The notes under the pieces were generated by a model. That model saw only the letters and a program-made list of their open reading frames with translations, was not told the origin of the DNA and searched no databases. Shown here one piece after another: positions 1-64,000 of a stretch of 64,000 nucleotides of DNA. The stretch comes from Clostridiales bacterium (GTDB lineage Bacteria; Bacillota; Clostridia; Lachnospirales; Lachnospiraceae), in contig DUNO01000048.1 in the NCBI GenBank assembly GCA_012839295.1, forward strand, positions 124,001 to 188,000, read 5' to 3'. The position numbers were made by a program, and so were the translations under genes. Position 1 is the stretch's first letter. Each line of letters opens with the position of its first letter.

Positions 1-458
1 TCACGGATCAACCTCAGCTTCCTTGCAAATAATCCTTCATCATTCACCTCTGCATAGATTACAAGCTCATCCTCTTCTTTTCTCCAATAAACATGCTCCG
101 CCGGAGTATTTCCGATGGAACCATGGAGCGGCAGCTCTTCCCCTTCATCCATACAAGGGCTTCCTACTGCCTGAAGGCCACAGGTGGTTAGGAAGCCTGC
201 GGTAAAGGATTTTAAGAGATTAGCTCCTGTGCTCTCATAATATGCAGGCGCAACATAGCCGCAGGGCGCCATATAGCTCATGTTAATCCCTCGGTAGGTC
301 AGCCTGGAAATATCCGCTGCACGGTCCGGTGATACGACCAGCTCTAAGCCGAGGCCGTTACGGACCTGCAACAAGCGCATGCCATCACCTTTTCCGCCAA
401 CCAGACGATATTCTTCTACTCCGTAAATCTGTGATTCATGTCCGATATATTCATTCAT
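1..458 (-). CDS. DUF4432 aldose-epimerase-like protein (3' end outside window)
   Basis: Reading the minus strand from an ATG at 458 gives an open frame of at least 152 codons that runs off the left edge. The start is supported by an AGGAGT ribosome site a few bases upstream. The text contains features I recognise from the DUF4432 family (galactose-mutarotase-like fold): an early GGKGDGMR segment, a VSPDRAADIS segment and a cysteine-containing FLTTCGLQAVGSP segment. Members are sugar-binding, aldose 1-epimerase-like proteins; most lack a proven reaction. It is the third gene of a minus-strand operon after an isomerase-like gene and an FGGY kinase, which suggests it handles the anomeric form of the same sugar. 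The exact sugar cannot be read from the sequence. The family call is fairly sure, the function is not. Confidence 0.8.
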   Translation of the reverse strand, partial: MNEYIGHESQIYGVEEYRLVGGKGDGMRLLQVRNGLGLELVVSPDRAADISRLTYRGINMSYMAPCGYVAPAYYESTGANLLKSFTAGFLTTCGLQAVGSPCMDEGEELPLHGSIGNTPAEHVYWRKEEDELVIYAEVNDEGLFARKLRLIR

Positions 459-638
459 AGTAGCAACCACTCCTTTCCTCATACTTAGCTAATCGTTAAT
501 TGCGGAACTCACTAATTCTGGCTATTGTGTATATCGATTTGCAATTGCCTATACTTAGCTGATTTTAGATTACAGGTTTATAGTTTATTAAAACTATGGA
601 TTAGACCAACATTGCTTTTCTAATCGCAAGCATTTATT

Positions 639-2126
639 TTATACAAGGGGACGTACCGCCTCATATAATCTACGGTATTTTTGATACACTTCCTGATACA
701 TCCGGTGCTGCTCTTCCCTTGGGTAAAAATAGGATTTAATCTTTACCATATGCTCTGTGGCATCCTCCAGATCCTGAAAGCAGCCAACCACAATTCCTGT
801 CAGCATGGCGCTTCCTACGGTTCCTGCCTCATCGGATTCTAAGGTTGCCACAGGAACCCCCAGCGCATCCGCCTTCATCTGCATCCATACCTTAGAATGG
901 GCTCCGCCACCAGTTGCATGAAGCATCTGATAATGGATACCTGCCTGGGATAGCCTCTCAGCGTTTAGCATCATTTCATATACCACTCCCTCCATACAGG
1001 CCTGATAGATATCATTTACCGTATGGGCCAAGGTAAGTCCCAGGATTGCCCCCTTGGAGCCGGTGTCCATATAGGGCGTTGCCGCCCCTGCGAAATGGGG
1101 CAATACCAGAAGCCCTGTCGGCTCCTCCTTTTCCCGCTTCTCCAGCAGATCATACACCGATTTACCCGCTGCCCTTGCATCGGCTGCCTCCTGCTTTGCC
1201 AGTGTGTTGATGCACCACTGGATTAAGGAGCCTCCCGTATAGGAGAAGGCATAGCATACATATTTCCCCGGAATGATGTAGGGGACGATGGAATAATTCC
1301 CATCAATCATCACCTTATTTTTCGGGATATTATCAAATACAGGGGTGATGCACTCTACGGTACCTGCCCCGTCTACCGCCTTATCATTGTCAAATACGCC
1401 GGAGCCGATGGCTGCCGCCACCTGGTCGTGGCTGATGGAGACGATCACCGCAGCCTCCGGTAAGCCCGTCTGCTCCGCTATCTCCGTCCTTACCTTTCCT
1501 GTTGCGGTACCGGTGGGCACCGGTTTGGAGAACAGATCCTTTGAGATTCCTGCTGCCTCAAAGATCTCATCGCTCCAGTTAAGTCTGCGGATGTCAAAGG
1601 CCATGGTGCGTGAGGCTAAGGAATAGTCGATTTGGGCGATGCCACTCAGCAGATATACGATATAATCCTCCATCAGGAATACATGCTTTGCATCCCGGTA
1701 GATATCCGGCTTATGCTTTTTTACCCACATCAGCTTTGCGATGCTGAACATCTCGTGAGGCTTTAGCCCGGTAATGTCCCCTATCCTTTCCTGCCCCAGC
1801 TTCTCCACCAGCTCGGCACATTCCTGGGAACCCCGGGGATCGGTGTAGAGCATTGACGGTAATAATGGATTGCCTCCCTGATCTGTGATAACAAAGGTTT
1901 CGCCAAAGCTTGCCACACCAATTCCTGCAATATCCGGGTATTTGGCAGCCATAACCCGGATCACCTCAAAAACGCCCTCCCGGATTGCGGAGGCATCCAC
2001 TTCATGCCCACTCTTCCCACGCTGTAGCGGATAATCACAGTATGCCTTATCTAAATAAATCCCTTTTTCACTAAACACCGTTAACTTGCATCCGGTTGTT
2101 CCTATGTCAAGACCTGCTATCTTCAC
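639..2126 (-). CDS. FGGY-family carbohydrate kinase
   Basis: A 495-residue protein of normal FGGY length. It begins with the phosphate-binding motif LDIGTTGCK at residues 6-14 and carries the C-terminal ATP-site motif HATGGGAHSKVWMQ. The family phosphorylates pentuloses, hexuloses or polyols in the cytoplasm with ATP. I chose the GTG at 2126 because GGAGG lies seven bases upstream; a longer reading from a GTG at 2147 would put that ribosome site inside the gene. It follows the isomerase-like gene after about 300 bases of hairpin-rich DNA and precedes the DUF4432 gene, so isomerase then kinase is the likely order of reactions. The substrate is probably a ketose made by the isomerase (fuculose, ribulose or xylulose type). 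Motifs alone do not separate xylulokinase from fuculokinase, so no gene symbol is given. Confidence 0.88.
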   Translation of the reverse strand: MKIAGLDIGTTGCKLTVFSEKGIYLDKAYCDYPLQRGKSGHEVDASAIREGVFEVIRVMAAKYPDIAGIGVASFGETFVITDQGGNPLLPSMLYTDPRGSQECAELVEKLGQERIGDITGLKPHEMFSIAKLMWVKKHKPDIYRDAKHVFLMEDYIVYLLSGIAQIDYSLASRTMAFDIRRLNWSDEIFEAAGISKDLFSKPVPTGTATGKVRTEIAEQTGLPEAAVIVSISHDQVAAAIGSGVFDNDKAVDGAGTVECITPVFDNIPKNKVMIDGNYSIVPYIIPGKYVCYAFSYTGGSLIQWCINTLAKQEAADARAAGKSVYDLLEKREKEEPTGLLVLPHFAGAATPYMDTGSKGAILGLTLAHTVNDIYQACMEGVVYEMMLNAERLSQAGIHYQMLHATGGGAHSKVWMQMKADALGVPVATLESDEAGTVGSAMLTGIVVGCFQDLEDATEHMVKIKSYFYPREEQHRMYQEVYQKYRRLYEAVRPLV

Positions 2127-2152
2127 AATTAACCTCCGTTTCTGCACAGAAT

Positions 2153-2375
2153 ATAAGTTATGAGAAGTTGACTTTTACTTCTCATAAAAGGCGCCGTACT
2201 TGCGCCGTGCATCTCGATTACAGGAACATGAACTTAATTCCTGTAATACTGTAATATAAGTTATGATAAGCTATAGTTTGCTTCTCATAGACGCTGTTTC
2301 TGCGCCGTGAAAAGTGTGCCCCAAGGGGCGCACCAATTACTGAAAAATGTATTTACTTCCTGTAATCGGTGCATA
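2153..2375. repeat. Tandem degenerate hairpin cluster between isomerase and kinase genes
   Basis: The 306-base gap 2127-2432 holds two imperfect copies, offset by about 103 bases, of a block of nested inverted repeats. In the first copy an 11-bp perfect stem pairs 2158-2168 with 2177-2187, a short GGCGC/GCGCC stem follows near 2189-2205, and a 10-bp stem pairs ATTACAGGAA with TTCCTGTAAT at about 2217-2247. In the second copy (from 2261) the same order recurs with mismatches: 2261-2271 with 2280-2290, an added TGCCCC/GGGGCGCA stem near 2317-2332, and a decayed ATTAC...GTAAT stem ending near 2366. It lies in the transcript between two operon genes and could act in mRNA processing, partial termination or protection of the isomerase message. 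Function is inference. Confidence 0.7.
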
Positions 2376-2432
2376 ACCAAGGCATCACTATACTTGCCTA
2401 ATTTCTTCTTTTCTCAGGCTGTGATTCGAGCA

Positions 2433-3836
2433 TCAATAGTCTATGGATACAACATCATAGTTCAAATAGGTCTTAAAAGCCTCCTCTAAAGCCCATTTCA
2501 TATGTCCCACACCGATAGAGGTATGGTGCTTGAAGCCTCCCCTTGCCAACCGGATTAATTTATCCTGAAGCTGGGGGATCTCAGCTACGCCGGCACAGCC
2601 AAAGAACCCATCTTCGATGGAATCATCGGTCATATTGCCTTCACTGACATAGACCGTCAGCTTGCCGTCCTCTGTCTTGCAGTTGGAGAAGGTCATCGGA
2701 AATGCCTTAATACGGCCTTCGTTGGAGCCCCAGCCTGAGCCCGGATCATCCTTGGCGAACATCTTATGCTCCGTTACAGTCCCCTCCCCAGTCATCAAGG
2801 TCTGGGCTACCGGTCCGCAGTGGAACAGGATTACCTTATTCTCATCCTCGCCATAATTATTGTTCCAGTCCAGAACCGTTGTTGGCTCACCGGAGGCCAG
2901 GTTCATGGCGCGCATTGTGATGGCTGAGCATAGATCAATCTCGCAGGAGGCTACGATACCACGGTCATTAAGCTCGCTGAGCAACACACAGGGACATACC
3001 CGGAGGATGGTCTCCAGCTCATTCCAGCAGCGGAGGGTTATTGCATCCAGGTTATATTTTTCTATGTAATCATCAATGACGACACTGATCTTTGCAAGGA
3101 TCAGCTTATTCTTTAACGGAACCAAGCTAAAGTTTGTATAGCTCTCCAGCCTGGCCACCTTATGGATTACCTTCTGGTCATCATCCTCCATCTTCTGCAC
3201 CAGATAGATCAGCTCGGACAGGTCAAAGGATTCTACATTGATCCCGTGCTTCTGCAGCGCGATCTCATCAAAACGGACCGTCTTAAAGGCTGTTGTCCTG
3301 GCTCCGATACAGCCCACATTAAACCTCTTCATACCATTTACAACACGGCACACCATGGCAAATTCCCTTAAGTTCTCTGCAAAATCCACGGAAAGAGGGT
3401 GTACCACATGGGGCTTCATGACAGTAAAGGGCACCCGGTACTGGGAAAATACATCGGTCACGGAGAATTTTCCGCAGTAAGCATCCCTGCGGTATTTAAA
3501 GTCCATCTTGCCGATTTCATCCGGGTAGGCCTGCATCAGGATCGGCACTCCCGCATCCTGTAATGCGGTGATGGCTCCATTTTCGTCTACGAAAATCGGC
3601 ATGCAGAAGATAACGCCGTCATATTGACCCTCCTGCTGCTTGAGCCACTGGGCGTAAATACGTCCCTCCTGCCTTGTCTCCACAGCGCCGTATCTGGTTG
3701 CTTCCTCATCCATTATGATGTAATCAAAGCCTGCATCTGTCACTGCCTTTACCATCTCATCCCGTGCACCCAGGATTAATTCTCCCGGCATAAAGCCTCT
3801 GTTACCAAAGCATAATGCAAATGTTGTCTTTCTCAT
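2433..3836 (-). CDS. L-fucose/L-arabinose isomerase-family protein
   Basis: A 467-residue cytoplasmic protein whose text (opening RKTTFALCFGNRGFMPGEL, central FNVGCIGARTTAFKTVRFDE, C-terminal HHTSIGVGH) is that of the L-fucose/L-arabinose isomerase-fold family, which interconverts aldoses and ketoses with a bound metal ion. Its length is close to that of this subgroup and shorter than classical FucI (about 590 residues), so it is not FucI itself. GGAGG precedes the ATG at 3836 with good spacing. It is the first gene of the minus-strand operon with the FGGY kinase and the DUF4432 protein, divergent from a PocR-AraC regulator. This predicts aldose to ketose, then phosphorylation. Related proteins act on several sugars, and a sulfosugar isomerase of this fold is also known, so the substrate stays open. 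Confidence 0.82.
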   Translation of the reverse strand: MRKTTFALCFGNRGFMPGELILGARDEMVKAVTDAGFDYIIMDEEATRYGAVETRQEGRIYAQWLKQQEGQYDGVIFCMPIFVDENGAITALQDAGVPILMQAYPDEIGKMDFKYRRDAYCGKFSVTDVFSQYRVPFTVMKPHVVHPLSVDFAENLREFAMVCRVVNGMKRFNVGCIGARTTAFKTVRFDEIALQKHGINVESFDLSELIYLVQKMEDDDQKVIHKVARLESYTNFSLVPLKNKLILAKISVVIDDYIEKYNLDAITLRCWNELETILRVCPCVLLSELNDRGIVASCEIDLCSAITMRAMNLASGEPTTVLDWNNNYGEDENKVILFHCGPVAQTLMTGEGTVTEHKMFAKDDPGSGWGSNEGRIKAFPMTFSNCKTEDGKLTVYVSEGNMTDDSIEDGFFGCAGVAEIPQLQDKLIRLARGGFKHHTSIGVGHMKWALEEAFKTYLNYDVVSIDY

Positions 3837-4280
3837 TCTTTTCCTCCATTCCTACCAGCAATCCTGGTATTTTCTTTTCTTTTTACACATCCCTAACTTG
3901 CCCATGCTACGGGCTTATACTTCATTTGTTTATTCGGATTTTTCTGCTTATAATCCTATCATAACGAAAGAACTTACTACTTTATATGGACTTTTGAACA
4001 TTTTACTTTGATTTTGTTCACACAATAAGATTATAGACTTATATTTATCTCTGCCAATGCATCCTGGCTTCTCTAAACTATTGATGATTTAAGAGCTTTC
4101 CTTTTTATATCTTATTTTAGTTTTAAACCCAAAAGGCTACTTTGTTTTTGATTTGATTTGTGTTAGACTCATACTAACGAACATTTGGCTGTTAGGCCAA
4201 GAGGTGTAGGATGTAAAATGATCTTCATTTCACACTAATGCCAAGGATGTCAGACTATAGAAGGAAGGAGGGCAAAGGCT
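3837..4280. promoter_or_regulatory. Divergent promoter region with candidate AraC-type site
   Basis: This 444-base gap separates the minus-strand isomerase operon from the plus-strand PocR-AraC gene and must hold both promoters. On the minus strand the 13-base word TGAACAAAATCAA (4008-4020) recurs exactly upstream of the ABC importer at 24642-24654, and it forms an inverted TGAACA...TGTTCA pair reaching to about 3995. A TATAAA at 3981-3986 is a possible -10 box for the isomerase operon. Near the regulator a small TTGGC-tgttag-GCCAA inverted repeat lies at about 4185-4200. No convincing pair of -35 and -10 boxes was found for the regulator gene. Confidence 0.45.
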
Positions 4281-5135
4281 ATGGTTTTTACATTTGATCT
4301 AGATAGGCTGAATCAGCTATTAAAGGATTTTTATATTCTTACAAAGATTCGGATTACTGTTTTTAACTCAGAATTTACTGAAGTGACCTCTTATCCGGTG
4401 GAGCGGGCGCCCTTCTGTAATCTAGTCCGTACGGATGAGAAAGCGCTGAAGAAATGTATGGCCTGTGACCGGGAAGCCTGTAAAAGGGTCAGCAAGCTGC
4501 ATACACCTTACATTTACCAGTGCCACGCCGGATTAACAGAAGCAATTGCCCCGATTCGCCTGGGCAATATTTTGATCGGATATCTTTTCTTTGGACATGT
4601 CTTTCCTTATGAAAGTCATGAAGTCGGATGGGAGAATATTAAAGAACTTTGCCGGGAGTACCAGCTTGATATGGATGAGTTAAAGGCTGCCTGCTTTGAA
4701 CGGCCTATCACCTCCACTGATTTTGTGATTGCCGCATCCCATATTCTGGAGTCCGTGGCTTATTATCTATGTCTTGAGCGGATGGTGGTCATGAAGAATG
4801 AAGCCCTGCCGATGCAGATTGATGCCTATATTACAGAGCATCTGTCCGAAAATTTAAACAGCCAGCTTCTGTGTGAGCATTTTCAGATCAGCAGGACCCA
4901 TCTATATCATATATCAAAAGAGAATTTTGGAGTTGGAATTGCGAACCATATTCGGAACCTCCGCATAAAAAAGGCAAAAAAGCTATTGTCAGACCAGCCT
5001 AATATTAGCATCAGCGAGGTTGCTTCTGCCTGTGGCTTTGATGATTATAATTATTTCATCAGCATGTTTAAGCGGGTGGTCGGGATGCCGCCGAAGCAAT
5101 ACCGGAATAGCATGCATTCTTCTGGTGCGATGTAA
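4281..5135 (+). CDS. PocR-domain AraC-family transcriptional regulator
   Basis: A 284-residue protein with an N-terminal PocR-type ligand-sensing domain (about residues 5-165) and a C-terminal AraC/XylS double helix-turn-helix (about 185-280). The PocR part shows its typical cysteine cluster (FCNLVRT, then KKCMACDREACKR, then YQCHAG) and the hydrophobic GYLFFGHVFP segment. The HTH part ends in the family signature ISEVASACGFDDYNYFISMFKRVVGMPPKQYR. An AGGAGGG ribosome site lies upstream of the ATG. It is the only plus-strand gene of the sugar module and diverges from the isomerase operon, so it most likely activates that operon in response to a small carbon compound. Other PocR-AraC proteins sense polyols or sugars; the ligand here is unknown. 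Confidence 0.9.
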   Translation: MVFTFDLDRLNQLLKDFYILTKIRITVFNSEFTEVTSYPVERAPFCNLVRTDEKALKKCMACDREACKRVSKLHTPYIYQCHAGLTEAIAPIRLGNILIGYLFFGHVFPYESHEVGWENIKELCREYQLDMDELKAACFERPITSTDFVIAASHILESVAYYLCLERMVVMKNEALPMQIDAYITEHLSENLNSQLLCEHFQISRTHLYHISKENFGVGIANHIRNLRIKKAKKLLSDQPNISISEVASACGFDDYNYFISMFKRVVGMPPKQYRNSMHSSGAM

Positions 5136-5263
5136 AAGGTTATAAATCAGGAATTTAAATTTCGGTTCTTAAGAAGAATTGTCATTTCTTCCGCGGATTC
5201 TTGCATCCCTCCGGCAAACACTTTTCCCAAAAAATGCACCCAGGATATCATTTTGATTCAGAA

Positions 5264-5836
5264 TCACAAGCAGAGCTTGGCTTCATTGCTATCGCCCTCC
5301 ACAACGTAGCCAAGGGCATTGGAACTGATTCCAAAATAGGTTGCGGCTCCATTTAACGTCTTTTCTACATAGACCGATTTCTTCTTTGGATCACTGAATT
5401 TTCGAATCAAATGCATTGCGTCCGCTCGATAGATGACCACAAATTTATTGTCGAGCCAGTCACTGATCAGGGATACCAATTTGGCACTAAACATGGTTTT
5501 AAAGCCATTCATTAAGAACAGCTCCTCATCGTTTAAATTTCCTTTGGCCAGGGCAATTGCACCCTCTACGTTTTGCTTGAAGGCATTAACAGACAAATCA
5601 TGGATTGTGTCAAGATGATCAAATTCCAGCCCACCATTGCGTGAAAAAATCATATCGCCATTTAGCGCAAGGTGTTCCGATAAAATTCTGCGCGGATGTT
5701 CAACCTCTAAAAACTCGCCCAAGTCAGCAGAAAAAGAATATTCCACGAGAAAACCATCGACCGTAAATTTAATTGAAAAGGATACCGGCTGATTGTTTCC
5801 TTTAAATATAAATGTGGTTCCTGTATCAGATTCCAA
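5264..5836 (-). pseudogene. Remnant of AAA/OLD-like ATPase (RloA/Abi-type)
   Basis: A 190-codon minus-strand frame opening at a TTG with no ribosome site; a stop lies only a few codons upstream. The text resembles the middle of the large AAA-type ATPases of the RloA/abortive-infection kind: a SFSIKFTVDGFLVEYSFS strand pair, then a GDMIFSRNGG-like segment and a helical part. The Walker A loop that should precede it and the signature and Walker B motifs that should follow are all absent, so it cannot be a working ATPase. It lies between the regulator gene and the terminator of the L,D-transpeptidase gene. The reading as an eroded anti-phage or toxin-antitoxin ATPase is inference from texture; a small unrelated protein cannot be excluded. 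Confidence 0.5.
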
Positions 5837-5874
5837 AGAGGGCTATGGTTCCTGAGTCAATGATAGCACCGAAA

Positions 5875-5899
5875 GAGGGAGCAATAATTCTGCTCCCTC
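5875..5899 (-). terminator. Hairpin terminator after the L,D-transpeptidase gene
   Basis: A perfect 9-bp stem pairs 5875-5883 (GAGGGAGCA) with 5891-5899 (TGCTCCCTC) around a 7-base loop. On the minus strand it follows the L,D-transpeptidase stop by about 30 bases and is followed by only TTTC, so termination may be incomplete. Confidence 0.65.
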
Positions 5900-5928
5900 C
5901 ATAAGATAATAGGTTGAATTTCTTCCAT

Positions 5929-7566
5929 TTACTGGTCTGCATCCGATTGGGTATCCGGCTTGGTCGTTGTCCCTGCATCCGTGCCTGTACCAGGTTTAGT
6001 CTGTGTACCCGCATTCGATTTCTTCTCCGTGCCGGTCTTTGCACCTTCACCCGTCTTTTTCTTTGTATCGGTTTTCGTACCTGTATCCGTACTTGTATTT
6101 GTCTTGGTATCCGTGTCCTTTTTCACCTCATAATTCTCGGTGCCCGGCAGCTCATATACCACCACGGCTACACCGCGCTTGATATATTCAAACATCTTCT
6201 CTGCCATCTTCGGAGGCATGTTAATACAGCCATGGGAACCGCTCCTCAGATAGATATCCTTGCCGAATTCCTTACGCCAGGATGCGTCATGGAAACCGAT
6301 ATTCTTATTAAATGGCATCCAGTATTTTACCGGGGTTTCATAGTCTTCTCCCACCAGGGTGGCATCATTCTCCTTATATTGGACCGGATAGGTGCCTACC
6401 GGCGTTCCCCAGTCTTTGGATATATTGCCTGATACAAAGTCCGTATCCAGGATCAGCTTCCCTTCATGATAGAAAAACAGGTGCTGGGCAGTCAGATTCA
6501 CTTCCACATAGGTATTGCCGATATCGTCCTTGCCATATTGCTGGGCAGTCTGGAAATAAACCGGTGTCTTAGTAACCTGCTCCCCATTTTGGACCAGCTG
6601 TGTCAGCTCCTCCACCTCGGCCGGCCGGTTGAGCCACCAACCGTAATCACCGCCCTTTATCTGCAGGACATCCCCGTAGGAGGTCTTAAACTCACGGGTC
6701 CGCCCAAAGGAATTATAGGTCTTTCCGATGTAATCTACGTATTCCTTTACACCTTCCGGATGAAAGCTCACATTGTAATTTTCATCCACGGAAAGCCATT
6801 CGCTGATCTTTTTGCCGTCTAAAACCTCCGTATCCTCCCCGAATTCATAGGTTATTCTTGCTCCTGCGATCCGGTTCAGCTCATCTACGGCAGCCTTCAA
6901 CTCGGCATTTTCAGAGGTTATCTCCGGCCCAGTGTAGCACTGTGCCTCCTCAAGGTCTAAGGTAGGCTCCAGTAAAATAATTGCATTCAGGATCTCATCC
7001 TTTAGCTTATCCTCCAAAATCTCGGCTCCGGGATTCTCTTGAATGATCTCATAACCATTTTCACCATATTCTGAAATCGAGGCATCCGCAGGCTGGATTA
7101 TATTCTCTTCCTTAAGAAAAGCCAACCCGCTAATTGCCTTATCGAGCAGGTACTCGTCCAGCTCCAGCATGGTTTTTACTTCAATATTGTTCTTCTTTAG
7201 TACAGAAGCCGGCCAAGTCAAGGTATTCTGATTATCGATTAAGTCCGACAGGCTTTTATCATAGGTCGTATGCAGATTAATCTCCCTGCCCTCAATTGTA
7301 TCCGATAAACCGTTCCTTCCCTTGATGACCAAAGAATAGGCCCTGACCTGGGCATTGATTGCTTCCTCTGCCACATCGCTTGTCATATTGGAGGCCTCAA
7401 CGCCGTTAATCTCCGTATTGTTATAAAAATGGCTCTTATAATAAAAACCTACCAGTAAATATACTGCCAATAACGGAATCGCCACTAAGAGAAAAACTGC
7501 AATTATCACTTTCCCATGGCTTTTCTTTTTCTTTTTTCCTTTATTATTTTTTGCTTTAGTAACCAT
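5929..7566 (-). CDS. L,D-transpeptidase (YkuD) with peptidoglycan-binding domain
   Basis: A 545-residue membrane-anchored cell-wall enzyme that forms 3-3 cross-links or attaches proteins to peptidoglycan. A lysine-rich head and one membrane segment (about residues 20-42) place the rest outside the cell. A putative peptidoglycan-binding region (about 80-310) is followed by the YkuD catalytic domain, whose signature SHGCINMPP gives H445 and catalytic C447; the upstream histidine is in the GFHDASW segment. The last 60 residues are a low-complexity Thr/Lys/Asp/Gly tail, perhaps a wall-spanning or length-variable linker. An AGGTGAG ribosome site lies six bases before the ATG. The gene stands alone with its own terminator at 5875-5899. 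The enzyme class is sure; which cross-link it makes is not. Confidence 0.93.
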   Translation of the reverse strand: MVTKAKNNKGKKKKKSHGKVIIAVFLLVAIPLLAVYLLVGFYYKSHFYNNTEINGVEASNMTSDVAEEAINAQVRAYSLVIKGRNGLSDTIEGREINLHTTYDKSLSDLIDNQNTLTWPASVLKKNNIEVKTMLELDEYLLDKAISGLAFLKEENIIQPADASISEYGENGYEIIQENPGAEILEDKLKDEILNAIILLEPTLDLEEAQCYTGPEITSENAELKAAVDELNRIAGARITYEFGEDTEVLDGKKISEWLSVDENYNVSFHPEGVKEYVDYIGKTYNSFGRTREFKTSYGDVLQIKGGDYGWWLNRPAEVEELTQLVQNGEQVTKTPVYFQTAQQYGKDDIGNTYVEVNLTAQHLFFYHEGKLILDTDFVSGNISKDWGTPVGTYPVQYKENDATLVGEDYETPVKYWMPFNKNIGFHDASWRKEFGKDIYLRSGSHGCINMPPKMAEKMFEYIKRGVAVVVYELPGTENYEVKKDTDTKTNTSTDTGTKTDTKKKTGEGAKTGTEKKSNAGTQTKPGTGTDAGTTTKPDTQSDADQ

Positions 7567-7808
7567 AGCTCACCTACATTCTTCCAGTGGCATGCCAAAA
7601 GGGCACACCTTGATATTTTTCTGCCGACAGCAGTCTATACCAGCACCTTACTATGGAATGATGTTAACTTTAAGGCAGTTTAATTAATATTTCTTTAACA
7701 GATTATTACGTTATTATTTCAATCCTTAATCGCGAACACTGCTGATATCCGTTCCACAGGTTTTTTTGGAATTGTCCACAAGCTTTTCTGTGGTGTTTTC
7801 CCCTGGGT

Positions 7809-8630
7809 TTAGAAGTCGAAATTATCAGGGTCTGCACAGAAGCGATGCCCCTGATCCATTGAATCAATTATTTCCATATCCTCTGGCAGGAGTTCAAAGT
7901 CAAATACTGCCAGGTTGGAGATAATCCTGTCCTTATGGACGGATTTCGGAATCACCACAAAGTCCCTCTGGATGTCCCAGCGGAGGACAATCTGTGCCGG
8001 TGTTTTTCCATACTTTTCTGCCAGCTTGTTTAAGGTTGCATTTTCCATCAGCTTTCCCTTAGGTCCTCCCAGGGGTCTGTACGACTGTATGGCAATTCCC
8101 TTTGACCGGCAACAGCCTGCCAGTCCGTTATTGTTCAAAAGGGGATGTGCTTCCACCTGGTTAATGGCTGGTACAATATCTGCAACAGCCAGCAGGCTCT
8201 CCAAATGGTGCTCCTTGAAATTAGAAACTCCAATGGCCTTTGCCCTTCCGGAGGCATAGATCTTCTCCATCACCTTCCAGGATTTTTCAAAATTCTCCAC
8301 CGGCCAGTGTATCAGGTACAGATCCACATAATCGGTCTGCAGCCGCTTAAGGCTGGCCTCAAAGGCCTCCAGCTCCCTGCCCTTTCTCATATCGTCATTC
8401 CAAAGCTTTGTCGTCAGGAATATCTCTTCCCTTGGAATTTTGCTCTCCCTCATTCCAAGTCCGACACTGCTTTCATTGCCATAGACCGAAGCTGTATCAA
8501 TATGGCGGTAACCTGCCTCCAAGGCCCAGGTTACGGCATTAACCGTCTCGGCTCCATCCTGTGACAGATACACGCCGAGACCCAGCATGGGTATTTCTAT
8601 TCCATTATTTAATTTTTTAATTTTGTCCAT
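7809..8630 (-). CDS. Aldo/keto reductase
   Basis: A 273-residue NADPH-dependent cytoplasmic oxidoreductase of the classic short aldo/keto reductase type. The catalytic tetrad is visible: D45 and Y50 in HIDTASVYGNE, K75 in TTKLW and H108 in LIHWP. The C-terminal VIPKSVHKDRI is the coenzyme-binding signature. Length and order match bacterial 2,5-diketo-gluconate reductase-like enzymes, which reduce small aldehydes such as methylglyoxal. It stands alone between the L,D-transpeptidase gene and a region of gene remnants. A TATAAT box with a flanking inverted repeat (8716-8752) lies about 100 bases upstream, suggesting regulated expression, for example by aldehyde or redox stress. The physiological substrate cannot be deduced. 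Confidence 0.93.
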   Translation of the reverse strand: MDKIKKLNNGIEIPMLGLGVYLSQDGAETVNAVTWALEAGYRHIDTASVYGNESSVGLGMRESKIPREEIFLTTKLWNDDMRKGRELEAFEASLKRLQTDYVDLYLIHWPVENFEKSWKVMEKIYASGRAKAIGVSNFKEHHLESLLAVADIVPAINQVEAHPLLNNNGLAGCCRSKGIAIQSYRPLGGPKGKLMENATLNKLAEKYGKTPAQIVLRWDIQRDFVVIPKSVHKDRIISNLAVFDFELLPEDMEIIDSMDQGHRFCADPDNFDF

Positions 8631-8715
8631 TATTTAATCTCCTCTCTGTGTAAATGTTTAGAGGCCGCTTAATCCTATCTATTGGACAGGCTAAGAGGCT
8701 CCTATAGAGTTGACG

Positions 8716-8752
8716 TTTGCTCCAACTTATTATAACATGGGAGACGCAAACT
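8716..8752 (-). promoter_or_regulatory. Promoter and candidate operator of the aldo/keto reductase gene
   Basis: On the minus strand a TATAAT -10 box lies at 8730-8735, about 100 bases before the gene start. It is embraced by an inverted repeat, GTTTGC at 8716-8721 against GCAAAC at 8747-8752, partly extended by TCC/GGA. The -35 region (TAGAAA at the right spacing) is poor, which fits an activator- or MerR-type promoter. No regulator gene is adjacent. Confidence 0.5.
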
Positions 8753-8834
8753 TTCTATTTTATATTCTTCTTTATATTCTTCCAGTTATGTAATGTTTTA
8801 AATAATCTGATTTAATACACTGGCGCTTTTCCCA

Positions 8835-8970
8835 CTAAAGCATATAATTACGCTTTTCTTTCTTTAGTATCCTCTGTACCGCAAATTTTCCTGAAGCCGC
8901 TGCAACCGGCAGCCCTCCCGGAGCCATGATCCATTGGCTCGCAATGAAAACGTTAGATAATCCCTTTATT
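8835..8970 (-). pseudogene. C-terminal remnant of FAD-dependent oxidoreductase
   Basis: The minus strand here encodes about 45 residues (GLSNVFIASQWIMAPGGLPVAAASGKFAVQRIL pattern) that match the conserved C-terminal end of phytoene-desaturase-like NAD/FAD oxidoreductases, where a GQW-x-MPGGG-LP motif closes the FAD site. The N-terminal dinucleotide-binding part is missing, and the frame upstream of about 8970 is unrelated and is the antisense of a LuxR-type HTH. This is a tail left after a deletion or rearrangement. It abuts the LuxR-type remnant on the other strand with almost no spacer. Confidence 0.6.
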
Positions 8971-9177
8971 GGACAAAAGCCGGTCAAGCTTTCAAAACAG
9001 CAAAAGAGTGTGCTGGAGCTGCTGGCAAAGGGATATAAGAACGCCAAGATCGTGGATATGACCGGCCTTTCTATCAACACCATCCGCTATCACACGAAAA
9101 TCGTCTATCGGAAGCTCGACGTATCAAACGCCATGGACGCGGTGCTCCGCGCCAGAGAACTGGGGCTCATCGAGTAA
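8926..9177 (+). pseudogene. C-terminal LuxR-type HTH remnant
   Basis: From about 8977 to the stop at 9177 the plus strand encodes a complete LuxR/GerE-type DNA-binding domain: LSKQQKSVLELLAKGYKNAKI, then SINTIRYHTKIVYRKLDVSNAMDAVLRARELGLI. Such a domain normally sits at the end of a much longer regulator (response regulator or MalT-like ATPase). Here the sequence before it is antisense of an oxidoreductase tail. The only upstream ATG (8926) has a badly spaced ribosome site, so a free 83-residue HTH protein is possible but unlikely. The strong terminator at 9198-9231 is probably the original terminator of the lost gene. Confidence 0.65.
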
Positions 9178-9197
9178 CCGGCAGCGCGCAAAGCATA

Positions 9198-9231
9198 GAG
9201 GGAACGCAGTCTTGGATCACTGCGTTCCCTT
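9198..9231 (+). terminator. Strong terminator after the LuxR-type remnant
   Basis: A 12-bp perfect stem pairs 9199-9210 (AGGGAACGCAGT) with 9219-9230 (ACTGCGTTCCCT) around an 8-base loop, about 22 bases after the plus-strand stop. The downstream T tract is short. The near-perfect stem suggests it still works, perhaps in both directions. Confidence 0.75.
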
Positions 9232-9339
9232 CTGATGTTATCGCCTGCGTTTGTACTTGACGGGGTCTATGTTGGCCTCTTCAGGTATAAAGTAGCGTTC
9301 GTTCTTTTGCTCCGAAGACCTGCTTCCTCGTTTTATAGA

Positions 9340-9924
9340 CTATTTTATATAAGTAATCTGATTTCCAACACGTTTTAATGGCTCCTGGTCTTTTACCGCC
9401 TTCCTTCCCAGTGCCAGACCTCCGCATACCGCTTCATCCCCACCTAGTCCGAGCTTCTCCAGGAAAGCCCTGATTTCCTCGTTGCCATCCAGCCAACGCA
9501 GCTGATTAATCCAACAGGAACCAATATTTAATGAGGTTGCCGCAAGCATCATGTTCTCTAACAGACAAGCGCTGTCTGTCAGGGCATTGCCATAATCCTT
9601 TTGATTCGCTACTACTACAAGGGTCGGCGCACTGTAATAAAAATCATAACCGCCCTTTTTCGAGGCTTGGATGGATGCTTTGATGCTCTTATACATACCC
9701 TCGTATACTTCCATTTTACTGAATTCCTGCTCAACCAGGTTCCTCAATTCCAGCAAGACAGACTTATTCTGTATTACAATCAGATGGCAGCTCTGGTTAT
9801 TGCCCCCGCTGGGTGCATATCTTCCCGCCTCTAAAATAGCCTCTAAATCCTGGTCCGGTATTTGTTCCTCCTTAAATCTTCGGCAGCTTCGCCTCGTCTT
9901 GATACAATTTATTACCTCGTTCAT
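9340..9924 (-). CDS. Nitroreductase-family protein
   Basis: A 194-residue flavoprotein of the nitroreductase superfamily: an early TRRSCRRFKEEQI segment binds FMN phosphate, APSGGNNQSCHLIV is the classic A-P-S-x-x-N-x-Q motif, and IGSCWINQLRW and GLALGRK complete the fold. Members reduce nitro groups, quinones or enones with NAD(P)H in the cytoplasm. I chose the ATG at 9924 because AGGTGG lies eight bases upstream; a GTG at 9936 overlaps that ribosome site. It is probably the last gene of a four-gene minus-strand group (unknown protein, nuclease, peptide deformylase, nitroreductase). The natural substrate is unknown. Confidence 0.9.
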   Translation of the reverse strand: MNEVINCIKTRRSCRRFKEEQIPDQDLEAILEAGRYAPSGGNNQSCHLIVIQNKSVLLELRNLVEQEFSKMEVYEGMYKSIKASIQASKKGGYDFYYSAPTLVVVANQKDYGNALTDSACLLENMMLAATSLNIGSCWINQLRWLDGNEEIRAFLEKLGLGGDEAVCGGLALGRKAVKDQEPLKRVGNQITYIK

Positions 9925-9994
9925 ATCTTTTACCACCTTTCTTACTTCTTATGGTTATGTTACATACTAGAACCTTCATATACTTACTCCTATC

Positions 9995-10405
9995 TTAAAT
10001 CACAATCCCATTACAGTGGTCAATCTCATGCTGGATAATCTGGGCCGTCCAACCGGAAAAGGTCTGCTTTTGCTTTTTGAAATTCCTATCCAGATACTCC
10101 ACCTCTATGCTTTCATATCGTGTTGCCTTCCTGACACCGATTAATGACAGACAACCTTCTTCCGTTTCATAGGGCTTTGATTTCTTTGTAATAACCGGAT
10201 TTACCATGGGCACACCTATCATTCCCACACTATATACGATAATTCGTTTCTTCACTCCGATCATATTTGCAGCCAAACCGACGCAATGCTCTGTATTTGC
10301 TTTCAGCGTGTCCAGTAAATCATCAATAACTGCTGCATCTTCCTGCCCTGCCGGCTCTGATTTCTGTCCCAGAAATAATGTATCCCTGACAATTGGTCTT
10401 ACCAT
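9995..10405 (-). CDS. def: Peptide deformylase, short form with altered motif I
   Basis: A 136-residue metalloprotease that removes the formyl group from new proteins. Motif II EEGCLSL holds the metal ligand C85, and motif III HEIDHCNG holds H126, E127 and H130. Motif I reads GLAANMIG: the usual glutamine of G-x-G-L-A-A-x-Q is replaced by N47. The chain stops soon after motif III, so the long C-terminal helix of classical enzymes is missing. The ATG at 10405 has AGGAG six bases upstream and begins with MVRPIVRDT, as short clostridial relatives do; a longer reading from 10447 would remove that site. It may be an accessory deformylase, and activity with N47 is uncertain. Confidence 0.85.
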   Translation of the reverse strand: MVRPIVRDTLFLGQKSEPAGQEDAAVIDDLLDTLKANTEHCVGLAANMIGVKKRIIVYSVGMIGVPMVNPVITKKSKPYETEEGCLSLIGVRKATRYESIEVEYLDRNFKKQKQTFSGWTAQIIQHEIDHCNGIVI

Positions 10406-10446
10406 AACAATCTCCTGTTCCAATCCTTTTTCTCCTTGACCAAACA

Positions 10447-11334
10447 CTACCGTTTTGCTTTCCGGTATCCGGCATCAGCGGCTTCCTTTTCTGAATGAAA
10501 AATTACCAAGTGTTTTGAATTCCCCATCTCTTCATATGCCGCTTGTCCCGGGCAGTGATATATCATAGAATTAGAATTCCCGCGGATCTCCACCTGGCTC
10601 TGCTCCGTGCTGTTCGCCTTTTGCTCCGTATTTGACCGTCTACTTTCCCCATTTAAATAATCTATTATAATACCGGGCTGGACATTGTATGCATACACAT
10701 TAAAACAGATGCCCTCCCCTTCATCTTCTACAGAGTATCCTTCCATCTGCACCCCGCTTGCCACAAGATTCTCTTCCTCGAAAATCGGGGTAACTCTGTA
10801 AAGGACATGGTTTTCTGTTTCTTTTACATAGTCTGCGATCATATTTTCAAAGGGCAGCATGCCTTCTATGTTTAGATATCTGGTTCCGGTAATAAGGTTC
10901 TTTTCATTGGCATTTTCTGCTGTCAGCTGATAACCGACCAAATGGCAGCGGTTATACAGATATTTTCCATCCACATTATCATATTTTACAGTCTGCCAGC
11001 CGGAGGGCTTTACCTGTCCGATGCTGCCCCGTTCCTGCGTTGGCATTAAATCGATGCCGACATTTGCAAATGCAACCCCACATCTTCCCAATTCATCCAA
11101 ATCACTGTAGCTTTCAAAGGATTCTGCAGTCATATCCTCCTTTTGAAAGGAAGGATTATTGTCCCCAATCGCCACATATGCTTCACCGCTGTATTCTGGG
11201 ATATTATCTAAAGTGATTATTCCCTCTGTCTGTGGGGCAGATGGCCCGGTCTGCTTTATCTCTATGGAACAGGCTCCAAGCATGAAACAGCTCAATAGGA
11301 ATATTGGCCAGATGAACCGGATTAACTTTTTCAT
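10447..11334 (-). CDS. DNA/RNA non-specific endonuclease, lipoprotein
   Basis: A 295-residue surface lipoprotein. The signal peptide ends in the lipobox LGAC with C22 as the lipidated residue. The nuclease core is the beta-beta-alpha-metal type of EndA and streptodornases: YNRCHLVGYQL supplies the general-base histidine (in place of D-R-G-H) and EKNLITGTRYLN the metal-binding asparagine. It would degrade extracellular DNA or RNA, for feeding or competence-like uptake. Its start overlaps the end of the upstream unknown gene by four bases, so the two are translationally coupled. The C-terminal 60 residues are a separate segment with HCPGQAAYEEM, resembling short DNA-entry nuclease tails. Confidence 0.88.
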   Translation of the reverse strand: MKKLIRFIWPIFLLSCFMLGACSIEIKQTGPSAPQTEGIITLDNIPEYSGEAYVAIGDNNPSFQKEDMTAESFESYSDLDELGRCGVAFANVGIDLMPTQERGSIGQVKPSGWQTVKYDNVDGKYLYNRCHLVGYQLTAENANEKNLITGTRYLNIEGMLPFENMIADYVKETENHVLYRVTPIFEEENLVASGVQMEGYSVEDEGEGICFNVYAYNVQPGIIIDYLNGESRRSNTEQKANSTEQSQVEIRGNSNSMIYHCPGQAAYEEMGNSKHLVIFHSEKEAADAGYRKAKR

Positions 11335-11741
11335 TTTATGTAAATCTCCTTTGTAATTTTCTCATGGGAATACCCTTTAAACTCTTTTGTATCCGCGATT
11401 TTCCACGGTTCTCCCAAGCTAATGTCCAAGTACAAATCAGCAGGGTATCTCCTGTTCCACTTATAGATAATCAGCTTTTCTATCTTCTGCTCATAGGACA
11501 AAAGGGATCGGTCTTCCACAAAGCAATATTCCCCTGTTCCTGCCCTATCTAAAAATTCAGGGTCGACGATTATATTCTCTGTGCCCATACCGGAGAACAG
11601 TTTATAAGAATACTCATTTAAATAAAGCCTATTTTCCTTACTATAAGCAATGACATCTTCCAAGAGGATCCGGTCTTTGCTTTGCCTTCTATGATTAAAC
11701 ATCATCCCATTATTATCATCTATGCATAATATTACAATCAT
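11331..11741 (-). CDS. Conserved small protein of unknown function
   Basis: A 136-residue protein that I recognise only as a recurrent companion of secreted nuclease genes in Clostridia. It has no signal peptide or membrane segment. Visible features are an opening MIVILCIDDNNGMMFNHRRQ, a central GTGEYCFVED and a C-terminal WNRRYPADLYLD. No metal-binding or catalytic motif is evident. Its stop overlaps the nuclease start (ATGA, 11331-11334), which implies co-production; an immunity-like or regulatory role for the nuclease is conceivable but unproven. Confidence 0.75.
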   Translation of the reverse strand: MIVILCIDDNNGMMFNHRRQSKDRILLEDVIAYSKENRLYLNEYSYKLFSGMGTENIIVDPEFLDRAGTGEYCFVEDRSLLSYEQKIEKLIIYKWNRRYPADLYLDISLGEPWKIADTKEFKGYSHEKITKEIYIK

Positions 11742-11785
11742 CTTATGTCAATTCCATCCTTTCTAAGCATCGGATATTACCGTTA

Positions 11786-12112
11786 TCACATGGCTTTTAA
11801 CTCAAAGGAGACCGGACGGATTCCATCCGTGCAGCAAACAATAGTTTCTCCATCCGCATTGTTCCAGGGCGCATAAGTCCCTCCGGCAGCTAAGGTGCTT
11901 ATGTTAGTATAAATATCATGCCATGCCCATGGACAAAAGCCTTCCGGCATTTTGGCACCGCCTTCATAAAGAAAAACATCTCCTACTTGAAAATACGGAC
12001 ATGGCCCTGCGCTTTTACCATCTGTTAAATACAGCTCTGCCAAGCTTTCATCAAATACAACCTTTAGTACCTTAATCTGTACCTGCTTCATCCTTATACC
12101 CGTGCCTTTCAC
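11786..12112 (-). CDS. TIGR04076-family protein
   Basis: A roughly 100-residue cytoplasmic protein of the TIGR04076 family: VQIKVLKVVFDESLAELYLTD, GPCPYFQVGDVF, PEGFCPWAWHDIY and the C-terminal IVCCTDGIRPVSFEL. The conserved cysteines suggest metal or redox chemistry, but no member has a settled function to my knowledge. Two starts are possible: a GTG at 12112, which lies inside a strong hairpin (12104-12143), or an ATG at 12091, which fits the usual family start but has a weak ribosome site. The gene appears single. Confidence 0.8.
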   Translation of the reverse strand: MKGTGIRMKQVQIKVLKVVFDESLAELYLTDGKSAGPCPYFQVGDVFLYEGGAKMPEGFCPWAWHDIYTNISTLAAGGTYAPWNNADGETIVCCTDGIRPVSFELKAM

Positions 12113-12143
12113 TTTTTGATGACCTATTCAAAAAGTGATAGGC
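12104..12143. repeat. Inverted repeat over the TIGR04076 gene start
   Basis: CACTTTTTG at 12110-12118 pairs perfectly with CAAAAAGTG at 12129-12137, and outer GCCT/AGGC extends the stem after a small internal loop. On the minus transcript the stem contains the upstream GTG start. It could be an operator or a translation-limiting hairpin. The remainder of the 356-base gap 12113-12468 holds T-rich repetitive text (ATACATTT-like) and the terminator at 12289-12338. Confidence 0.6.
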
Positions 12144-12288
12144 CTTAATAAATAGTTTGAAAGTGACTTTCTTTCTACAAGGGATATTCTACTATATCAT
12201 CAAGGATCTGTCACTAAGGTTCCTTTCCTTTCTTCTTATCGCTATTTGCTATGGTTACAGAACCTTGTCAAAATAATATCCGCACGGA

Positions 12289-12338
12289 ACAAAACAGCAC
12301 CCATATAGGTCGGTCAATCCTCCAGCCCATGTGGGTGC
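12289..12338 (-). terminator. Terminator after the GH127 gene
   Basis: On the minus strand a 13-position stem (12 paired, one G-U) joins 12326-12338 with 12297-12309, followed by TGTTTTGTT. It lies about 130 bases after the GH127 stop and probably ends the transcription unit that begins at the UroD-like gene. Confidence 0.7.
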
Positions 12339-12468
12339 CACTCTCATTTCTTTCTACATTTTTTTATACATTGCTTTATACATTTCTTTCTATCTTTTAT
12401 GTACTTCTGCAGGCGCCTGTCATATACCTTTTCCTGTATCTTCTCGTTTCCATCGCTATTTCTATATA

Positions 12469-14427
12469 TTAACGGTATGCTACCGGAATCCAGACACGCA
12501 TTTCCCCATAGCCCCTGTTATCCCAGGCGAAATAGGGAATCAGGCGTATTTTGGCAGTTTCCAGCCCATCATAACAAAGCTTCTGATACAAGTCTCCTCT
12601 GTCGTACCCCGCCCGTTTAATGCGGAAACCATTGCCCTCCAGCGCCACCACTTCTCTCCCTGCAATCTCAAAGGGCTGGGGTTTAAAATCAGCCTTCAGA
12701 TCCAGCATAAGGTCATCCAAGGTTTCCAGGCCTGCATCGGGTGTCTCGATACAGTATACCAAGGGCCCTTTCTCCACCGCTGCCTGATTTGCTGTTTCTT
12801 CCACCAGGCTATGGGCTTGCGTAAATCTGACCGGCATATCAAAAAACACCTCAATCTCCCCACCTTCAGCTGCAACAGCCGTAACCATAAGGTATCCTGT
12901 GTCATCCTTTTCATCCAAGCCATAGGACTTGCCGCCCGCCTTTACATAGCCGCTTTGTGCCCAGGCAGGAATACGGATCTTCAGGTCAACTGCCCCCTGG
13001 TGCTTTACCCCGGCAAAGGTGAAGGTTATCTTGCCGTCATAGGGATACTGTGTCTTCTGCCTCAGGGTGAATTCAGCCCCGTTCTCCAGACAAAAACTGG
13101 CATCATTGGCGCCATACATTCCGCACCAGATGGCATTTCCTGAAACCGAATAGAAGTATTCTCCGGCCTGGACCAGCGTCCTCGCAATATTTGGAGGACA
13201 GCAATAGCTCAGGATATATTCCGTCCTTTCCAGGGGCCAGATTAATTCATAGGGCAGCTTCTTCGCCCGCCGCAGCGTATTTTCATAAAAATATTTTTTT
13301 CCATCCAGGCTGACGGCGGCAAGATTGACATTCAGCATGGCACGCTCCAGCCAGTCCATATACTCAGCCCTGGGATCAATCAGGAACATACGGTAAGCCC
13401 AGAGGACAAGGCCTACGCTGGCACAGGATTCATTATAGGCGGTCACATTCGGCAGCTGGTATTCATAGCCATAGGCCTGGTGGACAAGCTGATGCACAAA
13501 GAAATTGCCGTAGGGGGATGCCCCATTGTATAACGCACCGCAGCCGCCCGTGATATAAATCTTCTGGTCGACCAGGTTACGCCATACCTTACGGAGCATG
13601 GAGAGATATTCCTCATTCCCGGCCTCAGAGTACAAGTCTGCAACACCGGCATACAGGTAATTGGCCCTTACCGCATGGCCAATGATCTTATCCTGCTGCT
13701 TTAGCGGGATCCGGTCCTGGTTATCGTCGGAGCCGTTCCGGATGGAGTCCCTTAATTCAATGGCAAGCTTCGCCAGCTCCAGATAACGCCGATCCCCGGT
13801 GGTGCGGTACATTTCCACCAGCCCCATATAATGGGAAGGGCACACCGCGGTTTTAACCTCACCCTTTTCCCTGGCTTCCTTATAGAGCTTCTCAAGATAA
13901 CCGGCAGCTTTAACAGCAACCTTCATCAGGGAATCCCTGCCGGTAACTCTCTGGTACAGGCAGGCCGCCGTAAATAAATGTCCTAAATTATAGATTTCAA
14001 AATCGTTAACGTCCCCCATCCTGGAGACCCCATTGCCGGTCCTTTCACCGATAATCTGCTTTGTGGACAAATAACCATCCTCAAGCTGGGCTCTGGAAAT
14101 CAGCTCACAGTAATCCTCCAGCTGGTCAAGGAGCCGCTGGTCCTTCGTAACCTCTGCCGCATATATGGCTGCTTCCATCCATTTATAAAAATCACCGTCC
14201 CCAAACACGGTACCGTCATGCTCGCCCCCAGCTTCTCCTGCGCAGATACGGAAATTTTCAAGAACATGGCTGATATCCTTGTCCTCGAACATGGCCTGCA
14301 GGTGGGGCACGGTCTTCTTCGCCGTATTTTCTACCACCTCACTCCAGAAGCCTTCGGTGAATTTAACATTTTTCTGCTCCAGGGGAACAACCTTGGCATA
14401 ATGTGATCTTCTTGTATCCGTAAGCAC
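12469..14427 (-). CDS. GH127-family glycoside hydrolase (beta-L-arabinofuranosidase-like)
   Basis: A 652-residue protein of the former DUF1680 family, with an (alpha/alpha)6 barrel followed by beta domains. The zinc-cysteine active site of GH127 is visible: E333 and C335 in YNESCAS, and C409 and C410 in SYCCPPN, matching the E-x-C and C-C pattern of the Bifidobacterium enzyme where the distal cysteine is the nucleophile. It would remove terminal beta-L-arabinofuranose, or a similar residue, from imported oligosaccharides; no signal peptide is present. A GTG start directly follows the racemase stop, with GGAG inside the racemase end, so translation is coupled. It is the last gene of the UroD-DUF1537-BKACE-racemase unit. 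The family call is strong; the precise linkage is inferred. Confidence 0.9.
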   Translation of the reverse strand: MLTDTRRSHYAKVVPLEQKNVKFTEGFWSEVVENTAKKTVPHLQAMFEDKDISHVLENFRICAGEAGGEHDGTVFGDGDFYKWMEAAIYAAEVTKDQRLLDQLEDYCELISRAQLEDGYLSTKQIIGERTGNGVSRMGDVNDFEIYNLGHLFTAACLYQRVTGRDSLMKVAVKAAGYLEKLYKEAREKGEVKTAVCPSHYMGLVEMYRTTGDRRYLELAKLAIELRDSIRNGSDDNQDRIPLKQQDKIIGHAVRANYLYAGVADLYSEAGNEEYLSMLRKVWRNLVDQKIYITGGCGALYNGASPYGNFFVHQLVHQAYGYEYQLPNVTAYNESCASVGLVLWAYRMFLIDPRAEYMDWLERAMLNVNLAAVSLDGKKYFYENTLRRAKKLPYELIWPLERTEYILSYCCPPNIARTLVQAGEYFYSVSGNAIWCGMYGANDASFCLENGAEFTLRQKTQYPYDGKITFTFAGVKHQGAVDLKIRIPAWAQSGYVKAGGKSYGLDEKDDTGYLMVTAVAAEGGEIEVFFDMPVRFTQAHSLVEETANQAAVEKGPLVYCIETPDAGLETLDDLMLDLKADFKPQPFEIAGREVVALEGNGFRIKRAGYDRGDLYQKLCYDGLETAKIRLIPYFAWDNRGYGEMRVWIPVAYR

Positions 14428-15141
14428 TTATAATACTCCTTTCTTCTGCAGCGCCTCTTTCAAAGCCACAGCGCCGAATCTCGGGCTGGATAGCACAGGT
14501 TTTTTACAGCTCTCATGGACCAGCTCCTCACAATAAGCCATGGAGCCCTGGCAGAACAGGATCACATCAACCTGGTCTTTGATTTCAGCCGCTTTCCCAA
14601 GCATAAGCTTCTTAAATTCCTCCTGGTTAAGCCCGAAGGCTCCCTCGATCAATCCGTCTACCAGCACGACATGCTGATCCATCTCACGGGCTACACGCTT
14701 AATCGTATTTTTCGTAGGCTCCAGGGTCGTGGGCAACGTGGCAAGCACACCAATACGTTTGCCGAGGCGTACCGCTTCCCTGCACATCTCCTCATCAATT
14801 CTGACAATCGGAACACCGCTGTACCTGGCAAAATCCTGAACCGCATCCGCAACCTCGCCAACCGATGAGCATATATTCAAAATAGCATCCGCCCCATCCT
14901 TGATGGACTGAGCAAACATTTCAACCAAAAGCGCGGCGGCCTCCTTCGTTACATAGCCCGATTCCCTGGCTTTTGCCAGAACCTCAGGATTCTGGTACAT
15001 CTTAAGCTCCGCAGCTGGCCCCACATTCTTTCTCACTTCCGTCTCGACCATTTCGATCAATTCCGGTGTAGTTGACGTGTACACTAACCCAATTTTCATA
15101 AAAAACACTTGTATGATGTATCCCGTAACAAATACATCCAT
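14428..15141 (-). CDS. Asp/Glu racemase-superfamily protein
   Basis: A 237-residue cytoplasmic protein with the two pseudo-symmetric halves of the Asp/Glu/hydantoin racemase superfamily. The two expected catalytic cysteines are in NICSSVGE and in ILFCQGSMAY. Members include amino-acid racemases and maleate or arylmalonate-processing enzymes. The ATG at 15141 has an AAAGGAG site; an inner ATG at 15099 (MKIGLVYTS) fits family alignments better but has no ribosome site. It sits between BKACE and GH127 genes, which suggests epimerisation or decarboxylation of an acid in the same pathway. A role as true glutamate racemase is unlikely in this context. Confidence 0.82.
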   Translation of the reverse strand: MDVFVTGYIIQVFFMKIGLVYTSTTPELIEMVETEVRKNVGPAAELKMYQNPEVLAKARESGYVTKEAAALLVEMFAQSIKDGADAILNICSSVGEVADAVQDFARYSGVPIVRIDEEMCREAVRLGKRIGVLATLPTTLEPTKNTIKRVAREMDQHVVLVDGLIEGAFGLNQEEFKKLMLGKAAEIKDQVDVILFCQGSMAYCEELVHESCKKPVLSSPRFGAVALKEALQKKGVL

Positions 15142-15175
15142 ACTCTCCTTTCCTTATAATCTTGGTCTTTCATAC

Positions 15176-15317
15176 CTAACGCGGTGAATATGAGTGTTTA
15201 TCTATCCATATGGGCGCAGACCGGGCATCCCATGATCGCCTGCACTTGGCAATCATGGGATGTTAAAGGCAAGCCCATGTGGATAGATAAACACTCATAT
15301 TTACCTCACAGCCTAAA
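15176..15317 (-). repeat. Structured intergenic element, copy 1 of 4
   Basis: One of four related elements (others at 16287, 20685 and 60808). Two arms of about 32 bases, 15184-15215 and 15272-15303, are complementary with only two weak positions. They enclose a conserved core: CGCAGACCGGG, a 15-bp inner stem with loop TGCACTT, then TTAAAGGCAAG. Conserved borders are CTAACGCGG and CAGCCTAAA. It lies between the BKACE stop and the racemase start. Confidence 0.85.
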
Positions 15318-15380
15318 CCTCGCCCACCCGACGCCCAAATCCTATCATTATTAATAGTCTGGATTAATAGCCCGGATTAT

Positions 15381-16190
15381 TCAAAGGCCTTCCTTGCCGC
15401 AGTTCAACAGCTCCCTGACCTCAAAGGGGGAAGCAGGCTCCATATCCATTGCACGGATCAGCTTCGCCAGCTTTTCTACTAACTGATAATTATGGTCTGC
15501 CTGCTGTATCTCACTTAAATACCTGCTGTCCTCGAAACCGATCCGGACTACGGTCGCCCCCATGGCGATTGCCGCTGCGAGGAAACTCCAGTTATCCCTC
15601 CCAAAATGTGTTACACCCCAGAGGCAATCCTTCGGCACAAAAGCTTTAAATGCCGTAAGGGCTTCCATGGTCGGCTGCATTCCTCCCTTATGTCCAAATA
15701 CCAGATTAAACAGTACCGGATCCCGGAAAGGGCACTCTTCCCTTACCAACTGTATATTATTTATCATTCCGATATCAAACACTTCAATCTCAGGAATGAC
15801 CTTTCTTTCATAACACATTTTAGCGCAGTAGCGAATATCCTCAAAGGAATTGCAATAGATTGCCTCCCCAAGGTTGGTTGAGCCTCCGTTTAAGGATGCG
15901 CTTTCTGCCCTCGGATAATTTAGCGGATAACACCGCTGTGCAATATCCATCTGTGAAATTCCACCTGTGGATACCTGCACCACCACATCCCTCTGGTCAA
16001 GTATCCGGTCAAAGGCCTCAGATATCACTGAGATATCCGGCGTCAGCTTGCCTTCCCTTGTCTTGGAATGCAAATGGCACATTCCAGCTCCCATATCAAC
16101 GCATTTTGCAACATCCTCAGCCAACTGCTCCGGAATCATCGGATCCGGACCCGCAACTGGGGCTACCGAGATAATCACTTTTCTCTTCAT
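15381..16190 (-). CDS. BKACE-family beta-keto acid cleavage enzyme
   Basis: A 269-residue TIM-barrel enzyme of the BKACE family (formerly DUF849, relatives of 3-keto-5-aminohexanoate cleavage enzyme). These enzymes use zinc and acetyl-CoA to cleave beta-keto acids. Visible hallmarks are the start KVIISVAPVAG, the zinc-binding CHLHSK segment, the VQVSTGG strand, EIEVFDIG and the late WGVTHFGRDNWSF. I chose the ATG at 16190 because GGAGGG lies just upstream; a GTG at 16211 includes that site. Structured elements lie on both sides. Being between a DUF1537 kinase and a racemase-like gene suggests cleavage of a keto acid derived from a sugar acid. The substrate is unknown. Confidence 0.9.
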   Translation of the reverse strand: MKRKVIISVAPVAGPDPMIPEQLAEDVAKCVDMGAGMCHLHSKTREGKLTPDISVISEAFDRILDQRDVVVQVSTGGISQMDIAQRCYPLNYPRAESASLNGGSTNLGEAIYCNSFEDIRYCAKMCYERKVIPEIEVFDIGMINNIQLVREECPFRDPVLFNLVFGHKGGMQPTMEALTAFKAFVPKDCLWGVTHFGRDNWSFLAAAIAMGATVVRIGFEDSRYLSEIQQADHNYQLVEKLAKLIRAMDMEPASPFEVRELLNCGKEGL

Positions 16191-16286
16191 TCCAACCCTC
16201 CATACTACCAAGACTCTGTAAAATTGAACTCTCTCTCTTTTTCTCTATCAGTTTATATCATTTTCCAAAAAGCTTCTTTCACAATA

Positions 16287-16429
16287 CTAACGCGGTGGAC
16301 ATGGGTGCCTATCTATTCATCTGGGCGCAGACCGGGCCTCCCGTGGTTGCCTGCACTTGGCAATCATGGGATGTTAAAGGCAAGCCCAGGTGGATAGATA
16401 GGCACCCATGTCCATCTCACTGCCTAAAT
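16287..16429 (-). repeat. Structured intergenic element, copy 2 of 4
   Basis: Same borders and core as copy 1, but the arms (about 16294-16325 and 16382-16414) have a different sequence and still pair with each other. It begins 17 bases after the DUF1537 stop and ends 97 bases before the BKACE start on the transcribed strand. The inner stem uses G-U pairs where copy 1 has Watson-Crick pairs. Confidence 0.85.
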
Positions 16430-16445
16430 CAGACCCTAAATCCCA

Positions 16446-17873
16446 TCACAGAAGCTCCTCCAATACCCTGCGTAAAGAATCATCCTCACCCACATTCCCA
16501 GGGAAAATAATATACGGAATTCCCGGAAATCTGCTGCCGGCATCGGTTTTCCAAACCGGAATTCCCGGTAACACCTGCCCCAGGACATAAGCCTTCCGCA
16601 CCTGCAGCGCTTTTACGCCGATATCACTGGAGGTAATGCCGCCCTTTGCGACAACAAATTCGGGAACCACCGTCAAATTCTGGACCAGCTGCTGTACTGC
16701 CTCGGAGATCTTAACGGAACGGAGCAAAGCATCCTCCTTCGTATCATTTTCCAGGGTGAGGACAGTTCGCCTGGTATAGGTTACGACGGTTTTTCCCTGC
16801 CTGATGCACATGCTGCTTAACTCTGTGACACGCTTTACCTCCTCTTCCAGCCTGTCTTCCAGCACCAGGTCCGAATTAAATTCAAAGAACACCAGCTGCT
16901 CCATATGCCTGAGGGCTAACAGCTGCTCCGTGGTCTTGGCAGTATGGGAACCGATAACGACGATTCCGCCCTGCCGGCTACCCTCTCCAAGCATATCCGC
17001 TTTCGTAAGAAGCGCCTTTTCAGCTATGCCTCCGGCCGCTCTTACAAAGTCGGCAGCGGTGCGGAGCAGAAAATACTTTCCTTTCCTGATTGCCCGGTAT
17101 AGAGCCACACTGAAGACCTCCAAATCCTTCGGTTCAATGGCATTTACAATTACCTTGCCAAATCCGGTCATACCCTCAAGCACTTTTTCTATGGAATCCA
17201 GCTTTGCGCTGCGGATCTCCTCCAGGCTGACCGCCGCCACGTCCCCGGACCGGTATGCGCCCTGGGTCTTTTCCTCAATATATTCGCATAGGTCTGATTT
17301 TGTATATCCGAAGGTTTTATCATTGGCAAATTCCGTCTCGGCGGCGGGTATTAATTCCTCTCCATATTTCACATAGTGGACATTATCTATGGTAAACCTG
17401 CCTCCGGCCTGGAAAAATGGTATCAATACCTCTGCATCCACCCTGATTCCCCCACCCTCTTCAAGCTCCTCCTTCAGAAGCTTCGTTTCCAGCGGATAAT
17501 GTCCTCTTAAGGTTGAATCACTTCTGCTGATTATAAGGAATTTCTTTCCCGTCTGCCGGGATGCCCTTATTACATTTTGCACAATCTCCCTATGAAGCTG
17601 CGTTGTCTGCTCTTCCGTCAGCCCCCGCGAATTCGTCAGAAGATAGAAGAGCCTTTCCTTCCCCATAAATCCCTGCAGGACGCTTTCATACTTCCAATCT
17701 GTATAAACATAGACACCGTGGACCGTCTGTACTCCTGTCGGGTCATCATCCAGCACAACCAGCTTTAAACCGCTTTTCTCAATCTCTTTCTTCAGCAGCT
17801 GTGCAATATTTTGGCTGTCATACTCACTTTGCTGATATTTTCTCTCTATTTCATTCCACATTAAATGTTCCAT
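16446..17873 (-). CDS. DUF1537 four-carbon acid sugar kinase-family protein
   Basis: A 475-residue kinase of the DUF1537 family with an N-terminal sugar-binding domain (LVVLDDDPTGVQTVHGV near the start, then FLIISRSDSTLRGHYPLET) and a C-terminal nucleotide-binding domain (VVIGSHTAKTTEQL, FVVAKGGITSSDIGV). Known members phosphorylate D-threonate, L- or D-erythronate, or 3-oxo-isoapionate with ATP. The ATG at 17873 is chosen; a TTG at 17915 is also open. It follows the UroD-like gene and precedes the BKACE gene, so the phosphorylated acid may be an intermediate of this operon. Because a GH140-like apiosidase gene is adjacent, an apiose-derived acid is an attractive but unproven substrate. Confidence 0.88.
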   Translation of the reverse strand: MEHLMWNEIERKYQQSEYDSQNIAQLLKKEIEKSGLKLVVLDDDPTGVQTVHGVYVYTDWKYESVLQGFMGKERLFYLLTNSRGLTEEQTTQLHREIVQNVIRASRQTGKKFLIISRSDSTLRGHYPLETKLLKEELEEGGGIRVDAEVLIPFFQAGGRFTIDNVHYVKYGEELIPAAETEFANDKTFGYTKSDLCEYIEEKTQGAYRSGDVAAVSLEEIRSAKLDSIEKVLEGMTGFGKVIVNAIEPKDLEVFSVALYRAIRKGKYFLLRTAADFVRAAGGIAEKALLTKADMLGEGSRQGGIVVIGSHTAKTTEQLLALRHMEQLVFFEFNSDLVLEDRLEEEVKRVTELSSMCIRQGKTVVTYTRRTVLTLENDTKEDALLRSVKISEAVQQLVQNLTVVPEFVVAKGGITSSDIGVKALQVRKAYVLGQVLPGIPVWKTDAGSRFPGIPYIIFPGNVGEDDSLRRVLEELL

Positions 17874-17969
17874 GTCTTTACCTGCCTTACCTATGATATA
17901 AACTGAAGTCAACAAAGCTGTATTTCCTCACAACAAGACGGACGGGTAAGCTAAATACGGTTGTTTTTG

Positions 17970-19010
17970 TCATTCGTAAATTCTCTGCGCTTCATCAAAT
18001 AATGCTTTGATGTTTACCGGTGGTATGTCATTCATAATGGCTTCATGGCTCGGGGAAATGATCAGCCCTGTCGGGAACAGGCTCCTAAGCTCCCTAACCT
18101 TCCTGCGGACCTCCTCTTCACTTGCATGTACCAGCAGCTCCTGTGTATCCACGCCTCCGCAGAAGGAAACCCTTCCCTCAAACTTTGCCTTCAGATTCTC
18201 CGGCTGCATTCCCGCTGCCAGCGCCTGAATCGGATGGACCACGTCCACGCCTGCTTCAATCAAATCCGGTATTACATCTACAATGGAGCCGCAGGAATGG
18301 TAAATAACCTTCAAGCCGTAGGAATGGGCCTGTTCCACAAGCTTCCTGCAGCCCGGCATGACAAATCTGCGGACCATCTCCGGTGACAGGATCAAGCCTC
18401 TCTGGCTTCCCATATCATTTCCGATTAAAACGGCATGGAGCTTTCCTTTCGTTGCCTCATAGAATATTTCATTGGCTTTCAAATAGAAATCTACGATCTT
18501 TTCATCTACCGCTTCCACAATTTCCGGATTTGCAACCATGTTCATAAGGGCCGTCTCCATACCGAAGGCCGCACAGGTATCCTGAAAATGTGCGGACCAC
18601 ATCATTCCAAGCAAAACCTTATTCTCAGGTGCTGCCTCTACTCTTCTGGCACATTCTGCGGTATCTATGTATTTGGCGGGGTCTGGCCACTGGAAGAAAG
18701 CCAGGTCTTCCATTTCCTCCGCATCCTTAAAGCACCCATCAGCCGTAAGGGTCCGCTCCTGCATATCAACATTTCCGTCCATATACCAGTCAAATGCTGC
18801 ATAGATTGCATTTGCTTCCGGAGAGTGATAAGGAACCTCGACTGCATAAAAATCATCTCCGACAGAAACCTTAAGTTCATGCAGGTTTTTTACCCCGTAA
18901 TAATCAAACAATGCAGGCTGTGCCTTGATATCCGGCATACCAAGCCATGCTGCGGGACGGTCAACCGGCCTTCTTTCCACCGTATTGTAGAAACGCTCGA
19001 TACTATTCAT
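17970..19010 (-). CDS. Uroporphyrinogen decarboxylase-fold protein (MtaA-like)
   Basis: A 346-residue TIM-barrel protein of the UroD/MtaA superfamily. Typical text includes ERFYNTVERRPVDRPAAWLG at the start, GLKVIYHSCGSIVDVIPDLIEAGVDVVHPIQ and FCGGVDTQELL. True HemE motifs are not evident, and the H-x-C-G segment is that of cobamide methyltransferase relatives, which bind zinc through it. The ATG at 19010 is set by GGAGG eight bases upstream. It is the first gene of a unit (UroD, DUF1537, BKACE, racemase, GH127) reading from the repeated promoter region at 19051-19165. Many gut Clostridia carry such paralogues in sugar operons; their reaction is unknown, and haem synthesis is unlikely. Confidence 0.85.
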   Translation of the reverse strand: MNSIERFYNTVERRPVDRPAAWLGMPDIKAQPALFDYYGVKNLHELKVSVGDDFYAVEVPYHSPEANAIYAAFDWYMDGNVDMQERTLTADGCFKDAEEMEDLAFFQWPDPAKYIDTAECARRVEAAPENKVLLGMMWSAHFQDTCAAFGMETALMNMVANPEIVEAVDEKIVDFYLKANEIFYEATKGKLHAVLIGNDMGSQRGLILSPEMVRRFVMPGCRKLVEQAHSYGLKVIYHSCGSIVDVIPDLIEAGVDVVHPIQALAAGMQPENLKAKFEGRVSFCGGVDTQELLVHASEEEVRRKVRELRSLFPTGLIISPSHEAIMNDIPPVNIKALFDEAQRIYE

Positions 19011-19050
19011 CTCATCAACCTCCATGATGCCATATAGGGTGGGAGCACCC

Positions 19051-19165
19051 CAGGCATTTTATATTTCTAAACTTAACATAAAGTCCCCTAAATTCACATG
19101 AATTATTTTCAACGCTTTATGGAAATTCTTCAGTTTTTCCCACCCAATCTTACGATAATACATAT
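19051..19165 (-). promoter_or_regulatory. Duplicated promoter region, copy A (before UroD-like gene)
   Basis: About 110 bases are nearly identical to 27508-27615 upstream of the response regulator gene. Both contain, on the minus strand, CATAAAGCGTTGAAAA (a partial match to a catabolite-responsive element), the palindrome AATTCATGTGAATT and an outer CATAAAG/CTTTATG inverted pair. Lying between a terminator and an operon start, it most likely holds promoter and operator. I could not fix the -10 box. Confidence 0.65.
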
Positions 19166-19195
19166 CCCCCGAATAAACCATGTACACGAAAGAAA

Positions 19196-19227
19196 GAAAT
19201 GGCCCGTAAGACCCTGGGAGCCATTTC
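19196..19227 (-). terminator. Terminator after the GH140-like gene
   Basis: GAAATGGC at 19196-19203 pairs with GCCATTTC at 19220-19227, with a few further C-G pairs inside, and on the minus strand is followed by TTTCTTTC. It ends the importer and GH140-like transcription unit. Confidence 0.75.
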
Positions 19228-19281
19228 CTTCCTTCCGTTCATTGTCCTTGTTGCTGCTGTAACTAAAGCATCTTCCCGTGC

Positions 19282-20625
19282 TCAGTCCGCCTCAACTACC
19301 AGCACAGCATCCTCTCCATCCTCTCTCTCCGGCGGAAGGAAGGCTGCCTCCTCCATCCCCGTCACCTCCCGGATGAAGCTTTTTGCTCCCGTCACCGGGT
19401 CAAACCAGTATGCGGAAAGCTTTTTTCCTTGGTAGGCCTTCAAAGAGATCCGTATTTCCCTTCCGGTATAGGTATGGGCGAATAAGAAATCCTCACCTGC
19501 AAAAACGCTGATGCGTTCATACCTCTTTCCCTGTCCGGACAGCAGATATTCGCCGGCAGGCCTTCCGTGGACAAAATCCACGGAGGTCATCAGCCCGGCC
19601 AGATGCTTCATCTGGGCGCCGCCGGGATGATGGAGGGCTTCCCTCCACAAATGCTTTACCCCAAATGCACCTTCCCGGGATTTGTCGCCATAGAACTGCA
19701 TAATAGCATTGTGCCCATAAGTGTGGCCTGCAGCCCCTGCAAACACATTCCAGTAGGCATAGCGCCTTACATCTGCCGCTTTCCAGTAAGGCTGGGTCTT
19801 ATCATGGAGCCCCTGCAGAACCCACTCATAAGAGGGTTCTCCGTCCAGGACGGGCTTGAAGGGGATTCTTGCCCCATCCCGCTCCACATACCGCCAGCAA
19901 TCTTCACCAAAGCTCTCTTCCGCACCCGCATTATCGTCCCATGCATCAAGCCGGGTTTGGTCATATCTGCGGTGTCCCGACTGAAACAGGTTAAAATCCA
20001 GCCACTCCTCCTCATGGAACCACTGGGCAGAGCTGGTCCGTCCAAAGGGATGGTAGCCCACCAGGCGCTCCGGGCGGTCTGCCTTCATCATCCTGCCCAT
20101 GGTACAAAAAACATCCGGATTTACATCACCCCGGACATCGCCGCCCACAATCCATACAATGTTCGGACTATCGTGGTACCGATCCAAAATAAACCGCATA
20201 TAAGCTTCCACATTGCCGGAGTTCAAGTATCCACCCGCTACCATGCTGCTGCCCCACACCGGCAGCAGACCCAGATAGAGCCCGAATTCCTCCGCCATTG
20301 ATATTACCCTGTCCACATGCTTCCAGAAGGCTCCCTGGGTATTGATCTTTTCAAATTCCCCATCCGTAAGCGCACTGTCCCCTGCCAGGTTTTTCTGTCC
20401 CGGCTTATGGATAAAGTCCGCCAGGATAATATTGTACCCAAGCTCCTTCCGGTTCCTGAAATACTCATAGGTCTCCTCCAGGCTAAGCTGGTGGAACAAC
20501 AGCCACGCCGTATCCCCCATCCAGAAAAAAGGGGTATCTCCACAGCTAAAATATCTTCCGTTATCCGTTACCTTCAATTCGCCGTCTTCCCATGGCTTAT
20601 TATATTTCTTCCTACTCCTGTCCAT
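19282..20625 (-). CDS. GH140-like (DUF4038 apiosidase-family) glycoside hydrolase
   Basis: A 447-residue protein with a TIM-barrel apiosidase-like domain (DUF4038; FFWMGDTAWLLFHQLS, YNIILADF, PNIVWIVGGDVRGD, KPVLDGEPSYEW) and a C-terminal beta domain of the type found after it (YTGREIRISLKAYQGKKLSAYWFDPVTG). In the GH140 apiosidase of Bacteroides the acid is an Asp in such a GGD segment and the nucleophile an acidic residue near the E-P-SYE segment, both present here. It lacks a signal peptide. It follows the importer genes after structured element copy 3 and ends at a terminator. Activity on apiose-containing oligosaccharides is plausible but the family is broader than GH140. Confidence 0.8.
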   Translation of the reverse strand: MDRSRKKYNKPWEDGELKVTDNGRYFSCGDTPFFWMGDTAWLLFHQLSLEETYEYFRNRKELGYNIILADFIHKPGQKNLAGDSALTDGEFEKINTQGAFWKHVDRVISMAEEFGLYLGLLPVWGSSMVAGGYLNSGNVEAYMRFILDRYHDSPNIVWIVGGDVRGDVNPDVFCTMGRMMKADRPERLVGYHPFGRTSSAQWFHEEEWLDFNLFQSGHRRYDQTRLDAWDDNAGAEESFGEDCWRYVERDGARIPFKPVLDGEPSYEWVLQGLHDKTQPYWKAADVRRYAYWNVFAGAAGHTYGHNAIMQFYGDKSREGAFGVKHLWREALHHPGGAQMKHLAGLMTSVDFVHGRPAGEYLLSGQGKRYERISVFAGEDFLFAHTYTGREIRISLKAYQGKKLSAYWFDPVTGAKSFIREVTGMEEAAFLPPEREDGEDAVLVVEAD

Positions 20626-20684
20626 ATTTCCTCCGTCCTTGTATACCGTATATTATCATTTACCCGCTAAAAATTTTTCTACAA

Positions 20685-20824
20685 CCAGCGCGATGAATGC
20701 GGGTGCATATAGATGCATCTGGCGCAGACCGGGCATCCCATGGTTGCCTGCACCTGGTAATCATGGGATGTTAAAGGCAAGCCAGATGCATCTATATGCA
20801 CCCGCATTCATCTCACAACCTAAA
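20685..20824 (-). repeat. Structured intergenic element, copy 3 of 4 (perfect arms)
   Basis: The clearest copy: 32-base arms at about 20691-20722 and 20781-20812 are fully complementary although their sequence differs from copies 1, 2 and 4. Core and inner hairpin (CATCCCATGGTTGCC with GGTAATCATGGGATG, loop TGCACCT) are conserved. It lies between the substrate-binding protein gene and the GH140-like gene, 60 bases before the latter's start. The 384-base gap 20626-21009 also holds the hairpin at 20865-20888 and the repeat at 20904-21023. Confidence 0.88.
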
Positions 20825-20864
20825 TCCCACCCATCTTTACCTTACGCTATAAATATCGGCATAA

Positions 20865-20888
20865 GGCTCTCTGCTTCCACAGAGAGCC
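20865..20888 (-). terminator. Hairpin downstream of substrate-binding protein gene
   Basis: GGCTCTCT (20865-20872) pairs with AGAGAGCC (20881-20888) around an 8-base loop. On the minus strand it is followed by TTATG, too poor in T for a strong terminator, so partial termination or RNA processing after the binding-protein message is likelier. Confidence 0.5.
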
Positions 20889-20903
20889 ACACCTCTTTCC
20901 TTA

Positions 20904-21023
20904 TTATGTCCATGCCCATCCTTACGGGCATTGCCCTTATACCGCACAAATCGCCATGAAAATGCTGGCATGGATCCGGTCCTCCATCCGCTTATCAGGT
21001 TTAATTCTTTCAACCTTTTACAC
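20904..21023. repeat. 3'-end repeat of binding-protein gene, copy A
   Basis: This 120-base segment covers the last codons of the substrate-binding protein gene and its 3' untranslated region; about nine of ten bases match 35044-35163 upstream of the wecB-like gene. It contains small inverted repeats (ATGCCC/GGGCAT at about 20912-20926, CCATG/CATGG at about 20955-20972). Copy A is the original, because it joins an intact gene. Confidence 0.8.
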
Positions 21024-22617
21024 CTTCCAGGTAAGCGGTCAACTGGAGCTTCATTTCATCCATAACCTTCTGCATACCTGCTGCCTCAGCCTGCTTGTTA
21101 AACTCGGCCAGGGTTCCTTCCACATCCTCTACCAGACCCAGATCCAGCAAAGGAATATACTGGGTATATACACTCTGCAGACTGGCAAGCTCATTCTTCA
21201 CCTTGGTATCATCAAAGGAAAATGCTGCGGTAGGACCTTCCACGGCTTTTGCCGACCAGGCATCTCCGATTTCCTTTTGATCCGGGAACATATCTTCCCT
21301 GGTCATCTCATACATAGAGTTTTTAAGCCCCCAGGAGAAACCGTTACCAAAAGGATTCCTGCTCATCTGGTCCCCTGCGGCCCATATACCGTCGGATACT
21401 ATTTTATAGTGGGTTCCTTCGATACCGTAGCGCACCAGACGGTACAATTCTTCGTCAAATTTCAATAAATCAAGAGCCATGAATGCCCTCTCCTGGTTTT
21501 TGGAGTTGGCCAGTACAGCCACGCCGTCACCGGTATAGGCCGCAAAGAAACGGTCCGCCCCCGGGTTCAGGTCATATACTTCCGGTTTCCATTCCGGATG
21601 GTTCTTTTCCACCTCAGATGCGACAGCCCCTACGGTACCAAGATTCTGGGTAAAGGAAGCGCTGGTTCCATTGAGGAAGGACTCCTTTACATCCGTAGCA
21701 TTGGCAATGGCACTTTTTGACCAGAAGCCCTTGTCAGCCCACTCCTTCATAAGCTTTGCATAAGCCAGGTATTCGTCCGTCCCATAGATCCAGAATAAAT
21801 CATCCGCCGTTACGCTATCAGAATACTGATAGGAAAAATAATTCATTAACGAGCCTTCAATCCTGACCCAGTTATTCTCGGAATACAACCCAATATATTT
21901 TGAGGTGTCATTATGCTGGGACGCATTGTATGCAAAGGAAACACCGGAATCCTTATCACCGGCAACTGCCGTATAATATGCCTCAAGATCCTTCAGGCCC
22001 TTTAGTCTGTCCAGACCATATTTTTCCCTCAGGTCTCCCCGGATTACGATGGCGTTGGCGCTTACGTTAGCCATGTTGCAGGGTACAAAATATATCTTAC
22101 CCCCAATCTTGGCCTGCCCCCAGGAGGCCTCTGCCTGGTTCTCCTTATGCAGGGGCATGTAATCCGCCAATACCTGGTCCGTCACTTCCGCAAAGGCACC
22201 CTTGTTGGCTTCTGACTGATAGAAGGCCCAGGTGGAGGTATAAATCAAATCCACATCCTCCCCGCCTGCGATGGTCAGCGCATATTTGGTGGAATAATCA
22301 CTAAGGGACATATTCTTAAGTGCCAGGGTAGCATTAATCTTTTCCTTTAATACGGCGTTAATCTTTTCCAGCACCAGGTCTTCATCCTCTGTTTTATCCC
22401 CGATATAATACATTACCAGCTCCACCGGCTTAGAGACATCCTGTCCATTATAGGTCTGTGCAGCGTCCACGGAATCACCGCTTTGCCCAGCCTGGGTCGG
22501 CTGTGCATCCCCCCCGGTCTGCCCCGCAGGCTTTTTTCCGCCGCTGCAGCCGGTCAGCGCCGACAGGACTAACATTCCCACGAGCAGCAGGGCCACGATT
22601 TTCTTTCCTTTCTTCAT
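21010..22617 (-). CDS. ABC importer substrate-binding lipoprotein
   Basis: A 535-residue exported lipoprotein: signal peptide with lipobox LTGC and lipidated C24, then a Gly/Gln-rich linker and a family-1-type sugar-binding fold. It captures an oligosaccharide outside the membrane and hands it to the two permeases encoded just upstream (LplB and LplC types). An AGGAGG ribosome site precedes the ATG. No ATPase gene is present in the operon, which is usual because a shared MsmX-type ATPase serves many such importers. The gene is followed by hairpins and structured element copy 3, which may raise its message over the downstream hydrolase. The sugar is unknown; the locus context suggests a plant glycan fragment. 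Confidence 0.9.
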   Translation of the reverse strand: MKKGKKIVALLLVGMLVLSALTGCSGGKKPAGQTGGDAQPTQAGQSGDSVDAAQTYNGQDVSKPVELVMYYIGDKTEDEDLVLEKINAVLKEKINATLALKNMSLSDYSTKYALTIAGGEDVDLIYTSTWAFYQSEANKGAFAEVTDQVLADYMPLHKENQAEASWGQAKIGGKIYFVPCNMANVSANAIVIRGDLREKYGLDRLKGLKDLEAYYTAVAGDKDSGVSFAYNASQHNDTSKYIGLYSENNWVRIEGSLMNYFSYQYSDSVTADDLFWIYGTDEYLAYAKLMKEWADKGFWSKSAIANATDVKESFLNGTSASFTQNLGTVGAVASEVEKNHPEWKPEVYDLNPGADRFFAAYTGDGVAVLANSKNQERAFMALDLLKFDEELYRLVRYGIEGTHYKIVSDGIWAAGDQMSRNPFGNGFSWGLKNSMYEMTREDMFPDQKEIGDAWSAKAVEGPTAAFSFDDTKVKNELASLQSVYTQYIPLLDLGLVEDVEGTLAEFNKQAEAAGMQKVMDEMKLQLTAYLEGVKG

Positions 22618-22648
22618 AGCTTGAAATCCTCCTCAATTTTATTTTTTA

Positions 22649-23572
22649 TTAACCTTTAACAGCCCCTAAGGTCAGACCTTTTATGAAATATCTCTGCACA
22701 AAAGGATATAATAAGACGATAGGTCCTGTTACAACCACTGTTAACGCCATTTTCATGGACTCAATGGGCATCGTGTCCACTACGATACCCGATTCCTCCG
22801 CAATCTTGCGAAGCTCTTTGGCATCATTAATTAATTTATATAACTGGTACTGTAAGCTATAGAGGTGGTCATTGTTAATGAACAGCATGGAGTTGTACCA
22901 GTCATTCCAATAAATCAGGGCCGTAAATAATCCTATGGTAGCAACAACCGGCTTGGACAGGGGCCAGATCAGCTTAAGGAAAATGGAGAAATCCCCTGCG
23001 CCGTCTATTTTAGCCGCCTCCGTCATTTCAAAGGGAACCCCCGCCATGAATCCCTTCACCAACAAAATATTCCATACGGATACCAGCCCCGGCAGGATCA
23101 TAGCCCAGATAGAATCCTTCAGATTTAAATATTTCACGCAGAGGATGTACCAGGGCATCAAGCCTCCACTGAACAGGGTTGTAAAGAAATAGAAGAAAGA
23201 CAGCTTGTTCCTCCATTCAAAATCCCTTCTCTGCAATACATATCCGGCCATGGTATTTAAAAATACGCTTAAAGCTGTTCCCACCACCGTGACGAATATG
23301 GTTACCCCATATGCCCTGATAATCGCCATGGGGCTCTGGAAAATTGTCTTATAGCTCTCAAAGGACCATTCCTTTGGCCAGAAGCTGTAGCCGTTCCGTA
23401 TGATATACGTTTCCGAGGTAAAGGAAGAACCGATTACGATCAGGAACGGAATCAGGCACAGTATGGCAAAAAGGAAAACCAAAGGATAGCCGATTGCTTT
23501 AAAATATAAAACATCCTTAGGTATATGCCTTCTCGGGGCATCCGCATTTGCAGGTCTCTCTAATCTGTTCAT
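22649..23572 (-). CDS. ABC importer permease, LplC/YtcP type
   Basis: A 307-residue inner-membrane protein with six predicted helices and the permease signature EMTEAAKIDGAGDFSIFLKLIWPLSKP (the EAA loop that docks the ATPase). The C-terminus KGLTLGAVKG is typical of LplC/YtcP proteins. I start at the ATG at 23572, which has GGGAGG upstream; a longer reading to 23647 would overlap the first permease gene. It lies between the LplB-type permease and binding-protein genes and pairs with the former to form the channel. Confidence 0.92.
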   Translation of the reverse strand: MNRLERPANADAPRRHIPKDVLYFKAIGYPLVFLFAILCLIPFLIVIGSSFTSETYIIRNGYSFWPKEWSFESYKTIFQSPMAIIRAYGVTIFVTVVGTALSVFLNTMAGYVLQRRDFEWRNKLSFFYFFTTLFSGGLMPWYILCVKYLNLKDSIWAMILPGLVSVWNILLVKGFMAGVPFEMTEAAKIDGAGDFSIFLKLIWPLSKPVVATIGLFTALIYWNDWYNSMLFINNDHLYSLQYQLYKLINDAKELRKIAEESGIVVDTMPIESMKMALTVVVTGPIVLLYPFVQRYFIKGLTLGAVKG

Positions 23573-23624
23573 TTCTAAATCCTCCCCGTTGCCCGGTTCT
23601 TTTGGCAGACCGGCTTTCCTTTCC

Positions 23625-24563
23625 TTAAAACAGTGAATAATTTTCATCCTTTTTCTTTACAATCCAGTTGGCTATCAGTATGGTGATGAAGCATAATATT
23701 GATTGATAGAAGCCTATGGCCACCGTCTGTCCTACATCCGTAGCCGCTATGGTCATCCTGAACACATAAGTATCAATGACATCCGTCTTTCCAAACAACA
23801 TCCCGTTCTGTCCGACCAGCTGATAGAACATATCCAGGTTACCCCGGAAGATCTTACCCAGCGCCAGAAGTATCAATGTAATTGCTGTGGGAAGGATACC
23901 GGGAAGCGTTATGTAGCGTATCCTCTGGAAAATATTAGCCCCATCTATGGCCGCCGCTTCATGGAGGGCCGGATCCACTCCCAGTATCGATGCCAGATAA
24001 ACGACCACTCCATAGCCTACGCCCTTCCAGGCCGAGAAGGCAACGATGATAAGCGGCCACCAGCCGGATTCCCCATAGAAATTCACCCGGTTCAGCCCCA
24101 TTCCCTCCAGCATACCGTTCAGGGTACCCGTCTCATAGGAGAGCAGGCTGTAGGCAATGGAACCCACGATTACCCAGGAGATGAAATAGGGCAGGAAAAT
24201 AGCGGACTGCGCCAGCTTCTTCAGCCGCTTTCCCGCCATCTCACTTAAGATAATGGCAATGGCAATCTCCAATACCGTATTAACAATAATAAACGCCAGA
24301 TTATAAAGAGCCGTATTCCTGGTAACGCTCAATGCCTTTCCCGATGCGAAGAAAAACTTAAAATTATCCAGTCCAACCCAGGGGCTTCCAAAAATACCGT
24401 CCGCATAATTAAACCGTTTGAAGGCCATTACCAGTCCCCCGATGGGCAAATAGGAGAAAATAACCACCAATACCGCAGAGGGCAGCAGCATGAGAAGCAG
24501 AGTTTTATACCGGAAGAGTTTCTGAAAGAAGCCCTGCTTTTTCTTTGTCTTCACCTTTATCAC
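23625..24563 (-). CDS. ABC importer permease, LplB type
   Basis: A 312-residue inner-membrane protein of the LplB type, with the opening membrane segment LLLMLLPSAVLVVIFSYLP, six helices and the EAA loop LHEAAAIDGANIFQRIRYITLPG. A GTG start at 24563 follows AAGGAGGAG. It is the first gene of the importer operon (LplB, LplC, binding protein, then GH140-like) and is preceded by a clear activator-type promoter region. The neighbouring YesM-type kinase and AraC-type regulator almost certainly control it. Confidence 0.92.
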   Translation of the reverse strand: MIKVKTKKKQGFFQKLFRYKTLLLMLLPSAVLVVIFSYLPIGGLVMAFKRFNYADGIFGSPWVGLDNFKFFFASGKALSVTRNTALYNLAFIIVNTVLEIAIAIILSEMAGKRLKKLAQSAIFLPYFISWVIVGSIAYSLLSYETGTLNGMLEGMGLNRVNFYGESGWWPLIIVAFSAWKGVGYGVVVYLASILGVDPALHEAAAIDGANIFQRIRYITLPGILPTAITLILLALGKIFRGNLDMFYQLVGQNGMLFGKTDVIDTYVFRMTIAATDVGQTVAIGFYQSILCFITILIANWIVKKKDENYSLF

Positions 24564-24810
24564 AAATCTCCTCCTTATACATTTTGTATTTTGATAGTGA
24601 AAGTTTTTTGTATAAACATTGTAACAGGCAATATCCTTTATTGATTTTGTTCATTTCCTCCCTACTGCTTTTTATATTTATACATATATATTACTAATTA
24701 TTGTTTTGGAAATAAATCGTAAACTTTTCATATTGCATAGTAAAATATTAAAATAATCATTATTAATTGTTCATATTTCATTCTGATATGCCGCATATTT
24801 TCTCCATGCT
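24564..24810 (-). promoter_or_regulatory. Activator-dependent promoter of the importer operon
   Basis: On the minus strand a TACAAT -10 box lies at 24619-24624. The -35 region is poor, but exactly where it should be sits the 13-base word TGAACAAAATCAA (24642-24654), which recurs at 4008-4020. This is the expected arrangement for an AraC-type response regulator that contacts polymerase next to the -35 region. The rest of the gap is AT-rich without clear structure. Confidence 0.65.
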
Positions 24811-26565
24811 TCAACCGTCTTCCTGTCCCCCACAAGGCAGGCAGACTATAACCCTGGTACCCTTCCCGATCTCGCTCCTATAGGTAAGCCCAAACTCCGG
24901 CCCAAAGAGAAGCTGAAGGCGTCTGTTCACATTGCGGATACCATATCCGCTGCCGGAGGAAGCCTTTGCACGCTCAGGCAAATGCTCCAGCTGGTCCGCT
25001 CCTATTCCGACTCCGTCATCCTGCACATATAAATAAACCTTATCCTCCCTTCTATTTCCCCAGATGCGGATGCTGCCGCTTTTTCCCTTCTTTTCAAGGA
25101 TTCCATGAATAATTGCATTTTCCACCAGGGGCTGTAGGGTAACATTTGGTATACTGCAGCCAAGGATTTCTTCATCCACCTGGATCTCATACCGGATCTT
25201 TCCCGAGAAGCGGATTGACTCAATGTTCAGGTAATAGCCCACATGCTTTAGCTCCTCTTCCAGGGTTAGCAGCTCCCTGCCCTTATTTAAGGTCAGACGG
25301 TAGAATTTTGAGAGGGAAACCACCACGGAATGAATATCCTCGGTCCGTTTGCCATACCCCAGCCAGTTGATCATCTCCAGGGTATTGTAGAGGAAATGGG
25401 GGTTGATCTGGGAATGCAGTGCTTTTATTTCAGCGCTTTTTAACTCCTTTCCCATTTCATATTTTTCCTGCAGCAAAAGGTTGGTCTTTTGAATCATTTC
25501 ATTATAATTGTCATAGAGGATACCGATCTCATCCTTACTGTGATTTTCAAGGCGGACATCCATATTTCCTTTCTTGATCTCCTGCATGCTGTCCACCAGA
25601 TTGGAGATACGCTTCAGCACCCTTGAAATGAAAAGGGAGCCGATAGAGTAAGTGAGAATACCAAAGATGAGGACCAGACCCAGGATCAGATATCTCAGCT
25701 TATCGATACTCTCCATAAAATCCCTGTGGGGAATTATAGTAACCATGGCCCAGTCCGTATGATCCACCAGCTTTTTCATATAGTAGATCCTGTCTCCCTC
25801 CAGGCTGCCCATCTCCAGGGAGCTTTCATACTCTTTCCCCTTCCTGCTCAGTTCCTCCGGAATATTTTGCAAAAGCCCATATTGCTCCATAAGCCCGTAA
25901 TCAGAATAAGCCACCAGGACATTGTCGGAGTTAACAAGATAGGTTACGGAATGATTGGTGGGGTTTGCCTTCTTAAGGATATCCTCCAGATTACTCTTCG
26001 CCATGTCAATTCTCACAACACCGACCCTCCTGCTGTAATGATTCCGGTCCACAAGATTCCTGACAAGGGCTACATATTCTTCCTCATAATTCTTTTCCAG
26101 ATACTGTCCCGGGCTGAAGTATACCACATCCTCGCCCTTCTTCCTGTACCACATGGCATCATCCGCCTCGCTAAGTCCGTAAAGCAGGGAATGGTCATGG
26201 GAATAGATGAAGGAATTATCCACATATATTTTGACATGGTAGACATCCCTTTCGTCCAGCGACTGAAGATAGGAGCGGAGGGTATTCATATCCGCAATCT
26301 GCTGATATATGGTATAATCCGGGCTTTTCCTCGTAAGGATATCGTTGATTTCCCGGTTCGATACCACCACATCCGACAGCTTCATGGTACGATAAAGCTT
26401 ATAATTAAGAAATGACAGGGATTGCTCATATCCCTGTCCTGCAGAATATTCCATACTGTCCAGCAAGCTGTCCGTCAGAATCTTAATATTTGCCATCGTG
26501 ATGACCAGCAGCGGAATGATGAACATCATTCCGTAGAACAGCATTATTTTATATTTTAGCTTCAT
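24811..26565 (-). CDS. YesM-type sensor histidine kinase
   Basis: A 584-residue membrane kinase. Membrane segments at about residues 8-28 and 292-314 enclose an extracellular sensing domain; a HAMP segment follows (about 315-368), then the His_kinase domain with phospho-acceptor H390 in INPHFLYNTLEMIN and the ATPase domain (LQPLVENAIIHG, DDGVGIG). It would sense a sugar or a loaded binding protein and phosphorylate the partner regulator encoded just upstream, with which it overlaps by four bases (26562-26565). Such pairs typically switch on the neighbouring importer operon. The ligand is not readable. Confidence 0.94.
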   Translation of the reverse strand: MKLKYKIMLFYGMMFIIPLLVITMANIKILTDSLLDSMEYSAGQGYEQSLSFLNYKLYRTMKLSDVVVSNREINDILTRKSPDYTIYQQIADMNTLRSYLQSLDERDVYHVKIYVDNSFIYSHDHSLLYGLSEADDAMWYRKKGEDVVYFSPGQYLEKNYEEEYVALVRNLVDRNHYSRRVGVVRIDMAKSNLEDILKKANPTNHSVTYLVNSDNVLVAYSDYGLMEQYGLLQNIPEELSRKGKEYESSLEMGSLEGDRIYYMKKLVDHTDWAMVTIIPHRDFMESIDKLRYLILGLVLIFGILTYSIGSLFISRVLKRISNLVDSMQEIKKGNMDVRLENHSKDEIGILYDNYNEMIQKTNLLLQEKYEMGKELKSAEIKALHSQINPHFLYNTLEMINWLGYGKRTEDIHSVVVSLSKFYRLTLNKGRELLTLEEELKHVGYYLNIESIRFSGKIRYEIQVDEEILGCSIPNVTLQPLVENAIIHGILEKKGKSGSIRIWGNRREDKVYLYVQDDGVGIGADQLEHLPERAKASSGSGYGIRNVNRRLQLLFGPEFGLTYRSEIGKGTRVIVCLPCGGQEDG

Positions 26566-27368
26566 ATTTTCTGCTCCTTCTCATGAGATTTCTTATAATC
26601 CATCGGAGTTGAACCAAAATACTTTTTAAAGCATTTTATAAAATAATTACTGTCTGTAAAGCCGGACAGCATGGCAACATCCTTAATCCGGTACTCCTTG
26701 TGGGTATCCAGATATTCCTTTGCCCAGGCTGCACGGCAGGCTATGATATACTGGTTGATCGTTGTCTTCTTTTCCTTTTTGAATACAAAGCACAGGTATT
26801 GCTTGGAAAGGTGGAATTGATCGGCCAGCACCGTCAGGGAAAGGTTATTGCTCTGACAATGTTCCCGGATATACTGCTCCACCTTATCCGCCAGAATGGA
26901 GGTTGATTCCCAGGATAAGCCCTCACGCTGACCCGGTTCATCCTTTGTTTCCATATACCTGCCTTCATATTCTTTTTCCAGGAACCTTCTTCTTTTTTCT
27001 TCCTGCACCTGCTTCACGGCCTTTTCCACCGTCTCTATGATTTCCCCCGGCTCAACAGGCTTTTCAATATAGTTAACAGCCGACAAAACGATAGCCGATT
27101 TTAAATATTCCTTGTCGCAATAACCGCTCATAAAAATGAAGCAGCAATCCATATGCTTTTTGATTTCAAAGGCCATGGTAATCCCATCCATATGGGGCAT
27201 TCTGACATCCGCCATGACGATATCAGGGTGGTAGGAAAGGGCCTTCCTAAGCCCTTCCTTCCCATCCTCTGCCATTTGGATATCAGTGATCCCGATTGCT
27301 TCCCACGGAATATAATTAAGGACGCCGATTCTCGTCAGCTCCTCGTCTTCCACTAATAACAGCTTCAT
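26562..27368 (-). CDS. AraC-type response regulator
   Basis: A 268-residue regulator with an N-terminal receiver domain (acidic pocket E7, D8; phospho-acceptor D54 in MADVRMPHMDG; conserved lysine in YIEKPVE) and a C-terminal AraC-type double HTH (LADQFHLSKQYLCFVFKKEK, then IKDVAMLSGFTDSNYFIKCFKKYFGSTPMDYKK). It is co-translated with the kinase gene and is expected to bind near the importer promoter at 24642. Its first few codons and part of the receiver region are duplicated in broken form at 46449-46662. Upstream lie a 10-codon GH2 tail and a repeated promoter region. Confidence 0.94.
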   Translation of the reverse strand: MKLLLVEDEELTRIGVLNYIPWEAIGITDIQMAEDGKEGLRKALSYHPDIVMADVRMPHMDGITMAFEIKKHMDCCFIFMSGYCDKEYLKSAIVLSAVNYIEKPVEPGEIIETVEKAVKQVQEEKRRRFLEKEYEGRYMETKDEPGQREGLSWESTSILADKVEQYIREHCQSNNLSLTVLADQFHLSKQYLCFVFKKEKKTTINQYIIACRAAWAKEYLDTHKEYRIKDVAMLSGFTDSNYFIKCFKKYFGSTPMDYKKSHEKEQKI

Positions 27369-27500
27369 ACTCTGCCAATCCTTTCTAATAAGGACCGGAA
27401 GGCTTATGTCCCACTCCTTCCGATCCAGGGATTCTCCTATTGATACCGAATGTCTAAACAGGGTGTCAATCCGTTTTACCGTTTAGCTTCATGCTGACAA
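26993..27500. repeat. Left copy of duplicated GH2-tail/regulator-head junction
   Basis: Segments 26993-27080 (inside the regulator gene) and 27358-27500 (regulator start, its upstream region and the last ten codons of a GH2 gene, stop at 27466-27468) correspond in order to 46451-46698 on the other side of the polysaccharide cluster. Here the regulator is whole and the GH2 gene is cut down to SMKLNGKTD plus stop; on the right the GH2 gene is whole and the regulator is broken. The gap 27369-27906 consists of this segment, the promoter repeat and the IS66 remnant. Confidence 0.8.
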
Positions 27501-27507
27501 GCTCATG

Positions 27508-27615
27508 CAGGCTTTTTCTATCTCTAAACTTAACATAAAGTCCCCTTAATTCACATGAATTATTTTCAACGCTTTATGGAAATTCTTCAGCTTTCTCCGT
27601 CCACTCCTTATGATA
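27508..27615 (-). promoter_or_regulatory. Duplicated promoter region, copy B (before response regulator gene)
   Basis: Nearly identical to 19051-19165, including CATAAAGCGTTGAAAA, the AATTCATGTGAATT palindrome and the CTTTATG arm. It lies about 140-250 bases before the regulator start, just past the GH2 tail remnant, and probably drives the two-component genes. A shared control of the two transcription units is implied. Confidence 0.6.
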
Positions 27616-27636
27616 ATACATATATCAGTCCCTTCC

Positions 27637-27900
27637 CGGTAACACCATCGTTACAGGTTGTTTTGCACATGCCCGCAGGAGGTTTGATGAATACCTTACC
27701 ATCCTGGAGAAGGATCTAAAGAATGGTAAATTGAAAAACCCCATCGCATATGAAGCATCGGAGCGGATCGGTATAAAATTGAAGAAGCCATCCGAAATAG
27801 AACCCAAGAAGAGGGGCTGACTGCTCCTGACGCACTTTCGGACGTTCTTCTTGATGCTTATTTCGGATGGCTTTATTCCATGGATACGGAAGATCTTGAC
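27637..27900 (+). pseudogene. IS66-family transposase remnant
   Basis: The plus strand from about 27641 encodes GCFAHARRRFDEYLTILEKDL and a basic helical continuation, matching the G-C-x-A-H-A-R-R-x-F segment of IS66 TnpC transposases. A stop follows near 27820; a neighbouring frame then continues with LSDVLLDAYFGWLYSMDTEDLDHKSKIGDAI, which resembles the next conserved part, so a frameshift divides it. The ends and inverted repeats of the element are gone. It touches the 3' end of the polysaccharide cluster (CapA stop at 27907), marking the left boundary of the inserted block. Confidence 0.7.
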
Positions 27901-27906
27901 CATAAA

Positions 27907-29076
27907 TCAAAAATCGGGGATGCTATATTCTCCTCTCAACGCCTCTTCCACATCGTATTCAGGTAATGGAACTACTTTGCAGAAATTTTGGTTGAGAAAT
28001 TTGTTAAAAATTTTCAAATTATCTTTTTCAAGCTGCTCTTTATCTGATCCGGAATATTCGCTCAATAGATCGAATACAGGAATTGTCTGAATTTTACCTC
28101 CTCCTGATTTTACATTTTTGAGTATAGAAAAAGAACGTTTTTGAAGGTTTTTTTCCTGTTCTGACAAGTACAAATGAAAAAGTACCGAATAATCGCTGCT
28201 TTTATCATACGGTGGGTCATAAACCCCATTTTCAGAGAAAAAATCACCTAACGCATAAGTAGCAGTAAATTTATTTTCAAACAAAGCTTCTTGAACACGG
28301 TGTTCATGATTTCCGATTACGACATCAATCCCGATCTTCTTCAAATGCCTAACTAATCTTTTTACATATGGCACTGGCTTTTCGCCATACTGGCCGCCGG
28401 CGTGCATAAGCATAACGATAATATCTGCATTGTTGTTATAGAGCATCTTCGTATTGTACTTAATCGCACATAGATTGAGCATTCGATAAAAGATACGCCT
28501 TAAGGTCCTTTTTCCTTTGTAGAATACCTTTACGGCAATATTGGAAGCCGGATAATAAACCTCTTCCTCTTGCGTATCAAACAAATCCACAGAATACAGC
28601 TGGCTTTCCGCAAGGAAATTTTGGTTGTACGGCGCATTTGTGCCATAGGTATAAGAAAGCAGACCTACTTTTACACCCTTAATATTGACTATATAATAAT
28701 GTTTGTCATCACGGCTTTTGTACGTACCTATATGGGTAAACCCGATTTCGTCAAGTGTATCTATTGTTCTGCGCAAACCTATAATTCCCCTGTCAAGACA
28801 ATGGTTATTGGCTGTAGAAACAAAATCAATGCCAGCATTTTTAGCCGCTATAGCAAACTGTTTTGGAGTGTTCATTTCCCAAATACGATACATATAGCCC
28901 ATTTCTTTACCAGCAAGTGGTGTCTCTAGATTAGCTACAACAAAATCTGATTTTGACAAAAAAGGTTTAATTCTTTCAAAGCAACTCTCAAAGTCATAAT
29001 CGTCATTACCTGTTTTATACGCTTCAATCTGCCTTGATTGACAAAGCAAATCTCCTGCAAATGAGATTTTTATCAT
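27907..29076 (-). CDS. CapA-family (poly-gamma-glutamate synthesis-type) phosphoesterase-fold protein
   Basis: A 389-residue protein with the full set of CapA/PGA_cap motifs: SFAGDLL at the start, VVANLETPL, ANNHCLDRG, HAGGQYGEKP and GNHEHRVQ. The fold is that of metallophosphoesterases; CapA proteins take part in making or exporting poly-gamma-glutamate, and relatives occur in many polysaccharide clusters with unknown roles. No signal peptide is visible. The ATG at 29076 overlaps the PP-loop gene stop by four bases and has AAGGTG upstream, so the two are coupled. It is the last gene of the cluster and abuts the IS66 remnant. Confidence 0.88.
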   Translation of the reverse strand: MIKISFAGDLLCQSRQIEAYKTGNDDYDFESCFERIKPFLSKSDFVVANLETPLAGKEMGYMYRIWEMNTPKQFAIAAKNAGIDFVSTANNHCLDRGIIGLRRTIDTLDEIGFTHIGTYKSRDDKHYYIVNIKGVKVGLLSYTYGTNAPYNQNFLAESQLYSVDLFDTQEEEVYYPASNIAVKVFYKGKRTLRRIFYRMLNLCAIKYNTKMLYNNNADIIVMLMHAGGQYGEKPVPYVKRLVRHLKKIGIDVVIGNHEHRVQEALFENKFTATYALGDFFSENGVYDPPYDKSSDYSVLFHLYLSEQEKNLQKRSFSILKNVKSGGGKIQTIPVFDLLSEYSGSDKEQLEKDNLKIFNKFLNQNFCKVVPLPEYDVEEALRGEYSIPDF

Positions 29077-30347
29077 TTCACCACACCTTTTAATCTGCGC
29101 ACAACAAAACATAGGCAGCGTAGTCCAAACCGATAGCTGCGGTAAAATATCCCCGGTGTCGTTTTCAGTTTACGCAAATCCACTTTATAAAACCATTCAA
29201 GCATCCCGAATCCCGCTTCGCTCAGCGACGTTTCTGTGTATGATTCTCTAAGCTTGCTCTGGACAGATTCAAGTCCAGGAATTACGATTGCATCGATATA
29301 ATTATAAGGGTAGGCTTTAATATCTTTTACTAGTCTGTTAAGCTCTTTGACGGTGTAATTAAAGCCATAGTCACGCGGATCCTGCTTTTCAGCGATGATT
29401 GCCACCATCGTTCTAAAGCATTTTTCGCATTTCATACAGTTGTCACCTTTTTCAGAACGCCAGCAAACCCGCAGAGGAAGCTTATGTTTCGTCTTAGCCA
29501 TAAAACCACAAATTCTGTGAACCTTTTCCTGACGCGTAAACTCATAACCGTCATGGATTGTTTGGCAGCCACAAAACCGGACAAAATTATCTATTGTTGG
29601 ATCTGAGGCACAAGTGTTTTTTCCTTTCTCTGCAATAGTATACGACGAAGCGATGTATAAATTTGATATACCTAGAACATAGGCAAGCGGCGCAGCAAGA
29701 GAAATAATCCCAACCCCATGGTGGAAGCCATGCCACCAGTGGTCGCCCGCTTTAGGAAATATAAGGTTTCCTACTTTATCTTCATCAATAATTGTTCTGA
29801 ATGATGTTTTAATAACAACTGAATCAAGGTTAAACTCCCTTGCCGTTTGTTGTATATGATTTTTTACAGGCATCCAACCATCGGCATTCTGTGTCTTAAC
29901 ATCCGCTCCCCAAACCGTTATCAAAGCCGGACGTTCAGCGAGATGTGTAATAAGAGTGTTGAATGCGTCAACCCCTCCACTAAAAAAAATCGCCGATTTG
30001 CTGCCTTGGGACGGATTTTCAATTATTTTGTTAACAGTAATTTTGCTGCCAAAAGTCATATGGGGATACATATCAATATAACCTTGCTTAAATTTCGGAA
30101 TCGCATTGTAAAAATCCTTATCTATTTCGTCTAATACAACTTCACCGTCGAAGATAAAAGCCAGCGGGATGATTGTGCCAAGAATAGGAATGACGGCAAC
30201 AGACTTTGGCATAGAACTTATATCCTCATCATATTCGGCGAAAAACTGTTCGCCAGTAAAATATTTTGCCCATTCTCCCTGCGCTTCGCAGCTGCAGGTA
30301 ATTCTGCTACGTGTTACAACAACATCCGTGATTTTTACGCTGTTCAT
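29073..30347 (-). CDS. PP-loop (QueC/ExsB-like) protein of a polysaccharide cluster
   Basis: A 424-residue cytoplasmic protein with a PP-loop SGGVDAF near residue 120 that would bind ATP and adenylate a carboxylate or amide, and a C-terminal cysteine cluster NCMKCEKCFRTM that probably binds zinc, as in QueC. The N-terminal 100 residues have no recognised fold. QueC itself is far shorter and its other motifs are missing, so queuosine synthesis is unlikely. Four-base overlaps join it to the flippase gene before it and the CapA gene after it, so all three are co-translated. It may activate an acyl or amino-acid group for decorating the polymer; this is inference. Confidence 0.72.
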   Translation of the reverse strand: MNSVKITDVVVTRSRITCSCEAQGEWAKYFTGEQFFAEYDEDISSMPKSVAVIPILGTIIPLAFIFDGEVVLDEIDKDFYNAIPKFKQGYIDMYPHMTFGSKITVNKIIENPSQGSKSAIFFSGGVDAFNTLITHLAERPALITVWGADVKTQNADGWMPVKNHIQQTAREFNLDSVVIKTSFRTIIDEDKVGNLIFPKAGDHWWHGFHHGVGIISLAAPLAYVLGISNLYIASSYTIAEKGKNTCASDPTIDNFVRFCGCQTIHDGYEFTRQEKVHRICGFMAKTKHKLPLRVCWRSEKGDNCMKCEKCFRTMVAIIAEKQDPRDYGFNYTVKELNRLVKDIKAYPYNYIDAIVIPGLESVQSKLRESYTETSLSEAGFGMLEWFYKVDLRKLKTTPGIFYRSYRFGLRCLCFVVRRLKGVVK

Positions 30348-31876
30348 TTCCTTTCTCTCCTAACCCTTGATTTTATAAGGTTGTAAAAATATTGCCTTTC
30401 ATTCTTGTTAAGCACTATCATAAGATTTATTCCAAACCCCAGCATACTAACAAGGGCGCAAACAATAATAAGTGAACCCCAAGAATTTATATCAATCAAA
30501 TAATTTACAGCTGAACCTACAGCAAAAATAATAATAATACTTAAAGCCGAATAAAAAACTTCTGTAAAAAATGTTTTTCGCGGATAACCTAAATGCTTTG
30601 CTGCGTAAGGAACAACGTAAATTAAATTTTTTAACAGAGCCGCCACCCCAGTAGCAAAAGGTATACCATATAATCCAAGCGGTGTAAATCTTGAAAGTAT
30701 AACGGAAAATAATAATCCCCCCGCACCCGAAATTATAAGGGCAAGGCTGTTCCCCCTGAGTTTGTTTATAGCCGAAAAAACATTATATAAGACCTGTGTT
30801 CCTGCCGTAAAAATAAACCCAAAACAAGATAAAACCGACAATAATTGCAACTGCCTTGCGTTTTCCGAAGGAACCCAAAGTGCAAAGAAATCCTTGCCAA
30901 ACACCATAAAGACAGCCATGGGTATAGTCATAACAATCCCTGTCAGTTTCGCACCGCGTTTAAGATCTTTGACGATTGCCCCTATATTGCCTTGGGCATA
31001 ATTGATTGTGAGTTGTGGCGCAAATATCGAAATCAGTGCACCTGATAAAACTGACATTGTAGATGGAAAAATCTTTGACAAAGACAAAAGCCCCATTTCT
31101 GTTGCGCCGAAGATAAGGTTTCCAACAAGCAAATCAACACTTAATAGAAGAAGTGTTCCTGCCGACGTTATGGAATTCCAAATCCCCGCCGAAACAAGTT
31201 CAACAAGCGCTTTGAATTTCAGGTACGTCCTTTTTATACGTAATTGGGATAAAAGCATTTTTTTATTATAAAATGCCCAAGCTATGCTTATTACACTCAC
31301 ACTTAAACTGGCCAAGCCCAAATACCACACGCTGGGTCTAAAAATCATGAACATAGAACCTATGATAATAAAACGGACGATAGAGCAAATTATATTTATA
31401 ATCGAAGACAAATATAATTTATTTGTGGAAAAATAACACACTGACCAAATTGGAAATACAAGTCCGATGAAAAAATTCGCAAACACAAATGTAAACAATA
31501 ACTTTACATCAGTAAGCAAATAGGCAGGAACCTCAACAATTTTATTTATATTTAATACAAATAATGTTGTCGGTATAACTAACAAAATTGCTAAAAACAA
31601 ATTACCGAAAAACACTGATGTGTAATATGTATTTGCTTTTTCCGTGCTTCCTCCATAAAATTCTATAGTTATAAATCTGCCCGCCATAGAATTTAAAGCG
31701 GTAGTTATTATATTGGCATATGAAACAAAATTATTTGCAAGTTGAATAAAACCGTTCGCTTCAACCCCTATTGTACGTACTATGTATGGTGACAAAAAGA
31801 AGCTGACAAACAAGTTTACGGCAAAAACGGCAAGGCTTGCTATTAAGTTTATCGCGAGTTGTTTTTTATCAGACAT
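30344..31876 (-). CDS. Wzx-type polysaccharide flippase
   Basis: A 510-residue integral membrane protein with about twelve to fourteen predicted helices and the texture of MATE/MOP-superfamily Wzx flippases, which turn lipid-linked repeat units across the membrane. The early LSPYIVRTIGVEANGFIQLANNFVSYANI and central NYAQGN segments are typical. The ATG at 31876 has GGAGG close upstream, inside the preceding glycosyltransferase gene, giving an eight-base overlap. With the Wzy polymerase and Wzz-like proteins it completes a Wzx/Wzy assembly route. Confidence 0.88.
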   Translation of the reverse strand: MSDKKQLAINLIASLAVFAVNLFVSFFLSPYIVRTIGVEANGFIQLANNFVSYANIITTALNSMAGRFITIEFYGGSTEKANTYYTSVFFGNLFLAILLVIPTTLFVLNINKIVEVPAYLLTDVKLLFTFVFANFFIGLVFPIWSVCYFSTNKLYLSSIINIICSIVRFIIIGSMFMIFRPSVWYLGLASLSVSVISIAWAFYNKKMLLSQLRIKRTYLKFKALVELVSAGIWNSITSAGTLLLLSVDLLVGNLIFGATEMGLLSLSKIFPSTMSVLSGALISIFAPQLTINYAQGNIGAIVKDLKRGAKLTGIVMTIPMAVFMVFGKDFFALWVPSENARQLQLLSVLSCFGFIFTAGTQVLYNVFSAINKLRGNSLALIISGAGGLLFSVILSRFTPLGLYGIPFATGVAALLKNLIYVVPYAAKHLGYPRKTFFTEVFYSALSIIIIFAVGSAVNYLIDINSWGSLIIVCALVSMLGFGINLMIVLNKNERQYFYNLIKSRVRRERK

Positions 31877-33824
31877 TTTCCTCCACCAGTTGCGCCAACA
31901 ATCTAAAATAAGGCATAAGCGGCGCATTGTCATATTTTTGTCTACCCATATTCAAAAGCCTTTCCATATACTGTAAAGCTTCATCTATACTTTGTACAAA
32001 GACTATGTAATCAAGATAATCTATAAAATCGTAAACGCCTTCCACTTTTTTACTCAAATTGTTGAAAGCGATACAAGGCGTACCCGTTATCGCGGCAAAA
32101 ATCATACCGTGTAAACGGTCCGTTATTACAAGCTTTGCTGATTTAAATTCATTTATCTTTTTTTCAAACTCTGCTTCATGCTCTTTTAGCCGAACCGGTT
32201 TGTCAATCACTGTATCGCTAATAACAATACTTTCCTTTAATTCCAAAACCGTTTTGGTAAGTCTTGTAAAATCATGTTCGCTAAATACCTTTTCTTTGTC
32301 TTTCCGGAAACAAAACAAAACGCCTTCTCTTTCTAAATTAGGCAGGGATTTATTTAAGTAAAGAACAATATCAGGTATAAGATAAGCATTGTTAAAATTT
32401 CCTCCAACCATATTTTCTATGACAAACTCATAAGAATTTCTCTCTCTCAAACAAACATATAAGTTCCTATGGCTTTGCCAAATGTTTTTTGAAATTTCCA
32501 GCTGTTCTTTCCCATATTCGCTATCCTCAAAATAAATTGTTTGCGGAAAAATTATAATTTTATTGTCCGGAAACCTTTGTATTATATCACGGCAGATTTC
32601 CTCCTCTGAAATCCAAAGAGTGCCCAAAAAACCGCCGCCGTGTATCATTATAACATCATTGTTTGTTATGCTCTTATAAAAATGTTTAAAACAGCTAAGG
32701 TAAACCTTATTTGTTATCTGACAAATCTGCTCCTGTTTTATATAGTCTGACAAATTAAGATATTCAGCAACTGCAATAGCGATATCACCGATGTTACCGT
32801 GCTCAGGTATATTGAAAATTATAATTCTCTTCTGCTTAACCTTTTTTTGTAATTTACGACAACTTTCATATGATATGAAAAGCGCATAGCTTCGGATATT
32901 CTTCAAAAAGCTGTAAATTCCTTTAATTTTTACTAATAATAGTTTTCCTGCGCGTAAATCACCATTTCGCAGGAGTCCAAAAAATGTTCTCCAAAACAAA
33001 GTACTTATGACTTTTTTATTTTCGGAAACTGACATATCTATTTTCTGTAAAGCAGTCATTATAATTTCGTAGCAACACCTATACACTATTTTCGCCTGTC
33101 TTTTATCGACATTGTCCCTAAAAAATAAATACCTGTCATAGAATGCATACCAGGCATCAAGACGTTTAAGTGTATACCCAGATAGCATTATGCCTCCCTG
33201 CCGCTTAACGTAATAGTACAATTTATCTGAAATGGTGACAATTTTTGCACATGCATTGAAAACCCGATGAACAATAAATTCATCTTCATGAATTCTTCCG
33301 TCAGGAAAACGAAGGTTTTTAAAAATATGTTTAGAATACAGCTTGTTCCAAACTGTAATAACGTTGAAACCGTCGAGCAACGCTTCGAAGGCTTCAAATT
33401 TATTCAAAGTTTCATCTTTAAGCGGTTTGTAAACCTCCACATCTTCTTTTTCATATATTACGACAGTATCGCAAATCGCCAAGTCAGCCTTTTCTTTTTT
33501 AATCGCCTCAAGCAGTTTTTGGTACATATCTGCCGCAATATAATCATCACTATCCACAAAACCGATATATTCTCCTCTTGCAATATCTAATCCCGCATTG
33601 CGGGCAGATGATAATCCTCCATTTTCTTTATGGATAACCTTTACCCTGTGATCTTTTTGTACATAATCTTCACAGATTTTGTAACAACCATCAGGCGAAC
33701 CGTCATCAACAAGGATTATTTCAATGTTTGCATATGTCTGTGAAAGCACGCTATCGACGCACTTTGCTATGTATGCCTCAACTTTATATACTGGGATAAT
33801 TACGCTTATCAATGGATGCATCAT
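31869..33824 (-). CDS. Fusion of GT2 glycosyltransferase and polysaccharide pyruvyl transferase
   Basis: A 651-residue two-domain protein. Residues 1-240 are a GT-A family-2 glycosyltransferase (ISVIIPVYKVEAYI, LVDDGSPDG, NGGLSSARNAGLD, and the metal-binding DSDD at 92-95). Residues about 332-640 are a polysaccharide pyruvyl transferase domain (EHGNIGDIAIAVAEY, MIHGGGFLG, IFPQTIYF, ITDRLHGMIFAAITGTPC). The first part would add a sugar and the second would place a pyruvate ketal on it or a neighbour, using phosphoenolpyruvate. A natural fusion of consecutive steps suggests substrate hand-over. The frame is continuous with no stop or shift between the parts. Confidence 0.85.
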   Translation of the reverse strand: MMHPLISVIIPVYKVEAYIAKCVDSVLSQTYANIEIILVDDGSPDGCYKICEDYVQKDHRVKVIHKENGGLSSARNAGLDIARGEYIGFVDSDDYIAADMYQKLLEAIKKEKADLAICDTVVIYEKEDVEVYKPLKDETLNKFEAFEALLDGFNVITVWNKLYSKHIFKNLRFPDGRIHEDEFIVHRVFNACAKIVTISDKLYYYVKRQGGIMLSGYTLKRLDAWYAFYDRYLFFRDNVDKRQAKIVYRCCYEIIMTALQKIDMSVSENKKVISTLFWRTFFGLLRNGDLRAGKLLLVKIKGIYSFLKNIRSYALFISYESCRKLQKKVKQKRIIIFNIPEHGNIGDIAIAVAEYLNLSDYIKQEQICQITNKVYLSCFKHFYKSITNNDVIMIHGGGFLGTLWISEEEICRDIIQRFPDNKIIIFPQTIYFEDSEYGKEQLEISKNIWQSHRNLYVCLRERNSYEFVIENMVGGNFNNAYLIPDIVLYLNKSLPNLEREGVLFCFRKDKEKVFSEHDFTRLTKTVLELKESIVISDTVIDKPVRLKEHEAEFEKKINEFKSAKLVITDRLHGMIFAAITGTPCIAFNNLSKKVEGVYDFIDYLDYIVFVQSIDEALQYMERLLNMGRQKYDNAPLMPYFRLLAQLVEENV

Positions 33825-33910
33825 TTGTCCTCCGAAATCTAAGCTGATGAAATTTGTATCATTCCATTGCTGTTCTTTTCTCTTTTTATATTATAAACCA
33901 CGCTTCCAGC

Positions 33911-35041
33911 TCACAATGATTCAAGAACAGTGGACGAATCAATCATATCTATCGAACATAAAATATCTGCGATGCGTCTGCATGCATTGCCATCTCCATA
34001 TGGATTAGAGGCAAGACTCATCCGGTTATATGCTTCCTGACTTGTTAACAGTAGTTGAAATTCATTATATATAACCTCTTCCTTTGTTCCTACTAGCTTA
34101 AGTGTTCCGGCTTTAATACCTTCCGGACGCTCTGTCGTATCCCTCATCACTAACACTGGCTTGCCTAAAGACGGTGCTTCTTCCTGTATCCCGCCACTAT
34201 CTGTCAAAACCAAGTATGCCTTTGCAAGAAAGTTATGGAAATCCATGACATCCAAAGGTTCTATTATTTTTATTCTGTCTAGGTCTTTAAAAATATCCTG
34301 GGCTGCTTTTCTAACAGCAGGATTCATATGTATGGGATAAATCGCCTTTACATCCTTATTTTCTTCAATAATCCGTTTTATTGCCCGAAACATATTGTAC
34401 ATTGGCTCACCTAAATTTTCTCTTCTATGAGCTGTAATAAGAATTAGCTTGCTATCATCTGCCCATTGCAAATACTGATGGGTATAATCCTTCTTCACGG
34501 TTGTTTTTAAGGCATCAATCGCCGTATTTCCAGTCACATAAATCGTAGCAGGATTCTTCCCTTCCTTTATTAAATTTTGTCTTGACAGCTCGGTCGGGGC
34601 GAAGCTATAGGATGCTAAGATACCCACACCTTGACGGTTAAATTCCTCCGGATATGGGGATGACAAATTATATGTTCTCAGTCCTGCCTCTACATGTCCG
34701 ACAGGAATCTGCAAATAAAAACATGCTAAGGCTGCTGCAAATGTTGTTGTTGTATCTCCATGCACAAGTACAATATCGGGGTCCTCTTTTTCAAGTATTG
34801 GTTTTATATTTAGTAATACATTTGTCGTAACATCAAATAAGGTTTGTTTGTCTTTCATAATAGAAAGATCGTAATCTGGTATGATACCAAAGCATTCTAA
34901 AACCTGGTCAAGCATCTGTCTATGCTGACCCGTAACACAAACCTTCGTTATTGCATCTTTTCTATTCTGTAATTCCTTCACTAAGGGACACATCTTTATT
35001 GCTTCCGGCCTTGTCCCAAATACCAGCATTATTTTCTTCAT
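33911..35041 (-). CDS. wecB: Non-hydrolysing UDP-GlcNAc 2-epimerase
   Basis: A 376-residue enzyme converting UDP-GlcNAc to UDP-ManNAc. Hallmarks are MLVFGTRPEAIKMCPLV at the start, VHGDTTTTFAAALACF, HVEAGLRTY, TAHRRENLGEP and LTDSGGIQEEAPSLGKPVLVMRDTTERPE. No wecC-type dehydrogenase is in the window, so the product may be used as ManNAc or processed elsewhere. The ATG at 35041 lacks a normal ribosome site because DNA copied from the 3' end of a sugar-binding-protein gene begins three bases upstream (35044). In-frame ATG codons inside that segment (up to 35089) might serve instead. Confidence 0.93.
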   Translation of the reverse strand: MKKIMLVFGTRPEAIKMCPLVKELQNRKDAITKVCVTGQHRQMLDQVLECFGIIPDYDLSIMKDKQTLFDVTTNVLLNIKPILEKEDPDIVLVHGDTTTTFAAALACFYLQIPVGHVEAGLRTYNLSSPYPEEFNRQGVGILASYSFAPTELSRQNLIKEGKNPATIYVTGNTAIDALKTTVKKDYTHQYLQWADDSKLILITAHRRENLGEPMYNMFRAIKRIIEENKDVKAIYPIHMNPAVRKAAQDIFKDLDRIKIIEPLDVMDFHNFLAKAYLVLTDSGGIQEEAPSLGKPVLVMRDTTERPEGIKAGTLKLVGTKEEVIYNEFQLLLTSQEAYNRMSLASNPYGDGNACRRIADILCSIDMIDSSTVLESL

Positions 35042-35043
35042 GT

Positions 35044-35163
35044 TTATGTCCATGCCCATCATTACGGGCATTGCCCTTATGCCGCACAAATCGCCATGAA
35101 AGTGCTGGCATGGACCCGGTCCTCCCTTCGCTTATTAGTTTTATTTCTTTCAACCTTACACCT
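35044..35163. repeat. 3'-end repeat of binding-protein gene, copy B
   Basis: About 120 bases match 20904-21023, including a decayed version of the last codons of a substrate-binding protein (two bases lost, so the frame is broken) and its 3' region. The match stops three bases before the wecB start codon. The remaining gap to 35285 is AT-rich with no clear promoter. Confidence 0.8.
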
Positions 35164-35285
35164 CTAAATCATTCCCATTCAACAAATAAATCTAATCTAT
35201 AGTTATTATCTCAAAATTTAATGCACGTGGCCATCCGCCTGATTACATTACGCTTAACGCTTACTTTTTATCTATTTTCTAAACT

Positions 35286-36143
35286 CTAATCTGTTAGGCT
35301 CATTAGAGTAATTATATCAATCTCTGGTGGATTAAATAGTCTCGGTTCCTTAAGGTTATACGGAGCTCCACGGCTAATAATTGCTTTCAGATTTCCTGCT
35401 TTGTAATATCCTCCTGAAAACTTACTTGAGCCATATCTGTATTCCAGCAGCTTATCTTTAAGAAATGGCAGGTTAATTTGTCCACCATGCATATGCCCTG
35501 CCAGAACCAGATCAAAGTCGTATTCTGAAATTGTATCTATATAATTTCCTCTATGAAAAAGCAAAACATTAAACAGGCTTTTATCTGGAATTTTATCATA
35601 TAATCCTTGTAGGTTTTCTTTTAATCTATTGTAGAACACAGGCTCTCTTAAATTCTCATCATCATAAATAATATCACCAAACCCTATAAGATTGAATATA
35701 CCGTGGTTATATTCTATCTCCACAACTTGGTTATCAATAATATTAACACCTCTATTTTTAGCGTAATTATAAAACTCTGCCGTAATATCCTTGGCCATAG
35801 GCGCAATTTCATGATTTCCCGAAACCAAATATACTGGTGCAATTTCTGTTAAACCATCCACTAAATTTTCAGCATTTTTACACTCTTTATCACCCATATT
35901 TATGGTATCGCCAACTAAAGCAATAAGATCCGGTTTCCCAATTCTCATTTTCTTAATTATTTTCGAATAATTGGAGCTGTTATGAAAATCAGTAATAAGT
36001 CCAATTTTATAACCGTCTATGTGATTACTAATATTTGATGATGAAATATTATACTCTTTAACAACCAGCATATTATTTTCAAAAATTATATAAATTATAA
36101 ATATCAGTATCAAACTAATTACTAATTTAAAAAATCCCTTCAT
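35286..36143 (-). CDS. Membrane-anchored metallophosphoesterase (YkuE-like)
   Basis: A 285-residue protein with one N-terminal membrane helix (about residues 5-22) and a calcineurin-type phosphoesterase domain. The two-metal motifs are all present: ITDFHNS (in place of D-x-H), LVGDT, SGNHE, LLFHRG and LAGHMHGGQ. The homologue YkuE of Bacillus is a cell-wall-associated phosphoesterase. Here, between wecB and a glycosyltransferase gene, it may cleave lipid-linked intermediates or be a passenger. Long spacing between its GGAG site and ATG suggests modest translation. Confidence 0.87.
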   Translation of the reverse strand: MKGFFKLVISLILIFIIYIIFENNMLVVKEYNISSSNISNHIDGYKIGLITDFHNSSNYSKIIKKMRIGKPDLIALVGDTINMGDKECKNAENLVDGLTEIAPVYLVSGNHEIAPMAKDITAEFYNYAKNRGVNIIDNQVVEIEYNHGIFNLIGFGDIIYDDENLREPVFYNRLKENLQGLYDKIPDKSLFNVLLFHRGNYIDTISEYDFDLVLAGHMHGGQINLPFLKDKLLEYRYGSSKFSGGYYKAGNLKAIISRGAPYNLKEPRLFNPPEIDIITLMSLTD

Positions 36144-36212
36144 ATCTATAAATCAAACTCCTTTTCCCCGCCCAGCCATTTTGCATAATTAAAGCATTTT
36201 TTAAACTCCAAT

Positions 36213-37388
36213 TTAGTCATAGGCTTCATCCACTAAGTTATAAAATCCTTTCACTGCGATATGATTGTCTGCAGATATTGCATTTATTTTAAGCAATTGG
36301 GGGTTTTTGCATACGTTAAGCAGCAGTTGATAAATTGACTGATTGGTATTGTCACAAACAATTCCTGAATGGGTAGTTGTTATCATTTCTTTGGCACTGC
36401 AGGTATCTGTGCTAAGGATTGGAAGGCCTAATGCCTTTGCTTCCATAAAAACCATAGGTGCAGCTTCATGATAGGAGGGTACGAAAAGTGCCGATGCATT
36501 TTTCATATATCTGTAGGGATTATTTGTTTCACCATGATAAATTACATAATCATCAAGTGCATTTAACTTTATTTTATATAGAAGCTCTGTTTTTTGAACG
36601 CCATCACCTATAATATGCCAAAAAAGCTTACATCCACTATTATTCAGTTCTTTTATAATATCAATGCAGCGCAGCAACCCTTTTTCTTCACTTATTCTTG
36701 CAACAGTAAGCAGGTTGATCCCTTTCCCATAAATAAATGGGTTCTCATCTGCCATTTTATTGATTTTTTCATAGTTGCAGCAATTATAAACACAAACAGT
36801 TTTACTTGTAAGATGTGGCATAATGGTTTCAAAGCTGCTTTTACAGGAATTTGAAACGAGGGCAATTTTATCGAATTTATTGTAAGCCCTGCGATTATGA
36901 CTATTGTTCCCCTCATAGTTTGAGAAATCGCAATGTACAAAGCTGATTTTCCTGTTAGCATTGGTACTGTTAATAACAAAATCATTACAGCCCCCAAAAA
37001 ACAATTTGCTATCTGAATTTTGCATATAAGATATTGCAATATCATATTTTTCCTTTAATAATTGAGTCTTAACCAGAACTTTTATGATCAGATGATTATT
37101 AAATAATTTACAAGACAGAGCCAAAATAGCTCTAAGGAAATAGTAAAAGCCTCCCATTTGCCTGGATTCTGCTTGTGAAACCCCCAATAAGCGTAAGCAA
37201 CCTTTCGCTTCTGTAATTTTAACATTGTCCGGAACCTCATGAAGTAAGGCACCGCTTTTTTTAAATAGAAAAAGCGTAATATCAAATTTATCGCTTATCT
37301 CATTCAACAGATTCACAAGTGATTTTTGAATTCCGCCCATGCCCAGATTATTATTTACTATCACTATTGTCTTCTTCAATGATTTCAT
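36213..37388 (-). CDS. GT4-type glycosyltransferase
   Basis: A 391-residue cytoplasmic glycosyltransferase with GT-B fold: NNNLGMGGIQKSLVNLL near the start (the donor-site loop), INLLTVARISEEKGLLRCIDI at the domain linker and SYHEAAPMVFMEAKALGLPILSTDTCSAKEMI, the E-x7-E nucleotide-sugar site. The ATG at 37388 with GGAG upstream overlaps the wzy end by 38 bases, so the genes are coupled. It adds one sugar of the repeat unit; donor and linkage are unknown. Confidence 0.88.
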   Translation of the reverse strand: MKSLKKTIVIVNNNLGMGGIQKSLVNLLNEISDKFDITLFLFKKSGALLHEVPDNVKITEAKGCLRLLGVSQAESRQMGGFYYFLRAILALSCKLFNNHLIIKVLVKTQLLKEKYDIAISYMQNSDSKLFFGGCNDFVINSTNANRKISFVHCDFSNYEGNNSHNRRAYNKFDKIALVSNSCKSSFETIMPHLTSKTVCVYNCCNYEKINKMADENPFIYGKGINLLTVARISEEKGLLRCIDIIKELNNSGCKLFWHIIGDGVQKTELLYKIKLNALDDYVIYHGETNNPYRYMKNASALFVPSYHEAAPMVFMEAKALGLPILSTDTCSAKEMITTTHSGIVCDNTNQSIYQLLLNVCKNPQLLKINAISADNHIAVKGFYNLVDEAYD

Positions 37389-38610
37389 AGACTTTCTCCG
37401 TTTCGTCATTCGCTGTAAAAATTGGCTCGAAGTTCATTGCACACATCAGCAATATATTCATATATGGCTTAAAGACGTACATTGTAAGTGACATAGACAA
37501 TGCTACTATACTAACCATTGCGGCAGCAACAGGTGGATTCTTTTTGACGGTACGGTAGAATGCAAAAAAAATTAAATATCCAAATAAAAACAACCCGATC
37601 ATTCCCTGATCACAAAAAACCTGTATCCATTGATTATGCGCATATCTTGCATTTAAATTTGCTGCTTCAAGTATGGATCCGGTAGAACCAATTCCAAACC
37701 CAAATATCATAGCTTTGGGGTCTTTGGTAACAGCATATATAAGCGTCTCCCATATATCAAATCTTCCTGTCCCTCTATCTTTCTGTACTCGTTCTATACT
37801 AAATCGTTCCCGTGTCTGTTGTGGTAAGGTAGGGTAGACAAAACACAGAAACACAGTTATAAGAATAACAATTAATGTGATTGCCTGCATTTTACGTTTA
37901 TTATTCTCTACTCCAAAAAGAATGTAAAAGCCAACTCCTGCAAATATTGCAATAAGGCCCCCTCTGGAGCCAGTTTTAAATAATACCAAAAGCATCGCCA
38001 TCAATAATGCCGCATATAAAAATCTGCCCTTTTTCCCTTTTATAAGACGCATTAAAGTATAAATTATGGGAAGTATCAAATACGCACAAAATTGATTTGG
38101 ATCCTCGGAAAATCCGAATATTGAAAGTGTTATCCTTGTTGCTTCCACAACTTCTTTGCTCATAAGTCCAAAAACTGTACAGATAATCCCAACAGTCAAC
38201 CAGGCATTTTCTATCCATCATTTTTCTCTTATGTTATAAATTCTTACGCTGAGCACATAAACAAATATAAAGGCTTCTACAAGTCCTCTTATTTGATCAA
38301 CGGAATAATCTATTCTTAATATAAATAGCCCACTGATACAATATAATAAGTACAATGCAAAGAACAGATGAACTCTGTTAAAGCTGAGTTTACATTTTCC
38401 AAAAAACAAGATTGGGATTAAAACAATTCCGATTGCAATTGAAATAATTTTAAGTAACGATAATTGATTGCTAACTGTAATAATAGTTAAGGGCATGCTG
38501 ATTATATAGATACAAGCCAATTTCGCATATAAAGAAACTCTTTCCTTTTGAATATCAATTACTAAGGTGTCCAATTCATCACATCCAAACTCAAAATATT
38601 TCATTCCCAT
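37351..38610 (-). pseudogene. wzy: Wzy-type polysaccharide polymerase interrupted by an in-frame TGA
   Basis: A 420-codon frame with about ten predicted membrane helices and the features of O-antigen polymerase/ligase proteins: a large loop with GTGRFDIWETLI and GIGSTGSILEAA...YAHNQWIQV, the usual Wzy_C signature. It is divided by one TGA codon at 38218-38220 (after YNIREK); the same frame resumes at once with WIENAWLTVGIICTVFG, so this is a nonsense change, not a frameshift. A TTG at 38199 is the first possible restart but has no ribosome site. Either the polymerase is inactive, the stop is read through, or it is a sequence error. It lies between two glycosyltransferase genes. Confidence 0.85.
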
Positions 38611-38690
38611 TTAATCAAGTTGCGAAACGGAAGGATCACTATATCTCTTTAGCCGATCTATAAGCACTTAAATTCTAAAATTTAACACCT

Positions 38691-39764
38691 CTAATCAGTC
38701 AGAAACTTTTTTATCCTGTCAATATATAAATTCTCTTCACGAATAACCCCGGATAGTACCCTATCCGCATTCTCACAAAAAATATGTTCATCAAAACCTA
38801 TGTAATATGCATATATTTTTTCTGCAATATCATCTTCATTATCAGCTAGACAAATTCCAAGATTGTTTTCTTCAATTAATCTTCCGGAAAACGTATCGCG
38901 ATTCCCATACATTGGCCTTTTAAAAATGATTCCGTCGTAAAATTTATTTGCCAAGGCATTGTTATTAATAAATGAACATGGATAATTGTAACATAGAATA
39001 TCCGCATTATTGATGTACTTTATTTTTTCTTCTTCATTATACCTGCCTGTGTAAAAAACATTGCTATATTTACTGCAGTAGTCTTGAAATTCTGCTTCAT
39101 TATCCCCTGTACCATGAATATAAAAGTTAAACTTTTGATTATTTCCAAATACCTGGATTAACTTTTTTAAATAATCAATTTCTCTTAATACACCGATATA
39201 ACTGATATTTATTTTTTCGTTCACTTTTTTTGTATAACTGGTGTTTTTAAGCGGTAAATCGGATAATTTAAAATTGTGGGTAATAGAATAATCTGCGTCA
39301 TTATCTAAAATTTCTAAGAACCCTTTCGAGGAAATACAAACAAAGTTTGCATTTCTTGCAATTTTCTTAACCATATTTTTAAATAGTTTATTGCGCTCAT
39401 AGCTTGCATCACGGTAATCAAAAATATATTTATCCTTATATTTTTTTGTTAATAAGCGATACAATAAAACACCTGTCATTGTGGTCAATACTACTAACTT
39501 ATCATATTTTTTCACTTCAATTAATTCTAAGGCAAATCGGCGGAACTGGAGCAATGAGATTATTTTTTTCGCCGGATTTGTATATCTCTCCCTGAAGCAA
39601 CAAAAAGTATGAACATTCTCTTTACTATCCTTTAATTTGCCTGACCTGTCCCATTGTATAATTTCGTATTCAATATTGTTTTCATCTAAAACATCCATAT
39701 ATTTTTTAGCAAACGGACTCAGCAAAATTTCACCGAGAAATATTATCCCAACCAAAGACATCAT
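38691..39764 (-). CDS. Glycosyltransferase of the polysaccharide cluster (GT-B type)
   Basis: A 357-residue cytoplasmic protein with the outline of a GT4-like glycosyltransferase: an N-terminal Rossmann half, KINISYIGVLREIDYLKKLI at the domain border, and NKFYDGIIFKRPMYGNRDTFSGRLIEENNLGICL in place of the usual donor-site helix. The exact family is uncertain. The start may be either of two adjacent ATGs (39764 or 39761), both close to an AAAGG. It lies between wzy and the first Wzz-like gene. Confidence 0.75.
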   Translation of the reverse strand: MMSLVGIIFLGEILLSPFAKKYMDVLDENNIEYEIIQWDRSGKLKDSKENVHTFCCFRERYTNPAKKIISLLQFRRFALELIEVKKYDKLVVLTTMTGVLLYRLLTKKYKDKYIFDYRDASYERNKLFKNMVKKIARNANFVCISSKGFLEILDNDADYSITHNFKLSDLPLKNTSYTKKVNEKINISYIGVLREIDYLKKLIQVFGNNQKFNFYIHGTGDNEAEFQDYCSKYSNVFYTGRYNEEEKIKYINNADILCYNYPCSFINNNALANKFYDGIIFKRPMYGNRDTFSGRLIEENNLGICLADNEDDIAEKIYAYYIGFDEHIFCENADRVLSGVIREENLYIDRIKKFLTD

Positions 39765-39781
39765 CCTTTAAAATAGCATAT

Positions 39782-41365
39782 TTAAGAAACTTTTTTATAA
39801 TTTAGAGCCCATTTATGTTTAATAGTTTCATATCCTATTGCAAATACCAAGCTACATCCAAGTCCAAGTACAAAAGCTATCATCAGATACAACTTTGAAT
39901 TAACTGTTTCACTTACAACCACACCTGTAATAAAGGAAATGTGCTGACTGGAAACATAGGAATTATAGTCACGCATGGTTTTATCGGTAATAGTAAAAAG
40001 CTCTGTCCATTTTTGATTAACCGCATCAATTTTTTCGGCAGTAATTATTTCTGCCTCCTTTGCATCCCTTGCATTCTTTGCATCCGCTACATCCTCTGTA
40101 CCTCCTGCATACTCTGCACTCTCTGCATACTCTACATACTCTACATCCTCTGTTCCTTCTGTATCCTCCACACTCTTTGCATCCTCTGCACCCTTTGCAT
40201 CCTCTACACCCTTTGTATCCTCTGTATCCTCTGCGCTCTCTGCATTTTCTGCATCCTTTATCCCCTCTATATACCCTACATCCTCTGTTCCACTCTTATT
40301 ATCCTCGAATATTTTTATTACAGTATCGGCATATTGGGCACTGTATAGATTTGTATTTGCATCAATACCATAATTAATATAATCAAGAGCCATTGTATCA
40401 TATGTGGTTTTATCCTTTGACAGTTTCTCGCTGATTTCCAAATCTGTAGTGTATTGACTATCTGTACTGTTTTCGGCGACATTATAAGAATTTGCAACAT
40501 CTATATTTGCCTTAGCAAATTCATTCATTAAACCAAGGGTAAGTTCTGCCTGTGATAGTTTATTCTTTTGCGCAATATAATATTGCTCACGTTTATAGGT
40601 ATATTTCTTTATTAAAACCTCTTTGTTACGGGTCACCTGATTGCCAAATATATAAGCAAAGACTCTTGGAATATCAATTTTACTAAGTTCCTGATACTGA
40701 TATAACAAATCCAGAAATGACATACCTGTTGACGGTGAGCGATAATCAGCACTTGCCTGGGATCGGTGCTGCAGAATCTCTATAACCTTATCTGTATTAG
40801 TACTTATTATTTCAGCCATTTCAAGATAATCATTGGTTTCACTGTTTAAATCCTTGTTAATCTGGGTAAGGCTTTCTTTATTTACATATTTCTCACTGTA
40901 ATGGATCATATAGTTTTTAATTATGGCATCCAATAAGTCTTGTGTGAAATTTTTAGAATTACCATAGTAATCAACATATTTAATTAAATATTTTGTTGGA
41001 AAATAAGTATATTCTTCACCAATAAGAAGTTTACTTTTTTGGAGGTCTAATACTTTTTGCGGTATGATGGGCGTAATACTCATGGAAGAACGGACATTTT
41101 CCGTACTCAAACCTGAGCCTACATCTATTAATGCTTTTTCTATAATATTAGGTGATATTATTTCATAAACATTCAATTTAGTTCCATCTGCTGCTTTACC
41201 GTTTACTGCACTTTGATTGGTATATTCAATAATTATCTCGGAGTAATAATTTCTATTTATGTTTGCATAGGCAAAGGCAGATAAAAGTGCTACAGCAATG
41301 CCTATAAAAATCCATTTTCTCCACTTGCTTATATAGGCAAGAATGTTCCAAATTGTAATATCCAT
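39782..41365 (-). CDS. Wzz-like polysaccharide co-polymerase with repeat tract (paralogue 1)
   Basis: A 527-residue membrane protein with a short cytoplasmic start, a membrane helix at about residues 18-36, a long extracellular coiled helical part and a second helix near 498-518. This is the plan of Wzz-type chain-length regulators without a tyrosine kinase. Residues about 360-440 are an insertion of three-residue repeats of the form [A/T/V]-[E/K]-[D/G/S/N/Y], encoded by a 9-base repeat (40051-40290). It shares the GxxL(D)GT/SKxNVYEI segment with the paralogue encoded upstream. The ribosome site is weak. Confidence 0.8.
   Translation of the reverse strand: MDITIWNILAYISKWRKWIFIGIAVALLSAFAYANINRNYYSEIIIEYTNQSAVNGKAADGTKLNVYEIISPNIIEKALIDVGSGLSTENVRSSMSITPIIPQKVLDLQKSKLLIGEEYTYFPTKYLIKYVDYYGNSKNFTQDLLDAIIKNYMIHYSEKYVNKESLTQINKDLNSETNDYLEMAEIISTNTDKVIEILQHRSQASADYRSPSTGMSFLDLLYQYQELSKIDIPRVFAYIFGNQVTRNKEVLIKKYTYKREQYYIAQKNKLSQAELTLGLMNEFAKANIDVANSYNVAENSTDSQYTTDLEISEKLSKDKTTYDTMALDYINYGIDANTNLYSAQYADTVIKIFEDNKSGTEDVGYIEGIKDAENAESAEDTEDTKGVEDAKGAEDAKSVEDTEGTEDVEYVEYAESAEYAGGTEDVADAKNARDAKEAEIITAEKIDAVNQKWTELFTITDKTMRDYNSYVSSQHISFITGVVVSETVNSKLYLMIAFVLGLGCSLVFAIGYETIKHKWALNYKKVS
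40051..40290 (-). repeat. Nonanucleotide coding minisatellite in Wzz-like paralogue 1
   Basis: About 24 imperfect units of nine bases (pattern GCA-GAG-GAT with variants on the minus strand) keep the frame and encode acidic or Lys-rich tripeptides. Change in unit number would alter the length of the extracellular part without a frameshift. Confidence 0.88.
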
Positions 41366-41430
41366 TCTTCCACTCTTTAATAGAAATATGAAATTTCCAT
41401 TATCCTTTCTATAATAAACTCCATAAAATA

Positions 41431-42894
41431 CTACACAGCCATCGTTTTATCGTTCTCTTGGTATTCGTTGTCTTCGTTATCCTTGTTATCTTCGTTATCT
41501 ATGTTATCTATGTTATCTATGTTATCTTTATTTTCTTTGTTATCTTTGTTATTTTTATTGTCTTTGTTCTCCCTGTTTTCTTTCTTCTCCTTGTATTTCT
41601 GTTCACGACGGGCTTTCTTTTTATCACGACTGGCTCTATGATTCTCTCTTACTGCTGCATTAAAACAAGCAATAAAAAAACTAATAATAAACATTTTTAA
41701 TATGGTTCCCATTCCATATAAATTCCCCCACAAATATCTTGGTGTTGAAAAAGATAAATAATTCATAGTCTTTTGTTCCATAAATTCATTGTCAGTTTGA
41801 AGCGCCAAATTCGATATGTTTACAAGCTTTTCATCTATATCTGACAACATTTTATTCATCAATTCCATATCTTTTTGTGAAGCCTGGGTATCTTTTGAAA
41901 ATGATTTAATTAAATAATCATTTTTGTTTATATTGTCACTAATCTCAGCAGCTTTTAATCCGCTATCATAGGCCTGTTGCGTTATATAATCCAATCCAGT
42001 CTGTGTCTTGTTCATATATAGCTTATAATTTTCATCTATTGTAGGAATAAACAGAGAACTGGTAATTTTAGCATCATACTTCTCTAATGTATCACTAATA
42101 AATTTCGTGTTGTTTTTTTCCTGTTTATAGCTTCTTTCTAAGGTTGTACCAATATACCTTACTTTATTAAGGTATAATATTCTGTCCTTTGCGATGGAAG
42201 CATGTAAAATATGTGACTTATATTTTTCAATGTCAATATTTTTCAAATTAGTAAGCATGTATATAATATTGTCAAAGGTTTCCCCTGTAGATTTAGCACG
42301 GAACTCCTCATTTTCCTTGCGGTGAAAGTCAAGATAATTTATCATTGAGTCAATTTTGTTCGAGTATACATCTGCAATTTCTATATACTCATACTGGTCG
42401 ATATCAATTTTTTCATCTTGAAGTATTGTATTTTTCTCAGCATAGTTTTCAAAGAAAAAGACCGTGTATACTTCAGAAAGTGCAGTTAAAACCTTTATTG
42501 AATTGCTTTGCTCCATAGGATATCTTTCTTTATATGTAATACTAAATTCATATGGAATATAGTAGTATTGATTTCCTTCTTTTTGTTCTGATTTCACCCG
42601 TTCCACTGCTCTATCAGGCATTATTGGTTCTACAACTATATTATTGTTGATTTCGTCAATTGATAAACCGCTGCCATGTAACTCTTCATATACGGAGTTA
42701 ATAATATCCTTTGATTTTATCTCAAATACGTTGAACTTACTTCCATCAGGATTTAGCCCCTTTTCAATCCCCTGATAACTAAATGTCAGATTCATTTTTA
42801 CAGTACTTAAAACTTTATAGGCATTTACTGACATTCCTAGTATAAAGATAAGAATAAAGGAAACGATGAACCTTATTATTCTTTTTCTCAACAT
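41431..42894 (-). CDS. Wzz-like polysaccharide co-polymerase with KDN-type repeat tail (paralogue 2)
   Basis: A 487-residue protein of the same plan as the next gene product: membrane helix at about residues 6-25, a long periplasm-side or extracellular helical region, and a second helix near 405-425. The cytoplasmic tail is basic and ends in about fifteen tripeptides of the form [K/E/I]-[D/E]-N encoded by a 9-base repeat (41459-41580). Shared segments (SKFNVFEIKSKDIIN against TKLNVYEIISPNIIE; VVEPIMPDRAVERVKSE against SITPIIPQKVLDLQKSK) show the two are paralogues. The ATG at 42894 has GGAAGG upstream; a GTG at 42900 would overlap the preceding gene stop. Confidence 0.8.
   Translation of the reverse strand: MLRKRIIRFIVSFILIFILGMSVNAYKVLSTVKMNLTFSYQGIEKGLNPDGSKFNVFEIKSKDIINSVYEELHGSGLSIDEINNNIVVEPIMPDRAVERVKSEQKEGNQYYYIPYEFSITYKERYPMEQSNSIKVLTALSEVYTVFFFENYAEKNTILQDEKIDIDQYEYIEIADVYSNKIDSMINYLDFHRKENEEFRAKSTGETFDNIIYMLTNLKNIDIEKYKSHILHASIAKDRILYLNKVRYIGTTLERSYKQEKNNTKFISDTLEKYDAKITSSLFIPTIDENYKLYMNKTQTGLDYITQQAYDSGLKAAEISDNINKNDYLIKSFSKDTQASQKDMELMNKMLSDIDEKLVNISNLALQTDNEFMEQKTMNYLSFSTPRYLWGNLYGMGTILKMFIISFFIACFNAAVRENHRASRDKKKARREQKYKEKKENRENKDNKNNKDNKENKDNIDNIDNIDNEDNKDNEDNEYQENDKTMAV
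41459..41580 (-). repeat. Nonanucleotide coding minisatellite in Wzz-like paralogue 2
   Basis: Roughly 13-15 units of nine bases (GATAACATA, GATAACAAG, GATAACGAA and similar on the minus strand), three of them identical in a row near 41495-41525. Exact neighbouring copies suggest recent slippage. Confidence 0.88.
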
Positions 42895-42896
42895 TC

Positions 42897-43889
42897 TCAC
42901 CTTCCCCTTCTAAGCATAAAAAAGACATACATTAAGCTATATCTTTTTAGAAAATATAATTTATATAATATTTTCTTATTTCTTGATAACGCTGCTGTAT
43001 TTAGTCCTTTTAGTATATTTATAAAATATTTATCAATAACAATTTTTTTAAATTCTTTATATGTAATATTTCTTTTAAATTCGTTATATAGAAGTTGTAT
43101 ATAAAATTCATATGTTATATTCTGTATGCCTGGATATAGTTTTTCATATTGGGGTAATTGGCTATAAGTGTCAATCATTGTTGATAATAAGTATTTCATT
43201 CTGTTACATAGATCCGGCTTATAGGAATTTGTAATAGAACCATTTCGCTTACATCGATAGTAATATAATGGTTCATCAATTACACATATCTTATTAACCG
43301 TTGTATACAGCAAATAGTTAAAGCAGGCATCCTCGGCATATATTTTTTTCGTATCCTCAAAAAACACGTTACTGCTATCCAGATATTCTCTCTGGTACAA
43401 TTTATTTGCAGCCGAATTTGCAAGAAAGACCGTACCGTTTATTATCTTGTAAGTAAGCTGATAATCCTCATTTAATAGTATTTTTTCTTTCGGCAGGGAT
43501 AGCGCTATATCCTTATGGCCATTATCATAAACATTATATATATTACAGACAGCCACTTCTGCTTGGGCTTCTGTAATCTCCCGATACATCTTATCCAGCA
43601 TGGATAAATCAACATAATCATCGGAATCACAAAAAAAAATGTAATCTCCTTTCGCTTTTAAAAACCCTAAATTCCTGGCATTGGAGACCCCTTTTTTATT
43701 ATTGTTATAGCACCTGATATTTTCATGGGATGCTTTATATTCCCTGGCTATTTCTAAGCTGTCATCGGTTGAACCATCATTAATAATTATAATTTCATAG
43801 TCATCAAAAATCTGCTTAACCAGAGAATCCAGACATTCCCTTAAAAATTTTCCTGTATTGTAAATAGGTACAATTACGCTGACTTTCAT
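42897..43889 (-). CDS. GT2 glycosyltransferase
   Basis: A 330-residue GT-A family-2 glycosyltransferase: VSVIVPIYNTGKFLRECLDSL, IINDGSTDDSLEI, KGVSNARNLGFLKAKGDYIFFCDSDDYVD with metal-binding DSDD, and EDACFNYLLY at the acceptor site with the catalytic acidic pair. An AGAGG site precedes the ATG. It is three bases downstream of another GT2 gene and just upstream of the Wzz-like pair, so all are one transcript. It adds one sugar of the repeat unit; specificity is unknown. Confidence 0.92.
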   Translation of the reverse strand: MKVSVIVPIYNTGKFLRECLDSLVKQIFDDYEIIIINDGSTDDSLEIAREYKASHENIRCYNNNKKGVSNARNLGFLKAKGDYIFFCDSDDYVDLSMLDKMYREITEAQAEVAVCNIYNVYDNGHKDIALSLPKEKILLNEDYQLTYKIINGTVFLANSAANKLYQREYLDSSNVFFEDTKKIYAEDACFNYLLYTTVNKICVIDEPLYYYRCKRNGSITNSYKPDLCNRMKYLLSTMIDTYSQLPQYEKLYPGIQNITYEFYIQLLYNEFKRNITYKEFKKIVIDKYFINILKGLNTAALSRNKKILYKLYFLKRYSLMYVFFMLRRGR

Positions 43890-43892
43890 AAG

Positions 43893-44693
43893 TTACCTCT
43901 TATTTTTACTTTTCGTTAATTTAGAAACCGTAATTGCCACAGGCCTTGAAAAAGCAAGAAATACATTCCTGAAGTTTAACATATTCCACCCTTTTAGCTT
44001 CTTAATGAGCAGCATACTTACCTTGATGTTACATTTATACTTTGTCAAAACACTTATTCCGTTACCAGTTATTCCATTTGATATCTGCATATAGTGGTAA
44101 AAAGGTTTATGCACATATAGAAATGAATTGGCTTTTGTATATGCCTCTATATTAAAAATTAAATCTTCCGCTGTATCCAAGCCTTCATCAAAATATAAAT
44201 GTTCGATTACTTCTCTTTTATAGAAATTTCTGCATACTGAATTCATCTTGATGCCCGTAAGTATTTTATAATAAATTTCCTTGGAAAAATCTTTTTTATC
44301 AATATATTGACAATCATTAAAATCTGCCGGCATAATTTCACTGGCCCCTGAGGCATATTCATAAACTATGTTAAATCTTATAATGTCAGCCTGGTTTTTC
44401 ATAATATGTTCAACGCAATGAGGATCCAACCAATCATCACTGTCTAAAAACATAATATAATCGCCTGTTGCTCTTCTCAGTCCTTCATTCCTCGCACTGG
44501 AAGCTCCGCCATTCTTTTTATCAATAACAATCGCATTATACTTTTTGATTTTTTCAAGTGATTGATCGGTAGAACCGTCATTTACCAAAATTAATTCAAT
44601 CTCTTTATAAGTTTGATTTACTATGGAATCAATACATTTCTCAATATATTTTTCAGCATTATATACCGGTACTATTACACTAACCAGTGCCAT
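43893..44693 (-). CDS. GT2 glycosyltransferase
   Basis: A 266-residue GT-A glycosyltransferase: LVSVIVPVYNAEKYIEKCIDSIV, LVNDGSTDQSLEKI, GGASSARNEGLRRATGDYIMFLDSDDWLD. It is shorter than its neighbour and has no membrane segment. The ATG at 44693 has AGGAG five bases upstream; reading from 44708 would include that site. The start overlaps the stop of a flippase-like remnant at 44680, so it was once coupled to a gene now lost. Confidence 0.92.
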   Translation of the reverse strand: MALVSVIVPVYNAEKYIEKCIDSIVNQTYKEIELILVNDGSTDQSLEKIKKYNAIVIDKKNGGASSARNEGLRRATGDYIMFLDSDDWLDPHCVEHIMKNQADIIRFNIVYEYASGASEIMPADFNDCQYIDKKDFSKEIYYKILTGIKMNSVCRNFYKREVIEHLYFDEGLDTAEDLIFNIEAYTKANSFLYVHKPFYHYMQISNGITGNGISVLTKYKCNIKVSMLLIKKLKGWNMLNFRNVFLAFSRPVAITVSKLTKSKNKR

Positions 44694-44852
44694 ACAATCT
44701 CCTGCCAAACATCTTATTTAATATAATTCTTACTAAGTCCTTTTCATATCCGTTAAATCCCAGCAACCACACAGAGACTGCATAAACTATAGCATATATA
44801 TCAAAATATCCATCAAGTAAAATTATCCATTGTCTGCTCCGTTCAAAAGTTT
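44680..44852 (-). pseudogene. C-terminal remnant of a membrane protein, probably a flippase
   Basis: The minus strand has an open frame of about 57 codons before a TAG at 44680-44682: a hydrophobic helix (IYAIVYAVSVWLLGF) followed by NGYEKDLVRIILNKMFGRR. The helix plus N-x-Y-E-K-x-L ending resembles C-termini of some Wzx-type flippases. There is no ribosome site or start, and the frame is closed upstream. I infer that an older flippase gene stood before the GT2 gene and was deleted. Confidence 0.45.
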
Positions 44853-44894
44853 TTCAGGAATACGGTTTTAATGACTTTATGTATATCGAATTTG

Positions 44895-46310
44895 TTATAT
44901 ATTTATCAATCCTTTATTCAATTCTTCCATTGATTTTTCATTTCCATTAAAGGTAACATAACTTGGTTTTTCACTTACACCCTTGGAGCTCTCTTTAATA
45001 AATATTATTTTTATAGAAAGTAAAATCAGCTTTATGTCAAGAAGAAAAGAATATTTCTTAATATACAAGAGATCATATAATATTTTATCCTTAACGGATG
45101 TATCATATCTGCCAAAAACCTGTGCAAATCCGGTAATTCCTGCTTTTACTAAAAAGCGTTTGTCATAGCACTCTATTTCCTTACAGAATTTTTCCACAAA
45201 TATAGGTCTTTCCGGCCTTGGTCCCACAACCGACATAGAACCTGACAATACATTAACGAATTGAGGTAACTCATCTATCCGGAATCTTCTTAATATTCTT
45301 CCAACCTTGGTTGTTCTTGGATCATGTTCTGTTGCTAAAACTGCCCCTGTTTTTTCCTCTGCATTAGATACCATTGTACGGAACTTGTACAAATTAAATA
45401 TTTTTCCATGAATTGTTACCCGTTCCTGCTTGTAAATAATTTTGCCAGGGCTATCAATTTTTATCGCTATCACGGCTATCAACATGATTGGTGATGTAAT
45501 AACAATTCCGATGATAGAGACTATAATATCTAAAACTCGTTTTAAAAAGCTTTGGACCCGGTTTAGGCTGAATCTCCTCATACGAAATGCAGGTGTATCA
45601 TCAAATTGTACAACTTCTGTTTTAAACATGCTGATATTATAAAGATTTGGAAGCAGGTATATTTCCTTATTCATTGCTATAGCCTCTGAAATCAGCTTGT
45701 TTTTCACATGCTCTGGAATAATCGGAGAAATAAATATACTCGAATATTTATAAAATTGCGAACTAATTAGCTCGTCCACAGCACCAGGATCATCAGTATC
45801 AATTTGGATATACCAGGATTCATATAATTCTAAATATGAATATTTGATTTTTCTTGCTAAATCATTCGCAACATATTTTGACTCAATAACTAGTAATTTC
45901 GAAACACCCTCCACTTTTTTAACGATTTTTAAAAAAATAAGTTTTTCGATGTACAGCAGCAAAATTAAGAGAATGGTATTTATAATTAAACCAATAATAC
46001 TGTAACGTGTTATATTATCCATAAAAATAGCATCAAATGTTAACATGATAAAAAAAGAGATTATAACTGAAATAGTAATAGAAAGAAATATTTCATTCTT
46101 ATTTCTAAGCATTTTAGAATAAAAGTCATAAAAATATAACATTAGAAAAACGGCTACAGTATGAATAATCAGCGATGCAAAATGTACCTCATCATAATTT
46201 ACCATACTAATAATAAGATGAGATATAATCGTAGCTAAAACAACACATAAAATATCAAAAAAAATAAATATAACATCCAGCATTCCAACTTTATGTAGTT
46301 TTATTTTCAT
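44895..46310 (-). CDS. Polyprenyl-phosphate sugar-phosphate transferase (WbaP/CpsE type)
   Basis: A 471-residue membrane enzyme that starts the repeat unit by moving a sugar phosphate to undecaprenyl phosphate. Four N-terminal helices lead to a CoA-binding-like middle part and the catalytic C-terminus: KRVLDIIVSIIGIVITSPIML helix, IIYKQERVTIHGKIFNLYKFRTM, RRFRIDELPQFVNVLSGSMSVVGPRPERP. The Arg-Ile-Asp-Glu catalytic signature is intact. AAGG precedes the ATG. It is the first gene of the cluster and follows the promoter at 46383-46424. The sugar (glucose, galactose or an amino sugar) is not readable. Confidence 0.93.
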   Translation of the reverse strand: MKIKLHKVGMLDVIFIFFDILCVVLATIISHLIISMVNYDEVHFASLIIHTVAVFLMLYFYDFYSKMLRNKNEIFLSITISVIISFFIMLTFDAIFMDNITRYSIIGLIINTILLILLLYIEKLIFLKIVKKVEGVSKLLVIESKYVANDLARKIKYSYLELYESWYIQIDTDDPGAVDELISSQFYKYSSIFISPIIPEHVKNKLISEAIAMNKEIYLLPNLYNISMFKTEVVQFDDTPAFRMRRFSLNRVQSFLKRVLDIIVSIIGIVITSPIMLIAVIAIKIDSPGKIIYKQERVTIHGKIFNLYKFRTMVSNAEEKTGAVLATEHDPRTTKVGRILRRFRIDELPQFVNVLSGSMSVVGPRPERPIFVEKFCKEIECYDKRFLVKAGITGFAQVFGRYDTSVKDKILYDLLYIKKYSFLLDIKLILLSIKIIFIKESSKGVSEKPSYVTFNGNEKSMEELNKGLINI

Positions 46311-46382
46311 TTTTCATCCTTCAATGTTTAAAATAATTAATTTTAATAGTATGTACCATGTATGCAACATTCCTACTTACAA

Positions 46383-46424
46383 AGTATACAATGATCTGAC
46401 AAATATTTTTGATAATTTTTGTCA
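46383..46424 (-). promoter_or_regulatory. Promoter and operator candidate of the polysaccharide cluster
   Basis: On the minus strand a TATACT -10 box lies at 46383-46388, about 70 bases before the first gene. Upstream a perfect 7-bp inverted repeat, TGACAAA at 46397-46403 and TTTGTCA at 46418-46424, overlaps the -35 area. The gap 46311-46662 otherwise consists of the broken regulator copy. Confidence 0.5.
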
Positions 46425-46448
46425 ATAAAATTGGTATTTTCAGATTTT

Positions 46449-46662
46449 TCTTCTCTTTTCTTCCTGCACCTGCTTTACGGCCCTTTTCACCGTCTGTATG
46501 CCTCCCCCCCTGGCTCAAGGGGCTTTCCAATATAGTTAACAGCTTCCTACTCTTCCAACCCCTTCCACCACAAACCGGAAGGCTATGTTACTCTCCTTCC
46601 GGTCCCGGGATCCTCCTATTGATACCTAAAGTGTATCGTTGTACTAATGTCCAGGCAGGGTG
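46449..46662 (-). pseudogene. Broken response-regulator start (right copy of duplicated junction)
   Basis: Bases 46451-46545 match the receiver-domain coding region 26993-27080, and 46540-46662 match the regulator start and leader 27358-27464, in the same order and orientation. The start codon has changed (CAT to CCT on the plus strand), a 283-base stretch of the receiver is missing, and the two parts join at AACAGC, a word present at both ends of the missing piece in the intact gene (27075-27080 and 27358-27363). This identifies a deletion between short direct repeats. It follows the intact GH2 gene exactly as the left copy follows the GH2 tail. Confidence 0.85.
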
Positions 46663-49600
46663 TCAATCCGTCTTACCGGTTAACTTCATGCTGGCAAAAT
46701 TGCTGTAACCCTCCTGAATAAGAATAGGAGGCTTGCTGTAATTGCCCCAGGCAATATGGGGATAGTTATAATCATTGTTTATGATAAAGCGGACAGGCTC
46801 TTCCATTTCCCTTCTTATGATTCTCAGGTAGTCGATGACGGTATAATAATCTCCCGCATCCTGGGCTTTTTCACCGGATACCTCAATCCTGATGGTATGC
46901 TCCCCAAAGGGAAGTCCGGTGACGGAGTAAAGGGGATAACCATATTTTTTGTCATACCCTGCGGCAGAGCCGGGGAAATCAACGCCATTCACTCTCTGAT
47001 TGATAGCTCCATCCATCAGTTCTCCGTCCACATATACCTTTGCCATCCCATAAATGGTATCCACCGGCCCATACCAAACGGCACCGGTGCCGGTAAACCT
47101 GCATTCCGCATATGCCCCGGCCTCCTTACTCCACATCTCCGTATTATTCAGGCTCCCGCTGTAGTCCTCCATTTCAAACCAGGTTCCATGGTAGTGAATC
47201 CGCTCATCGCGGTCAGAAATGACCAGCTCCTCCGGCTCTGCTATTTCAAGCCTTACGGAATGATTTCCGTCGGAAACGGCCTCGATAGCCGCCCCGGAGC
47301 CTTCCCCAGAAAGCTTTGCACTGTAGATATGTTCCTTCAGGCTTCTGAAATCATTGGTTCCCTTGTAGTCCACATCATACCTTCCATTCAGGATAAAGCT
47401 TTTCATCTCCTCTGACCAGGGAATATGGGGCTTCTCACCAAATACGGAGCCTTCACTTCTTCTTTTTGCAGTCCCCTCACATCTTGCAATATGATCCTCA
47501 GGATAAACAGTCCACAAGCCCTTGCGCTTCCACTGCAGGGTATCCATTGCGGGGTGTGCCAGGTAATAAATGCCCAATTCATCCAGCCCGCCGCAGTCAA
47601 CGCCCACCCGGAGCTTTACCTGCTTCGGCATTTTTACATATAAGCGGTCAATCACATAGTTAGTATCTATTGTTCCATCAGGCCTTACCGTTATATGGAA
47701 GGAAACCTCCATCTCCCTGCCGTAGCTGCCTGATATGGTCAGCTTTACATTATCCCGATCCAGCTCCGTAAAGAAGTTCTTCCGCTTCCAGCCTCCAAGC
47801 CGGATATAGGGGACATTCAGGTACGGACCGCCGACCAGTACCGGCCTGCCTTGATAGGAAGCATCGCACAGAAGTCCGGTTTCCTTATCGAAGCTAAGCC
47901 TGAAATCCTTACCTTCAAGCACCACCTCCCTGTCCTCTTCCTTACAGGTGAGCTTACCGCATGAACTGCTGACTCCTTCTTCCTCCACCTCACCAATGGG
48001 AAGCTCATTCACTGGAAGCTCATTCCCGGAAAGTTCATTCACTGGGAGCAGGAATTCATCCACCTTATTGTGAAACGCATCATAGAATGTCAGAGCCAGC
48101 TTCGAAGCCGGACTTGTAACGCACTGCCCTATTGCCAGACGAAGCACACCGGTTTCCCTTGGCTCTGCCTGTGGACCCATGGCTATTCCACCGGTATCCG
48201 CATATTCCCATTCCACCTGTACCTCCGATAAGCTGGTGTGGCAGAAACGGTTTTCAATCCCAACGAAAAGGAATCCATCCTGGTAAACTGCTCCCTCTCC
48301 AGGAATCACGATTGGGGAATAAGCCTTCCTTGTCATATAAAACTCCGGCTTTCTCCTTCTCCAGACATCAATAATCCCCCATTCCAGGCAGGTATTTCCC
48401 CCATTGTAACTATTGGTTTCATCAATACCGGCCCAAATGGCTCCTCCGAGCGCTCCCTTCGTATTCCATATCTTATCCCAGAATTTCTTAATGCTTTCTC
48501 CCCAGAAATTCCGGATATTCGGATCCCTTCTATGCTCCGTGCGGTTATAGCAGGGGATATGGGCATACTCGTCGTGGAGGACCGGCTTGTCATACCCGGG
48601 AGTGTAGCCTACGCTTACATTATCACATTTTCTGGCAAGATCCTCCTCCAGATTGGTGTAATGGATGCTCCAGATATCAACTGCCTCATGCTCCTCCCTC
48701 ATTGTCATCGGATAACTAAACTTTGTGGGGCGGGAGGGGTCAACCCGGTGTACAAAGCGGTTCAAAAGGTCAAAATTATAGCCGCCAAAGGACTCGTTGC
48801 AAAGGGACCAGATCAATACGCAGGGATGGCTGTAATCCCTTGCCAGAACCTCTGTAAAATGGGTCAGATATCGCCTGGTTTCCTTCGGATCCCTCTGGGT
48901 ATAGGGAAGTGTTCTAGCAATGAAGGCCAGCGCCAGCTCATCCTCCACATAAATCCCCTCTTCGTCGCAGCGCTGCAGGAAATATTCACTGGGAGGATAG
49001 TGGGAGGTTCGGATATAATTACAGTTTGCCTCCTTAAACAAAGCCACATCCTCATCGATCAGCTCTTTGGTCAGGCAACGTCCATGAAGCGGTGAAATTT
49101 CATGGCGGCATACACCTCTTAGCTTAACCTCACGGCCATTTACAAAAAGCTGGTTCCCGGCCTGGCTGATTTCCCGGAAGCCAAATCTATGCTCTATCTC
49201 TTCTATTTTTTCATTCTGGTCAAAAATATGTAATCTAAGAGTATACAGCCAGGGATGCTCCGCATCCCACTTCAGCGGATTTTCCATGGGAATCTCAAGG
49301 CTTCGATACCCATCCTTCAGATATCCGGCAGAATTTAAATCAATTTCCTTCACAACGGTCTGGTCCGGTGCGATCAGAAGGGCCTCATACCGGTAGCTAT
49401 CTGAGGTCTCCTGTGTTGCAAAGAAAAGCTTCAGGGTACTGTTAATATAATCCTTGTCAAATACTGTGGAGGTATGGACCGAGGTATAATAATTCTTCGG
49501 CAGGACATAGAGCAGGACGCTATGAAGGATTCCGCCGTGGTTGTAGGAGCTTACCTGGTCAGTAACATCATCCAGGCAGACCGTAAGGAGAAACTGCCCT

Positions 49601-50016
49601 TTCCCCTTTATCATATCCGTGATATTCACATTCCAGGAAACAAAGGCATTCTCATGCTCCATGACAAACTCGCCGTCGATATATATCTTTGCAAAGCCGT
49701 TCACACCTTCAAAGCGCAGTATGTAATCACAATCCGTCCTGGTCTCCTCCAGGCGGACCAGCTTTTTATATACATACTTTCCTACGAAATCCTTTACTTT
49801 ATTGCGGTATGCCCCCATGTCGGAGGGTACGGGGATTTCCTCCCAGGTATCCAAGGAGTCATCCAAGGGTAGCTCCCCTGCAAATTTCTCCGGCTCCGCC
49901 GTATGCTTAATCTTCCAGCTTCCGTCAAGCACCCGTACCGGCTCCGCAATTCCTTTACAGAATAAGGGCCTGGGCACCAGCTGCCCTATTTTGGGTTCCT
50001 CATATCTGATCTTCAT
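46663..50016 (-). CDS. GH2-family glycoside hydrolase (intact active site)
   Basis: A 1117-residue cytoplasmic enzyme. The N-terminal jelly-roll and immunoglobulin-like domains (about 25-290) precede the TIM barrel (about 290-570). Catalytic residues are in place: acid/base E408 in IWSLCNESFGG and nucleophile E483 in VLHDEYAHIP, with the conserved RTSHYPPS loop. The C-terminal half has a beta-sandwich (about 690-880) and a galactose-binding-like module with FTGTGAVWYGPVDTIYG. AGGAGGGG precedes the ATG. It overlaps its inactive paralogue by 17 bases. GH2 members cleave beta-galactosides, glucuronides, mannosides or arabinosides; length and domain order fit plant-glycan enzymes, but specificity is unknown. 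Confidence 0.9.
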   Translation of the reverse strand: MKIRYEEPKIGQLVPRPLFCKGIAEPVRVLDGSWKIKHTAEPEKFAGELPLDDSLDTWEEIPVPSDMGAYRNKVKDFVGKYVYKKLVRLEETRTDCDYILRFEGVNGFAKIYIDGEFVMEHENAFVSWNVNITDMIKGKGQFLLTVCLDDVTDQVSSYNHGGILHSVLLYVLPKNYYTSVHTSTVFDKDYINSTLKLFFATQETSDSYRYEALLIAPDQTVVKEIDLNSAGYLKDGYRSLEIPMENPLKWDAEHPWLYTLRLHIFDQNEKIEEIEHRFGFREISQAGNQLFVNGREVKLRGVCRHEISPLHGRCLTKELIDEDVALFKEANCNYIRTSHYPPSEYFLQRCDEEGIYVEDELALAFIARTLPYTQRDPKETRRYLTHFTEVLARDYSHPCVLIWSLCNESFGGYNFDLLNRFVHRVDPSRPTKFSYPMTMREEHEAVDIWSIHYTNLEEDLARKCDNVSVGYTPGYDKPVLHDEYAHIPCYNRTEHRRDPNIRNFWGESIKKFWDKIWNTKGALGGAIWAGIDETNSYNGGNTCLEWGIIDVWRRRKPEFYMTRKAYSPIVIPGEGAVYQDGFLFVGIENRFCHTSLSEVQVEWEYADTGGIAMGPQAEPRETGVLRLAIGQCVTSPASKLALTFYDAFHNKVDEFLLPVNELSGNELPVNELPIGEVEEEGVSSSCGKLTCKEEDREVVLEGKDFRLSFDKETGLLCDASYQGRPVLVGGPYLNVPYIRLGGWKRKNFFTELDRDNVKLTISGSYGREMEVSFHITVRPDGTIDTNYVIDRLYVKMPKQVKLRVGVDCGGLDELGIYYLAHPAMDTLQWKRKGLWTVYPEDHIARCEGTAKRRSEGSVFGEKPHIPWSEEMKSFILNGRYDVDYKGTNDFRSLKEHIYSAKLSGEGSGAAIEAVSDGNHSVRLEIAEPEELVISDRDERIHYHGTWFEMEDYSGSLNNTEMWSKEAGAYAECRFTGTGAVWYGPVDTIYGMAKVYVDGELMDGAINQRVNGVDFPGSAAGYDKKYGYPLYSVTGLPFGEHTIRIEVSGEKAQDAGDYYTVIDYLRIIRREMEEPVRFIINNDYNYPHIAWGNYSKPPILIQEGYSNFASMKLTGKTD

Positions 50017-53000
50017 CGGCTTTCCCCTCCTTCTGCCTCTTTAAGAAAATTTTATGGCTGTTTTGGTAAGCTACATCAAAGCCCACCTTATCCCTCATAT
50101 AATTGCCGCGTACCAGCCTCGCATAATTAAAATCATTATTGATAATCAGCTTCGGCGAAAAGGAATAAGCACTCCCTTCTACCACCACATAATCAAGGGA
50201 AACATAGCTATTCTGGGCTCCTGCCTCCTTCTCGCCCAAAACCTCAAGCCGCAGGGTGTGCTCCTTCCCCTCAAGGCCGGTAATGGAAAACAGCGGGATC
50301 CGGTATCGTTTTTCATAGCCCCTGCTCATCGCCGGAATATCCACCCCGGAAAGGTACTGGCTGATTCCTTCCGCCTTTAACTCCCCATCCACATATGCAT
50401 TGCACTTGCCATACAGCATATCGTTGGGTCCGTATACGGTGATGCCGGTGCCGGTGAAAACAAGCTCCAGATAACTCCCTTTTTCATAGCTTAAGGTTTC
50501 TGTATCATTGAAATTCCCGCAGTAATCATCCATCTCAAACCAGTTTCCGGTGTAGCGGATCCTCTCATCCCGGTCGTCAATGACGGAGCGCGGATCCGGC
50601 TCCATCTCTACCCGGACGGAATGGCTCCCATCGGAAATGACCTGCACTCCTGTATTTGTGTCTGTATTTACAAGCCCAGCCTGATAAATGTTGTGCTTCA
50701 TGCTCCTAAAATCATCCCCATCCGAGCTTCTTGCGGTACCCTTCCTGCGCCCGATATGGTTTTCTGGATAAGAGCTCCATAAGCCCTTCCTTTCCCAGGA
50801 AAGCTCCTCATATCCTGGGCAGAGCCTATACCAAACGCCAAGCTCGTTCAGTCCCCCCGGATCCATTCCGATATTCGCCTTTACCGTATGGGGCATGGGC
50901 TTTGACAGGGAAAGGATCGTGTAGGTCGTTTCGACCTCTCCGTTTTTGTGCAGGGAAAGCTCGAAGCTCACCTTGCAAATGGATCCATAGGCACCGATCA
51001 GGAATACCCGGGCTCCATCCTCCGTAAGGCCGGCCTCCAGATGCTGACCCCTCCACTCCTCCAGCTTTAGCCTGGTGGTCTGCAGGTATGGTCCGTCTGA
51101 GATAACCTGGATACCCTCCGCCGAGGCATTGATAAGTAGCTTTGTCGCCTTGGAAAACTGATATTTGAAGATTCCGTTGTCAATTGTTATCCCCTTTTCG
51201 TCCTCTTCGATGGAAAACTGCGGATAATCCCCTGGGACGGTGAATTCCTCCCTGCTTTCCTCCCCAAGGATTGTTTCAAAGACTGTCCTTTCCTGGTATA
51301 GGAATTCCAGGGTAACCCTCCGGCTCCTTTCCAGGATAACAGGAAGGCTTAAGATTCTTTTCTCACAGGGCTTTGCGCTCACCTTAAGCATGCCCTCCTT
51401 CCCCTGGGAGGACCACTTTATGTCAATCTCATTTAAATCTGTATGGTTGGACCGGTTTTCAACCGTAACCAGCAATTCCTTTTCCCTCTGCTCATAGCCG
51501 GAGACTACCACAGGCGCATAGGCCATCTTGACATGATGATATTCCGGTTTTGGCTGGCCATATGCGTCCAGGATGCCCCAGTTAAAGTCCTTTAGCTTTT
51601 CAGAGAAGCTTCCATTCTCGTCAACGCCTGCCATAATGGCACCGCCGAGACACCCGTCCGTTGCCCACATCTTATCCCAGTATCTTTTGATGCTTTCACC
51701 CCAGAATTCATGGATCCCAGGATCCTTCCTGATCTCATCCCGGTTGTAGCAGGGCAGATGGGCGAAGGCATCATGCAGTACCGGCATCTCATAATCCGGT
51801 GCCGATCCCGTAGCATAGCCGATCGCATTATCTCTTCCATGGGTATGGAAAATAACCATATGGTCAAAATGCTCATTCAGGTCAAGCCGGTAGGATACAT
51901 AGGAAGCGGACCATACATCCAGCTGGGGCTCCTCCTCGGGAACCGTCATCGGAAAATGGAAATTCACCAGGCGGATATCATCCAGCTCCTTCACCCTGCG
52001 GTATTCCTGACGGAAATTATCACCCCAGGTACTATCGCTTCCAAGAAGCCATAATAAAATACTCACATGGGAGCGGTCACGCATTACCATCTCCTGGAGC
52101 TGCTCCAGATAGCGGCTTCTAAGCTCCGGGGCATTCTGGGTAGCTGCTATGCTCTGTCCCACCTCGCTGACTGCTGCCGTTTCCTCCACATAGAAGCCCA
52201 TTTCATCACAAAGCTCCAGGAATTTTCTGCTGAAGGGATAGAAAAGGCCACGGATATAGTTAATATTGGCTGCCCGAAAAAGCTCCAGCTCCTTTCTTAC
52301 ATCCCTCCCCTGCTCCGCTGCAAGGGGCTCCCGGTAGCAGATGCCCCGCAACTTCAAAGGCTGATGGTTCCAGTAGATATTGCCACCCCTGCTCTCCAGA
52401 TGACGGAAGCCAACCATCCGTTCCACTTCCTCCAGTACCTCCCCATCGCTTTTCAGCACCAGGCAGAGGCGGTACAAATTCGGATGCTCGCTGTCCCAAC
52501 GCATTACCTCCGGGCATTCCGCGGAAAAGCCACTGCTGTTAGAGGAGAACAGCTTCTCCTTTCCAAAGCTTTTGCAAAGAACAACCTTACCCTCAGGATC
52601 CTTAAGGACTGCTTCCAGTCCATCCGCCAGCTTCCCGTTATTCTCCAGCGAATACTGTACTGTCAGCTCCATGCAGCCATTCTCATTCTCTTTCGTCTGG
52701 ACATTAAGGCAGCTGACATAAGCCTTAGGCAGAGCCACGATATCGATGCCCCTCAGGATTCCTGCGGCCTGATAGGGGCTTAATTCTCCTTCCCCGCCCT
52801 TTAAGGTGAGGGTCAGCGAAAGCATCCCCTTCCCCTCAGCCTCCTTTGTGATGTCACAGTCCCATTCCGTATAGCTTCCATAATGACGGCGGATCTCCTT
52901 CCCATCGACAGAGACCTGTGCCTCACAGCCGACGCTGTCCATTAAAAGCCTGATACCGCAGCCCTGGAATTCCTTCGGAAGGGTAAGCTTCCCCCGATAA

Positions 53001-53125
53001 ATCAAGCTTCCATCCTTCTCCTCCGGTTCCATCCATTGGATGGTTGCTGCCTGAACCGGCGCTTCGAGCTGGTTTGTCCTCGTCGGAATCGGTGGAACCA
53101 ATCCGGCATAAGTCATCTTCTCCAT
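50000..53125 (-). CDS. GH2 paralogue with lost catalytic residues (predicted pseudoenzyme)
   Basis: A 1041-residue protein colinear with the next gene product and sharing its whole domain order, including VLHD-F/Y-AH-PCYNR, HEFWGESIKRYWDKMW, the GTG-x-x-x-YGP module and the KLIINNDFNYA end. The acid/base segment reads LLWLLGSDSTWG: N-E has become S363-D364. The nucleophile segment reads VLHDAFAHLP: Glu has become A453. The RTSHYPPS loop reads RGLFYPFS. The frame is otherwise intact with a strong GGAGG site, so it is a maintained protein, not a decaying gene. It may bind glycan, pair with the active paralogue or use other chemistry. Confidence 0.88.
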   Translation of the reverse strand: MEKMTYAGLVPPIPTRTNQLEAPVQAATIQWMEPEEKDGSLIYRGKLTLPKEFQGCGIRLLMDSVGCEAQVSVDGKEIRRHYGSYTEWDCDITKEAEGKGMLSLTLTLKGGEGELSPYQAAGILRGIDIVALPKAYVSCLNVQTKENENGCMELTVQYSLENNGKLADGLEAVLKDPEGKVVLCKSFGKEKLFSSNSSGFSAECPEVMRWDSEHPNLYRLCLVLKSDGEVLEEVERMVGFRHLESRGGNIYWNHQPLKLRGICYREPLAAEQGRDVRKELELFRAANINYIRGLFYPFSRKFLELCDEMGFYVEETAAVSEVGQSIAATQNAPELRSRYLEQLQEMVMRDRSHVSILLWLLGSDSTWGDNFRQEYRRVKELDDIRLVNFHFPMTVPEEEPQLDVWSASYVSYRLDLNEHFDHMVIFHTHGRDNAIGYATGSAPDYEMPVLHDAFAHLPCYNRDEIRKDPGIHEFWGESIKRYWDKMWATDGCLGGAIMAGVDENGSFSEKLKDFNWGILDAYGQPKPEYHHVKMAYAPVVVSGYEQREKELLVTVENRSNHTDLNEIDIKWSSQGKEGMLKVSAKPCEKRILSLPVILERSRRVTLEFLYQERTVFETILGEESREEFTVPGDYPQFSIEEDEKGITIDNGIFKYQFSKATKLLINASAEGIQVISDGPYLQTTRLKLEEWRGQHLEAGLTEDGARVFLIGAYGSICKVSFELSLHKNGEVETTYTILSLSKPMPHTVKANIGMDPGGLNELGVWYRLCPGYEELSWERKGLWSSYPENHIGRRKGTARSSDGDDFRSMKHNIYQAGLVNTDTNTGVQVISDGSHSVRVEMEPDPRSVIDDRDERIRYTGNWFEMDDYCGNFNDTETLSYEKGSYLELVFTGTGITVYGPNDMLYGKCNAYVDGELKAEGISQYLSGVDIPAMSRGYEKRYRIPLFSITGLEGKEHTLRLEVLGEKEAGAQNSYVSLDYVVVEGSAYSFSPKLIINNDFNYARLVRGNYMRDKVGFDVAYQNSHKIFLKRQKEGKADEDQI

Positions 53126-53165
53126 TTTTTACCTCCATTCCGCGCATGTTTTTTGCGCATCCAAA

Positions 53166-53260
53166 GTTTGTGCCGAGGATGACGCAGGCACAAACATAGG
53201 TGTGAAGTTTTAGAAATTCTTAGGTGGCGTCCTTCGGCACCTTAGAATTTCTCTTCACAC
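53166..53260. repeat. Pair of large hairpins between hydrolase genes
   Basis: An 8-bp perfect stem pairs 53166-53173 (GTTTGTGC) with 53188-53195. A long imperfect stem follows: GTGTGAAG at 53200-53207 with CTTCACAC at 53253-53260, and 53212-53226 with 53238-53252 (one mismatch), loop GCGTCCTTCGG. They lie in the transcript between the GH106-like stop and the GH2 pseudoenzyme start. The sequence is unrelated to the four-copy element. Confidence 0.75.
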
Positions 53261-53266
53261 TCCTCC

Positions 53267-56200
53267 CTACCTTTCATATAGTTCGACCCGTGATAAGATT
53301 CCTACAGGCCTTAAACCATAGCTTTCACTCCATTCGCTTCCTGTGGTGCGGTAAGAATCCGGCCCATACCACATGTATTCGTCATTGCAATTATGCAGTG
53401 TTCCAAAGCCATTAAAACGGTTGCCATAGAGTATAATATCCAGCTTGTGCAGCCCCTTCCCTAGCTTGCCAAGGCTTAACCGGTGGGGTGCAAAAGCAAT
53501 CAAGCCCTTATCCTCACCATCAAGGCAAAGACCCAATACGGGAGATGCAAAGTGCGGAACACAAAGGATCGTCTCCTTCTCCTCCGAGGCTGCTTCCACA
53601 TCAAAATGATAGGTAAGGTTGCCTGTATAGAAGGGAAGTCCCTGCCCTGTGATATCGCCAAATTCCAGCCTTGTGGGAGCCTCCGTAAGGACAGCAAGGG
53701 TTCCTCTTACGGATACTCCAAAATCACCCAGGATATATAGGTTTTCCAGGTTTGTCTTTCTCCAGAAGGGTATTCTGAGCATCAGGTGGTTGGAGCCTTT
53801 CTTTATTGCAGGCAGAGGAAGGGTTCTGATAAAGCGGTCCACATAATATCCAATTGGGCTTTTCGTTACCTTCTCCCCGTTAAAGGTGATTTCTGCATTT
53901 TCCGGCCGTTCCAGGGCGAGCTGTGCGCCTTTTATTTCAATTTCCGATTCAAAATCATAATAAAGGGTTACAAAATCCTTAACCTCTTCCTCATCAGGAA
54001 TTCTCCAGGGCTGCTTATAGGCATCCTGCCTGCGCGGCAGGCCAAGGCGGCTGCGGATTTCATTATCGATTCTTAGGATTTCATTCCTCGGCTGTATTTC
54101 GCCATCATTAAACTGATACTGTGCATAATCCAGAAGTAGTGCATTGGGTTCAGATAGCGTGAAGCCTTTTGGACCATAGAGGGTCTTCACCTTATGAAGT
54201 GTCGGTTCCATAGCAATCATGCTAATTTTCTGATCCTGGTCTGCCAGTTCCATACTGGCTATCACACTTGCCTGATCCACCAATTCCACTGTAGCTGTGC
54301 CGATTCCCTGATCCTCAGCTCCTGTCCTTCCCTCCGGGCTTTGGTCAATCAGCTTCAGAAGCAGGCTGTCTTCCCCATAGAGCTCCATCGGGAATAGGGT
54401 ATCCCCATTTTGATATTCAACATCCAGCTCTGCCTTGCTCCCCTTTAACGTATCATAAAGGAATACCCGGTAGGCTCCCTTTAAACGCAGCTGATATTCC
54501 TCCGGTATGTCTATCCGGTTTTTCTTCTGCTTTACATGGCAGATAAACAGCCATCTGCAATTATTGTCCTGCCTCAGCTGATAGAACAGGTTGTCGGAAA
54601 GCTTCCCGTTTTTCTGGCGCACCTCGATCAGCCGGTCTTCCTTCAGGGAGTCTAAAAGCTCCTCCCGGTTAAAGGAAATCCTGACGGAGCGGTCCGCGAG
54701 CTGCTGTGCACGGTCGGATTCCTGAGCATCCACAAGCCTCGGCACCCTTCCCGCAAAGATTACCTTGCCACCCTGCCGGGCAAAGACCTCCAGCCGGTCC
54801 AGGGTGGTACTGCGGATGATCCTGCAGTCCGGGACGAGGATCGTATCGTATTCCATCCCGCCGACCTTAAGCGGTGCCCCGGGCACTGCACACTGCTCCG
54901 GCAGAAGGGCTTCGGAGATCAGGTCGAAGTCTACCATGCCGTAGAGCAGCCATTGCATCAGGTTCTCGTAATTCGCATCCAGCTGATCCCGTATTGTCTG
55001 TGTCTGGTCGTTGGGGCCATAGGAAATCCAGAAGGATTCAATGGGATGGATGACACCCACCTTTACAATGGCCTTTCCACGGGTCAGTGCCGTATTCACC
55101 CTGGCGAAATGATCCTCTATGTAAGAATAGGTTTCATACCAGGGAGACTGATAGCTGATGGATGCGGGCCAGTCCCTCTTCGCCTCCCCTTCCATTGACA
55201 TAAATGCGAGGTGGGGTGTCCGTATGGTAACTCCAAGAGCCGCCTGCCAGTCGCCCTGGAGCTTATGCCCCTTATAGCCGTAATCCCAATGGGTAACACC
55301 GTAAAGCTCGCTGATCACACCTTCCCGCCCCTTCTGCCTTGCCACGCTGACCGCCTGCTTTGCCGTCGACAATTCCTTTTGGTCACACAGGATATCGATT
55401 CCAGGAAGCTGGAAGCTGCGGTAGCAGCGCATGGCCTCGCCCAGGGCAAGGGTCTGGGAAAACAGGGTACGCTCCGAAAGAAAATGTCCGGTCAGGGCTA
55501 TCTTATGCTTCTCACACCATTCCCCAATCGTATCGGAATAAGCGGATACAAAACGCTCTGTCAGATGGTCATGGTAATGATACCGGTGTATGGATACCCT
55601 TCCGTCTTGAAGCTCCCATAAAATCTCCGGCAGTACATCAAGGAGCTCCACCTGGTACTGGGCCTTGAAGGTATCGGAAAAATCGTCGGTATAGACTAAG
55701 GTTACATCCCCCTCCGATTCTGCAAAGGGCAGCGTCATCTTCCCCTTCACATGGGGCTCATCCGTAAAAATGGCTGGAATCGCTTCGCCAAACTCATCGC
55801 CGACCGCCTTATAATACCTCTCGTGGGTAACCTCGATGAAGCGCTCCACCGCCTTTTTATTCAGGGCATCAAGATAGGTCTGGTCGTTAAACCAGGGGCT
55901 TTCCTCTGCAAGCACCAGATAGGCATACCATACCCTGCCGCCCTTTTCCTCCTGCACCGCATGCTCCGCTTCCTCTGGGGAAAGGCGTCTGTAACTGGAA
56001 AGACAGCCCTTCTCCAGGCTTATCTCATAAGCCGTCACATAATATCCTGCCGGCTTTTCCCCGCTATGGATCTGCCTGAGGAACTCTTCCCTGTCCTTAC
56101 ACATTTCAGCCTTTTGCTTACGGCTCAAAACAAGATGCCTGGAACGCAGCTCCAGATCCTCCGTCACAAGACCCCCTGCCGCACCGGAGGGATAACGGTC

Positions 56201-56485
56201 CTCGTCATAGAGCCAGGTCAGCATTCCCATTTCTTTTGCCCTGTCACAGGTATACCTGATATATTCCAGGTATTCCTCTCCCATATAAGGAGTTGCCAGG
56301 CCTGTGCGGGGATGAAGATGCGCACCTCCAAAGCCCATTTTTTTAAAGACCTCCAGCTGTTCGTCGATCAGCTCCTTCGTGATCTTACAATTCCAGGACC
56401 AGAAGGGCGTACCACGGTACTCACTTGTCGGCTGGCAAAACAGCTCATCGCTTAATTCCTGCTGATTTTTCTTTTTATATAACAT
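53267..56485 (-). CDS. GH106-like glycoside hydrolase
   Basis: A protein of about 1070 residues with the opening TSEYRGTPFWSWNCKITKELIDEQLEVFKKMGFGGAHLHPRTGL pattern and WLYDEDRYPSGAAGG, as in GH106 alpha-L-rhamnosidases and their uncharacterised relatives. A TIM barrel (to about residue 450) is followed by a GATase-like middle part (DTILVPDCRIIRSTTLDRLEVFARQGGKVIFAG) and beta domains. No signal peptide is present. Possible starts run from 56551 to 56485; the last ATG leaves the usual short lead before the barrel, but none has an ideal ribosome site. Rhamnosidase activity is an educated guess. Confidence 0.75.
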   Translation of the reverse strand: MLYKKKNQQELSDELFCQPTSEYRGTPFWSWNCKITKELIDEQLEVFKKMGFGGAHLHPRTGLATPYMGEEYLEYIRYTCDRAKEMGMLTWLYDEDRYPSGAAGGLVTEDLELRSRHLVLSRKQKAEMCKDREEFLRQIHSGEKPAGYYVTAYEISLEKGCLSSYRRLSPEEAEHAVQEEKGGRVWYAYLVLAEESPWFNDQTYLDALNKKAVERFIEVTHERYYKAVGDEFGEAIPAIFTDEPHVKGKMTLPFAESEGDVTLVYTDDFSDTFKAQYQVELLDVLPEILWELQDGRVSIHRYHYHDHLTERFVSAYSDTIGEWCEKHKIALTGHFLSERTLFSQTLALGEAMRCYRSFQLPGIDILCDQKELSTAKQAVSVARQKGREGVISELYGVTHWDYGYKGHKLQGDWQAALGVTIRTPHLAFMSMEGEAKRDWPASISYQSPWYETYSYIEDHFARVNTALTRGKAIVKVGVIHPIESFWISYGPNDQTQTIRDQLDANYENLMQWLLYGMVDFDLISEALLPEQCAVPGAPLKVGGMEYDTILVPDCRIIRSTTLDRLEVFARQGGKVIFAGRVPRLVDAQESDRAQQLADRSVRISFNREELLDSLKEDRLIEVRQKNGKLSDNLFYQLRQDNNCRWLFICHVKQKKNRIDIPEEYQLRLKGAYRVFLYDTLKGSKAELDVEYQNGDTLFPMELYGEDSLLLKLIDQSPEGRTGAEDQGIGTATVELVDQASVIASMELADQDQKISMIAMEPTLHKVKTLYGPKGFTLSEPNALLLDYAQYQFNDGEIQPRNEILRIDNEIRSRLGLPRRQDAYKQPWRIPDEEEVKDFVTLYYDFESEIEIKGAQLALERPENAEITFNGEKVTKSPIGYYVDRFIRTLPLPAIKKGSNHLMLRIPFWRKTNLENLYILGDFGVSVRGTLAVLTEAPTRLEFGDITGQGLPFYTGNLTYHFDVEAASEEKETILCVPHFASPVLGLCLDGEDKGLIAFAPHRLSLGKLGKGLHKLDIILYGNRFNGFGTLHNCNDEYMWYGPDSYRTTGSEWSESYGLRPVGILSRVELYER

Positions 56486-56561
56486 AATAATAGCCATACC
56501 TTTCATCAAAGCCTGCAAACCTTGAGCAGCAGGCACATATTTGTGTGTCACAGAATGATAG

Positions 56562-58604
56562 TTACAGTTTACTATGAATCACAGCCACATCAAATGGTTC
56601 AAGAATCAATACCTCTGCTACTGTTTCACCTGTAATAAGATTTTTACCCGGCTTAACCTCTGTAAGCCTTTGAACCTTATCACTAAAGTTTAAATAAAAC
56701 TCAAAAGATCCTCCGTTTCCGAAACGGCTATGGTATTCTATGCCCTCGGGAAGGGAAACTGCTTCTATCCCGGCCTGCTCCCAGATCTTTTTGAACAGCG
56801 CCTCCATCCCATCCTCTCCTATTCTGGTTCCCACATAATATGCATACCCCTTACCATATGCATTCACCGTAACGGCAGGAGTCCCGCTGTAGAAATCACG
56901 GGTATATTCCCCGAGTACCCTTGCCGTCTGCGGTTTTATGATTTCACAGTAGTCAAAAGCGCGGTAGTCCCCGTGAAGGAATTCCGTCTGGAAGGAGACT
57001 GTGTTCGTGTCCTTTGGATACAGGGTATCAATTTCCTCCGTATATAAGCCAAACAGCTCCAGCAGGCCATCCCCGGGAAAGCCTCCCAGCCAGCACAGGG
57101 TATTTTCATTCACATAGCCGGTCAGATAGGTCGCTATAAGGATGCCTCCTTTAGCCGTGAATTCCTTCAGCCTGTCAGCCACCCCCGGCTTTAGAAGATA
57201 CAGCATCGGTGCTACCAAAACCTTATAATCCCCAAAGTCTGCATCGGAGGAGATCACATCCATTTCGATTCCGTTCTTTATAAAAAGCCCATAAAGGGTA
57301 CGGCAGGTTTCCCCATATTTCTTATCCTTACTGAGCCCTGCCATGTCTTCAATCGCCCACCAGTTATTCCAGTCAAATATCATGGCTGCCTGGGGCTTTA
57401 CAATGCTTCCTGCGACGGGCTGCAGCTTCTTAAGGAGATTTCCTGCCTCCTCCACTTCCTTAAAGACCCTGGTATCGCTTCTTCCCAGATGATCCATAAC
57501 GGCTCCATGGAACTGCTCATAGGAGCCCCTGCCCTTCCTCCACTGGAAATAGCCCACCATATCGGAGCCGCAGGCTACGGCCTGGACACAGGACAGCTTA
57601 TGGGTTCCGGGCCGTTTCAGCTTATTATAGGGGTGCCAGTTAACAAGGCTTGGTACGCTTTCCATCAGAATAAAGGGCCTATCCCTTTTAAAGGAACGCA
57701 TGATGCTATGGTCAAAGGAAACCCCATTCGCTGTCTTTACTGCCGCCTCATAATCATTCTCCCATTCCGGGTAGACATCCCAGGAAATAAGATCCAGCTC
57801 CTTCGCCATGACGGAGTAATCCAGGGTTTTATAAAGGCGCATGAAATTAGTTGTAACCGGAACATCCGGCGTTAATTTACGAAGCAGCTCTATTTCAAAT
57901 CTCATATAATCCGTCATATTCCAGGTGTTAAACCGTTTCCAATCCAGGTTGAGCCCATGGATGGAGCCTTCCCCATTGGAGTAAGGAGGCTCAATTTGGT
58001 CAAAGCGGTTAAAACGGTGGCTCCAGAAGGTGGTCCACCACTCCTGGTTCAGGCCGTCGATATTATCTTTATATTTCTTTCTTAAAAACTCCTGAAAGCG
58101 GCTTTTGCAAAGATCGCAATAGCATTCGCCGCCCAGCTCATTGGAGATATGCCATAGGAGAAGCCCCGGGTGCTTTCCGAATTTCCCGGCAAGCTTCTGG
58201 ATCATGATCCCTACCTTCTCCCTGTATTTTGGGGAGGACATGCAATGGTTGTGGCGGACTCCGTGATGGTTGCGGACTCCGGCGGAGCTCACTCTCATGG
58301 CCTCCGGGTATTTCTCATCGAGCCAGGCCGGCCTTGCACCGGAGGGCGTTGCCAATATGATAAAGATGCCATTTTGGTAAAGGTTATCCATGATGCTTTC
58401 CAGCCAGTCAAAGTGAAATTCTCCTTCCGACGGTTCATAGACCGACCAGGAGAAGACGCCGAGGGTAACCACATTGACGCCTGCCTGTTTCATGAGACGG
58501 ATATCCTCTTTAAGGATATCCGGGCGGTCCAGCCACTGCTCCGGATTGTAATCTCCTCCGTGTAAGATTTCATCTATTTTCTTAAATAGCGGTTTTTGGT
58601 TCAT
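56562..58604 (-). CDS. GH42 beta-galactosidase-family enzyme (A)
   Basis: A 680-residue cytoplasmic enzyme with standard GH42 order: TIM barrel with acid/base E156 in WHISNELGGECYC and nucleophile E315 in FILMESVPSLVNWHP, the Cys cluster CYCDLC that can bind zinc, a trimerisation domain (GGILIATYLTGYVNENTL) and a small beta domain. GH42 enzymes cleave beta-D-galactosides; some members act on alpha-L-arabinosides. GGAGG precedes the ATG. It lies 66 bases after a GH42 paralogue and 77 or fewer bases before the GH106-like gene in one minus-strand operon. Confidence 0.93.
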   Translation of the reverse strand: MNQKPLFKKIDEILHGGDYNPEQWLDRPDILKEDIRLMKQAGVNVVTLGVFSWSVYEPSEGEFHFDWLESIMDNLYQNGIFIILATPSGARPAWLDEKYPEAMRVSSAGVRNHHGVRHNHCMSSPKYREKVGIMIQKLAGKFGKHPGLLLWHISNELGGECYCDLCKSRFQEFLRKKYKDNIDGLNQEWWTTFWSHRFNRFDQIEPPYSNGEGSIHGLNLDWKRFNTWNMTDYMRFEIELLRKLTPDVPVTTNFMRLYKTLDYSVMAKELDLISWDVYPEWENDYEAAVKTANGVSFDHSIMRSFKRDRPFILMESVPSLVNWHPYNKLKRPGTHKLSCVQAVACGSDMVGYFQWRKGRGSYEQFHGAVMDHLGRSDTRVFKEVEEAGNLLKKLQPVAGSIVKPQAAMIFDWNNWWAIEDMAGLSKDKKYGETCRTLYGLFIKNGIEMDVISSDADFGDYKVLVAPMLYLLKPGVADRLKEFTAKGGILIATYLTGYVNENTLCWLGGFPGDGLLELFGLYTEEIDTLYPKDTNTVSFQTEFLHGDYRAFDYCEIIKPQTARVLGEYTRDFYSGTPAVTVNAYGKGYAYYVGTRIGEDGMEALFKKIWEQAGIEAVSLPEGIEYHSRFGNGGSFEFYLNFSDKVQRLTEVKPGKNLITGETVAEVLILEPFDVAVIHSKL

Positions 58605-58670
58605 AAGAGTCGTCCTCCATGATTTTGTGATTTGCCTGATAAGTATAGTTGTTTGGTTATGAACACTTGG

Positions 58671-60683
58671 TTATGGCCGCTTTTTTAATATAAGGACATC
58701 TCTTGCATCAATGGTTGTTTGTCCGCTTACTTCTTCATCGGTCAGAAGATTGATCAGGGCATCACTTCCGAAGTCTACCTTAGCAGGAGAGTTGTTATGG
58801 TTTATGGCGAATACAACGCTGTTTTCCTTGTTTATGCGGTTTGTGATCTCTATGTTGGGATCGGAGGGGTAAAGGGGCTGGATGCCGGCATCTTTGCATA
58901 CCTTCCCGAGGAAATCGGCAAGGAAGGCGTCCTCTGGTTGGGTTCCGATATAGTAGGCCCTGCCCTTGCCGTAGGTATTTACCGTAAGGCAGGGGTTGTT
59001 CTCGTAGAAATCTTTGCCGTATACGGCTAAGGTCTCTGCCGTGTTTGTGTGCAGGATATCGCAGAGGAAGCTGCATCCGTAGCTTTTCTTTAGGCTGCCA
59101 AACGCTTCGGATATCAGCATCAGGTTGTTCTCCTCCGGGTACAGTGCATCGGTTTCTTCTACCCAGATGCCCAGGGCATCCTTTAGCTTGCCAGGATATT
59201 CCCCGAAGATGCAGCGGTCATTTTCGTCGGCGAGGCCGCTCATGGTTGTGGCTACGAAGGTGCCTCCATTTTTTACGAATTCGTCGATCCGCTCCGCTAC
59301 CCCTTCCTTCATCATATAGAGCATAGGGGCTACGATCAGGGAGTAGTTGCTCAGGTCTGCATTTACATTCAGAATATCAACGGGAATATTTTTGTCAAAT
59401 AATGCTTTGTAATAGCTGGATACGGTTTTAAGATAGTCCATATCCTTGCTCGGTCCGCTGGACAGCTCCAGCGCCCACCAGTTATTCCAGTCGAATAGGA
59501 TGCCGGTCTTTGCCTGAATCCTTCCTTCCAGGAAAACATCCCCCAGCTTGTCAAGCTCGCTTCCCAGCTGGGCACACTCACGGAACACCCTTGTATTGTC
59601 ATGCCCTGCATGGCTGATGACAGCTCCGTGGAATTTCTCCTGGCCTCCAACGGACTGGCGCATCTGGAAGAACATACAGGTGTCCGCCCCGTGAGCCAAT
59701 GCCTGGTAGCTTAATAGCCTTACCTCACCCGGGCGCTTTAATTTGTTATAGGGCTGCCAGTTCTGCTGGTTCGGGGACTGCTCCGTCATCATATAGGACT
59801 GGCCTCCCTTAAGCCCCCTCATGATGTCATGCTTCATGGCAACAAAGCTCTTATCGTCCTTTGGACTCGGATAATTATCCCATCCCACAATATCCATATC
59901 CTTAACCATTTCAAACTGGTCCAGCTTCCTGATATAACCGGACATATTGGTGGAAACCGGTATCTCAGGAGTATATTCCTTTAACACCTGATATTCATTC
60001 AGGAAGCATTCCCTGGTCGAATCCGTTACAAAGCGCATATAATCCAGCTGGATGGCCGGCTGGTAACGGTAATCATCATTCAGCTCCGTAGGAAGCGTAA
60101 CTTCCTCAAAGCTGTATACAGTCCTTCCCCAGAAGGACGTATTCCAGCGTTCGTTCAGGTTCTCAATTGTCTTATAACGCTTTTTCAGCCATACCCGGAA
60201 TTTTGCCTGACAGGTAGGGCAATAGCAATAAGTACCATACTCATTAGCAACATGCCATACGGCAAGTGCAGGGTGCTTTCCATAGCGAACCGCCATCTCC
60301 TTCGCAATCGCCGCCGCACGCTCCCTATATTTCAAGCTGTTCACGCAGAAGAACACGCGCATTCCATGCGTCCTCTTCCTTCCCTGGATATCTACAGGCA
60401 GCACCTCCGGATATCTTGTAGAAAGCCAGGCAGGCTGAGCCGTAGTAGGCGTCGCAAGGCATACATGAATCTTATTCTCCCAAAGCTTATCCATAATCCG
60501 GTCAAGCCACTCAAAATCATATACCCCTTCCTCCGGCTCCAGCTTCGCCCACGAGAATACCGGAAGCGTAACCAAATTAATCTTCGCCTTCCTAAACAGC
60601 TCCATATCCTGCTCTATCGTCGCATCATCCCACTGATCCGGGTTATAATCTCCGCCATAATAAATTTTTTCCGCTCTTTTCAT
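58671..60683 (-). CDS. GH42 beta-galactosidase-family enzyme (B)
   Basis: A 670-residue cytoplasmic GH42 enzyme with acid/base E148 in WHVANEYGTYCYC, nucleophile E301 in SYMMTEQSPNQQNW, a CYCPTC cysteine cluster, the trimerisation domain (GGTFVATTMSGLADEND) and a C-terminal beta domain. The nucleophile neighbourhood (TEQSPNQQNW) differs from that of paralogue A (MESVPSLVNW), so the two probably differ in substrate. GGAGG precedes the ATG. It is the first hydrolase gene after the second importer, separated from it by a terminator and structured element copy 4. Confidence 0.93.
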   Translation of the reverse strand: MKRAEKIYYGGDYNPDQWDDATIEQDMELFRKAKINLVTLPVFSWAKLEPEEGVYDFEWLDRIMDKLWENKIHVCLATPTTAQPAWLSTRYPEVLPVDIQGRKRTHGMRVFFCVNSLKYRERAAAIAKEMAVRYGKHPALAVWHVANEYGTYCYCPTCQAKFRVWLKKRYKTIENLNERWNTSFWGRTVYSFEEVTLPTELNDDYRYQPAIQLDYMRFVTDSTRECFLNEYQVLKEYTPEIPVSTNMSGYIRKLDQFEMVKDMDIVGWDNYPSPKDDKSFVAMKHDIMRGLKGGQSYMMTEQSPNQQNWQPYNKLKRPGEVRLLSYQALAHGADTCMFFQMRQSVGGQEKFHGAVISHAGHDNTRVFRECAQLGSELDKLGDVFLEGRIQAKTGILFDWNNWWALELSSGPSKDMDYLKTVSSYYKALFDKNIPVDILNVNADLSNYSLIVAPMLYMMKEGVAERIDEFVKNGGTFVATTMSGLADENDRCIFGEYPGKLKDALGIWVEETDALYPEENNLMLISEAFGSLKKSYGCSFLCDILHTNTAETLAVYGKDFYENNPCLTVNTYGKGRAYYIGTQPEDAFLADFLGKVCKDAGIQPLYPSDPNIEITNRINKENSVVFAINHNNSPAKVDFGSDALINLLTDEEVSGQTTIDARDVLILKKRP

Positions 60684-60807
60684 ACTTTTCCTCCAAAATT
60701 AGTCTTCATAAATTCCAATATTCAGAAAAACATTTTCCAACATTCTTCCTTTTCCCTGTCTCACAATCACCCCTGCAACAATCACCCCAAAAGAACCTCC
60801 TTAAAAA

Positions 60808-60949
60808 CTAACGCGGTGGACCGGGGGGGATCTATGTCCACCTGGGCGCAGACCGGGCATCCCGCGATTGCCTGCACTTGGCAATTCCGGGATGTTAAAG
60901 GCAAGCCCAGGTGGATATAGATCCCCCCAGATCCACCTCACAGCCTCAA
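60808..60949 (-). repeat. Structured intergenic element, copy 4 of 4
   Basis: Same borders (CTAACGCGG, CAGCCTCAA) and core as copies 1-3, with G/C-rich arms of its own at about 60814-60846 and 60904-60936 that pair with few mismatches. The inner stem has two mismatches. It lies between the terminator of the second binding-protein gene and the GH42 (B) gene. Confidence 0.85.
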
Positions 60950-60963
60950 CCACCCACATCTTC

Positions 60964-60994
60964 CAAAAAGGGGATGCTTTTCCAAGCATCCCCT
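60964..60994 (-). terminator. Terminator after the second binding-protein gene
   Basis: GGGGATGCTT (60970-60979) pairs perfectly with AAGCATCCCC (60984-60993), and on the minus strand TTTTT follows. It is a strong Rho-independent terminator 22 bases after the stop, probably leaky so that hydrolase genes are expressed at lower level. Confidence 0.85.
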
Positions 60995-61015
60995 AATGAA
61001 AGCATGTTCAAATAA

Positions 61016-62761
61016 TTATTTACCGATAGAGGAAAGGTCAGAACCATCCTGCATCATTTGCAGTTTTCCGTCAAAATCAGAAACCTGGCTCTTAACACCA
61101 TCTACATATTTCTGCCATGCAGCATCATCATTAATATCCATTTCACCCGTGATAAACTTTAACGCATTTTCTCTTGCGAACAATTCACAGGTCGTAGTTA
61201 ACTCTGCCTTCTCTGTAGCCTGCTTATCTGTCAGGTTAAGTACCGGGGGACGGTCAAATGGAGATACGGAAGCCGGGCCGCCGATCTTACCGGACTCATG
61301 CCAGTACTTGCCCTCATAATAACCATCGGTAGGATTCCACCAAGGCTCTGTGGGAATCTGCTCTGTCATAGCTTCAAAGGTAAGCGGTGTGAAAGGAATA
61401 CCTGTACGGCAAGCGGAAGAAGACATGATACCATAGTTGGCTGCTGCCTGTACGGGATCCTCTGCATTTAGGATCACATCTGCAAATTTGTGGTCACCGC
61501 TGGCATCAACCGTATAGGTTTCATCCTTAATACCCCAGTTCATCATTTCAATCATTTCGTCAGAGTATTGATAGTCTATCATCTTGACAACCCACTCAGG
61601 ATATTCGGTATCTGCAGAGATAATGATACCCATACTGTTGCTCAAGGATTTACCAGGCTGTCTGGAGCCCCACTTCCAAGGGGTACCATAGGTAGCGTTC
61701 TCCGGAAGGAAGGCGAGCCCCCACTTCATACCATCCACTGTAGACTGGGTGTTCCACATACGGGGCATACCTGCCCAAAGGGTAGGCTGGATTACATTGC
61801 TTCCTTTTACCGCTTTTTCTGTCGCAGTGGCACCGTCATCTGTGCCAAATTCAGGATCAATATAGCCTGCGGCATATAAACTGTTAATGTATTTTAACAT
61901 TTCCCTGAAATTATCCTCGATCGGTCCAAAAGACCACTTTTCTCCGTTCCAGTAGGTTGTATCCCAGGTATGGAAGATGCCTACAAAGCCACGGTAGAAT
62001 GCATAGTTTTTATCAGAGTTTGACATAACATATTTTGCGTCAATTTCACCCTTGTCAATCAATTCCTTTATGTCAGCGCACAGCTTGGTAAATTCATCAA
62101 GGGTTGTGGCCGGCTTTAAGTTAAACTTCTCCAGTAAGTCAAACCGATACGCAAATGCGGTAAAGGATTGTGCGCCCTCAATATTTTCCGGGTTTACAAA
62201 GCCATCCATGAAATAATAAGAGGAACCATTTTCATTGAAGACATACTTCTCTCCACCGTTGGTGCTCTTAATAAACTCGGGATAATACTTCATGTACTGG
62301 GTGTACTTGGAAATATCAAGTACCACGCCGTCTGCACCATATTCATTTACCAATGTTCCCTGGGAGTATGTAGATACATCAGGGATATCACCTGACTGAA
62401 GTAATACCGCCTCATTTGTCCTGAAGTCCTGCCAGGGTGTCATATTCCAGGTAATATCCAGCTTACAGCCCAGATATTCCTCCATCATCCTCTGCCATTC
62501 CTCCTGTACCGCTGTTCCCTGGGCATCCGTACCAAAGTTAGCGGTATTCACTGTAATAGACAGTGTATTATTTGGCAACTCAGGCAATACTGCTTCCCCT
62601 GTCCCTTCTCCACCCTCTTGCGCAGGTGCTTTCGTTGCTCCCTCCGTTGTTCCGGGCTTGTCAGGCTGCTGGGTGGAGTCACCCTTACTTTTACAGCTGA
62701 TAAAGAATGTCATGGACATAACTACCAGCATAAGTAATGCGAAAATTCTCCTTTTTTTCAT
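61016..62761 (-). CDS. ABC importer substrate-binding lipoprotein (second system)
   Basis: A 581-residue exported lipoprotein with a signal peptide, C23 after FFIS as the lipidated residue, a Gln/Pro/Gly/Thr linker and a large sugar-binding fold of the LplA kind. The length and the late GGPASVSPFDRPPVLNLTD segment fit binding proteins for oligosaccharides. AGGAG precedes the ATG. The gene follows two permease genes and ends at a strong terminator. It is only distantly related to the binding protein at 21010, so the two importers probably take different glycan fragments. Confidence 0.9.
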   Translation of the reverse strand: MKKRRIFALLMLVVMSMTFFISCKSKGDSTQQPDKPGTTEGATKAPAQEGGEGTGEAVLPELPNNTLSITVNTANFGTDAQGTAVQEEWQRMMEEYLGCKLDITWNMTPWQDFRTNEAVLLQSGDIPDVSTYSQGTLVNEYGADGVVLDISKYTQYMKYYPEFIKSTNGGEKYVFNENGSSYYFMDGFVNPENIEGAQSFTAFAYRFDLLEKFNLKPATTLDEFTKLCADIKELIDKGEIDAKYVMSNSDKNYAFYRGFVGIFHTWDTTYWNGEKWSFGPIEDNFREMLKYINSLYAAGYIDPEFGTDDGATATEKAVKGSNVIQPTLWAGMPRMWNTQSTVDGMKWGLAFLPENATYGTPWKWGSRQPGKSLSNSMGIIISADTEYPEWVVKMIDYQYSDEMIEMMNWGIKDETYTVDASGDHKFADVILNAEDPVQAAANYGIMSSSACRTGIPFTPLTFEAMTEQIPTEPWWNPTDGYYEGKYWHESGKIGGPASVSPFDRPPVLNLTDKQATEKAELTTTCELFARENALKFITGEMDINDDAAWQKYVDGVKSQVSDFDGKLQMMQDGSDLSSIGK

Positions 62762-62856
62762 AATTTGCTCCTTTCTGATCTTAATAATATTTATGCGATT
62801 TTTTTTGCAAAAAATCTGTACATGGCCTGCCCTCTCCGAACAGGTCCAGGTATTTC

Positions 62857-63768
62857 TTAACCTTTCACCGCACCAATTTGAACTCCCTGGGCAAAATATT
62901 TCTGAATGAAGGGATACACCAGTAAAATCGGTCCAATGGTTGCTATAATACAGGCGTATTGCACATTTTTCGGATTGACAATCCCTTGCCTCATCATCTC
63001 ACTAACTCCGTCAAAGGTTCCGCCTGCCGCACCCGAGGTAAACAGTACCTTACGCAAAATCATCTGAATTGGCTGCCTTGCTTCATCCTTAATATAGAGC
63101 AGGGCATCAAAGAAGCTATTCCATATGGCTACAGCGGAGAACAATCCAAAGGTGGCATAAAGTGCTTTGGAAAGCGGCATATAGATTTTAAATAATATCC
63201 GGAAGTTGCTGGCACCATCAACCATGGCAGCCTCCCGTATCTCTGTGGAAATACCTTTGTAAAAGGCCCGGTAGACAAAGACATTATAGGCCGAAATAGC
63301 ATTTGGAAGAACCAGTGCCCATATGGTATTTATCATATTAAACTTCTGTACTGCAAGATAGGTTGGAACCGTACCACCTGAGAAGAACATGGTAATTAGC
63401 AGCATGATGGTCAGAGGCTTCCTTAGGGCAAAATCGTTGATCATCAGCGCATAGGCTATCATGGAAGTCAGGAGCAGGTTGATGGCAGTACCTACCACCG
63501 CATAAATAATCGTATTCTTATAGGCAACCCAGATGTCCGACTGCCCAAAGACAATCTCATAGCCTTTGAAATTAAATTCCTTTGGCCACCAGGTTACGGC
63601 ACCCATGCTTATCATCTTACTGCTGCTGAGCGAAATAGCTATGACATTGATGAAGGGATAGATCATGACAATCGAAATACCGATCATAAAAACCACGAGA
63701 ATCGCATCAAAGGTATAGCTCCCTACATGTATCTTATTCTTTATTTTTCTATTTCCTTTATTGTCCAT
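62857..63768 (-). CDS. ABC importer permease, LplC/YtcP type (second system)
   Basis: A 303-residue inner-membrane protein with six predicted helices, the EAA loop IREAAMVDGASNFRILFKIYMPLSKA and the C-terminus QGVQIGAVKG. The ATG at 63768 has GGAGG upstream; a longer reading from 63783 would contain that site. It lies between the partial LplB-type permease and the binding-protein gene. Confidence 0.92.
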   Translation of the reverse strand: MDNKGNRKIKNKIHVGSYTFDAILVVFMIGISIVMIYPFINVIAISLSSSKMISMGAVTWWPKEFNFKGYEIVFGQSDIWVAYKNTIIYAVVGTAINLLLTSMIAYALMINDFALRKPLTIMLLITMFFSGGTVPTYLAVQKFNMINTIWALVLPNAISAYNVFVYRAFYKGISTEIREAAMVDGASNFRILFKIYMPLSKALYATFGLFSAVAIWNSFFDALLYIKDEARQPIQMILRKVLFTSGAAGGTFDGVSEMMRQGIVNPKNVQYACIIATIGPILLVYPFIQKYFAQGVQIGAVKG

Positions 63769-63792
63769 ATGTATTACCTCCATGTTTTCCCG

Positions 63793-64000
63793 TTACCACA
63801 AGCTATTTTCAGGATTAAGTTTTCTCGTAACGGTATTTGCACTATATACCAGAATCAGGCTCGCAATTGACACAAACAGGTTAACAGCTGTCGCATATTC
63901 AAATTCACCCCGCTCAACTCCGATCCGGTATACATAGGTGCCAATTACATCAATTAAGCTTCTGTTGGTATCATTCTGCATGAGCAGCACCTTCGTGTAG
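63793..64000 (-). CDS. ABC importer permease, LplB type (5' part outside window)
   Basis: The last 68 codons of a permease: VLLMQNDTNRSLIDVIGTYVYRIGVERGEFEYATAVNLFVSIASLILVYSANTVTRKL, the usual ending of LplB-type proteins with the last membrane helix. The frame is open to the window edge, so the start is beyond it. It completes the second importer. Confidence 0.9.
   Translation of the reverse strand, partial: YTKVLLMQNDTNRSLIDVIGTYVYRIGVERGEFEYATAVNLFVSIASLILVYSANTVTRKLNPENSLW

Follow-up and report, generated by a model that had tools for sequence, protein, structure and literature searches.

The locus at 20685–20824 raises the question of whether a repeated hairpin in a Lachnospiraceae genome is a folded RNA kept by selection or a mobile palindrome whose arms stay complementary for other reasons. 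The initial annotation had described four copies of a folded element in the window (the whole 64,000-nt stretch of DNA analysed here), and our analysis confirmed that this observation is real: four copies of a conserved 142-nt unit are present on the + strand at the noted places, and the borders, the internal-loop pair (GCAGACCGGG and TTAAAGGCAAG) and the inner hairpin were all found as claimed. Each copy lies in a gap between - strand genes. Copy 1 (15176–15317) is located between a BKACE-domain gene (15381–16211, - strand) and an Asp/Glu racemase-domain gene (14428–15141, - strand), while the - strand gene 16446–17915 has its stop codon 18 nt away from copy 2 (16287–16428, its end falling at 16428 or 16429). 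Copy 3, the lead copy (20685–20824), is flanked by the - strand genes 19282–20625 and 21010–22617, and copy 4 (60808–60949) by the - strand genes 58671–60683 (Glyco_hydro_42) and 61016–62761, with the intrinsic terminator of the right-hand gene 22 nt past the unit. Pfam assigned ordinary domains to the proteins encoded near the copies (Asp_Glu_race, GH127, BKACE, SBD_N/NBD_C, Apiosidase, DUF3502 and Glyco_hydro_42), the product of gene 61016–62761 being the one of the eight checked for which no Pfam match was obtained. A separate feature of this region, a 5' leader on the - strand (15108–15165), consists of a ribosome-binding site and an inverted repeat (GATGTATTTGTTAC...AAATACATC) and could encode MYLLLNTSYK; it recurs as blastn matches in eight other genomes of the same genus and, by eye, precedes differing coding sequences in the four loci viewed.

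In the lead copy, read along the + strand, the 5' border (20685–20691) is CCAGCGC, where the family form is CTAACGC, and is followed by the covarying left arm of helix P2 (20692–20723), the 5' side of the conserved core (20724–20733, GCAGACCGGG), an inner hairpin P3 that varies between species (20734–20769), the 3' side of the core (20770–20780, GTTAAAGGCAA), the covarying right arm of P2 (20781–20812) and the 3' border (20813–20824, TCACAACCTAAA). All 32 counted arm pairs of this copy are Watson–Crick, in agreement with the full complementarity first reported for it. On the + strand, the window copies fold with z values of -10.9 to -14.3, none of 200 shuffles being as good for any copy, and on either strand the fold of each copy beats its own shuffles (z -7.9 to -14.3). 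A K-turn reading of the core was dropped, as the base identities fit poorly in our own comparison with the K-turn rules.

The window's own genome (G000; 6.36 Mb, 82 contigs) yielded 48 matches by blastn and 131 by covariance model on both strands, the latter count being inflated since the palindrome matches itself in reverse as well. Examination of 63 stretches (62 fetched and the window) gave 67 non-overlapping matches, and at least 16 contig ends fall in the element, which thus breaks assemblies and makes the copy number a lower bound. Sixty-one near-full copies were aligned after short or weak ones had been dropped (L040, one of the two in L066, L076, L091, L092 and L093); in two of the 61 (L072 and L073) the core is flipped relative to the arms, whose own orientation is unchanged, and removal of these two copies left a set of 59. 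The left arms of these 59 copies are all distinct, and the mean difference between copies amounts to 8.6 of 32 arm positions versus 6.4 of 66 positions in the inner region. As a further observation, a right-border-like sequence (CCTCACAGCCTAAA) occurs in tandem at least once past the unit in L022, L035, L044, L046, L058, L061, L068 and L069, and window positions 16429–16444 are similar to the tandem right-border repeats seen beyond other copies in this genome.

The initial annotation took the kept pairing of divergent arms as a mark of selection and proposed a larger alignment as a check. Covariation proved strong in both such alignments, one from G000 (n = 39) and one spanning the genus (n = 37). 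The former comprised the 39 near-full copies among the first 42 extracted, leaving out the truncated L019, L039 and L040; 27 of its 52 pairs showed two-sided changes, standard pairs made up 97.8% of the pair cells, and the covariation score was 0.326 against 0.136 in shuffles, with 0 of 500 shuffles as high. Sliding the partner by one base reduced the pairing from 97.8% to 37.6% and 30.8%. The genus-wide set held 37 sequences from seven genomes, picked from 42 candidates after five had been removed as near-duplicates or because their inner parts were long or deleted, and here 27 of 39 pairs were two-sided, with a score of 0.497 against 0.175 in shuffles (0 of 500 as high), both structures having been predicted from the same alignments that were used for counting. 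The covariation therefore stood, but as a mark of selection it is not proof alone, because copying of one arm into the other would also produce it.

Such arm-to-arm copying is a serious rival to selection as the cause of the covariation. According to this explanation, which we consider unlikely although it deserves the most weight among the alternatives, the element is a MITE of the ordinary kind that contains a long palindrome, its arms being kept complementary by fold-back template switching during replication or by inverted-repeat exchange, with no RNA function. The inverted cores in 2 of the 61 aligned copies support it, since they imply that sequence can pass between the arms by such exchange. 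It leaves unexplained, however, the near-invariance of the unpaired core and the presence of two G–U pairs fixed in 39 of 39 aligned G000 copies.

Arm copying further predicts strand symmetry, yet G–U departures outnumbered A–C departures in G000, in G012 and in G071, a genome of another family. The one-sided departures in G000 were 122 G–U versus 30 A–C, arising via both C>T and A>G, neither of which was in excess at unpaired positions; restricting the count to pairs predicted on both strands gave 39 G–U versus 20 A–C (p 0.018), a test that counts related copies and not independent events. Pairs predicted on both strands in two subfamilies of G012 gave 6 versus 2 and 10 versus 1, and the + strand fold was the stabler one in 57 of 59 G000 copies and 24 of 24 G012 copies. 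In the arms of the 19 G071 copies, 17 G–U were found versus 5 A–C, three of the latter in the badly aligned L315. The genus g89 behaved as copying predicts: the arms of its 29 copies are almost purely Watson–Crick (603 Watson–Crick, 30 other) with no G–U excess (3 G–U, 2 A–C), and the + fold was stabler in just 8 of 29. The excess of G–U over A–C thus suggests that it is the + strand that folds in G000, G012 and G071, though not in g89. For the first three these data favour an RNA running against the adjacent gene; for g89 they are silent or contrary. A search for + strand promoters in the left flanks returned best sigma-70-like scores close to those of shuffles on both strands, with no clear excess; in g89, strong sigma-70-like matches were found on the + strand in 4 of 29 copies, against 1.6 in shuffles, and on the other strand in 5.

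The initial annotation had contrasted the element with ordinary MITEs, a contrast that was not supported. The 142-nt unit lies within a longer element bounded by terminal inverted repeats (TIRs), and the finding of TIRs and target duplications in several relatives, together with empty sites, implies that it rides in a MITE-like element. Copies in G000 are flanked on the left by remains of TGATTCGAGCGTCAAAAGTC and on the right by remains of its complement; in the window, a possible decayed left TIR was identified by eye beside copy 2 (16257–16286, + strand, compared with TGATTCGCCCGACAAAAG.CTTCTTTATA) and a possible decayed right TIR beside copy 1 (15318–15348, + strand, compared with CCTCGCCCATTTGACGCTCGAATCAT). 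In other genomes of the genus the TIRs are clearer, species-specific in sequence and still pairing (e.g. L102, L107 and L134). Target duplications of 6 bp (L107, AACTAT; L106, ATGTAT; L130, AATATT; L134, ATTTAT) and 7 bp (L104, AGTTGAT; L163, ATAACTT) were found, the core being incomplete in L130 and L163, and none was seen in L102, L105 and L162, among others. The distance from TIR to TIR was 175–256 bp in eight copies for which both ends were found, within the limit of about 500 bp for a MITE. At the sites of L017 and of window copy 2, G012 has the flanking orthologous genes but not the element. We noticed no ORF common to the copies, some of which are overlapped by chance ORFs of 60–106 aa, and no transposase gene between matching TIRs among the loci viewed, where contigs break at repeats. 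TIR searches also recovered elements, about 300 bp long, that share these ends but differ in their interior; three in G010 (L144–L146), in which the element's TIRs surround a different folded interior, represent a second MITE type. A lone terminal repeat (TGATTCGAGCATCAATAGTCTA, 3 mismatches) was seen at window positions 2422–2443, at the 3' end of gene 2433–3836. Two hairpin-less remnants were also observed in G000, L113 (C72:158617) with both ends and L115 (C12:34774) with at least the left one; their junctions lie at short repeats, as slippage deletion of a palindrome would leave, and this too counts for arm copying.

The fate of the ends could be compared with that of the hairpin. Matching of the TIR consensus to 58 G000 copies found both ends in 10, one in 15 and neither in 33, figures that overestimate end loss because a single consensus variant was used. 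P2 pairing (29 pairs, G–U counted) was 99.0% in copies with both ends, 97.8–98.0% in those with one and 95.7% in those with none, and hence somewhat lower where TIRs are lost (both-TIR copies versus the rest, p 0.07), and the core differed by 0.2–0.57 per copy over 26 positions across the TIR groups, the 33 TIR-less copies showing 0.52. In G000, the ends of the element are decaying and the hairpin is intact. Retention in place was observed at one clean orthologous site, occupied by L362 (G115), L368 (G199) and L364 (G213), between an AraC-type regulator and tuf, whose proteins are 84% and 97% identical, respectively, between G199 and G213. Apart from the tuf terminator and the hairpin unit itself, the spacer there is barely alignable; the hairpin has been kept while its surroundings diverged, and arm copying leaves the survival of the core at such a site unexplained. 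Two of the species carry AA/TT in the arms where the third has GG/CC; the small loop differs as well, and the two-pair change in the arms is both compensatory and clustered, as a single template-switch event would be. A further pair of loci, L369 and L375, has the right flank alone in common, and their arms differ by one base, which creates one mismatch. Between G027 and G031 (14 by 9 copies), comparison of flanking-ORF proteins detected no shared insertion, bar one 28% match, and in the part of the DNA comparison viewed the element itself alone matched.

The copies also showed a preferred orientation relative to genes. With genes called by a longest-ORF rule, the gene 3' of the unit ran opposite to it in 54 of 65 G000 copies (binomial p 6e-8; a long ORF enters the unit in L024, L041, L060, L063, L066 and L090, for which the next gene was taken), in 23 of 30 copies from other genomes of the genus (binomial p 0.005), in 20 of 22 from G071 and G134 (binomial p 1e-4, two further loci being unclassified) and in 19 of 27 from g89. 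For 44 of these 54 G000 copies, no more than 80 bases separate the unit from the end of the opposite-strand gene. Copies thus tend to sit antisense to, and right after, gene stop codons.

This geometry is shared with integron attC sites, whose imperfect palindromes have variable arms, fold on one strand and lie at gene 3' ends, and it raises a second alternative, namely that the element is a folded single-stranded DNA site for recombination or transposition, like attC or a REP hairpin, recognised by a recombinase or Y1 transposase. We consider it improbable. Its mobility, the strand-specific fold in three genomes, arms that vary in sequence while keeping their pairing and the location directly behind a stop codon, where the strand that folds is the antisense strand of the gene, are all consistent with such a site. 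Against this, the TIRs and 6–7 bp duplications in relatives indicate a transposase acting on double strands, and the hairpin is kept where the ends have decayed and at the orthologous site. The attC R boxes follow the consensus RYYYAAC...GTTRRRY, and by eye no inverted pair of them was present in our element, whose borders CTAACGCGG and CAGCCTAAA instead both read CTAA in the same direction and whose conserved part, unlike that of attC, includes the middle. The hairpins of REP/RAYT systems are likewise dispersed near gene 3' ends with one strand recognised; the arms of our element are much longer.

Least probable, in our view, is an element acting from the - strand at the 3' end of the sense mRNA, as a stabiliser, RNase III site or terminator of the kind reported for ERIC and Correia (such MITE roles being reviewed in PMC10969869), since, despite the preference for the first tens of bases past the stop codon and the good folding of the - strand in the window copies, the strand asymmetry favours the opposite strand, no regular T tract that would mark an intrinsic terminator follows the hairpin on either strand of the G000 flanks, and terminator-like hairpins of the neighbouring gene within 130 nt accompany only 2 of 58, 1 of 19, 5 of 18 and 4 of 29 copies in the four sets. 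A shared bidirectional terminator at which a + strand RNA might end, suggested by eye in several right flanks, was rejected as a general rule on the same minority in the scan.

How far the element has spread was followed with three models. Model R1 matched 10 of 61 genomes, none of them from outside the genus, and model R2 matched 11 of 34 genomes of that genus; among 294 other genomes of the order, R2 identified three single places with related cores and other arms and flanks. Model R3 revealed 21 copies in G071 and 3 in G134, and none in 11 other genomes tried, including G039, which has one R2 match. Copies were present in 1 of 2 genomes of the family of G071. When 150 candidates were scored per genome, 7 of the 22 genomes searched in the family of G134 also had copies, among them 6 of 6 from genus g89. 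A class-wide search with R3 found only G000 among 391 genomes, a negative that is weak because 10 candidates were scored per genome. The G071 matches span 70–76 nt with a core that is mostly GGCGTCGACCGGCTGAAAGGAAAGGCAGCC, and their arms, which have a sequence of their own, pair over about 29–35 positions in 18 of the 19 copies drawn. In g89, some hairpins occur as pairs about 160–220 bases apart, in the same direction and with near-same arms (L382, L383, L389 and L390, in G206 and G183). Two pattern matches on genome contigs outside the genus (L083 and L084) were rejected, showing no palindromic arms by eye. With regard to phage or plasmid carriage, copy 2 gave no match, and a loose core pattern found at least 120 stretches in viral contigs; of 80 of these (L172–L251), the ones with enough flank were scored, and the best arm complementarity was 8, far short of a hairpin arm. 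Dozens of dispersed copies with covarying arms around an almost constant core in a host resembling Herbinix, a member of Lachnospirales, together with the related cores in other families of the order, suggest an undescribed folded element, probably RNA, that was spread by transposons and then kept.

Taken together, we give roughly even chances to the reading that the locus holds a non-autonomous mobile element carrying a folded single strand, most likely RNA, that is kept by selection. More tentatively, and with somewhat less than even confidence, the element may belong to an order-wide class of structured RNA, in which a conserved internal-loop module sits on a freely evolving double-stranded RNA rod, is carried between species by transposons of different kinds, and is selected antisense at gene 3' ends. 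In the main reading, a rod-like helix P2 of about 30 bp, free in sequence as long as its pairing is kept, holds up an internal-loop module of approximately 5'-GGC...GACCGG...GG(A/U)AAGGC...-3', closed by the variable inner hairpin. The + strand would be transcribed into an RNA antisense to the gene that ends beside the unit, the core would be recognised by a protein or another RNA, and the arms would serve as a stable scaffold. Transposon ends would spread the element, and selection in place would keep the hairpin once they decay. The putative mode of action considered most likely is that the element, as a small RNA made antisense to gene 3' ends, would recruit a conserved RNA-binding protein or nuclease that marks or processes the overlapping transcript. 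If the order-wide class is real, transposon spread combined with selection at dozens of gene 3' ends would mean that one genome carries distributed, near-identical RNA recognition sites.

Either outcome would be informative. Should the folded strand be RNA, the element would be a repeated regulatory or processing site acquired from transposons and kept by structural selection, a natural experiment in which mobile DNA is turned into RNA parts. Should arm copying be the cause, the element would serve as a warning that a palindrome of no function can pass as a structured RNA in covariation tests. The orthologous copy, the inverted cores and the decayed ends make selection versus arm copying testable within one family.

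The statement in the initial annotation that no named RNA family with this core came to mind held up against Rfam 15, in which the window, 11 loci of the genus and 9 loci of other families gave no match at or above the gathering threshold; a permissive scan of copy 3 returned seven microRNA-type matches and one PyrC leader, all far under threshold. The element was also undescribed in the open-licence literature searched. Among known repeats, the BOX, RUP and SPRITE elements of pneumococcus have another sequence and a modular layout and reside in a distant host. They are likewise interspersed repeats with predicted RNA structures, as PMC10969869 describes. The same review describes prokaryotic MITEs (QMITE2 of Coxiella, Correia/NEMIS and ERIC) as short, with TIRs and fading target duplications, inserted in AT-rich intergenic sites and giving transcripts predicted to fold, all of which our element shares; unlike the MITEs as described there, it has inner arms that vary while pairing is kept, a near-invariant core, a bias towards one strand and a hairpin that persists beyond the ends, and in other families a related core turns up amid different flanks. 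Stem-loop repeat families have been catalogued in 40 bacterial genomes (PMC2267715), and they and our element are alike dispersed, intergenic and united by a predicted fold; the abstract of that work does not mention covarying arms around a fixed core. Being mobile, folded and intergenic, the element can be grouped with MITEs and stem-loop repeats, from which it is distinguished by freely covarying arms around a fixed core, by survival past the loss of its ends and by a related core found across several families with other flanks.
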